Translations under genes and position numbers: made by a program
The notes under the pieces: generated by a model
What the model was told of the DNA's origin: nothing
Databases searched by the model: none
The model's input: only the letters and a program-made list of their open reading frames with translations
Source of the DNA: a virus
DNA length: 34,862 nt
IMG/VR virus record: IMGVR_UViG_3300006802_000264
Span: 1 to 34,862 of that record
Reading direction: 5' to 3' (one strand)
Shown here: in pieces, positions 1 through 34,862 of the stretch
Position numbering within the stretch: position 1 is the first letter of the stretch
Layout of the letters: every line of letters begins with the position of its first letter

Positions 1-13
1 AAGAACCGAGGTA

Positions 14-463
14 ATGATTGGCGATTTTTACGCCAATTCAGCAAGCTCTAGTTTTACTACCGGCACTGTTACGGTGCCTTTTGATACTACTCGATACAAT
101 GCAGGATCGCTTTACACACTAGCCTCAAGTCAAATTACATTGCCAGAAGATGGCACTTACAAGATTGAATTTAGAGTTACGGCGGAGATTTCAAGCGGCA
201 CGACTCGAACTACTACCAACGCCTGGCTAGAAGAGGATTCAAGCGGTAGCTTTGTTGAGGTCGATGGCTCCCGAGTCTCCATGTATAATCGAACTGCGGG
301 CGAAAGTGCTACAACCGGATCGGCAGTAGTGGTGCTTACTGGCGTTACTGGTGGCGATAAGGTGCAAGTAATTTGTGATCAAACTGGCGCAGGCGGTGCG
401 ACGATGAATACCGTCGCTGATATGTGCGGAATAACAATAACTAAAGTCTCAGCGGAAACGTAA
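14..463 (+). CDS. C1q/TNF-like beta-sandwich virion protein (5' end uncertain)
   Basis: About 149 residues rich in Ser, Thr, Gly and Val, with an alternating beta-strand pattern. The segment ITLPEDGTYKIEFRVT, followed by a later VVLTGVTGGDKV stretch, resembles the C1q/TNF-like jelly-roll fold that phages use in decoration proteins and fibres. That is inferred from pattern only. The GAGG just before ATG 14 lies 2 nt from it, too close for a normal ribosome-binding site, and the frame is open to the left edge, so the gene may begin outside the window. Its stop overlaps the next start. Because it sits between the portal-side structural genes and the head genes, a surface or adhesion role is likely. 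Confidence 0.5.
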   Translation: MIGDFYANSASSSFTTGTVTVPFDTTRYNAGSLYTLASSQITLPEDGTYKIEFRVTAEISSGTTRTTTNAWLEEDSSGSFVEVDGSRVSMYNRTAGESATTGSAVVVLTGVTGGDKVQVICDQTGAGGATMNTVADMCGITITKVSAET

Positions 464-663
464 TGGCACTCACACCAGAATTTGTAACTGAAAAGCTGGA
501 TCAGTCGGCGCGAAAGCTTCGAAGATTGCGAGAGCTTAATTCGCTTTGGCAAAATGGAGTAACACCGCCATTGACATTGAATTTACAAGATTTAAAGGCC
601 GAAGCGGAAACGCTTATCGGTGAAGTATTGGCATTAATGACTGAATTAAATGACGCCATTTAA
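463..663 (+). CDS. Small helical protein, function unknown
   Basis: A 66-residue protein that I do not recognise. It is almost entirely helical, with a basic stretch (ARKLRRLRELN) followed by an acidic, Leu-rich helix ending LMTELNDAI. It starts at an ATG overlapping the upstream TAA and is followed after 13 nt by the next gene, so it is part of a translationally coupled run of very small virion-module genes. The size and composition would suit a small head or connector accessory protein, but nothing in the sequence proves that. Confidence 0.55.
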   Translation: MALTPEFVTEKLDQSARKLRRLRELNSLWQNGVTPPLTLNLQDLKAEAETLIGEVLALMTELNDAI

Positions 664-676
664 TAAGGGGATAAAA

Positions 677-913
677 ATGGAAGAAAACATACAGAAATGG
701 ATCAACACTTGTGCTCAATTGCAAATTGCTTTGAGCGACACCTTTTCTCAGATGAAGTCTGAAATGACACAAGTGCAAAAGCAAATTGTCAGCCAAAGAC
801 AAGACATTGAAAGCGAGATTAAGTGTTTAAAAGCTGAGATCGAAAAGCTTAAAGAGTCCTCGCAGGTCCAAGTTACTAACGGCAAAGACTTAGAGCCTCA
901 AATTAGTGCATGA
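677..913 (+). CDS. Small coiled-coil protein
   Basis: A 78-residue protein predicted to be almost wholly coiled coil from its heptad-like pattern (FSQMKSEMTQVQKQIVSQ, then SEIKCLKAEIEKLKES). I chose ATG 677 over an in-frame ATG at 650 because an AAGGGG ribosome-binding site at 665-670 lies 6 nt upstream, whereas 650 would overlap the previous gene without a site. It ends in an ATGA overlap with the following membrane protein. Together with the next two genes it forms a cluster of tiny helical and membrane proteins. The function is unknown. Confidence 0.6.
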   Translation: MEENIQKWINTCAQLQIALSDTFSQMKSEMTQVQKQIVSQRQDIESEIKCLKAEIEKLKESSQVQVTNGKDLEPQISA

Positions 914-1203
914 CTGAAGAGCAAGAGCGGGAAAGGCATCAATTTAAGATCACGACTATCACAGTCTTTCTAGGGTTTGTTTGCCAGCTCATGGCATCGG
1001 CTTGGTTTTTAGCATCGCTTTCTGAAAGGCAAGCGCAAACTCATTCCGTACTGCAAGGGGTCGTTGCGGAGCAAAAGCTGCGATCTAGTAATGTTTATGC
1101 GGTTGAGAATTTAAAAACTGAAATTCGGTGGTGCATTGATGAGGTCAAAGAAATGCGTCAGCGCTTAAGAGGTCTAGAGATGGGACATAATGGACAACGT
1201 TAG
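910..1203 (+). CDS. Membrane-anchored coiled-coil protein (spanin- or holin-like topology)
   Basis: A 97-residue protein with a charged N-terminus (about residues 1-13), one hydrophobic membrane segment (about 16-38, ITVFLGFVCQLMASAWFLA) and a charged helical C-terminal region likely to form a coiled coil (about 60-95). One membrane anchor followed by a coiled coil is the topology of inner-membrane spanins and of several small phage inner-membrane proteins. No matching outer-membrane lipoprotein is nested in it, so spanin is only a possibility. It starts in an ATGA overlap with the gene before it. Confidence 0.55.
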   Translation: MTEEQERERHQFKITTITVFLGFVCQLMASAWFLASLSERQAQTHSVLQGVVAEQKLRSSNVYAVENLKTEIRWCIDEVKEMRQRLRGLEMGHNGQR

Positions 1204-1273
1204 CCAAGTAGTTTTCGTGGTAGCTTTTATCTCGGCGCTAGTGCCGATCATTATGGTAATGGTCCACTATTGA
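1190..1273 (+). CDS. 27-residue hydrophobic membrane peptide
   Basis: A short frame encoding MDNVSQVVFVVAFISALVPI plus seven more residues (IMVMVHY). It is nearly a pure transmembrane helix. It begins inside the end of the preceding membrane coiled-coil gene, and its TGA overlaps the TTG start of the next gene, so it fills what would otherwise be the only gap in a gapless run. That spacing is the main argument that it is real. A small pore-like or regulatory membrane peptide is possible, but the function is unknown. Confidence 0.45.
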   Translation: MDNVSQVVFVVAFISALVPIIMVMVHY

Positions 1274-1476
1274 GCATTTTCTATTTTCTTAAGCCTCACT
1301 ATCACGGCGTTGGTGCGAAACTTATTGAGGGCGCTCGCAAAGCTACCCGCAAAAAGCGCAAAAAAGATCCACTAGATGAGCTATCAAAGGAAGAATGGGC
1401 AATTATTCGCGAACCTCAGATTCGTTTTGAAGAAGATCTAGAAGTTGCCCAGCTTATGCTTATGGGGTTTTTATGA
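1270..1476 (+). CDS. Small basic/acidic two-part protein, function unknown
   Basis: A 68-residue protein starting at TTG (1270), the only available start that joins it to the neighbours. The N-terminal half is aromatic and basic, with a KATRKKRKKD cluster at about residues 25-34. The C-terminal half is acidic and helical (EEWAIIREPQIRFEEDLEV). It overlaps the membrane peptide upstream and ends in an ATGA overlap with the next gene. I do not recognise a family. Its position directly before the scaffold region suggests a head-assembly accessory role. Confidence 0.5.
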   Translation: MSIFYFLKPHYHGVGAKLIEGARKATRKKRKKDPLDELSKEEWAIIREPQIRFEEDLEVAQLMLMGFL

Positions 1477-1889
1477 GTGATATTCCAAAACACGGAGCAG
1501 GCGAAAGGGGGGTGTTTGCCTTTCGAGATGGCGAGTTTGTTAGAATTGATGAATCAAAAAAAAAGCGGGTGATTGCTCCTACTGTAATTACAGACGAGAT
1601 TGATCCCGTGGAAAGCTATGCTGATTTCGATAGGCCTGTGTTTACATCAAAATCAGCTTTGCGGCGTCATTATAGAGAAAAAGGATTTTACGAAACTGGC
1701 GGGGATCATTTAGATCAAAAGCCTACCTCTGAAGATCCCGAGGCGGTGGCAAAGTATGATCGAGAGATGATCGAAGCTGCTTACATGGACGTTAAATACA
1801 ACAGGGTTCCTTTTACCGAAGAGGAAAAGGAATTGCATAAAAGGGAAAAAAGACAATGGGGCAAGGCGTACGAAGTGAAGCCACTTTAG
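1473..1889 (+). CDS. Hypothetical protein upstream of the scaffold
   Basis: A 138-residue hydrophilic protein with many charged residues. Recognisable features are an opening MSDIPKHGAGERGVFAFRDG, a central ADFDRPVFTSKSALRRHYRE segment and a C-terminal charged helix (FTEEEKELHKREKRQWG). It begins at the ATGA of the preceding gene, and its end overlaps the scaffold start by 34 nt in another frame. Proteins of this kind often sit just before scaffold genes in P22-like metagenomic phages, but I cannot name a function. Confidence 0.6.
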   Translation: MSDIPKHGAGERGVFAFRDGEFVRIDESKKKRVIAPTVITDEIDPVESYADFDRPVFTSKSALRRHYREKGFYETGGDHLDQKPTSEDPEAVAKYDREMIEAAYMDVKYNRVPFTEEEKELHKREKRQWGKAYEVKPL

Positions 1890-2983
1890 GCTTAAGTGAA
1901 GAAGAGATTACGGGCTCGGCTACGGAAGATGAGTCCATAATAGAAACCGAAGATTCAGGAGAACCGGAAAGTGTTGAGGAAAGCGTCAAAGAGGCTCTTG
2001 CCGAAGTTAAGGCTGGGCAGGGTGAGGGGTCTGAGGATGAGGAGGCAGGCGAGCCCGCTTCGCACGAATCAGGGCAATCCGCTAAGCACTCCCAGCAAGC
2101 CCAAGACGGGAAACCCTCTTCGGTAGCTGCTCCTAATCGATTCTCGGCGGATACGAAAGAGGCTTGGGAAAAATTCCCGCCTGAGATCCAGGCCGAGGCT
2201 GCTCGGATGTTTCGAGAGCATCAAGGGCGCTTTACTCAGGGCCAGCAGCAATTAGCGCAAGCGGAAAAAGAGGCCCGGCATTTAGTCGAAGCGGTGCGGC
2301 CTTATTACACGTCAAACCCTGAGTTGGCCGAAGCTGGGATCTCCGAGTCTGCTTTAGTTGCTCAGCTAATCGGCAATCATCAACTTTTAATGAATCCCGA
2401 GACTTCTGCGAGTACCTTAACTCGGATTGGGAAATCGTTAGGCTTTGATGTTGAGCTTTCACGGGATGGATCTACGGTTTCCGCTAGTCAAAACGGCGCA
2501 AGCTTTGAGAATAACCCACAGTTTCAGTCTTTACAGCAACAAAATAGCCAAATACTCTCTTGGATAGAGCAAAGGCAAGTCCAAGAAGCCGCTCAGCCTA
2601 TTCTGGAAGAGATAAACGAAGTCCAGGATGAGGTAGACGCTTCTGGGAATTTTTTATATCCAGAAACTCACAAACGTGAATTTCTGCAATACGCGAAACC
2701 CCTGGTTTCCGAACTGAAGAGAACCCATCCGGGGATAAGCTATGGCGAGGCGCTCAAGCATGTTGTTCAGCAAGCCCGCCAATCCTTTGGATACTCTCCT
2801 CAGGCAAGTTCGACCGGACTTCCCGTAAAGAACAATCAAAAGGCGGTATCAGCAGCAAAGACAGTGAGGGGCAGAGTGGCTCCTTCTGCCGAAGCTCCCA
2901 GGGATCCCCTGGAAGTGCCGCAAAATGAAACTCCAGAACAGTCAGCAAAAATAGCTCTGGAGGATTTGTTACGAGGAAGATAA
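1856..2983 (+). CDS. Scaffolding protein
   Basis: A 375-residue protein immediately before the major capsid gene. The first 80 or so residues are extremely acidic and low in complexity. A helical region follows, with the pattern WEKFPPEIQAEAARMFREHQ at about residues 104-123, seen in many phage head scaffolds, and then Gln-rich helices. The C-terminus is basic, with DLLRGR at the end. An acidic, elongated body with a basic tail that binds coat is the usual scaffold design. AAGGGA about 9 nt upstream supports ATG 1856. It abuts the capsid gene (stop 2981-2983, next ATG 2984), as expected for co-assembly. Confidence 0.75.
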   Translation: MGQGVRSEATLGLSEEEITGSATEDESIIETEDSGEPESVEESVKEALAEVKAGQGEGSEDEEAGEPASHESGQSAKHSQQAQDGKPSSVAAPNRFSADTKEAWEKFPPEIQAEAARMFREHQGRFTQGQQQLAQAEKEARHLVEAVRPYYTSNPELAEAGISESALVAQLIGNHQLLMNPETSASTLTRIGKSLGFDVELSRDGSTVSASQNGASFENNPQFQSLQQQNSQILSWIEQRQVQEAAQPILEEINEVQDEVDASGNFLYPETHKREFLQYAKPLVSELKRTHPGISYGEALKHVVQQARQSFGYSPQASSTGLPVKNNQKAVSAAKTVRGRVAPSAEAPRDPLEVPQNETPEQSAKIALEDLLRGR

Positions 2984-3985
2984 ATGACAGACGTAGGATT
3001 GGGCCAGCTTGTTACAGCAACTGGTCGCAGGCGCTCAAAACGCGCCAAAGATGCTGTCAGAGACAATCTCCCAGTGACGATGCACATGGAAGAGCATGGC
3101 GGTTATCGTCGCGTTCCATCTGGTCGAACAATCGTTGAGGAAGCTCTAAGCGATCAAAACGATACTGTCGACTGGGTAGGTGCATCTGGGCAGATCTCTC
3201 TCACAGAAAACAACATAATGGATGCAGCCGAGTTTAATTGGAATTACATGCTTGGCTCGGTGGTGTTTTCTCTTTCTGAGAAATACCAAAACGAAGGCCC
3301 CGATCAGTATATCCCGCTCATATCGAGCAAGTTCAAAGTCCTAGAATCCACCCAAATGAACAAATTCCATGAGGGTGTCCTCTCGGACGGAACGGGCTCA
3401 AGCGGATTGCAGATGGCAGGGCTTGCGGCTTTGGTTTCGACTACTCCAACCTCTGGAACGGTAGGCGGCATTGATCGTTCTAGCTCAGATGCGGCGTGGT
3501 TTAGAAACCAGGCGTTTGATACAAGCTCAGATTGGTCTGACGGTGCAGTAGACAGTGGTAACGTAACTCGATTCCTGGATCAGGGTCTTGATGCAACTAC
3601 TATCAACTCTAAGCCTCAGGTTAATATTGGGCTTATGGGAGATACTCACTGGAAGGCTTTTACGGCTTCCACTCGAGCAATCCAGCAAATCACGCACGAA
3701 AAAGACTCAGCAAGAGTAGGGCATAATAAGCTCTGGTATAGAGGGGTCCCCATGTATCTCTCTGGTGGGCTTAACTACTCGGGCTTTTCTACGCAAACAG
3801 CCACTAGAACCTATCTTCTTAATGTGGAAGAAGGCGGGTTTAACGTTGTTTTCCATCGAAAAGCTGAGTTCGATATGCTCGAGCCTGTAAACAGCGCCGA
3901 TCAGGCAGCTGTTTCTCGCTTGATGTTCACTATGGCCACTTGCACTATTGGCGGTTACGCCAAGCGCTGCTGGGTTGGATTTTAA
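2984..3985 (+). CDS. Major capsid protein (HK97 fold)
   Basis: A 333-residue protein in the position and size range of a phage coat protein, following the scaffold directly. A charged N-terminal region (about 10-60) is followed by segments typical of an HK97-like coat family: SGQISLTENNIMDAAEFNW, a short GTGSSGLQMAGLAALVSTTP element and a GTVGGIDRSSSDAAWFRNQ motif near residues 150-175. The C-terminal beta-rich part ends in a Cys/Gly-rich strand. It self-assembles into the icosahedral shell around the scaffold. The assignment combines context with sequence pattern; the exact family is not certain. Confidence 0.85.
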   Translation: MTDVGLGQLVTATGRRRSKRAKDAVRDNLPVTMHMEEHGGYRRVPSGRTIVEEALSDQNDTVDWVGASGQISLTENNIMDAAEFNWNYMLGSVVFSLSEKYQNEGPDQYIPLISSKFKVLESTQMNKFHEGVLSDGTGSSGLQMAGLAALVSTTPTSGTVGGIDRSSSDAAWFRNQAFDTSSDWSDGAVDSGNVTRFLDQGLDATTINSKPQVNIGLMGDTHWKAFTASTRAIQQITHEKDSARVGHNKLWYRGVPMYLSGGLNYSGFSTQTATRTYLLNVEEGGFNVVFHRKAEFDMLEPVNSADQAAVSRLMFTMATCTIGGYAKRCWVGF

Positions 3986-4011
3986 TTTGAATTTCTAACG
4001 AGGTAGCGAAA

Positions 4012-4503
4012 ATGAGTGGACAACTATTAAAGGTAAATTATGCTCCCTCCAGCACGCAAGAGCACGCTTTGGGCTCTTTGCATGTTGATGCGGCGGGGAA
4101 TCACTATAGATACATGCAGGCTGACGGGGCGGTTACGTCTTATCATCTCTATAATTATACAGCTGATGATTGGCAGATTGACGCAATTGCAACGGAAACC
4201 TCTAACCCTGCTGACACTGACTTGATCCAGTGTTGCGTGTGGGACAAAAGCGCAACGGCGCTTGCCGATAATGAGTATGCTTGGGTCTTTGTAGGACCTG
4301 GGACTTTCACAATCACGGCTGAGGCCGGTGGTGCTTTGGCTGTTGATGAGATTGTCTATCTCGATGGTGAGACAGCTGGAACCCTATCAGCAACCGCTGG
4401 GCCTTGTTTTGCTCCAGGCGTACAGGCGCTAGAAGCAATTACTGCTGGGGCCACAGGCTCAGCCGTGTGCGCACATGCTTTGTATCTAGAAGATACAGCT
4501 TAA
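4012..4503 (+). CDS. Probable capsid decoration or structural protein
   Basis: A 163-residue, beta-rich, Ala/Gly/Thr-rich acidic protein with its own ribosome-binding site (GAGG before ATG 4012), directly after the coat gene. The C-terminal part (PGTFTITAEAGGALAVDEI, then YLDGETAGTLSATAG) resembles the small beta-domain of head decoration proteins. Its place right after the coat gene and before a strong hairpin suggests high expression with the coat. A decoration role is inferred; no diagnostic motif is present. Confidence 0.55.
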   Translation: MSGQLLKVNYAPSSTQEHALGSLHVDAAGNHYRYMQADGAVTSYHLYNYTADDWQIDAIATETSNPADTDLIQCCVWDKSATALADNEYAWVFVGPGTFTITAEAGGALAVDEIVYLDGETAGTLSATAGPCFAPGVQALEAITAGATGSAVCAHALYLEDTA

Positions 4504-4515
4504 GCTTAACCAACC

Positions 4516-4535
4516 GGGGGCCTTAACTGGCCCCC
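4516..4535 (+). terminator. Strong hairpin downstream of the capsid genes
   Basis: A perfect 7-bp GC stem (GGGGGCC / GGCCCCC) with a 6-nt loop lies just after the decoration-like gene. Only a short, interrupted T-run follows, so it probably terminates partially or stabilises the 3' end of the capsid transcript. The AAGGGG ribosome-binding site of the next gene starts 9 nt later. Confidence 0.65.
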
Positions 4536-4558
4536 TTACACTTTAAGGGGCAAATCGT

Positions 4559-5353
4559 ATGAGTGTAGATCTTAACAATTATAGCTTTCCTGACGTAGCC
4601 CAGGAGGATTTTATTAATAAAGGCCTGGCGACTCGTGCGCTTGCATCTGGGGTGACTGAATTTACCCCTCAAGGCCACAATAATGGGTTGGCTTATCGGT
4701 TTTTCGTTCATAATCGCAAAAATCCGATGAAGTCCGAGCAGTACGATATGGAGATCACCGATCCCATTGAGATGGTTCAGATCTACCGAGACAGAAAGCA
4801 CAAGCCTTGCCATCGGATTGAAGAGCTACCAAAAGAGCTTTTAGACTTGCGAAAAACCCGCATTGATATGGGTGAGGGCTTATATCGCTATGAGTTTGTG
4901 AAAGACGAAGATGGGAATTACGAGGTCAAGGGCGGCATTTACGCCGAGGCCTATAAGGCTTGGAAGAAGGGTCTTGGAGCCCAGGGGCTATCCTTAGAGC
5001 GTTGGGGCGAGATTACGACAGGCGATGTTATCGCGCTGCAGTCTGAAGGCATTTACACAGTGCAGCAACTCGCTTCTTTACCAGAAGATAGAGTTAAGGG
5101 TCGTTTCCCAGGTAATTTAGTGAAAGCTTTCGAGAGTGCTATTCACTTTTGCAATGCGCAAAATGAAAAAGCGAAGCTCAAACCTTTTGCCGATGATTTG
5201 ATTGAGCTTAGAAAAGAGCTTGAAGCCTTAAAGGCTGAGAATCAAACTCTAAAAGCTGCAAAGCCTGCCCGTGGTCGTCCGAAAAGAAAGACGGCTAAAA
5301 GAAAGGCTCGAGCAGTAAAACCTGAAACTGAACCTCCTCCTATAGCGGCATGA
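4559..5353 (+). CDS. Hypothetical virion-module protein with HhH-like segment and basic tail
   Basis: A 264-residue protein with a good AAGGGG site 8 nt before ATG 4559. The first 130 residues contain aromatic and charged beta-type segments. Residues about 150-195 (WGEITTGDVIALQSEGIYTV, then QQLASLPEDRV) look like a helix-hairpin-helix/SAM-type segment that can bind DNA or protein. A coiled coil follows (about 205-235), then a very basic, Lys/Arg-rich tail (PARGRPKRKTAKRKARA) and a short acidic, Pro-rich end. A protein touching DNA or the head interior is plausible, but its function is unknown. Confidence 0.6.
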   Translation: MSVDLNNYSFPDVAQEDFINKGLATRALASGVTEFTPQGHNNGLAYRFFVHNRKNPMKSEQYDMEITDPIEMVQIYRDRKHKPCHRIEELPKELLDLRKTRIDMGEGLYRYEFVKDEDGNYEVKGGIYAEAYKAWKKGLGAQGLSLERWGEITTGDVIALQSEGIYTVQQLASLPEDRVKGRFPGNLVKAFESAIHFCNAQNEKAKLKPFADDLIELRKELEALKAENQTLKAAKPARGRPKRKTAKRKARAVKPETEPPPIAA

Positions 5354-5354
5354 T

Positions 5355-5648
5355 ATGAGCGATATAGAATTTTTTACCCAGGACCATAAAACCTTTAGCG
5401 GCGAAGTGGTCAAGCGTGAATGGTATAAGGTGCCTAAGGTGCGGATCAATGGTGATGGTAAGCCCGTCACTGAGCATACCATCGAGCTAGTTGATGAAGC
5501 TTGCCGACAAAAGCACGCCAAAGCCTATGAGGCATGGAAGAATCCTCCCAAGAAAGAGGCGGCACCGATTGTCAAGGTTGAGTCAAGATCAAAAGTTGTT
5601 GGGGCATTAGCGCAATCTTTTAAAAAGCCTAAGGACTCAGAGAAATGA
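5355..5648 (+). CDS. Small hypothetical virion-module protein
   Basis: A 97-residue hydrophilic protein starting 1 nt after the stop of the gene before it. It opens with MSDIEFFTQDHKTFSGEV, continues with a short beta-rich part and turns into Lys-rich helices (EAWKNPPKKEAAP, FKKPKDSEK). It ends in an ATGA overlap with a signal-peptide-bearing gene. I do not recognise a family. Its position in the capsid-to-adaptor interval suggests a structural or assembly role. Confidence 0.55.
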   Translation: MSDIEFFTQDHKTFSGEVVKREWYKVPKVRINGDGKPVTEHTIELVDEACRQKHAKAYEAWKNPPKKEAAPIVKVESRSKVVGALAQSFKKPKDSEK

Positions 5649-6211
5649 AAAAGCTAGTTTTATTTTTAGCCTGTCTTGGCTTTCCCAGCTTGGCTTTGGC
5701 ACAAACTACAGAGAACGACTTGATCGGCTTGGGTATGCCTTCAGCTTTGGCCGAAGCTCTTACCTCGGGCCTTTCTGCCGACTCGGATCTTACTCTCACG
5801 GCTGCCGGGGATGATGTTATTATCACGGCTGAGGATGACGTAGTTATTCAGGGTGAAGGCTCGGGAGATGTCATCACCCTAGCTGGTGGAGGAACTGCTG
5901 TAGATCTAACCATTGCGGATAACTTGGTTACGGTAGCCTCTGGCACGTCACTAACGATGACATCCGGCACTTTCACCATTACGGCAGGAGATGCGGTGCT
6001 GACATCTGGAGATCTTACGATAACAGCTGGCGGGATCAATATCGCCGCTTCTCAAGATCTCAACTGGGTTGAACAAGATTCGGCTAACCAGGCTTGTAAT
6101 ACTACCTGTACTCTAGGCTGCGTTATCGGACTAGAGGCGTCTACCCCGGCCTTCGTGGACTGTGCCGATGCAACAGCAGACTCTTGTGTCTGTGCTAGTG
6201 CAGGAAGCTAA
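5645..6211 (+). CDS. Exported beta-repeat protein with Cys-rich C-terminus
   Basis: A 188-residue protein with a clear Sec signal peptide (MKKLVLFLACLGFPSLALAQ, cleavage expected after ALA-Q). The middle (about 45-140) is made of short repeated beta strands such as LTLTAAGDDVIITAEDDVVI, TMTSGTFTITAGDAVLTSG and DLTITAGGINIAAS, typical of beta-roll or adhesin-like proteins. The last 40 residues carry seven Cys, which fits folding in the periplasm or outside. It overlaps its neighbours (ATGA before, TAATG after). An exported protein inside a head-gene run is unusual; a surface or adhesin role is inferred. Confidence 0.6.
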   Translation: MKKLVLFLACLGFPSLALAQTTENDLIGLGMPSALAEALTSGLSADSDLTLTAAGDDVIITAEDDVVIQGEGSGDVITLAGGGTAVDLTIADNLVTVASGTSLTMTSGTFTITAGDAVLTSGDLTITAGGINIAASQDLNWVEQDSANQACNTTCTLGCVIGLEASTPAFVDCADATADSCVCASAGS

Positions 6212-6441
6212 TGAGGGTTGCAGTTTTCGCATTAGCAGGGTTTTTCGCGGGGCTCCTTTTCTACGCTTTGGGAGATGCGCACTTTCATAAAGTGGCAAGA
6301 GAGGAGCTTAAACTTTCAAATCAAGAGGTTGCAGGCTGGCTTAATGCACACAAATCGAGAGACAAAAGAGACGCAGCAATCAGGGAAGAGATGAACAAGA
6401 TCCTAGATAAGCTAAAGAACATCAAGGGTGATTCTAAATGA
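6211..6441 (+). CDS. Small membrane protein with charged helical tail
   Basis: A 76-residue protein with one N-terminal hydrophobic segment (about residues 3-20, VAVFALAGFFAGLLFYALG) followed by a long charged helix (SRDKRDAAIREEMNKILDKL). The topology resembles a small signal-anchor protein with a coiled coil on the other side of the membrane. It overlaps the exported beta-repeat protein and the following structural gene by a few bases. A spanin-like or pore-associated role is possible but unproven. Confidence 0.5.
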   Translation: MRVAVFALAGFFAGLLFYALGDAHFHKVAREELKLSNQEVAGWLNAHKSRDKRDAAIREEMNKILDKLKNIKGDSK

Positions 6442-6920
6442 GCGGGACCGCATCAAGAAAGCATATTTTACGCAGGGCCACTCCTACAGTTAGCACTTCC
6501 GCCTACGCCGACTTGGATCAGGTGGGTGGAGTAATGACTTTCACAGACGCTTTTGCTGGTGGCCCTAGAAGTGGGGTTATCGTCTCTCTGGCTGTATTGC
6601 TAGAAAGCGGGGCCTTTCCTGCTATGACAGTTCACTTTTTTAACGCGTCTCCTACTTTGACCAGTTCGGACAATGCGGCTTTAGACATTGCCGATACCGA
6701 GATGGCCTCAAAGTATTGCGGAAGTATTCATGTTCGAAACACAGCTGACGTATATTATATGACTTTAAACTCAAGCTCCGTTGCATATACAAATCTAAAA
6801 TTCGCACAGGTGGTTGAGAGCACAGACGGGAATTTGTATGGAGTGGCTCAAGCGGCTGGGGCAATCACTTTTGCAGCAACCGATGATTTGACGATTATTT
6901 TAGGCGTCGAAGCTGATTAA
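6438..6920 (+). CDS. Beta-rich structural protein
   Basis: A 160-residue, beta-rich protein without a signal peptide. The segment VHFFNASPTLTSSDNAALD and the C-terminal strand DDLTIILGVEAD match the pattern of small phage structural proteins with a jelly-roll-like core found near head and neck genes. It overlaps the preceding gene (ATGA), and the adaptor gene begins 4 nt downstream, so it likely belongs to the capsid or neck. I infer a virion component of unknown position. Confidence 0.55.
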   Translation: MSGTASRKHILRRATPTVSTSAYADLDQVGGVMTFTDAFAGGPRSGVIVSLAVLLESGAFPAMTVHFFNASPTLTSSDNAALDIADTEMASKYCGSIHVRNTADVYYMTLNSSSVAYTNLKFAQVVESTDGNLYGVAQAAGAITFAATDDLTIILGVEAD

Positions 6921-6924
6921 ATGA

Positions 6925-7653
6925 ATGGCAACTATACTCGCAAATTTGCAAGCTGTCTGTGACGAGGCCAACGAGCCTCAAGTTTCTGCCTATGATGATA
7001 ATCGTCAACTGCTTGCCCTTTTAGAGTCTGTTTCTCGAGAGCTTCGCCAGCTTGCTTGCTTTCCACAGCAAAAGAGATCTTACAGTTTTAATACCTCAGC
7101 CTCGGATGCGGAATATGCTTTGCCCGCTGATTACTATATGGGCATTCAGGGCACGTATTATGATCAAACCCGCGCCTGGAGTCTGATCGGGCCTTTATCG
7201 GATTCCGAATGGAACTATAGGCAATACGGGCCCGGCTCAGCATCAAACACTTTTGCCTATCGCGTTTTCGGGCCTGATATAGGCCAATATTCAAGCTCGC
7301 AGCAATTTGAGCTAGACCCAACACCTGCAGCTACGATTGCCCTTAGCTTTGATTACATTACCTCTCGCATGTTTTACGAATCCGGGTTTACCCCAACTAC
7401 CACCACCAAAGAAACAGTTGGGGCTGATACGGATGTTTCAATGTTCGATGATGATATTTTGATCGCGGGCACTTTGTATCGCTATTTAGAGATTAGGAAA
7501 AAAGATTACGCTGACGCTTTTAGGCGTTATCAAAAGCTTATTGAGCGTGCCAAGACTCGCCACCATGGCTCTTTTAAAGGCTCTTTTGCTCGTGGCCGCC
7601 GTGGCGTTCGGCGCTATTATCCTACCGAGGGTTGGGGAGGCTGGAGCTTATGA
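6925..7653 (+). CDS. Head-tail adaptor (P22 gp4 / SU10-adaptor-like)
   Basis: A 242-residue protein. The N-terminal helices (about 1-45) are followed by YALPADYYMGIQGTYYDQTR and WSLIGPLSDSEW, the pattern of the SU10-adaptor/gp4-type family that docks below the portal. A later FELDPTPAATIALSFDYIT strand pair and a C-terminal helical part with an Arg-rich end follow. These proteins form the ring between portal and tail and help retain packaged DNA. Its place after capsid and before the gp10-like protein agrees. The ATG at 6921 is out of frame and stops quickly, so 6925 is the start. Confidence 0.7.
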   Translation: MATILANLQAVCDEANEPQVSAYDDNRQLLALLESVSRELRQLACFPQQKRSYSFNTSASDAEYALPADYYMGIQGTYYDQTRAWSLIGPLSDSEWNYRQYGPGSASNTFAYRVFGPDIGQYSSSQQFELDPTPAATIALSFDYITSRMFYESGFTPTTTTKETVGADTDVSMFDDDILIAGTLYRYLEIRKKDYADAFRRYQKLIERAKTRHHGSFKGSFARGRRGVRRYYPTEGWGGWSL

Positions 7654-9011
7654 ATCAAGGAAAGTATGGGCCTGTTAATCCTCAAGATTATCCTACTCCC
7701 CCCGGCCCGAATTACTATACTTATGGCGAGCGTCCCGGCTGGGTTTATAATCCTTACGACGATAAATACTACCCTAATCGACAAGAGCAAGGGGATTATT
7801 TACGAGATCAAGGGGCGCTAGATAAGAAAAAGAAAGAGCCTGGCCTAGCCGCAACAGCTGGAACCGTCGTTGGTGGAGCGGCTGCCGTTAAGCTTGGTAC
7901 TGACATCGGCTCAGGCCAGTACGGGATTAGTGATCTTACCGGGATTTTCGGCGATGGCGGCACGCAAGCTGCTGGGCAAGTTGGCACACAGGCCGCAGCT
8001 GACGTTGCCTTTGATCAAGCGGCTCAGTATGGCGTGGATACAGGCTTACAATACGGAGCGCAAACCGCTTCGGAAGCGGCCTTAGCCGAAGGCGGTGGGG
8101 CTTCGACTACTAGCACCTTATCCGCTGTGCAGCCTTGGCTCACGGCTGCAGCGATCGCGTATGCTTCTTATAAGAATTACCAAGGGCTAAGCAAAGCTAA
8201 AAAAGCTGTTGGCGGTGGTCCGCTAACGGACAAAGAAATCCGCAAAACGGACATGCTTGGATCTTGGGAGGATCTCAAGGATAAAGTTATTCCTAGCGAG
8301 CTAAGGCCTTTCGGCTCTTTAAGAGAGCTAGGGTTTAAGCACATTTTAGGCTTTGGCTCGACTAAAAACGACGATCAAATCATGCGTGATCGCGTGCGCA
8401 AGAATATCAAAGAGTTCGGCTTAGTCGACGATGATTGGAACGTGGATCTAGCCGGTGGTGCAAAGTTTGACATAGGTAAAGACGGGCAAGAGGCTGCGTA
8501 TAATGTTGATTTTGACAATCCTTTAGCGCATGGCGCTGCGGCTTGGTCTGGCGCTTTTGCTCGAGTCTTTACTGGCGGTAATGAAAAGCTAAAAGACGAT
8601 TTTACGGGCTATTTTGCTAATGCTGCGATGAGCAACGCCAAAGATCTGGGCGATGTGCGCAAAAACCTTATCCACATGATGGAAAGCAAGGGCCTGACCG
8701 GGGATAAGGTGATAGCGACTCTTAATGAGCAGCTACAAGAAGGGCAGATAGATCAGCAAACTTTCGATATCCACATGAATAGTCTGTCTGAGCTTTACGA
8801 AGGGCGAGACCCTACAGCGCCACCAGGCCCAGCGCAGCAAGTTGCATTGCCTCCACAAATCCCCGGCGGATCTGAAACAGCGCAAAAAGCCCAAGCGGGC
8901 TATGAAGCTAGAAACCCAGCAGATGTTGCTTTTGATCAAGCGGCTGGGGTTACCCCAGTAAAGCGTCCCCTAACCCCCGAAGAAGAAGAAGCATTTAATA
9001 GGATTGCATAA
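7650..9011 (+). CDS. Probable internal virion (ejection-type) protein
   Basis: A 453-residue protein. I use ATG 7650, which overlaps the adaptor stop as ATGA and has GGGGAGG at 7635-7640, rather than an in-frame TTG at 7632. The first 60 residues are Tyr/Pro-rich. Gly/Ala-rich, partly hydrophobic stretches follow (about 65-180, including AATAGTVVGGAAAVKLGTDI), then a soluble helical part. Such composition is common in podovirus proteins ejected with the DNA. It contains the ADVAFDQA motif twice, at 7998-8021 and 8919-8942. The exact function is unknown. Confidence 0.5.
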   Translation: MNQGKYGPVNPQDYPTPPGPNYYTYGERPGWVYNPYDDKYYPNRQEQGDYLRDQGALDKKKKEPGLAATAGTVVGGAAAVKLGTDIGSGQYGISDLTGIFGDGGTQAAGQVGTQAAADVAFDQAAQYGVDTGLQYGAQTASEAALAEGGGASTTSTLSAVQPWLTAAAIAYASYKNYQGLSKAKKAVGGGPLTDKEIRKTDMLGSWEDLKDKVIPSELRPFGSLRELGFKHILGFGSTKNDDQIMRDRVRKNIKEFGLVDDDWNVDLAGGAKFDIGKDGQEAAYNVDFDNPLAHGAAAWSGAFARVFTGGNEKLKDDFTGYFANAAMSNAKDLGDVRKNLIHMMESKGLTGDKVIATLNEQLQEGQIDQQTFDIHMNSLSELYEGRDPTAPPGPAQQVALPPQIPGGSETAQKAQAGYEARNPADVAFDQAAGVTPVKRPLTPEEEEAFNRIA

Positions 9012-9481
9012 TGTACGGATATCAACAGAAAGGAATGCTAGCGGGAATGCAACCGCCTCAACAACTTGGCAGGGCGGTGGCTCCAGTTTCGCAAGGCCGC
9101 CCCAGCTTTGCCGGGTCTGCTGCCCAGCCACCATTTCAGCAGCAGCCACCACAGGGCCAGGGAATGGGGCTCCCGCCTGGGATTACCCCGCAACGATTGC
9201 GCCAGTATGCAATGCAAGGCCGCCCGGAATATAACCGTGTGCAAAACTATCTTGAACAACGCCGAAGCGGTGGCGCACCACAGCCTGGGCCAACCCCAGC
9301 AGATGTGGCCTTTGATCAGGCCTCTCAAAGGGCTGCTTTCCAAAGAGCCCCACAGCAGCCAATGAATGCGCAACCTATGAACGCGCAACCTCAGCAGCGC
9401 CGCATGGCTCCAGGCAGGCACGCAATGCAGCGGGGAATTCGTAGAAATAGACGAGTTATGAACGAGCGAACGGGATACTAA
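9011..9481 (+). CDS. Gln/Pro-rich basic virion-module protein
   Basis: A 156-residue low-complexity protein: Gln, Pro and Gly rich through most of its length, with QPMNAQPMNAQP repeats near residue 120 and a strongly basic Arg/Met-rich tail. It holds a third ADVAFDQA motif at 9299-9322. It starts at TAATG, overlapping the upstream gene, and is itself followed by a TAATG overlap. An unstructured linker or DNA-contacting virion component is likely; I do not recognise a family. Confidence 0.5.
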   Translation: MYGYQQKGMLAGMQPPQQLGRAVAPVSQGRPSFAGSAAQPPFQQQPPQGQGMGLPPGITPQRLRQYAMQGRPEYNRVQNYLEQRRSGGAPQPGPTPADVAFDQASQRAAFQRAPQQPMNAQPMNAQPQQRRMAPGRHAMQRGIRRNRRVMNERTGY

Positions 9482-10068
9482 TGATCGATCCAAGGATACA
9501 AGCTCAGGCAGAGAGTGAGGCTTTTGTAAGCGCGGCTAACTATAAGATGGATCCTAGTCTGCAGGGATATCAGCCAAACATGCTACAGCGCGCTGATCTG
9601 TCGGGTATGCAAAGGCAAGGCCCGTCGGATCTAGCGCAAGGCATAGGGGCTGCAATGCAGCAAAATGGGAACCCGCTTGCCCCCCCTCAGTCTCCAGGTG
9701 CTCCAGGGCAACCGGGAGAAGAGGCGGTAACTAAAAGCAACGTGCTGTGGAAGCCTGTATCGGAGAAGGGAGGCCTTGCGGTTTTATTCCCTTACAAAGC
9801 GGGCCAAGTGGTGATCAAGGATGCAAAAACGGGGGAGATTTTGGATCGTGGTGTTAGCTCTGGAGCTTCTAACGGGTATGCTGATACTGTGCGCTTTTCT
9901 CGGCCTGGCACTGCTTTTAACGATGTGATCATCGAAGATTCGAGCGGCAAGCAGATGTATGTGCGCAATGGTGGCATGCGCAATGAAAACCTAGCCGCAA
10001 GCGCTAAGCCTGCAGGCCCTATGGGGCTAGGGCAGCCAAAAGATCCATTTTTGCTAGAAGGGTTATAG
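9481..10068 (+). CDS. Virion-module protein with an LWKP domain
   Basis: A 195-residue protein. An N-terminal helical and Gln/Pro-rich part (about 1-80) is followed by a compact beta domain at about 88-165 that opens with NVLWKPVSEKGGLAVLFPYK and contains GASNGYADTVRFSRPG. The same domain occurs in the exported protein at 17098-17769, so the genome carries two divergent copies. It seems to be a small beta-sandwich module that I have no function for; surface or carbohydrate binding would fit. It starts at TAATG and precedes the gp10-like gene. Confidence 0.55.
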   Translation: MIDPRIQAQAESEAFVSAANYKMDPSLQGYQPNMLQRADLSGMQRQGPSDLAQGIGAAMQQNGNPLAPPQSPGAPGQPGEEAVTKSNVLWKPVSEKGGLAVLFPYKAGQVVIKDAKTGEILDRGVSSGASNGYADTVRFSRPGTAFNDVIIEDSSGKQMYVRNGGMRNENLAASAKPAGPMGLGQPKDPFLLEGL

Positions 10069-10073
10069 ATTGA

Positions 10074-11630
10074 GTGGGAAGATCTCAAGGAACCCAAGCA
10101 TACAAGATTTCAGCCCCTCTCGGGGGCCTGAATGTTCGCGATCCTGAAAATCGAGTAGGGCCTAACGAGGCTTTAGCTCTAAAAAATTACTATGCCCTGC
10201 ATTCTTCTATTCGTGCTGTTGGTAATAGCACACAAGTAGTCACGGCAATGGATGCCGATGATGTTTACTCTATGACTTCCTGGTCGCTTTCAACCGGAGC
10301 GGAGCGGATTGTTGCCGTTGCTCCTACAAAGATCTACCTGATTAATAGCTCTTATTCCGTGTCTGACATTACGGGATCGGGCACGATTTCAAACAATGCC
10401 CAAGGGGCAAATTGTCAATTTGTGCCTTTTAGCAATCGGCTTTTTATTATTAATCAAAATAATAATGATGACATTTCTGTCATAGACAGAACTGGAGGTG
10501 CAGCCACCTTAGCTGCTTTTACTGGCCCCTCGAGCGATGACAAGATCCTAGGTTATGGCTGGGCTTACAAAGGCCGTTTGTATTTTATCGAAGGCCAAGC
10601 GGCAACGTTTTCAAGCTCATTTTGGTATGCAGGGCTAGGTGCTGTCACAGGCTCTTTAACCGAAGTGGATCTAGCTGAGATTCTGCAAGACGTTGAGCAC
10701 TTAATGTGGGGCGCTTCCTGGTCGTTTAACCAAGGGGGTTATAACGAAGAGCTGTGCGTTATAGGGACTTACTCCGGCGAGCTCCTGATCTATTCAGGCG
10801 ATAACCCTGCGGCTGATAACTGGGAGCTAGTTATTAGGGCTAAGATTCCAAGGCCGATTGGGCGTAGGGCAATAGTAAAGATCGGATCTGATCTTGCTAT
10901 AGCCACAGTCGAAGGAATCATTCTTTTATCCCAAGCCCTATCTGCAAATGCTACTCCGGCCTCTCTTTATACTGTAACCGATAAAGTGCGGCGGCATTAT
11001 GAACGAGGCGGCGCATGGTCGGACAGAAACACTCCGCAGGACGTTGAAAAAAATCAGATTATACTTTCCACCGAAGAGCCTTTTTTATACACGCAAGTAA
11101 AAACTTTAGAGGCGACAATAGGTGATGATCCGCTTATCTTTGCTCTGAATTTACGCACAGGCGGCTGGTCATCTCTGACAACAACTGCCGACGATGCGCT
11201 TTTGTCAATCTGTTTTGCCTTTGGCGATTTGCATTATTCAACGCCGGATAATGGAATTTATATTCTGGAATCTTCTAGCACCCAGGGCGATGTGCGCGAA
11301 TGGGCTACAGGGTGGCTTGATCTAGGAATCTCTGAGATTAAATCAATTACCTATGCAAGGCTCTTTGCTAATCATACGGCCTTAAGCTCGAACGCCTCCA
11401 CGGATTACACCTTAACGATTAATCGCGACTATAAGGCTTCCGGGATTAACACAGTCTCAAAAACTGCCACCATGGCGGGCTCGGCATCCACAGAAATGAC
11501 CGATCCCACCGAGTTTGAGATAGGAATCACGGGGCGCTGGTTTCAGTTCGTTGTTACGGCAGATAATCAAGGGATAGACGAGATAACGGAGCTTGAAATA
11601 GAATTCGAAGTAGGCGGAGGACTTAACTGA
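10074..11630 (+). CDS. Tail protein, P22 gp10-like packaged-DNA stabilisation protein
   Basis: A 518-residue protein, close to the size of P22 gp10 (about 470). It starts at GTG 10074, since an in-frame TGA lies immediately upstream. The N-terminus APLGGLNVRDPENRVGPNEA, followed by repeated beta blades (VPFSNRLFIINQNN, YGWAYKGRLYFIEG, LAIATVEGIILLS), matches the tail-hub family in P22-like phages. In those phages the protein closes the tail tube and keeps DNA in. A C-terminal beta domain (about 400-515) probably contacts the tail tip. Position after the adaptor region supports this. Confidence 0.7.
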   Translation: MGRSQGTQAYKISAPLGGLNVRDPENRVGPNEALALKNYYALHSSIRAVGNSTQVVTAMDADDVYSMTSWSLSTGAERIVAVAPTKIYLINSSYSVSDITGSGTISNNAQGANCQFVPFSNRLFIINQNNNDDISVIDRTGGAATLAAFTGPSSDDKILGYGWAYKGRLYFIEGQAATFSSSFWYAGLGAVTGSLTEVDLAEILQDVEHLMWGASWSFNQGGYNEELCVIGTYSGELLIYSGDNPAADNWELVIRAKIPRPIGRRAIVKIGSDLAIATVEGIILLSQALSANATPASLYTVTDKVRRHYERGGAWSDRNTPQDVEKNQIILSTEEPFLYTQVKTLEATIGDDPLIFALNLRTGGWSSLTTTADDALLSICFAFGDLHYSTPDNGIYILESSSTQGDVREWATGWLDLGISEIKSITYARLFANHTALSSNASTDYTLTINRDYKASGINTVSKTATMAGSASTEMTDPTEFEIGITGRWFQFVVTADNQGIDEITELEIEFEVGGGLN

Positions 11631-12988
11631 TGGCAATGCCTAACTATTCTCAGATGAGCAAAGAGCAGCTCCGCGCTGCCTTAGCTAAGAATCGAAAGAT
11701 CGTGCAAGACAGGGGCGGCCCATCGGCTGCGCCAAATTACTATAAGCGCGTGCAAGCTATCCGCGCGGCCCTAAAGGGTGGCGATGCCGGTACGGGCACT
11801 AATTATCTTGATAATGTAACGCCGCAAACTCCCGAGCAACAAGTTGTTAAGCAAACAAACAAAATTGACATTGATCGCCCTGGCTCAGCGGTAAAGGCCG
11901 AGCAGTCGGCAGCGGATCTGCAAGCTACAAAAAATATTGGTTACTTTAACCCCTCGCAGTACGGGCCTTATGGCTCGCAGGTGGTTACGTTTGATGAAAA
12001 CGGAAACCCGGTCTTAACCACTAATCTCTCCCCTGAGCAGCAAGCTCTATATGAGCAAGGCGTTGGGCTGTCTCAGCAAGGCATGCAATTTGCTCAAGGC
12101 CGATTACAAGGACTGGATCAAAGCTTTCAATCAGGGGCTATTGATAGGTTTCAAAACTACACCTCAGGGTTTAACCCTCAAGCTATGGAGCGGCTGCAGG
12201 GGTATCAAACAGACTTTGCCCCGGAGCTTGCAGATAGGTGGTCTTCGGGGGATTTAGAGGCTGATAGAGCAAGGATCGAGGATGAGGTATTCGGACGACT
12301 TACCCGAGGACTTGATGAGGATCAAACCCGAGCCCTGGAAGCCAAAAAGCAAGAGCTTTTTAACAAGGGAATTCCGTATTCCAACGATCCGAATTCTCGT
12401 TACCAACAAGAAATTGGAGACATCAATGAGCGTTTTGATTTGGCTCGCACCGATGCGCGTCAACGTGCCGTTGAAGTGGGTGGGACAGAGTACAGCCGAG
12501 CTTTTGGAATTGGCGAGCAGCTAAGGGGTAATCAATTGTCTGAGCAAACTGGAATCCGCCAGCAAAATCTTGGTGAGATTCAAAACCAGTTTGGTCTGGA
12601 GCAATCTCAACGACAACAAAACCTTTCGGAAATCGGTCAAGAGTTTGCCTTTGACCAGGCAGCTAGAAACCAGAATCTTTCTGAGCTTGGCTTTTTGGCT
12701 AACCTTGGCCCAGGCCAGCAGCAAGGAAATTACAGTCCTTATCAAGCGCCTCCGGCTTATGATCCTGTGTCTCCTTTTGCAGCCTTTTTGGGAATGCAGG
12801 GACTACAAGACACCGATGCGCAAAGAGAGCTTGAAAAGTATTTGGCTAATTTACAAGCAAGTACATCCCTGCAAGCGCTAACATTGCCGCCGGGGCTTCG
12901 AAGTATGCCACCGATGCACAAAAGGCTAGTCAAAACCCTGAAGATGGCGTGTTTGTTGGCGGAGGTAGCTTCTAATGGCGGATCTTAG
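11630..12988 (+). CDS. Helical virion protein (ejection-type), probable C-terminal frameshift
   Basis: A 452-residue protein, Gln/Glu/Arg-rich and mostly helical. A conserved-looking helical block (about 205-300: ADRARIEDEVFGRLTRGLDE, then AKKQELFNKGIPYSNDPNSR) precedes short repeated Gln-rich units (QNLGEIQNQFGLEQSQRQQN, then LSEIGQEFAFDQAARNQ). It is common near ejection proteins in podoviruses. The last 35 or so residues look wrong. Moving to the -1 frame near 12870-12885 gives SANIAAGASKYATDAQKASQ and a stop at 12972-12974 that abuts the next ATG. A 1-nt indel is the simplest explanation. Confidence 0.55.
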   Translation: MAMPNYSQMSKEQLRAALAKNRKIVQDRGGPSAAPNYYKRVQAIRAALKGGDAGTGTNYLDNVTPQTPEQQVVKQTNKIDIDRPGSAVKAEQSAADLQATKNIGYFNPSQYGPYGSQVVTFDENGNPVLTTNLSPEQQALYEQGVGLSQQGMQFAQGRLQGLDQSFQSGAIDRFQNYTSGFNPQAMERLQGYQTDFAPELADRWSSGDLEADRARIEDEVFGRLTRGLDEDQTRALEAKKQELFNKGIPYSNDPNSRYQQEIGDINERFDLARTDARQRAVEVGGTEYSRAFGIGEQLRGNQLSEQTGIRQQNLGEIQNQFGLEQSQRQQNLSEIGQEFAFDQAARNQNLSELGFLANLGPGQQQGNYSPYQAPPAYDPVSPFAAFLGMQGLQDTDAQRELEKYLANLQASTSLQALTLPPGLRSMPPMHKRLVKTLKMACLLAEVASNGGS

Positions 12989-14063
12989 TTACACAGATCT
13001 TTTAAGCTTAATTCAGGCTAACGGTGTTAGGGATAAGGCGATAGCGGAATCAGATCCCTATGCTCAATGGGGACAAGTTCCCGAACTAGGATCGCAATTA
13101 GTGTTACAAGGCGCTGCTTCGGGAGCTTACAGCCCAAAAGAGATTCTAATCGGTGGACTTTTAACAGGCCTTGGTCAAGGCTTGTTTAGTGGAGCTTCTA
13201 AGAGTTATCAGTCTCGAGCAAAAGAGGCTTACGACACAGCGCTTGGTGCAAGCCTGGCCGGACAAGATCTAGATCGCCCTGCGGTACTAGATCAAGACGT
13301 CTTTGATTTAGCCAAAAAGCAAGGGCTACTTTTTAAGCTACAAAAGGGAGCGGCCAGAGAAAAGGCCGCACAGGATTTGCAAACCGCAGGAATGGAAGCT
13401 TATCTAAAATCCCAAATGGGTAAAAAGGGCGAGTTTTCAGCCTATGACAATATGGAAGCGAATGACGCTGCAAGCTTTTTAGACCCTCGCAAGAAAGCTG
13501 TCTTAGACTACGAGGGTAAGATCTATGACAGGATTACAAAATCGCCAACTTATGTGCAGTTTTCCGATATAGATAAAAACTTCCAAGCCCTTAAAGCATT
13601 AGCGCCTTTGGATAATCGGGCGGCCTCGGTTGGTATGATTTCTTCGCTTGCTAGAATCTGGGATCCTGAAGGGACCGTGAGAGAGGGCGAATATAGACTT
13701 AACGCTGCCGCACAGTCTGCCTTAGATGACATCTACGGAGGCTGGAGAGAGGTAGTAGAAGGAAAAGGCCGACTAAGCCCCCAGGCTAAAAATGATATTA
13801 TTCAAGCCGCTGGTGCTAAATACAATGAATTTGGAAAGGCCTATGAAGCAGAGCGAGAGGCGCAATATCAAGCCTTAGAAAAGCTAGGGGGAAGCAGGGC
13901 CAATATTCCCACTTTTGATTTTGAGCCATTCGAAGGGTTTGGGGGTGGCGGATCTCCTAATACTCCAGCTCCAAACATTCCAGAAAGTATAGAAGGAATG
14001 GAAATTACAGCCGACGGAAAATACTTTGTAGATCACAAAACAAAACAATTAATTCCTCGATAA
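12975..14063 (+). CDS. Internal virion protein, ejection-type
   Basis: A 362-residue protein. Hydrophobic Gly-rich helices (about 55-75, ILIGGLLTGLGQGLFSGA) sit before a long charged helical section. The stretch SLARIWDPEGTVREGEYRLN (about 227-246) matches a pattern common in podovirus internal proteins, where a (V/T)VREGE(Y/F) motif recurs. The end is Gly/Pro-rich with a short beta hairpin (MEITADGKYFVDHKTKQ). Its ATG directly follows the -1-frame stop of the previous gene. A role in the DNA-ejection conduit is inferred from pattern and neighbours. Confidence 0.5.
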   Translation: MADLSYTDLLSLIQANGVRDKAIAESDPYAQWGQVPELGSQLVLQGAASGAYSPKEILIGGLLTGLGQGLFSGASKSYQSRAKEAYDTALGASLAGQDLDRPAVLDQDVFDLAKKQGLLFKLQKGAAREKAAQDLQTAGMEAYLKSQMGKKGEFSAYDNMEANDAASFLDPRKKAVLDYEGKIYDRITKSPTYVQFSDIDKNFQALKALAPLDNRAASVGMISSLARIWDPEGTVREGEYRLNAAAQSALDDIYGGWREVVEGKGRLSPQAKNDIIQAAGAKYNEFGKAYEAEREAQYQALEKLGGSRANIPTFDFEPFEGFGGGGSPNTPAPNIPESIEGMEITADGKYFVDHKTKQLIPR

Positions 14064-14064
14064 A

Positions 14065-16641
14065 ATGGCAACGAGCGAAGAACTACTAGAGCAAGGCTAT
14101 ACAATAGCCGCCCCTGCGTCCGATCCAGGCCCAACGCCCGAGCCTACAACCGAAGTCTCCACTGTTTTAAATACAGACAACTTGCTTGCTCAAGGCTACA
14201 CCATTGCCGAGCCTCAATCTTTACCCGGTAAATACGGACGATCTTTAGCAAAGGGGGGAGCGGATCTTTGGGGAATGATAATGCAAGCAGCTTTGCCAGT
14301 GCCCCCTTCTGCAGGCGGTGGCCCATTGCCTCTCTTGCAAAGAATGGCGGGGCAGGAAACGCCCGAGCTTGTAATGGAGAAAGTGAACAAGGCAAGAGAG
14401 GAGGTTGTTTCAGATCCTCAATACGAAACCAAAACAGGAAGAGTTTTAGGGGCAACGGTTGAAGCGCTTCCTACGGCTGTTATTCCAGGCGGTGGCGGCT
14501 GGTTGGCAAGGCTTGCAACGGCTGCAAGTGGGGGGGCTGGGGGACAAATCGCTGAAGAGTTTGGGCAAAACCCCTTGCTAGGCTCTCTTGCGGGCACTTC
14601 TATCTATGGTTTGGCTCGAGGCGGTACGGGAGCTTTGTTTAAGTCTTTTACCAAACAAGGCCGAGAGGAAATTGCTGGACGTACTTTGCGCCAAGCTGCT
14701 GGCAAAGAGGGGACAAAGAACCTTTTAACAGCAAATGTAGACGATTTGGCAAGTGGATATGTAGACAAAGCCGGACGACCGATTTCTAAAACCTTTGCTG
14801 AAATTGCAAAAACTCCTGGTGCAGCCAAGTTGCAAAAGGCAATCGGGTTAGAGATGGGGGACGAAGGCGGGCAAGTGCTTGATGCTTTAGCCGCACGAGC
14901 TGCGGCCAGGGATAAAAGCTTAGACGATTTAGCTGACGACTTGCTGAAGTTACACCCAACTGATCGAGGGCAAAAACTAAGAGGCCTTTTGGTCGAAGCC
15001 CAAGAGCAAGCTGACGAAGTGGTTAGCCAAGCTTGGGACCCTGTGCGATTAACTGATATTCGATTTGATACGGAGGGTGCTGCTAAAGAGATCGCAAAAG
15101 AAGCCACTCGAGCCGGTAAGGTTGTCCCTCTTAGCGCTAATGCTAATCGAGTCTTAGCCGCTATTGACGAGGGAGCAGGAACGCTTAGCACTGAAGATTA
15201 CCAAGCAATTAGATCCGCAGCCGGTCGAGTCTGGAGCCTGGCAGATCGTTCCGGCGATTCTGTCGAGGCTCGAATAATGGGGATCGTCCGAGAGAAACTA
15301 GACGATGCAGCTATAAAAGCCGCAGAACAAGGAAATATCGACAGTCAGAATTTGACAAATTTACGCAACGCGATTGGAGCCACGCGAAAATATAAAGAGG
15401 TGTTCGATGAGGGGTTTATAGGACAGACGCTTCGAACTCGAAAAGGCGAGTTTCGAAAAGGAACGGCGCAGGTAGCCAGAGGGGCCACAGCAACAAAAGA
15501 AGCAGCCGAAGAGGTTGTAACTAAGTTTGGCGCAGATGAAGAAATCGTAAAGCAAGGCCGCTCAGCCCTGGTAGAAGAGCTAGCATATAAAAAGTCCCCA
15601 TCTGCAAAGCTAAAATTACTACAAGACAAAGAGCCTCAATTTAAAGCCTATTTTGACAAGGACTACCCCAAGGTTGAAAAGTTTATAAAGGACTTAGACT
15701 CCGAGGTTGAGATCGACCGACTTAATCAGGCGGCTACTGGAGGACAATCTATAACCGGCCAATATAAAACCTCTGCCGATTTTCTCAAAAACGTTTCAAT
15801 AGGGGTTAAGACTCTAAAGGCGGCGGGAAAAATGGCTTCGGGCGCTGGTGGCGTTGGCGGTTATGCTGCCTTCGGCCCTGCCGGGGGGCTTTTATCGGCG
15901 GTAGTTGGAGGAGTTGCGGGAAGCAAGCTCCAGGCCCTTGCTCAAATGCAAGAGGGGCAAATCAAAGAGCTTTTAGTCTCTGCTATGGCTGAGCCTGCAA
16001 TGGCAAAGCTTTTAATGCAGGCTCCAACTGAAAGCACTATAACCGCAATTCTAAAAGCATTGCCAATAGGTGGGACAATAGGAGCAAAGGGAGAAATTAA
16101 CGATGCGCTTTCTGCTGACAACCGAGCATCTAAAAAGGCTTCTGAAAACCGCCCGACAAGCATTTTTGACATTCAAAAAAAAACTAAAGCCCAAGGGCCA
16201 GCGAACGCGGATCCAGTAGACGATCTTGCTTTTATTAGAAAGCATGAGGGTCTGCGCTTAAAGCCTTACAAGGACACTGGCGGCGTAAAAACTATCGGCT
16301 ATGGGCACACGGGGGAAGGGGTCAAAAAGGTTTCGATCACAAAAGACGAGGCCGAAAAGCTTTTGAAAAAAGACACTGAGACAGCCAGAAAGGCCATAGA
16401 TCAATATGTTGATGTGAAGCTTACACCTGAGCAACGAGCGGCGCTCACGTCTTTTGTGTTTAACGTAGGCGCTGGGAATTTCCGTAATTCTACTTTGCTC
16501 AAAAAGCTAAATAAGGGCGATTACAAGGGTGCCGCAAAAGAGTTTCATCGTTGGAAATACGATAATGGCAAAGAGCTGGCCGGGCTTGTAAAGCGCCGCA
16601 AAGAAGAAGCCGAGCTATTCTCTCGATCCTTTAAGGTCTAA
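14065..16641 (+). CDS. Large ejection-type protein with C-terminal GH24 lysozyme domain
   Basis: An 858-residue protein. The N-terminus carries a repeated LLxQGYTIAxP unit (residues about 7 and 41). A long helical body follows with hydrophobic Gly-rich segments near 590-625 that could enter a membrane. Residues about 715-855 are a complete GH24 (T4-type) lysozyme: E728 in KHEGLRLKPY, D737 in KDTGG and T743 in KTIGYGHT have exactly the 9- and 6-residue spacings of T4 E11, D20 and T26. A later FNVGAGNFRNSTLLKKLN block matches the family. It probably opens peptidoglycan during DNA entry, possibly also at lysis. Starts 1 nt after the previous stop. Confidence 0.85.
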   Translation: MATSEELLEQGYTIAAPASDPGPTPEPTTEVSTVLNTDNLLAQGYTIAEPQSLPGKYGRSLAKGGADLWGMIMQAALPVPPSAGGGPLPLLQRMAGQETPELVMEKVNKAREEVVSDPQYETKTGRVLGATVEALPTAVIPGGGGWLARLATAASGGAGGQIAEEFGQNPLLGSLAGTSIYGLARGGTGALFKSFTKQGREEIAGRTLRQAAGKEGTKNLLTANVDDLASGYVDKAGRPISKTFAEIAKTPGAAKLQKAIGLEMGDEGGQVLDALAARAAARDKSLDDLADDLLKLHPTDRGQKLRGLLVEAQEQADEVVSQAWDPVRLTDIRFDTEGAAKEIAKEATRAGKVVPLSANANRVLAAIDEGAGTLSTEDYQAIRSAAGRVWSLADRSGDSVEARIMGIVREKLDDAAIKAAEQGNIDSQNLTNLRNAIGATRKYKEVFDEGFIGQTLRTRKGEFRKGTAQVARGATATKEAAEEVVTKFGADEEIVKQGRSALVEELAYKKSPSAKLKLLQDKEPQFKAYFDKDYPKVEKFIKDLDSEVEIDRLNQAATGGQSITGQYKTSADFLKNVSIGVKTLKAAGKMASGAGGVGGYAAFGPAGGLLSAVVGGVAGSKLQALAQMQEGQIKELLVSAMAEPAMAKLLMQAPTESTITAILKALPIGGTIGAKGEINDALSADNRASKKASENRPTSIFDIQKKTKAQGPANADPVDDLAFIRKHEGLRLKPYKDTGGVKTIGYGHTGEGVKKVSITKDEAEKLLKKDTETARKAIDQYVDVKLTPEQRAALTSFVFNVGAGNFRNSTLLKKLNKGDYKGAAKEFHRWKYDNGKELAGLVKRRKEEAELFSRSFKV

Positions 16642-16642
16642 T

Positions 16643-17110
16643 GTGGCAATTGTAGGGCTAGGCAATATTCTAAAAGACGGCTCTTTGTGGCATCGAAAAT
16701 GCGCACAGCGAATCGATATCGTCTCACGTTCCCAGCTAGTTGTAGCGAATAATCAAGACGAAACCTCTGATCATTACCTGGATTATCCAAATAACTTACC
16801 AGGCACCTCCACTCGAGGGCTTATAGCTTTTCGAGCGGGTTGGATCACGGCCCTTTCGTGCGTTTTGACAGTCTCGGTTGAGACTACCCCAGGCACGATA
16901 GATGTGGAGGCACACGTAAATGGCAGCTCCGTTTTTTCTTTCACTATTACAACCTCTGGAACTGGTGAATACACCAATCAGGTAACGCAAGGGATCGACA
17001 TTGACGCAATCGCTGCGGGGGATGTTTTAAATGTGGCTCTTGTATTTGGCACCTTTGTGGGAACTGTTAATGACACTGTAGGAGCGCTAGAGATAACATG
17101 GGCAGAATAA
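16643..17110 (+). CDS. Beta-sandwich structural protein
   Basis: A 155-residue protein starting at GTG 16643, because the ATG at 16641 is out of frame and stops at once. It is beta-rich with GTIDVEAHVNGSSVFSFTIT and VGALEITWAE segments. This resembles short fibre or surface beta-sandwich proteins, like the genes at 14, 6438 and the window's right end. It sits after the lysozyme-bearing protein and overlaps the next gene by 13 nt. A tail-tip or surface role is inferred. Confidence 0.5.
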   Translation: MAIVGLGNILKDGSLWHRKCAQRIDIVSRSQLVVANNQDETSDHYLDYPNNLPGTSTRGLIAFRAGWITALSCVLTVSVETTPGTIDVEAHVNGSSVFSFTITTSGTGEYTNQVTQGIDIDAIAAGDVLNVALVFGTFVGTVNDTVGALEITWAE

Positions 17111-17769
17111 TTATAGCTTTAGCAACTTTAGCAATCGCAACCTCGGCTGCGGCGCAGGATTACATAGCGCCCTCGAGGCTTGCTCCTAACGATCCTAATT
17201 TTAGTTGTCCAAAATATCTTGCCGCTGCTGAAAAGGTGGTCCAGGACGGGTATTTACCAGCTATCGTGATGGGATTTAGCAAGAAATCAAGGGAGTGCAT
17301 TGTTGATTTTATCAATCATTTCGCTGCCTTTCCTAAGCTTGTGAACATTCATATCAGAAAGAGCCTAGACGCAAGGCTTCCTGCAGTTCAAGATTTCATA
17401 ACTACTAATAGCGACATGACAACTGAATGGATCGTGTCTAGCTCAGCCAGCGAGATCGATCCGCCCCCTGGGCCTGACTGCACCACAGACAAGCCTTCCC
17501 AGGATGGCTCCGGGGGCTTTCTTTGGAAGCCGATATCAGAAAGCAACGGCGGATTGGTTGTAATTTTTCCAGAGGCCGAGAGTTATAGTTCGGTGCAGAT
17601 TTATTTTGGTGATAGCGTTTTAGCCGAGCTTAGCTTTGCTGGGCGCGCCAATGGAAACAGAGAGCACTGGCGAAGCAATAAACCGGGGCCATCTTTCCCA
17701 GACGGCAGTGTAGTTTTTGCCGAGGGGGTTTGCAGAACAATTAACGATACGTCTAAGAGGATCGATTAA
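17098..17769 (+). CDS. Exported protein with LWKP domain
   Basis: A 223-residue protein with a Sec signal peptide (MGRIIIALATLAIATSAAAQ). A helical part (about 30-105) is followed by a short Pro/Asp linker and a beta domain at about 140-215. That domain begins GFLWKPISESNGGLVVIFPE and contains GRANGNREHWRSNKPGPSF, matching the module in the protein at 9481-10068. It has several Cys, in keeping with a periplasmic or secreted fate. The holin-like gene starts at its stop. The function is not known; it may bind a surface component. Confidence 0.6.
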   Translation: MGRIIIALATLAIATSAAAQDYIAPSRLAPNDPNFSCPKYLAAAEKVVQDGYLPAIVMGFSKKSRECIVDFINHFAAFPKLVNIHIRKSLDARLPAVQDFITTNSDMTTEWIVSSSASEIDPPPGPDCTTDKPSQDGSGGFLWKPISESNGGLVVIFPEAESYSSVQIYFGDSVLAELSFAGRANGNREHWRSNKPGPSFPDGSVVFAEGVCRTINDTSKRID

Positions 17770-17981
17770 TGGCAAAACCAACAAAGCATATTTTTCAAAG
17801 TGTTGGCGGAATGTTCTCGCTATTTGGCACTTTTACAGCCCTTATGGCTTGGTATAAACAATTGCCGCCTGAGCTAATCAGTGACAGCCAGGCGTTTTTG
17901 ATCCTGGCCGTAAATAGCATAATTACCCTCTGGGGTCGTTGGCGTGCGCAAATGCCTCTTCGGCTTTTGCCCAAGGCTTAA
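17769..17981 (+). CDS. Holin-like two-TM protein
   Basis: A 70-residue protein with two hydrophobic segments (about 11-28, GGMFSLFGTFTALMAWY; about 41-57, AFLILAVNSIITLWGRW), a charged N-terminus and a basic C-terminus. Size and topology match small holins that make the inner-membrane pore at lysis. It is the last gene of the late plus-strand block, after the lysozyme-bearing virion protein. Its TAA overlaps the stop of the opposite-strand phospholipase-like gene in the palindrome TTAA. No family-specific motif can be claimed, so holin is probable rather than proven. Confidence 0.6.
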   Translation: MAKPTKHIFQSVGGMFSLFGTFTALMAWYKQLPPELISDSQAFLILAVNSIITLWGRWRAQMPLRLLPKA

Positions 17982-18352
17982 GTATTCCAGGCCAGCCAGC
18001 CAATAGGCGAACGGACTATGGCGTAGTAAAGGCGCGCCCTTGCCTTTGTCCCTTTGCCTTGCTCGATGCAGCGCTCCATGCACTGTTTAAATTCATCATC
18101 TACCTGTTTGCGCGTTTTGGTCTGCAAGCCTAGCTCCTCTTTTACGTACTCAATGTCGTGACAGATACAGCACAGCCGAAAAGGATCCGAGCAGCCTGTA
18201 TTAAACGGACCCCAGCCGCACACTAAATCAGAGTCGCACTGTGTAGTCTCGATTAAGCCCAGAATGTAGTCCGGCAGCTCCTCGAGATAGTGGTTCTCAT
18301 GCCAGACGCGCACCATGCGCCTTAGCTTTTTATGCCCTTTATTAGAGAGCAT
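17978..18352 (-). CDS. Phospholipase A2-like protein
   Basis: A 124-residue Cys-rich protein. Residues 45-69 hold a Ca-loop-like stretch CGWGPFNTGCSD followed by FRLCCICHDIEY, the CCxxHDxxY hallmark of the PLA2 superfamily with H65-D66 as the catalytic dyad and Y69. The downstream KQVDDEFKQCM helix and a C-terminal ARLYYAIVRSPIGW segment match PLA2-like proteins found in other phages. Such enzymes hydrolyse the sn-2 ester of phospholipids. I see no signal peptide. Its ATG overlaps the lipoprotein stop (TAATG), so the two are coupled. Activity is inferred. Confidence 0.65.
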   Translation of the reverse strand: MLSNKGHKKLRRMVRVWHENHYLEELPDYILGLIETTQCDSDLVCGWGPFNTGCSDPFRLCCICHDIEYVKEELGLQTKTRKQVDDEFKQCMERCIEQGKGTKARARLYYAIVRSPIGWLAWNT

Positions 18353-18525
18353 TACACCTCATCACAGACCACAACAGGATCCCCAAACACATCCTCGCTG
18401 TCATAGCATACGAAGCTATCTGTTGAGCCGGTTGGATTTCCGTTTATGTCATAGCCGGGCGCTTCGTCAAAATCGCCACACCCGGCTAGGGCTAGTAATA
18501 GGCTAATAACTATAAGCTTCTTCAT
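18352..18525 (-). CDS. Small lipoprotein (57 aa)
   Basis: A short frame encoding a lipoprotein: MKKLIVISLLLALAGC, with lipobox L-A-G-C and a cysteine that would be lipidated, followed by a 40-residue acidic tail (CGDFDEAPGYDINGNP and two further Cys). Its start lies inside the last 23 nt of the protease gene, and its stop overlaps the start of the phospholipase-like gene. A coupled lipoprotein between a secreted protease and a PLA2-like protein suggests an envelope-targeted cassette. By size alone it could also be a stand-alone outer-membrane spanin-like protein, although no partner is recognised. Confidence 0.7.
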   Translation of the reverse strand: MKKLIVISLLLALAGCGDFDEAPGYDINGNPTGSTDSFVCYDSEDVFGDPVVVCDEV

Positions 18526-19936
18526 CACTCATTTTTGGACAATATTTATCTTTGCATTGTTTACGGCAACGACGCTGCCGCTGATATTGGCATTTAAGAT
18601 CGGAGCGGCACTTGTTAATGCACTGATCCACTTTGTTTGGCTGACACGTTGGTGGCGGTGTGGGTGTGGGCAGAGGTGTGGGGGTAGGGGTTGGCCCAGC
18701 CTCGGCATGGAGTGCGCCGTAAAGATCTAGACGCCTTCCGCCTTTAATATAAGCTCCCAGAGAGTGAATAACCTTAGCTCCTTTCGCCAATTTTAGAATC
18801 ACCTGCTCAGGAGTAAGACTTGGATCTTGCGCTAGGATTAAAGCTGCAGCGCCCGACACATGAGGGGTGCTCATGGATGTGCCTGACATTGTATAAGTGT
18901 GCTCTTCAGTTTGCCCCAAAGATTTTATGTTTACCCCTGGAGCCATAATATCAACCGATTGCTGGCCGTAGTTTGAAAAGGTAGCAAGCCCGTCTCCTTC
19001 ATCCGATGCGCCAACGCTCATTATATTCGACACCTCATACCCTTGCGGATAGTATGGCACTACATCGGTGTTGGTTGAGTAGTTCCCGGCGGCTGCAATA
19101 AAGACAGCACCGGCGTCTTTGGCGCGCTCAATAGATTCTTTTAGCGCTTCGCTATAGCCGCCTCCTCCCCAGGAGTTCGACAGCACTCGTGCTTCGTTAG
19201 CTACAGCCCAATCGATGCATTTAATCGCGTTAACCGTTGAACCACCCGAAGCTGAGAGAAAGCGACATCCTAGCAGCTGGCATTGCCAAGTAACGCCAAC
19301 AACTTTGTCTGCATTATCGCCCGCAGCGCAAAGCGTGCCCGAAACGTGCGTTCCATGCCCATGGGAATCGCGAATGGCAAAAATTCCCGTGCTGCCATCA
19401 ATTGCATTGTAGCCATCGATTAAAGAGCCTGAAAGCTCGGGCCAAGCGTTTACCCCAGTATCAATTACAGCTACCCGAATGGCTCCAGACGATTGAATCT
19501 CGTCCCACGCTTTAGGGGCTCTTATTTTCTGCATACCCCAAAGCTGCGGCCAGGCGGGATCGTTTGGCGTAGTGTCTTGTAGCTCCCAAACCCAATTGGG
19601 CTCGCAATCGTCAAGGGATTCTTGCTTGCATAAATCTTTATCAGAATCATAAGGTACTATTTCGGCTTCGGTGCCTGCGCTTGCTGGTTGATCGCCACGA
19701 ATAACCGACCAACCATGCCCGACAGGAGATACAAGATAAGTTTGCGATCCTACCTGCTCTTGGCACTCGCCTTTATCCCCACACCAAGCTTCAGCGCTTT
19801 GGCTTTTTATCAGGTATTGATCTTTGTATACCTTTAAGCCAGCAGAGGGTGTAATAGACGGTGCACGTGACAAGGAAGGTGAGCAAGACGACACACACAA
19901 CGACCAAAAGGCTAAAATAATAACTTTCCATTTCAT
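18503..19936 (-). CDS. Subtilisin-like (S8) lipoprotein serine protease
   Basis: A 477-residue protein. The N-terminus has a hydrophobic segment and a VSSC lipobox (C18), then a propeptide-like region to about 120. The S8 domain follows with all catalytic elements: D159 (VAVIDTGV), H194 (HGHGTHVSGT), oxyanion N285 (AAAGN) and S354 (GTSMSTPHVSGAAAL). A Thr/Pro linker (about 415-429) leads to a basic, Cys-rich tail with eight Cys in about 36 residues. The product would be exported and anchored in the envelope. An intact S8 protease is rare in phages; it may attack envelope or competitor proteins or mature virion proteins. Confidence 0.93.
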   Translation of the reverse strand: MKWKVIILAFWSLCVSSCSPSLSRAPSITPSAGLKVYKDQYLIKSQSAEAWCGDKGECQEQVGSQTYLVSPVGHGWSVIRGDQPASAGTEAEIVPYDSDKDLCKQESLDDCEPNWVWELQDTTPNDPAWPQLWGMQKIRAPKAWDEIQSSGAIRVAVIDTGVNAWPELSGSLIDGYNAIDGSTGIFAIRDSHGHGTHVSGTLCAAGDNADKVVGVTWQCQLLGCRFLSASGGSTVNAIKCIDWAVANEARVLSNSWGGGGYSEALKESIERAKDAGAVFIAAAGNYSTNTDVVPYYPQGYEVSNIMSVGASDEGDGLATFSNYGQQSVDIMAPGVNIKSLGQTEEHTYTMSGTSMSTPHVSGAAALILAQDPSLTPEQVILKLAKGAKVIHSLGAYIKGGRRLDLYGALHAEAGPTPTPTPLPTPTPPPTCQPNKVDQCINKCRSDLKCQYQRQRRCRKQCKDKYCPKMSDEEAYSY

Positions 19937-20224
19937 ATCATTCCTCTAGTTTCGGCTCTAAAATTGGCGCTTCTCGATTATCTGTTCGCACGTGTTCGCA
20001 TCAGCCAGGGGAAGAGAGTGTACTCGCAGCTCGGGCGGTTTACCCAGACTACTAGCTAGACAGTCTACGGTGCGTCCTGCGAGACTATTTGGAAGCAACT
20101 CCAGACAGTCACTGGTTTCTAAGCCAGCACTTAACCGCCAAGGCGCAACCCTTGGCCGACTACATTCCCGCAACATGTTCTTCTGTCTGCGCCTACACAT
20201 TCTCTTCCTCTGGCTCATGCATGA
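19937..20224 (-). other. 288-bp gap, possibly decayed early gene
   Basis: No convincing gene. The minus strand has a 72-86 residue open frame (19958-20218, ATG 20218 or 20173) without a ribosome-binding site. Another frame reads as acidic pieces (MHEPEEENV, then AQTEEHVAGM) broken by stops, like the Glu-rich small genes next to it. It follows a seven-residue copy of the recurring MSEEL leader. A decayed early gene is the best reading. No tRNA could be folded. Confidence 0.35.
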
Positions 20225-20248
20225 TCACGGCTTCAGTTCCTCACTCAT
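20225..20248 (-). CDS. Micro-ORF of the MSEEL leader type (7 codons)
   Basis: Encodes MSEELKP. Its ATG overlaps the TGA of the SLOG gene. The DNA (GTGAGTGATGAGTGAGGAAC) is nearly identical to that at 22867 and to the start of the gene at 21300, so this is one copy of a repeated gene-boundary sequence. Here it leads into the gene-free gap, so it may be the stump of a lost gene. Confidence 0.4.
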   Translation of the reverse strand: MSEELKP

Positions 20249-20634
20249 CACTCACCATCGGCGTTCTCCTCGGGGCCAAGCCCAACCACATTAAAGCTCT
20301 TCCCCAGCTTGGCTAGCTCGGCCATCATATTTGCCGTTCCTCGACTTTTGCCGTCCCAAAAGATTAGGGCGATATCTGCATACTCTGCCATTTTTGCATT
20401 CCGAATTAGCGGAGCTTGCTTTGGGTTTGGTGCTGAATTGTAGTCGGGAAGAAACTGCTTAACTCGCACTCCTTTCTCTTTAGCCCACCTCTCGCCCAGA
20501 CTGTCAGCCCCTCTTGCTCCACCGCTGACAATCTCGAAGAGATCGCATGGGCAATAATAAAGGCTCATGTAATATTCAAATAAATCGTAATGATCGAACG
20601 ATCTAGATCCGGCGATTAAAAGCTTTGCTTTCAC
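20248..20634 (-). CDS. SLOG-family protein (YpsA-related, DUF2493)
   Basis: A 128-residue protein starting at GTG 20634 downstream of a GGAGG site. It shows the whole motif set of the phage DUF2493/SLOG family: GSRSF at 9-13, SGGARGAD at 37-44, an RNAKM helix at 78-82 and IFWDGKSRGTANM at 91-103. The Rossmann-like fold binds nucleotides or ADP-ribose-type ligands. In phages the role is unsettled; sensing or processing nucleotide signals is proposed for the wider SLOG class. It follows the Cys-rich genes in the operon and ends in the recurrent linker sequence. Confidence 0.88.
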   Translation of the reverse strand: MKAKLLIAGSRSFDHYDLFEYYMSLYYCPCDLFEIVSGGARGADSLGERWAKEKGVRVKQFLPDYNSAPNPKQAPLIRNAKMAEYADIALIFWDGKSRGTANMMAELAKLGKSFNVVGLGPEENADGE

Positions 20635-20639
20635 TATCT

Positions 20640-21044
20640 TTACTCCTCCTCGTTCGTAACCCCCGCCTCGGGGCGGGGATTAATCGCTATTAGTTTCAAT
20701 GGAGCTGCCCCATCCTCTTCCCAATATTTATTATTACAATCTCTGGAATCACATAGCGGAGGATCTAGCGGCAATCCCCTACAGCCGCACATATCCCCGC
20801 TACAGCAATAATCAGGTTCAAACATGCGAACTTCTTTCTGACAAACGCAGCATTTAGTTAAAGGTAGAGCTAGCAATAAAAAATCCAAAGCTTCTAAAGC
20901 GCATCCTCGACACCAAAACTCATCGCAATTTACAATGAGCTTTTCGTATTCGCTAAAACCTGCCCCACAACTAGAGCAACTCAAGTCGTCATCTTTTAAA
21001 AGATAATGACTAGCAGGGAGCACTTGGAAATCTTCTGTGTTCAT
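20640..21044 (-). CDS. Cys-rich zinc-ribbon-like protein
   Basis: A 134-residue protein starting at ATG 21044, with CGGAGG 6 nt upstream; an in-frame start 15 nt earlier lacks a site. It is dense in Cys: a CSSCGAGF pair, CDEFWCRGC, CCVCQKEV, then CCSGDMCGCRG and CDSRDCNN, which can supply several zinc sites. It ends in VTNEEE, like other genes of this array. No enzyme motif is seen; nucleic-acid or protein binding is most likely. Confidence 0.65.
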   Translation of the reverse strand: MNTEDFQVLPASHYLLKDDDLSCSSCGAGFSEYEKLIVNCDEFWCRGCALEALDFLLLALPLTKCCVCQKEVRMFEPDYCCSGDMCGCRGLPLDPPLCDSRDCNNKYWEEDGAAPLKLIAINPRPEAGVTNEEE

Positions 21045-21045
21045 T

Positions 21046-21300
21046 TTAATCCTCCGCAATATCGCTAGTTTTCTCGTTCTCGAGATCTAAGTACATACCG
21101 CCGTAAGCTCTCAAGCAGTCCTCGCAATATGCTTCCCATTCATCGTATTCGTATGATTGCTGTTTCCAATAAAGTGGGACGTTCGCTTCCTCGCAATCCG
21201 AACATATTTTCTCCGGGTCGGGATTGCTGGGCTCGTGATGAAAGTCCCCTAAGATCTCCAAAAGCTTCCCTATTGGCCGCGGCTTCAGTTTCTCACTCAT
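21046..21300 (-). CDS. Small zinc-ribbon-like protein
   Basis: An 84-residue acidic protein with two Cys pairs (ICSDCEEANVPLYW and AYCEDCLRAYGG), a typical single treble-clef or ribbon arrangement. Its first residues, MSEKLKPRPIG, are encoded by the same recurring boundary sequence that elsewhere makes tiny MSEEL micro-ORFs. Here the sequence leads straight into a real gene. The stop lies 1 nt before the next gene's ATG. The function is unknown. Confidence 0.65.
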   Translation of the reverse strand: MSEKLKPRPIGKLLEILGDFHHEPSNPDPEKICSDCEEANVPLYWKQQSYEYDEWEAYCEDCLRAYGGMYLDLENEKTSDIAED

Positions 21301-21321
21301 TATTCACTCTCACGGCGGGGG

Positions 21322-21822
21322 TTAAACTTCTTCGTAGATCCTAATTATTGCTGGAGCGTCCATCTTGTAGGCATACCTACGAGCTTTAGGCTCGTAGCAT
21401 ACCTCAGTGCTCGCCTCACCCATCGAGGCAGCACTAAGCCAACGGCGCTCACAGATTGTATCCACTGTGCGAGGTACGCCGGGCTCACACTCGACTATCT
21501 TCCCCCGGCAACCGTCTTTTGTGATCAGCTGCCTAAGTTCGACACGTTCAGGAGTCGGCACTCGATCGTCTTGCGGGATTTCTGCACATAGACCACACGA
21601 GTTAGTCGTGTTTATTTGCACGTCGTGATCGCGATGCTTCTTAATCCATTCGGGCAATCGCCAATCTTTAAAAATGTCTCCATTGACACGATCAGCAAGC
21701 TCGGAGATGGGGTTACGAACTCGCCAAAGCTCTATCAAATCTTCCGCAGATAAATATCCGCTACAATGCTCGTCCAGTTCTTGACTGCATGTGTTGCAAT
21801 AATAATAGTAGCTGCTCATCAT
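21322..21822 (-). CDS. Cys-containing protein with N-terminal zinc-finger-like pair
   Basis: A 166-residue protein, opening MMSSYYYYCNTCSQELDEHC, with a further pair CGLCAEI near residue 78, so one zinc site could be built from the two halves. The rest is charged, with no known enzyme motif. Its ATGATG start overlaps the stop of the 8-codon micro-ORF upstream, which itself contains the GGAGG site for this gene. It is one of five successive Cys-rich genes. Confidence 0.6.
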   Translation of the reverse strand: MMSSYYYYCNTCSQELDEHCSGYLSAEDLIELWRVRNPISELADRVNGDIFKDWRLPEWIKKHRDHDVQINTTNSCGLCAEIPQDDRVPTPERVELRQLITKDGCRGKIVECEPGVPRTVDTICERRWLSAASMGEASTEVCYEPKARRYAYKMDAPAIIRIYEEV

Positions 21823-21845
21823 TCTACCTCCAAAATATCACTCAT
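21819..21845 (-). CDS. Micro-ORF MSDILEVE, translational-coupling leader
   Basis: Eight codons. Its ATG overlaps the upstream gene's TGA and its TGA overlaps the next gene's ATG; the codons for LEV carry the GGAGG site of that next gene. A leader of this kind hands ribosomes from one gene to the next. Confidence 0.45.
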   Translation of the reverse strand: MSDILEVE

Positions 21846-22438
21846 CACTCACCCTCGGTTGTTAGGTTAGGTAACATCGGAAGATGTTTACTTAATGATT
21901 CTTTCGAAATTATCTTTCCTGTACCTGAAAACATTTGCGGTCCAAGCTTTTCTAAATAATCATTCACTGCTTTCTCTGCCTGTTCCCAGTCTCCTGGCAG
22001 ATCTCCGTGATCGATCACGCTCCACTCGTCACAAAGAAAATCATGTATATCGAAAGTTGGAAAAGTCTTAGTCTCGCAGGATTCCAGATTCACTTGATCG
22101 AGCGTCAATGCGTTGTCGTCTAGCCAGCAAACCAAATCATCCTCATCAAAAAAATATGTGTCATCCCCCCAAACACAAATAGGAAACTCCCCGTCCCAGT
22201 CTACCCTTTCAGCATTATCTAGTTTTTCTTGGTCTGCCTTGTCTCGACAATCTTTGCAGCACGCCCACCCCTTATCGGAGTTTCTACCTTGGCACTTGCC
22301 ACAAGGGATCTCAGTAGCGCAACAATACCGTGCCATGTGTTCATCACTGCCCCAATATCTAAGACACTCTGTACAAACCCAACCTTCCAGGTCTGTTCTG
22401 CGTTCCGCAGAATCTTCGTACTTAACAATCGATTTCAT
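21845..22438 (-). CDS. Cys-rich zinc-ribbon-like protein with acidic C-terminal domain
   Basis: A 197-residue protein starting at ATG 22438, which overlaps the TGA of the gene before it. The first 75 residues contain repeated Cys pairs (VCTECLRYWG, RYCCATEIPCGKCQG, WACCKDCRDK), enough for two zinc sites. The remaining 120 residues are very acidic (WDGEFPICVWGDDTYFFDED) and lack a family I know. It ends in LTTEGE, matching the end of its neighbour, which ends LTTEEE. A nucleic-acid or host-protein-binding role is inferred from the ribbons only. Confidence 0.65.
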   Translation of the reverse strand: MKSIVKYEDSAERRTDLEGWVCTECLRYWGSDEHMARYCCATEIPCGKCQGRNSDKGWACCKDCRDKADQEKLDNAERVDWDGEFPICVWGDDTYFFDEDDLVCWLDDNALTLDQVNLESCETKTFPTFDIHDFLCDEWSVIDHGDLPGDWEQAEKAVNDYLEKLGPQMFSGTGKIISKESLSKHLPMLPNLTTEGE

Positions 22439-22629
22439 CACTCCTCCTCGGTGGTTAGATTTTGTCTCCGCAAACACTCTTTGCAAACATTGATAGTATC
22501 AGCGGGGTCTAACGAATATGGGTCGCGACATTCTTCAATACAGCTAGGGCAAACAGTATTCCCGCACTCCGAACAGAAGCATCGATCATCAAATTCATAC
22601 CCCATTTCACAATAGTCACAGGGGATCAT
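22438..22629 (-). CDS. Small multi-Cys zinc-binding protein (63 aa)
   Basis: Starts at ATG 22629, in an ATGA overlap with the preceding gene and with AGGAGG 8 nt upstream. In 63 residues it has CDYCEMGYEF, CFCSECGNTVCPSCIEEC and CKECLRR: twelve Cys, resembling a compact double zinc finger. The family is not known. It ends LTTEEE, within the recurrent boundary sequence. Confidence 0.65.
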   Translation of the reverse strand: MIPCDYCEMGYEFDDRCFCSECGNTVCPSCIEECRDPYSLDPADTINVCKECLRRQNLTTEEE

Positions 22630-22826
22630 TTTTCGAGCCTCCTTTTGTGCTCTGTTAGTGCCTCGCTTCCGATTCTGTCTTTCACTTTGCAGTGCATACA
22701 TTCGGCCCCCTGGCCTTGTGTCAACATCTCAGTCAATGCACGAGATAGCAGGATTTCATTGGCTGTTTTGGCCCGTGTGAATTGGGATATTTCTAAGAAC
22801 AATCTATCTAGCGTTGGTGTTTGCAT
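22626..22826 (-). CDS. Small helical protein, function unknown
   Basis: A 66-residue protein with a GAAGGA site 8 nt before ATG 22826. A helical start (TPTLDRLFLEISQFTRAKTA) leads to one Cys-Met-His-Cys group (ECMHCKVKDR) and a basic end. It overlaps the MSEEL micro-ORF and the zinc-binding gene downstream. The function is unknown. Confidence 0.55.
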   Translation of the reverse strand: MQTPTLDRLFLEISQFTRAKTANEILLSRALTEMLTQGQGAECMHCKVKDRIGSEALTEHKRRLEK

Positions 22827-22867
22827 TTCTCATGTCCTTCATTATTAAAATTCAGTTCCTCACTCAT
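22808..22867 (-). CDS. Micro-ORF of the MSEEL leader type (19 codons)
   Basis: Encodes MSEELNFNNEGHEKCKHQR. Its start overlaps the TGA of the preceding gene, and its end overlaps the beginning of the next gene in another frame. It shares GTGAGTGATGAGTGAGGAAC with the copy at 20248. It is either a leader peptide or a by-product of the boundary repeat. Confidence 0.4.
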   Translation of the reverse strand: MSEELNFNNEGHEKCKHQR

Positions 22868-23202
22868 CACTCACCCCCAAGCTCAACAATCTCAATTTCG
22901 AGCTGGTTAGCTTCAGACAACAACTCGTTGCGCTTGCGCCGCTTGGCAGCTATCAGAACATCGGGCGAGACTACACTTGTCTTTGCTCTGTTGATGAAGC
23001 TTCGCAGATCTTCTGGTGAGCCGAAGTCATTGTACTGACGCTTGCTCAACGGCTCGCCATCGGGGGTCCATAGCCGATCCCCTTTAGCAATATATAGTTC
23101 ATAGCCTGAGCCGTGGGATGAGACCCCTATAGACACAGCTCTACCTAACTGCGTCGACAATGCGCCTACTTCTTCTTTGATCTTCCTAAGTGCTTCAATC
23201 AT
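22867..23202 (-). CDS. Hypothetical early protein
   Basis: A 111-residue protein with a strong AAGGGGG site before ATG 23202. An N-terminal helix (IEALRKIKEEVGALSTQLG) is followed by a small beta part (VSSHGSGYELYIAKGDRLWT) and two charged helices with a KRRKRNE cluster. The pattern suggests a compact alpha/beta protein, but no family is recognised. It ends ELGGE at the boundary repeat. Confidence 0.55.
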   Translation of the reverse strand: MIEALRKIKEEVGALSTQLGRAVSIGVSSHGSGYELYIAKGDRLWTPDGEPLSKRQYNDFGSPEDLRSFINRAKTSVVSPDVLIAAKRRKRNELLSEANQLEIEIVELGGE

Positions 23203-23215
23203 TGTTCCCCCTTAG

Positions 23216-23248
23216 CTAGTTAAAATCTTGAATCAGCTCCTCACTCAT
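23216..23248 (-). CDS. Micro-ORF of the MSEEL leader type (10 codons)
   Basis: Encodes MSEELIQDFN between the pentapeptide-repeat gene and the gene starting at 23202. It ends before that gene's AAGGGGG site. The first 15 nt match the MSEEL copies at 20248 and 22867 except for one base. Confidence 0.4.
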   Translation of the reverse strand: MSEELIQDFN

Positions 23249-23249
23249 C

Positions 23250-23912
23250 TTAAAGCGCTTGCAACCTATATTTCTGGCCGCGAATCTCTACCACTTCACC
23301 GTCACAGCTTTCCTTTTTCGAAACTTCGATCCCTGTAATCTCTTTAAAAATCGCAGCGTCAAAATTCGGAAGGTTCATGATTCGCTTGCGATCTTCGTCG
23401 TCGGTATCACGCCAGTAGTTAGCCCAAGCCTCTTGCCACTCGAAAGTCTTGAGATACCCGCCTCGGATATGAAATGTAGATTGAACAGCCTTCTCTTCGT
23501 CAGTCATTTGCGATTCGGGTATCCATTTGGTTAGCCGAAACTCATTAAAGCGCGGATGATCAATCTCTTCCCATTGAGCTTCGGCGGGCTTGTTAAAAAG
23601 ATATAGCTTTGGCCGCTCGGTGCAAAAAATGCCCGATGATCGATTACAGGAGTTACCGTAGCCCGTATTGTAATGGCCCGAATTGTAATTGCCCGTATTG
23701 TAATGGCCCGAATTGTAATTGCCCGAATTGCGATTGCCCGAATTGCAATAGCCCGAATTGTAATCGCCCGAATTGTAATTGCCCGAATTGTAATCGCCCG
23801 AATTGCAATTGCCCGAATTGTAATCGCCCGAATTGTAATCGCCCGAATTGCGATAGCCCGAATTGTAATCGCCCGAATTGCGATAGCCCGAATTGGTTTT
23901 ATTTTTTGTCAT
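23250..23912 (-). CDS. Pentapeptide-repeat protein with conserved C-terminal domain
   Basis: A 220-residue protein. ATG 23912 (MTKNKT) is preferred over an in-frame start at 23951 because an AAGGGAG site precedes it. About 16 repeats of NSGxY-type pentapeptides (residues 7-88) would form a right-handed beta-helix-like rod. The following 130 residues (LYLFNKPAEAQWEEIDHP, LTKWIPESQMTDEEKA, RIMNLPNFDAAIFKEITGI) match a tail domain seen on phage pentapeptide-repeat proteins. Some pentapeptide proteins mimic DNA and bind gyrase, but the N-S-G type is different and its role is unknown. Confidence 0.8.
   Translation of the reverse strand: MTKNKTNSGYRNSGDYNSGYRNSGDYNSGDYNSGNCNSGDYNSGNYNSGDYNSGYCNSGNRNSGNYNSGHYNTGNYNSGHYNTGYGNSCNRSSGIFCTERPKLYLFNKPAEAQWEEIDHPRFNEFRLTKWIPESQMTDEEKAVQSTFHIRGGYLKTFEWQEAWANYWRDTDDEDRKRIMNLPNFDAAIFKEITGIEVSKKESCDGEVVEIRGQKYRLQAL
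23655..23894. repeat. 15-bp tandem repeats encoding NSG pentapeptides
   Basis: About 16 head-to-tail 15-bp units, plus-strand consensus CCCGAATTGTAATNG, inside the gene at 23250-23912. The units are nearly identical at DNA level (unit changes mainly TAAT/CAAT/CGAT), so copy number can vary by slippage. It is not a CRISPR: there are no spacers and the frame is kept. Confidence 0.9.
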
Positions 23913-23919
23913 GGCCTGA

Positions 23920-23955
23920 CTACTCCCTTGATTCGATAAACAAATTCTCACTCAT
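23920..23955 (-). CDS. Micro-ORF MSENLFIESRE, leader type
   Basis: Eleven codons starting in an ATGA overlap with the gene before it. Its last codons contain the AAGGGAG site for the pentapeptide-repeat gene, so reading it would bring ribosomes to that start. It is a variant of the MSEEL leader. Confidence 0.4.
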   Translation of the reverse strand: MSENLFIESRE

Positions 23956-24278
23956 TGCTCTAGCTCCTCGTCGCCCTCTAAGAGATCTTTATACAATTGC
24001 TCGCGCAGCCATTTCTTAGCCTCATGCTTGCCAGTAAAGATCTCATCTATAATAACCTGATCCGCACCATCATAGATCTGTACGTAAGCATAATGAGTAT
24101 TTTTGCGATCAGCATGGCGGTGATACTCAAGCTCCCAACGCAGCATCCGATTGGGAACCTTGCCACGCTCGGTTTTGATAATGAGCTTTGGCTCTTGCTC
24201 TTCTTCCATCTTTTCCTCTCCAGCTAACCAAGCTTTATAAGCCCCGCTACAGCAGGGGCCGGAATAGCCGCGAGTCAT
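23952..24278 (-). CDS. Small early protein with charged helical C-terminus
   Basis: A 108-residue protein if it starts at ATG 24278, which overlaps the upstream TGA as ATGA. A second start at ATG 24209 has a GAGAGG site and would give 85 residues (MEEEQEPKLIIKTERGKVPN). The N-terminal addition has a CC pair (GPCCSGAYKAWLAGEEK). The core looks alpha/beta (WELEYHRHADRKNTHYAYVQ, then a KHEAKKWLREQLYK helix). The function is unknown; I favour 24278 on coupling. Confidence 0.55.
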   Translation of the reverse strand: MTRGYSGPCCSGAYKAWLAGEEKMEEEQEPKLIIKTERGKVPNRMLRWELEYHRHADRKNTHYAYVQIYDGADQVIIDEIFTGKHEAKKWLREQLYKDLLEGDEELEQ

Positions 24279-24445
24279 AGCGACCAAAACAAAATCAGCG
24301 CGCCATAAAAAAGCGCCATGCATACAAACACGCCAAGCAGCTGAGCGAGAAGATCAAAAAGCGTGAAATGATGACGCTCAGACAGATCATAGCAGCCAGC
24401 ATTGCGGCGGTCGGTCTTTACTATCTGTAAGGTTCTGCGTTTCAT
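24275..24445 (-). CDS. Small C-terminally anchored membrane protein (56 aa)
   Basis: ATG 24445 has a GGAG site 9 nt upstream; an in-frame TTG at 24460 is less likely. A basic N-terminus (MKRRTLQIVKTDRRN) precedes one hydrophobic segment of about 23 residues at the end (LLAQLLGVFVCMALFYGALI). It overlaps the next gene by ATGA and lies just after a strong hairpin. The function is unknown. Confidence 0.55.
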   Translation of the reverse strand: MKRRTLQIVKTDRRNAGCYDLSERHHFTLFDLLAQLLGVFVCMALFYGALILFWSL

Positions 24446-24458
24446 TGTCTGATTCTCC

Positions 24459-24488
24459 AAAAACGGGGGCCGATACCGCTAGGCCCCC
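24459..24488 (-). terminator. Terminator-like hairpin after the SSB-like gene
   Basis: On the minus strand a perfect 7-bp stem GGGGGCC / GGCCCCC with a 10-nt loop is followed by GTTTTT. This is a standard intrinsic terminator within the long early operon, 30 nt past the SSB-like gene and just before the membrane-protein gene. It would lower expression of everything downstream unless antitermination occurs. Confidence 0.75.
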
Positions 24489-24519
24489 TAGCATTTATTC
24501 AAGGTAGATCCGTCACGAA

Positions 24520-25113
24520 TTAGAACGGGATATCGTCGTCCTCAAAATCCTGCCTGATCTCTTTCACGCGTTGCTGTCTTGGTGGCAGCTTCAAAGGCGA
24601 CTGAGCATCACCGGCCTCATCTTCTTCATCTTCGTCCTGAGGCGGCACGTAGTTAGGATCGTTAGGGCGCAAAGATACGAAGTTGTTATACTGCATACAC
24701 TCCGAGGGCTCTGTTGCCATTAAAAAGATCTGCCCAACTTGCTTTTTGCAAAGCGCCCACATTGCTTCGGGCTCAATTACATCCTTTTGATCTTTGCCAC
24801 GCTCGTTTTTCTCACGGGGCAATTTCAGCACCTCCGATGGAGCCATGCGTTGCAGCATCTTTACAGCTCCACCCTCATTGCCACGACGCGCCCAGGTGGA
24901 TGTGGATGTACGTACAGAGCAGTAAGCATAGGGCTTCACATCAACCGCGCGGAACTTCCACAAAAGCTTATCTTCGACCTCCTCGCTTTTGTATTTTGTG
25001 CCAGTCGTTAGCTTAATCCCCGTAAGCTTCCAGGGGATTTCGGCAGGCTGCAGCACATTGTTCTCAAACTCCTTTAGCTCAGGAGCCTTTAGAGGGTTGC
25101 TCTCGTAGTCCAT
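24520..25113 (-). CDS. SSB-like single-stranded DNA-binding protein
   Basis: A 197-residue protein with an aromatic and basic beta-rich N-terminal part of about 120 residues (IPWKLTGIKLTTGTKY, LLWKFRAVDVKPYAYC), then a Gln/Arg and acidic linker, ending DFEDDDIPF. That end is nearly the DDDIPF tip bacterial SSB proteins use to recruit partners. An SSB that coats replicating phage DNA fits, next to the resolvase and primase systems. The OB-fold is not proven by a signature. It overlaps the 88-residue gene before it by 35 nt. Confidence 0.7.
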   Translation of the reverse strand: MDYESNPLKAPELKEFENNVLQPAEIPWKLTGIKLTTGTKYKSEEVEDKLLWKFRAVDVKPYAYCSVRTSTSTWARRGNEGGAVKMLQRMAPSEVLKLPREKNERGKDQKDVIEPEAMWALCKKQVGQIFLMATEPSECMQYNNFVSLRPNDPNYVPPQDEDEEDEAGDAQSPLKLPPRQQRVKEIRQDFEDDDIPF

Positions 25114-25345
25114 TTTCTTCTTCCTTTTCCTTTATCATTTCATTACGGGTGTCTGCGTTATGGGCGTGGTCAAAGACGAATTTCTTTGCCAATTTAAACA
25201 CTTTCTCCGCTGTGATTCCGTTTGCTAAATCTCCCTCGTCCATAAACATTGTGATTCCAATTTCTTCCCACTCGGGATCTTTGATGTCACCACATGAAAT
25301 AGACGTGAGAAACTTTCTTCTGTAAGTGATTGAGCCGCATCGCAT
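25079..25345 (-). CDS. First gene of the early operon, function unknown
   Basis: An 88-residue protein. I place the start at ATG 25345, where AAGGAG at 25356-25361 lies 10 nt upstream. A longer open frame to 25576 is rejected because it would run through the structured control region and its terminator. It is rich in charged helices (AEKVFKLAKKFVFDHAHNAD, then NEMIKEKEEENG). It overlaps the SSB-like gene by 35 nt. Unknown; an SSB partner is possible by position only. Confidence 0.6.
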   Translation of the reverse strand: MRCGSITYRRKFLTSISCGDIKDPEWEEIGITMFMDEGDLANGITAEKVFKLAKKFVFDHAHNADTRNEMIKEKEEENGLREQPSKGS

Positions 25346-25366
25346 AGGGCTAGTTCTCCTTAGGTT

Positions 25367-25392
25367 AAAAACGCCCGGATAACGCGCCGGGC
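25367..25392 (-). terminator. Leader terminator ahead of the early operon
   Basis: On the minus strand a 6-bp GC stem (GCCCGG / CCGGGC, 8-nt loop) is followed by GTTTTTAA, a regular intrinsic terminator. It sits between the control region and the ribosome-binding site of the first early gene. Nothing codes upstream, so it would end leader RNA and gives a place for attenuation or antitermination. Confidence 0.65.
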
Positions 25393-25414
25393 TCGCGCTG
25401 ATCTTACAAAGCAC

Positions 25415-25426
25415 CCTACTGCTTAA
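25415..25426. promoter_or_regulatory. 12-bp element, left copy of an inverted pair
   Basis: CCTACTGCTTAA here is repeated exactly in reverse orientation at 25590-25601. Two matching sites 160-odd bp apart in a divergent control region next to a Cro/CI-like gene suggest operators. Flanking bases differ, so the match is not part of a longer repeat. Confidence 0.45.
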
Positions 25427-25461
25427 CGTCAGAGCACATATAAGATCGGGATTCACTGATA

Positions 25462-25551
25462 CCGCCCCCGAAGGCCGGTTGCTACTAGCACCCCCGGACC
25501 GGGGGTGGAAGTTTCCCCAGCTATGCTGGGTACTACTAGCGAAGGGGGCGG
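25462..25551. promoter_or_regulatory. Highly structured element in the early control region
   Basis: An outer perfect 8-bp stem (CCGCCCCC at 25462-25469, GGGGGCGG at 25544-25551) encloses two perfect hairpins: CCCCCGG-A-CCGGGGG at 25491-25505 and CCCAGC-TAT-GCTGGG at 25516-25530. A CTACTAGC octamer (25482-25489, 25533-25540) flanks them on both sides, and GAA follows or precedes each outer arm. No frame in it looks coding. It would fold as a three-way-junction RNA or cruciform. It lies upstream of the leader terminator on the minus strand, so a regulatory RNA, put-like antitermination site or replication or packaging site are all possible. Confidence 0.55.
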
Positions 25552-25589
25552 GCTGAAATTTGGGTGATACTAACATTGCGTCTTTGGTA

Positions 25590-25601
25590 TTAAGCAGTAG
25601 G
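25590..25601. promoter_or_regulatory. 12-bp element, right copy of the inverted pair
   Basis: TTAAGCAGTAGG is the exact reverse complement of 25415-25426. It lies 60 nt before the regulator's start, within the likely promoter zone of both divergent transcripts; a TATGAT at 25604-25609 could be a -10 box, but no well-spaced -35 is visible. Confidence 0.45.
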
Positions 25602-25618
25602 TTTATGATTTACACTCT

Positions 25619-25633
25619 AGCCCAATGTGGGCT
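25619..25633. promoter_or_regulatory. Inverted repeat in the regulator's 5' leader
   Basis: AGCCCA-ATG-TGGGCT is a perfect 6-bp inverted repeat 27 nt before the regulator's ATG. It could be an operator for self-repression or a small mRNA hairpin; the sequence cannot decide. Confidence 0.4.
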
Positions 25634-25660
25634 AAGCTGGCAAGAGAAAGTTGGAGGAAA

Positions 25661-25873
25661 ATGAAAATCTACAAAGCCTACAGAGAAAAGCGGGGATACA
25701 CCCAACGGCAACTAGCTGAGCTAATCGGCGACATCAGCCAAAGGGCCATCAGCCACTACGAGCGAGGGACAAGGCTGCCACCGCTAAAACGACACTTGAG
25801 AATCTGTGAGGTGCTTAAAGTGCCACATGGAAAAATCTGGACTGAGTATCATAAGGCGGTAATGAAAAGATAA
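25661..25873 (+). CDS. Cro/CI-like helix-turn-helix regulator
   Basis: A 70-residue protein starting at ATG 25661 with GGAGGA just upstream; an earlier in-frame ATG at 25625 lacks a site. Residues about 11-55 form an XRE-type five-helix DNA-binding fold: YTQRQLAELIG (helix 2), SQRAISHYERGTRLPP (recognition helix), then LRICEVLKVP. It has no peptidase or dimerisation domain, so it is Cro-sized. It is the first gene rightward of the divergent control region and most likely regulates both directions. Confidence 0.85.
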   Translation: MKIYKAYREKRGYTQRQLAELIGDISQRAISHYERGTRLPPLKRHLRICEVLKVPHGKIWTEYHKAVMKR

Positions 25874-25898
25874 AAATCGTTCTACCCCTAACTCTTCA

Positions 25899-25921
25899 GG
25901 GTTTGGTATGCTCGCAAACCC
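25899..25921. promoter_or_regulatory. Hairpin between regulator and primase genes
   Basis: GGGTTTG / CAAACCC, a perfect 7-bp stem with a 9-nt loop, lies between the regulator stop and the primase ribosome-binding site. It has no T-tract after it, so a processing or translational role is more likely than termination. Confidence 0.4.
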
Positions 25922-25953
25922 AGGCCACATTTCAGAGCTAAGAGGAAAAAAAA

Positions 25954-28062
25954 ATGCTTAATCGAGAATCGGATCAGGCTGAGCATATCGCTAAAGCCTT
26001 AGGGAAAGCTGCGCGCTCAGGCAAGGGCTGGACGTGTCTTTGCCCATGCCACAAAGACAAGGCCCCATCGTTGAGTGTGAGCAACGACGGGGACACCTTG
26101 TTAATGTTCTGCCATGCCGGATGCGCCTTCGAAGACATCGTCACAAAGCTAAGAGAACGCGGGATTTTACCGGCGCAGGACACCTTACAACATTGCCGGG
26201 GGGTACGCACTAATATTCCACGACACTTGATAGCCGAAAGCCATTTGGCAGAAGCCACCAGAGAAAAAGATTACCCGAAGGCAAAAATAGGCGAAACTTA
26301 CACCTACACAGACAAGAACGGGAATCTGATCTGGCAAAAAGCACGCAGACCAGGGAAGGAGTTTCGGTGCCGAAAGCCTAGCCCAGATGGGGAAAGCTGG
26401 CTTTATAAGGATCTTTTCCCAGACGGAGGCCCTGACCCGCTGTATAGGCTCCCCAGGGTGGCCTGGGCGATAGAAACCGAGACGGCGGTATTTTTGGTCG
26501 AAGGGGAAAAGGATGTCCATACAGCCGAATCCTTGGGCCTGGTGGCAACCACAGCAAGGCATAGCTCAAGCTTTAAGCCCGAGTGGGCCGAGCAGCTGCG
26601 CGGGGCACACGTGGTTATTATCCCAGATAATGATAAGCCCGGGCGAACCTACGCCGAAAAGGCAGCCGTTGAACTTGCTAAAACTGCTAAAAGCCTACGG
26701 GTGCTAGACCTGCCAGAGCTAGGAGAGAAAGAAGATCTTACGGACTGGATCGAAAAACGCGGGGGCTGCGTAGAGCTTTTGGTAGATTTCGCCCTAGATG
26801 CCCCTGACTTGCTCGAGGAAGAAGAAATAGAGGAAGAGGACACAGGAGGGGAGAAAGGAAAGAAGAAGCCCAAGGCGAGGCAATACGAGGCTTATAAAGA
26901 GCTTTTCGAAGAGGTCTTAGGGGAGATTAGGCGCGACATTTTCACAGGCGAGCTTGTGCACGAAGTGCATGGACGTTGGGAGATGTGTAGGGGGCTGATA
27001 TCATTAGGAGTCTTGAAAAGCGCCGCGCTAGATAAAGCAGGATTTAGCGCGGCTCGAGTAGAGCCTCACCTCATGAGGCTAACGAGAGAAACCCCTCGAG
27101 AACTTCTAGCCAATATCCCAGAGTGGGACGGGGGCCAACGCCTGGCGCAGATTGCACAATGCGTCTCATGCCAGAATCTCGAGCCTCAGCACGTCGAAGA
27201 ATTGTTAAAGGACTGGGGTTCAAGAGTTTTCGAACGAATTTATAACCCCATGCAGACAAACCGATGTTTGATTCTCAAAGGCCCCCAGCGAATTGGCAAG
27301 GATTGGTTAATTACTCAAATGTTCCAAGCACTTAAGGAATGGAAAATCCCCTTTACATTCAACACGTATCAAGAGAAAGACAATCTGGAGCAAATCTCAG
27401 CCGGGGCAATAATGCACTTAGAGGAGTTCGACCGAACCTATAAATCCTCGGACGTTGCGGCAATAAAGCACATGATCACAGCTACTTCGGTGCGCTATAG
27501 GCCGTCACATGGGAAGTTGGCCGAAACTCGAGACGTAAGAAGCTCCTGGGTTGCTACCTGTAATGTGGATGGGATCTTGCGAGACCCTAGCGGGTCAGAG
27601 CGGTTTATAATATTTGATGTTAAGTCAATAGATTGGGGCTATCCGCAAGGCGAGAGCGAGCAGATCCTAGCTGAGCTGAAAGCCCTGGCACAAACTAAAT
27701 ATAGAGCCAGCGAGGCTGCTGAGGCAGCTCTGGATCGTTACCTAGAGACCCATACTCCCGAGGACCCAGACGATGCACTGTGTGAGCTTTTCGAGGTTGA
27801 GTGGAGGGCACAGGCGGGTACGCTGCCTTATTGGAGAGACACAACCTTAAGACGCTCAAGTGAGATGCAGCCAATTTGGGAAGCGCTAGGGAAGGCCACA
27901 AAGAGGGCCCCCCAGACAATAAAACACGTTTTGAAACAGAGAGGGTATGGCGGCAGGATGAGAGGAGGGATCGTCTATGGGGGGGTCCCAAGCGCATGGC
28001 AGGAGGAGCCCGAAGAGGAGGAGGGAGACACCGAATTTGAGGATGAAAAATGGAACATCTGA
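25954..28062 (+). CDS. Primase-helicase: Zn-finger, TOPRIM and VirE-type ATPase
   Basis: A 702-residue multidomain replication protein. Residues 28-57 form a CHC2-like zinc finger (TCLCPCH..., MFCHAGC). A TOPRIM domain follows at about 177-268, with E183 in LVEGEKD and D225/D227 in IIPDNDKPG. An acidic linker (about 285-305) leads to a VirE-type helicase domain (about 385-640). Its Walker A is GPQRIGKDW (K449), with Asp replacing the usual Ser/Thr, and its Walker B is MHLEEFDRT. It starts replication by making primers and unwinding DNA. It lies directly before the iteron region, as expected for an initiator. Confidence 0.88.
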   Translation: MLNRESDQAEHIAKALGKAARSGKGWTCLCPCHKDKAPSLSVSNDGDTLLMFCHAGCAFEDIVTKLRERGILPAQDTLQHCRGVRTNIPRHLIAESHLAEATREKDYPKAKIGETYTYTDKNGNLIWQKARRPGKEFRCRKPSPDGESWLYKDLFPDGGPDPLYRLPRVAWAIETETAVFLVEGEKDVHTAESLGLVATTARHSSSFKPEWAEQLRGAHVVIIPDNDKPGRTYAEKAAVELAKTAKSLRVLDLPELGEKEDLTDWIEKRGGCVELLVDFALDAPDLLEEEEIEEEDTGGEKGKKKPKARQYEAYKELFEEVLGEIRRDIFTGELVHEVHGRWEMCRGLISLGVLKSAALDKAGFSAARVEPHLMRLTRETPRELLANIPEWDGGQRLAQIAQCVSCQNLEPQHVEELLKDWGSRVFERIYNPMQTNRCLILKGPQRIGKDWLITQMFQALKEWKIPFTFNTYQEKDNLEQISAGAIMHLEEFDRTYKSSDVAAIKHMITATSVRYRPSHGKLAETRDVRSSWVATCNVDGILRDPSGSERFIIFDVKSIDWGYPQGESEQILAELKALAQTKYRASEAAEAALDRYLETHTPEDPDDALCELFEVEWRAQAGTLPYWRDTTLRRSSEMQPIWEALGKATKRAPQTIKHVLKQRGYGGRMRGGIVYGGVPSAWQEEPEEEEGDTEFEDEKWNI

Positions 28063-28070
28063 GGAGGTCG

Positions 28071-28357
28071 CAAGGTATACACAAGGTATACACAAAGCCT
28101 TCACAGGGGTTCACAGGTCTTCACACTACCGTGAAGACTGTGAAGACTTTGGGATCTAAGGGTTACACGCGGATCCTCAATGATTTCAATAGGTACGCAA
28201 CCTGTGAATACTGTGAAGGCTTTTTATAGAAAATATATATGAAAATAAAAAATGATAAAATCTAAGAACGAATATAGGGGCAGTAGAGGAAAAGGGAGAG
28301 GTTATTTATATATAGTTTCTTAGAAAAGCCTTCACAGTCTTCACAGTCTTCACAGAG
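28071..28357. other. Candidate replication origin: iterons around an AT-rich core
   Basis: Positions 28063-28400 are non-coding. Two exact tandem 11-bp repeats (28071-28092) precede three TTCACA units at 10-bp spacing (28100, 28110, 28120), then two GTGAAGAC units facing them (28131, 28140). CTGTGAA occurs twice (28202, 28211), followed by about 100 bp of A+T-rich DNA and three CTTCACAG units at 9-bp spacing (28330-28355). A perfect 14-bp inverted repeat (28211-28224 with 28324-28337) brackets the A+T-rich part. Iterons beside a melting region, next to the primase-helicase, look like an origin. Confidence 0.65.
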
Positions 28358-28400
28358 GGCTAGTTTTCGGTAATGAAAACCAAAGGGGAACAGGAGTGAA

Positions 28401-28436
28401 ATGTTAGAGGTGGATGACAGAAGAACACAGTTTTAA
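28401..28436 (+). CDS. Micro-ORF before the resolvase gene (11 codons)
   Basis: MLEVDDRRTQF has a good AGGAG site 5 nt upstream and ends 15 nt before the resolvase start. The GGGGAACA of both this gene's and the resolvase's leader is shared. It could be a leader peptide; it could equally be chance. Confidence 0.3.
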   Translation: MLEVDDRRTQF

Positions 28437-28451
28437 TATTGGGGAACACAG

Positions 28452-28931
28452 ATGACTAAAACCTTGTTTGTTGGAATTGATCCGGGCCAAACTGGAGGGA
28501 TCGCTTTTATCCAAAACGGCCAAGCATGGGCATACAAAATGCCAACAACGGAAAGGGACGTCCTCGAGACTCTAGGCGAAGCTTGGAGCTTACTCCCAGA
28601 GCATACCACCGTCGTGGCCTTTCTCGAGAAGGTTCACGCCATGCCTGCCCCGCAAAAGGGCCGACCAGGCAGAGGTAGCAAGGCTAATTGGGCACTCGGG
28701 CAAAACTATGGCTTTCTGAGAGGCTGCCTAACGGCCCTTCGTATCCCCTTTCATGATGTAGCACCCAATACCTGGCAAAAGGCGCTAGGATGCCAAACCA
28801 GAGGCGATAAGAACGTATCTAAGCAAGCAGCTCAGCAGCTATTTCCAGATATCAAAATTACACATGCTATCGCAGACTCTCTGCTGATAGCTGAGTATGG
28901 CAGACGAATGAAGGTGCAAGGGAAGCTTTGA
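28452..28931 (+). CDS. RuvC-like Holliday-junction resolvase
   Basis: A 159-residue RNase H-fold nuclease. D10 in FVGIDPGQTGGIAF, E59 in VAFLEKVHA and D142 in THAIADSLLIAEYG supply the acidic metal-binding residues typical of the RuvC family, at the expected separations. The usual phage length is about 150-165. It would resolve branched recombination or replication intermediates so that DNA can be packaged. A GGGGAACA sequence lies before its ATG. It follows the origin-like region and precedes the terminase genes. Confidence 0.85.
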   Translation: MTKTLFVGIDPGQTGGIAFIQNGQAWAYKMPTTERDVLETLGEAWSLLPEHTTVVAFLEKVHAMPAPQKGRPGRGSKANWALGQNYGFLRGCLTALRIPFHDVAPNTWQKALGCQTRGDKNVSKQAAQQLFPDIKITHAIADSLLIAEYGRRMKVQGKL

Positions 28932-28960
28932 GAAAAAAGAATCGAATACTTGGTTTTTTC

Positions 28961-28980
28961 ATCTTAGCAGGAGCTAAGAT
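28961..28980. promoter_or_regulatory. Perfect 8-bp inverted repeat after the resolvase gene
   Basis: ATCTTAGC-AGGA-GCTAAGAT lies 30 nt past the resolvase stop. It is followed by TATGAT, a -10-like sequence at 28981-28986, not a T-run. It could be an operator or a weak terminator; no -35 at the right distance is seen. Confidence 0.4.
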
Positions 28981-29028
28981 TATGATAAGCTTCTCCAAAC
29001 TCTCCTTTGGCATTGGGGGTATTAGCTA

Positions 29029-29358
29029 ATGTCCATTAGACCTATATCCCCATTTTTGTATCATTCAATCGAGCCATCTCCACGACCCATATCTGTCCCA
29101 GTTCGTGATCCAGTCTCAGGTGAGAAGGCTCTGATGCTTGCAATTTTAGACAGGGCCATTAGAGATATTCTCGATTCAGTGCCTAAGCACGATTTTAAAT
29201 ACAAACGCGATGCTTACCGCTGGCTGTTTGAGAGCCTCTCTCGTAAGCCATTTAGTTATCGCTGGATATGTGAGTATCTAGATCTCCCACCGTCTCTCTT
29301 GCGCTCGCAAGTCGATACAGAGCTATCTAGACAACAGAGCAAACTAGTCGCAAACTGA
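29029..29358 (+). CDS. Hypothetical protein upstream of the small terminase
   Basis: A 109-residue protein. After a Pro-rich N-terminus come helices RDAYRWLFESLSRKPFSYRW and ICEYLDLPPSLLRSQVD, a pattern (W..., FS[FY].W.C, LDLPP..LR) known from small phage proteins near packaging and replication genes. It may contain an HTH-like DNA-binding unit. TGGGGG precedes the ATG. No certain function is known. Confidence 0.6.
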   Translation: MSIRPISPFLYHSIEPSPRPISVPVRDPVSGEKALMLAILDRAIRDILDSVPKHDFKYKRDAYRWLFESLSRKPFSYRWICEYLDLPPSLLRSQVDTELSRQQSKLVAN

Positions 29359-29375
29359 AAGAGCAATAGTTTGCG
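29349..29375. promoter_or_regulatory. Inverted repeat next to the small terminase RBS
   Basis: CGCAAACT (29349-29356) and AGTTTGCG (29368-29375) form an 8-bp stem with an 11-nt loop across the stop of the preceding gene. Its 3' arm touches the GGAGG site (29375-29379) of the small terminase, so folding could limit translation. A packaging-site role is also possible. Confidence 0.4.
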
Positions 29376-29387
29376 GAGGTTATACGG

Positions 29388-29837
29388 ATGCCAGCAGGCA
29401 GACCCCCAGTAGTCACCCCTGACATAATCGAGCAAGTGTTTAGTCGCATGGCCGAAGGCGAGTCAGAGAGATCTATCTTTCGAGATCCTGACATGCCAGC
29501 GTGGTCAACTTGGACACTGTATAAACACAAGAATGTCGGGGACGGAAGCAATGAATTCTCGGTCCAATACGCTCACGCGAGAGAGGCAATGTTCGAGTCA
29601 ATAGCTGAAAATCTCGTCACATTTGCCTCAGATGAGAGCCGCGACTTGCAGCCCGATGGTAAGGGTGGGTTCAAATCGGATAACACAGCGGTCAACAGGG
29701 ACCGCCTAAAGGTGGACACCTGGAAGTGGCTTCTGTCCAAGCGCTGCTCTAAGAAGTACGGCGATAAAGTCTCGCTTGAGGCAGGCAAGGACACGGACCT
29801 TTCAGTACAGATCAACCTGACGACCAAAACAAAATGA
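29388..29837 (+). CDS. Terminase small subunit (Sf6-like)
   Basis: A 149-residue protein. The opening MPAGRPPVVTPDIIEQVFSR, then EGESERSIFRDPDMPAWSTW, matches the N-terminal HTH of Sf6-type small terminases, which recognise the packaging site. FSVQYAHAREAMFESIAENL forms the oligomerisation helices, and the C-terminal KWLLSKRCSKKYGDKVSLE is typical of the family. GGAGG at 29375-29379 supports ATG 29388. It precedes the large terminase by 233 nt. It binds the phage packaging site and feeds DNA to the motor. Confidence 0.82.
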   Translation: MPAGRPPVVTPDIIEQVFSRMAEGESERSIFRDPDMPAWSTWTLYKHKNVGDGSNEFSVQYAHAREAMFESIAENLVTFASDESRDLQPDGKGGFKSDNTAVNRDRLKVDTWKWLLSKRCSKKYGDKVSLEAGKDTDLSVQINLTTKTK

Positions 29838-30070
29838 TGTTTAGTTCACGAGAACTAGAATTCTAGTGACATTTCCCGCCAACCATAACCCAGGGGTACC
29901 TTTAGCTTTTTCGGCTCATAGAAGTTCGAAAGGGATTTTCGCGGCGGGATGTGTGTATATGTACCCCCCATCCCCCCACAGCATAGATCTCCCCTTACCT
30001 TTGCCCTCTAAATATATAATATTATTAAATTTTCTCCTTAGGCTTTCCCCTAACCCATTGAAATCATTAC
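29838..30070 (+). promoter_or_regulatory. Gap between terminase genes: palindrome, C-tracts and AT-rich start region
   Basis: This 233-bp stretch holds no convincing gene; an overlapping 71-residue frame has no normal start or composition. ACTAGAATTCTAGT (29854-29867) is a perfect 14-bp palindrome. Further on are two runs of six C and then A+T-rich DNA with TATAAT at 30015-30020, a possible -10 box for the large terminase. The -35 is not clear. Confidence 0.35.
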
Positions 30071-31600
30071 ATGGCTGTTAATCTTAATATAGCTCTCTGG
30101 CCTCGGCAGCGGTACGCCTTTGAGAGCTTTGCCACGGAGATGTTGTTTGGCGGTGCCACCAGGGGTGGGAAGAGTTTTTTCATTAAGGCTTCTTTATCGC
30201 TTTGGTGTTTAGCGATTCCTGGCCTGCAGTGTTTTTTGTATCGCAAGTATTATGAGGATGTACTCAAGAATCACATGGAGGGCCCTGACGGCTTTCGAGC
30301 GCTTTTAGCCCCTTTGATTAAGAAAAAGATTGTAACTTGCACGAAAGAGCAGGTGAGGTTTGCCAATGGCTCGGCGATTAATCTTGAGCATTGCTCTACT
30401 GAGGAGGCCCTAGAGAAGGCACAGGGGGTTCCCAAGCATGTTTTAGTTTTGGATGAAGCTACGCAGATCCCCGAGCGGCGCATTAGGTTTTTGCGCGGTT
30501 GGGTAACGATGACTGAGGAGATGAAGGATAAGCTACCTGAGCAGCTCAAGGGCCTCTATCCTGATCTAACGCCTGCTGAGCGGCGGGAATTATTCCCACG
30601 CATTATTTATACAGCTAATGCTATTGGCGAGTCGATGGGGTTTTTTCGCCGTGAGTTTGTCAAAGCGAGACCTAAGGGGGAGATTGAAAAGGTTGGGGCT
30701 TTTCGTCGCCAGTATATTGAGAGTTTGGTAACGGATAATCCGAGCGAGAATGCCGAAGCTGTAGCGGGTCGTTTGGCTGAGATTGGGGACGAGGCCGAAG
30801 CCGATGCGTTATTGAATGCGAACTGGGATGCGCCTGTTGGGGAATTTCTGCCACAATTTTCTGATCAAAAGCATACTTGTCCTGACTTTAGGCCGCCGGA
30901 TTATTGGTTTAAGTTTCGCACTTTCGATTGGGGGTCGAGCGATCCTTTTTGTGTTTTGTGGTGGGCTGTTTCGGATGGGGAGTCTTTTGAGCACAACGGA
31001 GAAAAGCGTTGGTTTCCTCGTGGGGCATTGATTTGTTATCGCGAATGGTATGGGTGCCATCCGAAGATGGGCAGCAAGGGTTTGCAGCTTAGAAATGAGG
31101 AAATTGCCCAGGGGATTCGGGGTAGAACTGTAGAGCAAGTGAGTCCATTGACGTTGACGGACTCTTTACCTTTTCAAGATCGCGGGATGACGAAGCATGG
31201 AAAAAAGTATTTGATTTCGGATGTTTTCGCGGACTGTGGGGTGCCTTTAACTTTAGCGAATACGGCGCGGGTGTATGGTTGGGGGCAATTGAAATCGCGC
31301 TTGATAGGAAAGGATGGATTGCCGCTAATCTATTTCTGTGAGAGTTGTAAGTATGTTAGGGAATATTTGCCAGCGCTTCCCCGGCATAAGACTAAATCGG
31401 AAGATGCTGCCGAGGATGGCGAGGCGACGCATTGTGCTGACGCGGTTCGGTATGCGTGTGCGACTAAGCCGGTAGTTGAAGATAGGCCCCAGAGCCAGCA
31501 GCCTGTTATCTGGGCGAGTAGTTCTCGAAGTTTAGCGCCTTCGGATATTCTCAAGCAAATGTCTAAGCCTAAGGCCAGAAAGTATGTCACAAGACGGTGA
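30071..31600 (+). CDS. Terminase large subunit (P22/Sf6-like)
   Basis: A 509-residue protein with both parts of a packaging motor. ATPase: Walker A GGATRGGKS at 27-35, Walker B HVLVLDEAT with D128-E129, coupling motif YTANA near 180-184. Nuclease: the first acidic residue is D285 in RTFDWGSSDP and the last is D456 in THCADAVRYA. It pumps DNA into the prohead through the portal and cuts it at head-filling. Nuclease and ATPase order match P22-type enzymes. The end overlaps the portal start by 17 nt. Confidence 0.95.
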   Translation: MAVNLNIALWPRQRYAFESFATEMLFGGATRGGKSFFIKASLSLWCLAIPGLQCFLYRKYYEDVLKNHMEGPDGFRALLAPLIKKKIVTCTKEQVRFANGSAINLEHCSTEEALEKAQGVPKHVLVLDEATQIPERRIRFLRGWVTMTEEMKDKLPEQLKGLYPDLTPAERRELFPRIIYTANAIGESMGFFRREFVKARPKGEIEKVGAFRRQYIESLVTDNPSENAEAVAGRLAEIGDEAEADALLNANWDAPVGEFLPQFSDQKHTCPDFRPPDYWFKFRTFDWGSSDPFCVLWWAVSDGESFEHNGEKRWFPRGALICYREWYGCHPKMGSKGLQLRNEEIAQGIRGRTVEQVSPLTLTDSLPFQDRGMTKHGKKYLISDVFADCGVPLTLANTARVYGWGQLKSRLIGKDGLPLIYFCESCKYVREYLPALPRHKTKSEDAAEDGEATHCADAVRYACATKPVVEDRPQSQQPVIWASSSRSLAPSDILKQMSKPKARKYVTRR

Positions 31601-34007
31601 TGATAAGCGTTCAAAGATTGGCTACTGGCTAAAGTGGATCAAGACTTCTCAAAAAGCAGCGAAGCGTCATAGGCAGGACACTGATTGTGCTTATGAGGAG
31701 TACGAATATTCGCACACTCGCTCAGCTGGCGAGGATGATAGCTATGACAGCAAGAAGGGCTATCCGATTTACAAGTTTGCCTGTGATATTTTAGATCCTG
31801 CCTATTATGCGCAAACCCCGAAAGTGATTGCGCGGCGTCGTTACGGGATTGAGGACAATGTTGCTTTAACTATGGCGTTGATTGCCGAGCGTTTGGGGCA
31901 ATTTGTTGTAGACAATGGGCATTTTGATGAGGCGATGCAAGCGGCGAAGCTTGATTTCATTCATGCCTCGAAAACCACAACGCAAGTTATTTATGCAACT
32001 GATACTGAGAATTACAGAATCCCTTTAGCCAAGTCTTTGGATCTTGATGACACCTACTACACCGATGATGGGGAATTGTACGAGGGGGAAGTTCAAGAGG
32101 AAGAGGGGCGGTATTTTGGTGAGTCTAAGCGAGCGAAAGAAGGGACGCAAAGAATTTATCTTGCTCCTGTTTGCTATGATGAAGTGTTGCACACACCGGA
32201 AGCAAAAACCAATGCTGAAATAACTGAGATTGCATATAAATTTTGCATTCCGAAATCTGAAGCGGAAGAGTTGTTTAATCCTGACGGGAAGAAATCTCTT
32301 CCTTACAAATCAAGGCGGGATTCCAAGGACGGCTCATCGACTTTACAGGACGAGGATAGGGTTGAAACGAGCGAGAAGTTTTTAGAGGGCTGGGAGTGTT
32401 ATTGCAAGCATTCAAAAACTCGTTATTGGGTTTGCCCGGATTATCCCGAGGATTTTTTAGATAAGTCTCCTGACGACACGCAAATCCGGGGATTTTTCCC
32501 ATCTCCGAAATTCATACTTTCCAACCGCCATAGAAAGTCCCTCTATCCTACGCCTATCTATGTTTATCTTGAAGGCACTATTTCTCAGCTCAATGTTTTA
32601 TATGCACGAATTTTTACTCTAATTGATTCGATTCGTCGTCGGGCGCTTGTCTCTGGAGCATCACAAGAGCTGATTAATGCCCTTAATAATTTAGAAGGTG
32701 CTGAGTTTATCGCTATTGGCGATATGACGGAGATTTTGCAAAAGGGCGGGCTTGAGAATCTGATTCAGTGGATTCCGGTTCAAGAGTTAGTTGAATCTTT
32801 GCGCGAAGCTTTGCAGCTTGAAGAGCATTTTAAGAATACTTTTTACGAGTGGTTTGGTGTTCCTGACATTTTGCGCGGCCAATCGCACCCGGAAGAAACC
32901 GCGGAAGCGCAAGGGATAAAATCCGACGCAGCGCATGATAGATTTAAGTACAATAAAAAACTGATGACGGATCTTGCGCGTGATTCGGCTGAAATGATGC
33001 TTGATTTGGCGCTAGAAGTTTTTTCAGCGGAGAAGATCGCACAAATTTGTGGTTATGAGTTTTTAGAGTCTGGTCGTCCTGCCGAGCCTCCTTCAGAGCA
33101 AAACCCTCAAGGCTCCCCTGCTAAGCCTGGGCATAAAGACAGGTTCTTTGATGCGCTAAATCGTCTTAAATCTGATCGGGATCGTTTGATTACGATTGAT
33201 TTTGAGACTGATTCGACTAGTTTCAGAGATGAGCGGCGGGATATGGAGCGTCAAAAGCTCATTTCTCAAACCGCTGTGCAGGGCCTATCAATGATTGGCG
33301 GCATTCAAAATCCAGAGTTTGCTGGAATTGCATTAAAGCTTCTTCTTTCCACGCTCGAGAGCATGGGCGGCACTTCACAAACTCAAGACATGATAGAGCA
33401 AGCGGTCTCGGATTTGGAAAAAGCAAGATCTATGCCTGCGCCTCCTCCGCCTGATTATGAAGGCATGAAGCTCGAGCTTAAAGGCCACGAGTTAACGCTT
33501 AAAGCTCAGCAATCTGAGCAAAAGCAAGCTCACGCGCAAGCAAAAACGCAACTTGAGGCTTTTCAGGCGCAACTTACAGCGAGAAGCGAAGAGTATAAAA
33601 ACTCAATTAAGGCTTTTGAGGCTGAAGCTCGAGCGGCTAAGGCGCAAAGCGATATTATGGTGTCGCAAAGCACGGCACGCCATGATCAAGCGATGGATAA
33701 AGCGCTTTTATTGATTGAGCAGCAGCGTGTTGAGCTTGAAAGGCTAAAAGCTGAGGTGAACGCTCAAGAATCGATGATGGAAGAGCAGCGTTTAGCGATT
33801 GAAACGATCCAGGGGCTTGGATCGGGCTCTAATGGTAGCGGCGGAGGCGGCGGCGGTTCAATGGCGGTGCCCAATATTAATTTGTCGGTTGAAATGCCAA
33901 AACCTGGCTCTCGAAAGGCTAAGATTACTCGAGGCGACGGTACTGTGACTGAGATTGAAGTACAAGACTCTGAGGATCTCCCGGTTCTGCCAACTGAAGG
34001 GCTATAA
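31584..34007 (+). CDS. Portal protein (P22 gp1-like)
   Basis: An 807-residue protein, similar in length to the 725-residue P22 portal. The body includes YKFACDILDPAYYAQTPKVI near residue 65 and WFGVPDILRGQSHPEETAEA near residue 430, typical of P22-like portals. From about 640 a long charged coiled coil (EAFQAQLTARSEEYKNSIKA) resembles the P22 helical barrel. A Gly/Ser-rich linker (about 752-762) leads to a short beta unit (KAKITRGDGTVTEIEV). Twelve copies form the DNA entry ring at one vertex. It starts 16 nt before the terminase stop. Confidence 0.88.
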   Translation: MSQDGDDKRSKIGYWLKWIKTSQKAAKRHRQDTDCAYEEYEYSHTRSAGEDDSYDSKKGYPIYKFACDILDPAYYAQTPKVIARRRYGIEDNVALTMALIAERLGQFVVDNGHFDEAMQAAKLDFIHASKTTTQVIYATDTENYRIPLAKSLDLDDTYYTDDGELYEGEVQEEEGRYFGESKRAKEGTQRIYLAPVCYDEVLHTPEAKTNAEITEIAYKFCIPKSEAEELFNPDGKKSLPYKSRRDSKDGSSTLQDEDRVETSEKFLEGWECYCKHSKTRYWVCPDYPEDFLDKSPDDTQIRGFFPSPKFILSNRHRKSLYPTPIYVYLEGTISQLNVLYARIFTLIDSIRRRALVSGASQELINALNNLEGAEFIAIGDMTEILQKGGLENLIQWIPVQELVESLREALQLEEHFKNTFYEWFGVPDILRGQSHPEETAEAQGIKSDAAHDRFKYNKKLMTDLARDSAEMMLDLALEVFSAEKIAQICGYEFLESGRPAEPPSEQNPQGSPAKPGHKDRFFDALNRLKSDRDRLITIDFETDSTSFRDERRDMERQKLISQTAVQGLSMIGGIQNPEFAGIALKLLLSTLESMGGTSQTQDMIEQAVSDLEKARSMPAPPPPDYEGMKLELKGHELTLKAQQSEQKQAHAQAKTQLEAFQAQLTARSEEYKNSIKAFEAEARAAKAQSDIMVSQSTARHDQAMDKALLLIEQQRVELERLKAEVNAQESMMEEQRLAIETIQGLGSGSNGSGGGGGGSMAVPNINLSVEMPKPGSRKAKITRGDGTVTEIEVQDSEDLPVLPTEGL

Positions 34008-34862
34008 ATGGCGCTAGTTGAATCAAAGCAGCAAGTCGATAACCGGGTATCGCCTCGATATTTTGTCAAAGTTTATTACGATGATTCCGACGCTTCTTTC
34101 CCGCAAGTTCAAGCGTTTTTGCAGCTTGATGACACGGGAACCCCTGTAGGATCTTCAAATCCTTTGCCTGTTTCTATAATTTCCGGCGGCGGCGGCGGGA
34201 CTCAGTACGACGAAGGAGATACGGCGGCCACTATAACTGGCACAGCTGCCATGATGGAGGTTGCAGCTGACGCCCTAGCTCCTATTCAAGGTACGGTAGC
34301 TGACGGTCTTTTGGTGAATCTTGGCACCAATAACGATGTTACCCTTGCAACTTTACCTGACACAGCCTCTGGTGATTTAGCAGCTATTGCTGCGGTAGAT
34401 TTTGCAACCGAGACTACTCTTGGAACCTTACTAACCGGGTCCACATTTTCAGCGGTCGACTTTGCCCTTGAATCTGGCGGCAATCTTGATACTATTGCAG
34501 GTGATACCACTTCAACTGATGGTAAGATTACCGCGTGTAATACAGGTGCTGTAGTAGTATCATCATCGGCTCTACCTTCTGGAGCTGCAACGGCGGCAAA
34601 CCAAACAACTCTTATAGCTCGATTACCTGCCGTTGCTACCGCTGCTGATAACGTCACAAACCCTTCGATTTCCAAAATCGGCTCTTATCTTTTCGGCTTT
34701 GATGGCACTACCTGGGACAGGCTCAGAGGCGATTCAACTAATGGGCTATTAGTTAATCTTGGCGCTAATAACGACGTTACCCTAGCTACATTGCCAGATA
34801 CTTCGGGCGGTGATCTTGCAGCAATAAACTCGGCACTTTCTGGAACGCTAACAATAGCTGGC
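34008..34862 (+). CDS. Structural beta-repeat (adhesin-like) protein, open at the right edge
   Basis: Starts at the ATG that directly follows the portal stop and stays open for 285 codons to the end of the window, so the C-terminus is missing. The first 50 residues are charged; the rest is Thr/Ala/Leu/Asp-rich with beta-type repeats. LFGFDGTTWDRLRGDSTNGL near 230-250 is a motif common in phage surface or decoration proteins. The LLVNLG(T/A)NNDVTLATLP unit occurs twice. If the genome is circular, the frame would run to a TAG at about 49-51 of the window, but no terminal overlap proves that. Confidence 0.6.
   Translation, partial: MALVESKQQVDNRVSPRYFVKVYYDDSDASFPQVQAFLQLDDTGTPVGSSNPLPVSIISGGGGGTQYDEGDTAATITGTAAMMEVAADALAPIQGTVADGLLVNLGTNNDVTLATLPDTASGDLAAIAAVDFATETTLGTLLTGSTFSAVDFALESGGNLDTIAGDTTSTDGKITACNTGAVVVSSSALPSGAATAANQTTLIARLPAVATAADNVTNPSISKIGSYLFGFDGTTWDRLRGDSTNGLLVNLGANNDVTLATLPDTSGGDLAAINSALSGTLTIAG
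34308..34826 (+). repeat. Two 81-bp direct repeats inside the right-hand gene
   Basis: 34308-34388 and 34746-34826 encode near-identical units (LLVNLG(T/A)NNDVTLATLP, then DT(A/S)(S/G)GDLAAI), 438 bp apart. The repeat is in frame and is a likely cause of the assembly ending shortly after the second copy. Confidence 0.75.

Follow-up and report, generated by a model that had tools for sequence, protein, structure and literature searches.

A survey of 677 phage genomes found no recognizable spanin in about 13% of them and left it as an open question how the spanin-less phages pass the outer membrane; 31 genomes in that survey had a lipoprotein without a linked i-spanin, and o- and i-spanin genes lying apart from each other were stated to be beyond its detection (PMC6139136). 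Phospholipases A2 (PLA2s) of phages are known from streptococci, where prophages carry them as virulence factors, and for phage WO a lytic cassette of a phospholipase (patatin) and a holin has been put forward (PMC9203015).

We examined a locus within a 34,862 bp record from a podovirus-like phage whose portal and terminase are of Mx8 type; the whole of this record is referred to below as the window. Three overlapping genes, for an S8-type protease with a lipobox, a small lipoprotein and a PLA2-like protein, meet a holin-like gene there. Enzymatic accessories to lysis are known; judged from the sequences, a PLA2 and an exported protease beside a holin would be a new combination, and a search of the open-access literature found no description of an enzyme of PLA2 fold and an exported protease together next to a holin. 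Signal-less PLA2 homologues beside holins, along with exported proteases that belong to two unrelated classes, are candidate genes for spanin-less passage, and the finding suggests a role for phrog_6098, a phage family listed without a known function.

Layout of the locus and its genome context

The preliminary description had placed three overlapping genes on the minus strand, tail-to-tail with a holin-like gene, and all three open reading frames were confirmed. The S8 protease with lipobox (477 aa; 18503..19936, minus strand) was assigned by Pfam, PDB match and catalytic motifs. The 57-aa lipoprotein (18352..18525, minus strand), with the lipobox LAGC, has its ATG at 18525, 23 nt within the protease 3' end, and the PLA2-like protein without signal peptide (124 aa; 17978..18352, minus strand) starts on the lipoprotein stop, the A of its ATG at 18352 being common to the lipoprotein TAA (TAATG). 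Ribosome sites were seen for the PLA2-like gene (GAGG) and for the protease (AGAGGA); the lipoprotein has no clear one, and for this reason we only infer its translational coupling. The late operon ends with the holin-like gene (17769..17981, plus strand), which has a 4-bp overlap with the PLA2-like gene.

The late genes point rightward, starting with the terminase, crossing the record ends and finishing with the holin-like gene, whose end is at 17981. The leftward genes run from about 25.1 kb, and the last three are those for the S8 protease, the lipoprotein and the PLA2-like protein, which share direction with the leftward early genes and not with the late operon. Both record ends (34008-34862; 2-463) lie inside open frames just after the portal, so that the genome is probably nearly complete; since these frames are open, and the final part of the record (34008-34862) has internal repeats TLATLPDTASGDLAAI, one fibre-like gene has probably been split by an assembly break. 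No integrase was recognized among the window ORFs read. The only peptidoglycan hydrolase recognized in the window is the C-terminal GH24 phage lysozyme domain (E-x8-D-x5-T) of an 858-aa virion/ejection-type protein (14065..16641, plus strand).

Two further proteins of the late operon, 7 kb apart (17098-17769 and 9481-10068), have a similar C-terminal 'LWKP.S...GGLxVxFP' domain. A structured RNA was considered for the 311-nt gap upstream of the protease (19937-20247), which has no convincing gene and a folding z of -3.2 versus shuffles; the idea was dropped because nearby stretches reached a similar z and there was no match in the relatives or in Rfam.

Protease, lipoprotein and phospholipase A2-like protein

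By sequence, the protease is a member of the S8 subtilase family, and a complete one with lipobox (VSSC), as first described. It matched PF00082 over residues 153-379 (E 2.5e-50), its best PDB match was Deseasin MCP-01 (E 1.3e-53), and the catalytic motifs VIDTGV, HGHGTH, AAAGN and GTSMSTPH, with the D-H-S triad, are all intact. Residues 20-125 form an N-terminal region of propeptide type, and on the C-terminal side a Pro/Thr linker is followed by a Cys-rich tail. Single-sequence searches of phage, viral and genome contigs returned no close relative of the protease, but distant S8 domains only; identity as an anti-phage IetS-type subtilase was tried and rejected, with weak matches only.

Both predicted lipoproteins (MKWKVIILAFWSLCVSSC, MKKLIVISLLLALAGC) have a basic n-region, a hydrophobic stretch and a lipobox Cys. 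The mature part of the smaller one is 42 aa long and acidic, with 3 Cys (including the lipid-bearing Cys) and 3 Pro; its PHROG matches, to Cor exclusion proteins and to spanins, were weak and confined to the signal peptide.

The motif series of the PLA2-like protein is GWGP...CCxxHDxxY...DDxFxxC...YYAIVR. Alone, the window protein matched PF09056 at E 0.0022 (below the Pfam cut-off), phrog_6098 at 7e-6 and the PDB PLA2s at E 0.07-0.17. Homology became firm with profile A6, prepared from the window protein with L105, L099/L102 and L094 (four phage homologues, later joined by that of the relative G058), which matched 4aup (1.8e-7), 8k1w (3.4e-7), 7ygk (4.5e-6) and 1faz (3.4e-4); all five PDB sequences obtained at E up to 10 were PLA2s, the fifth being crotoxin at 0.67. 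In the alignment, His65, Asp66, Tyr69, Asp85, Phe88 and Tyr110 are invariant in 5/5 homologues; the CC of CCxxHD is missing from the G058 homologue, and the window protein has no obvious counterpart of the Ca2+-ligand Asp that usually follows CSxxP. On these profile matches the window protein is a true PLA2 homologue of the group XIII/XIV superfamily, for which lipolytic activity is predicted. The CGWG loop of animal/bee-venom PLA2s had served as a lead to kinship with these enzymes, which was rejected, the profile search indicating group XIII/XIV.

The Cys/HD/Asp motif is not chance: among 31,568 six-frame ORFs (first 182 loci), it retrieved the PLA2-like proteins and, beyond these, a single ORF of no relation. 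A stricter WG...CCxxHDxxY scan found no homologue; a looser motif scan found true homologues in L094, L099 and L102, a repeat scan with two of the PLA2-like homologues returned L105 again and nothing else, and a single-sequence search of phage, viral and genome contigs for PLA2-like relatives returned nothing. A Rhizobium phage match (H72, E 2) was judged to be a chance match. The structure model had a pLDDT of 49 at first (unusable) and of 63 with four sequences; at this low confidence the best VIA-align match was the secreted PLA2 7ygk (70 residues, rmsd 3.5, with a Z of 5.4 that is below the safe range), and Foldseek versus PDB and BFVD gave no significant match (E above 1). The L099, L094 and G058 proteins also matched phrog_1158 ('tail assembly chaperone'), with E down to 1.4e-7, and gave a weak DUF1353 match; phrog_1158 may be misannotated, and DUF1353 may represent a divergent family of PLA2-like proteins.

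Recurrence of the gene pairing in relatives

Relatives were collected by profile searches with portal and terminase, giving about 160 viral loci. Those closest by terminase were 46-58% identical, the long ones being G002 (35.0 kb), G058 (25.5 kb) and G060 (28.0 kb). G058 is the relative with the most similar MCP found (MCP 81%, portal 51% identical to the window); G059 has the same identities, and its sequence ends before the region of interest. The window protein is called only holin-like, since it has two segments of moderate hydrophobicity and none of its family matches was convincing; small membrane proteins similar to it occupy the same place in G002 and G058.

The expectation that the three-gene cassette would be conserved in relatives was not upheld, the exact trio occurring in no other record searched and an S8 protease being absent from 100/100 related viral records. 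Co-occurrence held in a looser form, in that a PLA2-like gene, an exported protease and a holin-like gene recur together in G058, where the protease is an unrelated one. At its 3' end, the late operon of G058 encodes, in order, a transglycosylase-type ejection protein, a membrane/coiled-coil protein, a 348-aa protein, a holin-like protein, the PLA2-like protein and an exported metzincin, the last two genes overlapping. An exported metzincin (HELGH and Met-turn) is also present in G002, where no PLA2-like gene was found; two genes after the metzincin is an LpxR lipid-A 3'-O-deacylase (L087, 18518-19321; PF09982, E 6.9e-34). In G060 the exported metzincin is encoded on the strand opposite the late genes, and two genes further along comes that of an 82-aa lipoprotein. 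All three metzincins share sequence similarity and are related; their Pfam matches were below the cut-off for G058 and G060, and the G002 protein, with no Pfam match, was assigned by motif and similarity. A predicted exported protease is therefore found in 4/4 long genomes of the clade, and the metzincin of the sister phages where the window has S8 suggests that the protease part is exchangeable. A scan of 2.17 Mb of other DNA, mostly of more distant phages, for such proteases gave one spurious-looking match.

Among the related records, G052 alone matched PF09056, and matches to the family profile were confined to G052 and G058. The other homologues were L105 (from G052), L094 (from G101) and L099/L102 (two Mu-like contigs with identical proteins). 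G101, a phage that is not part of the clade, has its PLA2-like gene in a late cassette, flanked by the genes of a Hydrolase_2 endolysin and of a holin (match to Phage_holin_10 at E 0.0017, below the cut-off), the second of which it overlaps. In G052 it is upstream of VRR-NUC and terminase genes, and in the Mu-like G102/G103 it is not beside a holin, lying between gemA and later genes (G102). Three of the five genomic settings thus have the PLA2-like gene in contact with a holin-like gene or immediately next to one; the other two, G052 and the Mu-like G102/G103, mean that the gene is not tied to lysis everywhere. The recurring pairing, a pattern seen post hoc in few genomes, speaks for a role in envelope disruption (lysis) rather than for chance cargo.

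Two other features were observed in these genomes. The C-terminal hydrolase of the ejection protein is swapped, being GH24 in the window (14065-16641) and transglycosylase-type in G002 (L087, 5752-7848) and G058 (6751-3188); and short tandem amino-acid repeats occur in the window (23250-23951; NSG/NYNSG), G002 (L087, 16275-17787; GYG) and G060 (27489-28001; QLxS).

Possible roles and comparison with known systems

The reading that we tentatively prefer, at somewhat short of an even chance, is that the trio is an accessory envelope-disruption module which joins the holin in ending the infection. Both the protease and the lipoprotein would be exported and lipidated, their +2 residues S and G pointing to outer-membrane sorting; the protease would mature from its propeptide and cut envelope proteins, its presumed targets, from the periplasmic side. 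The signal-less PLA2-like protein would accumulate in the cytosol, inactive because Ca2+ is low there and its cysteines are reduced; opening of the inner membrane by the holin could let it escape like an endolysin, meet Ca2+ and cut membrane phospholipids. Together with peptidoglycan hydrolysis, the outer membrane would be weakened and the cell might then burst, beside or instead of the action of spanins. We favour a lysis or outer-membrane-disruption module because of the many Cys, the expected need for Ca2+, the lack of a signal peptide and the holin neighbours, and because an exported, exchangeable protease fits a general attack on envelope proteins.

The envelope-attack or lysis role first proposed for the locus is thus supported in part. 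On its side are the S8 lipoprotease, the true PLA2 homologue, the consecutive holin-like, PLA2-like and metzincin genes in the late operon of G058, and the endolysin/PLA2-like/holin order in G101; the LpxR of G002, a second envelope-lipid enzyme near a metzincin, supports an envelope role. The strongest objection is the direction of transcription, the trio following the early strand and the protease being opposite the late genes in the window and in G060; other objections are that the PLA2-like protein lacks a signal peptide, that the phage may have a split spanin pair, that G002 is without a PLA2-like gene and that the G058 homologue is without the CC.

The early-strand position in the window, and likewise that of the G060 metzincin, would be explained if the protease and lipoprotein acted early to remodel the host surface, cutting or masking receptors for superinfection exclusion or to keep progeny off debris, with the PLA2-like protein as a separate passenger. 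The G002 metzincin paired with LpxR, which would edit lipid A rather than rupture the outer membrane, and the weak, signal-peptide-only similarity of the lipoprotein to Cor exclusion proteins agree with this; but in G058 the protease and PLA2-like genes belong to the late operon and lie next to the holin-like one, and a signal-less PLA2-like protein does not fit surface editing, so that we consider surface remodelling unlikely, although deserving of some weight.

Distinctly unlikely is that the trio represents moron cargo, i.e., exported enzymes acquired at the convergent early/late junction that benefit a lysogen or hit competitors. The site resembles that of DLP12 borD, convergent to rzpD/rzoD, the trio is not conserved, and the GC3 of the PLA2-like gene is slightly raised (0.62); against this, no integrase was recognized, and exported proteases that are steady in the clade and a recurring PLA2-like/holin adjacency are unexpected for random cargo.

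The earlier statement that the phage has no recognized spanin pair proved insecure. The lipoprotein could be an o-spanin, and a 97-aa (910..1203, plus strand) and a 76-aa (6211..6441, plus strand) membrane/coiled-coil protein are possible i-spanins; these lie 12-18 kb from the lipoprotein on the other strand, and the gene overlapping the lipoprotein upstream encodes the protease, not an i-spanin. Lysis would then be canonical, with a distant i-spanin, and the enzymes would do another job. The mature lipoprotein matches lambda Rz1 in size and has two additional Cys, its weak signal-peptide matches include spanins, and the survey's 31 genomes offer a precedent (PMC6139136); still, with only 3 Pro, no linked i-spanin and an early-strand gene, such a split pair is improbable. 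Because the lipoprotein could have a distant partner, the claim that spanins are replaced is weakened: that the trio replaces them is no more than a hypothesis, and we regard spanin-independent disruption of the outer membrane by a holin-released PLA2 and an exported, exchangeable protease as doubtful, though worth considering.

That the phage family has kept the PLA2 fold and lost activity for a binding or structural part, its holin adjacency being unrelated to lipid cleavage, is very improbable: the CC lost in G058, the PHROG filing of relatives as unknown function (phrog_6098) or 'tail assembly chaperone' (phrog_1158) and the unobvious Ca2+-ligand Asp would fit, but the His, adjacent Asp and dyad Asp are invariant in 5/5 homologues.

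Among known systems, bor-type lipoprotein morons (lambda, DLP12 borD) resemble the window in having a lipoprotein gene convergent with lysis genes; they are lysogen-expressed single genes without enzymes, whereas in the window no lysogeny genes were seen. The group XIII/XIV secreted PLA2s of PF09056 (fungal and prokaryotic; 4aup, 8k1w, 7ygk, 1faz) have in common with the phage proteins the CxxHDxxY helix, a second helix that bears the dyad Asp and D..F, and a third helix A.xYYxxVR; unlike them, the phage proteins are without signal peptide, and the window member has 8 Cys, a GWGP stretch before the active site and a Ca2+ loop that aligns uncleanly. Two-component spanins (lambda Rz/Rz1, T4 PseT.3/PseT.2; PMC6139136) resemble the window in that it has a small lipoprotein near a holin-like gene and, elsewhere in the genome, membrane/coiled-coil proteins; but the window lipoprotein is on the opposite strand beside enzymes, with no linked i-spanin. 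LysB of mycobacteriophages (PMC5707550) parallels the role proposed for the PLA2-like protein, being a lipid-cleaving enzyme that breaches the outer lipid layer at lysis; set against the window by description only, it differs as an esterase acting on mycolyl-arabinogalactan in mycobacteria. The phage WO cassette (PMC9203015), like the window, has a phospholipase beside a holin-like gene and is proposed to act in lysis; its patatin is an unrelated Ser-Asp lipase, it includes no protease, and its host is one without detected peptidoglycan.
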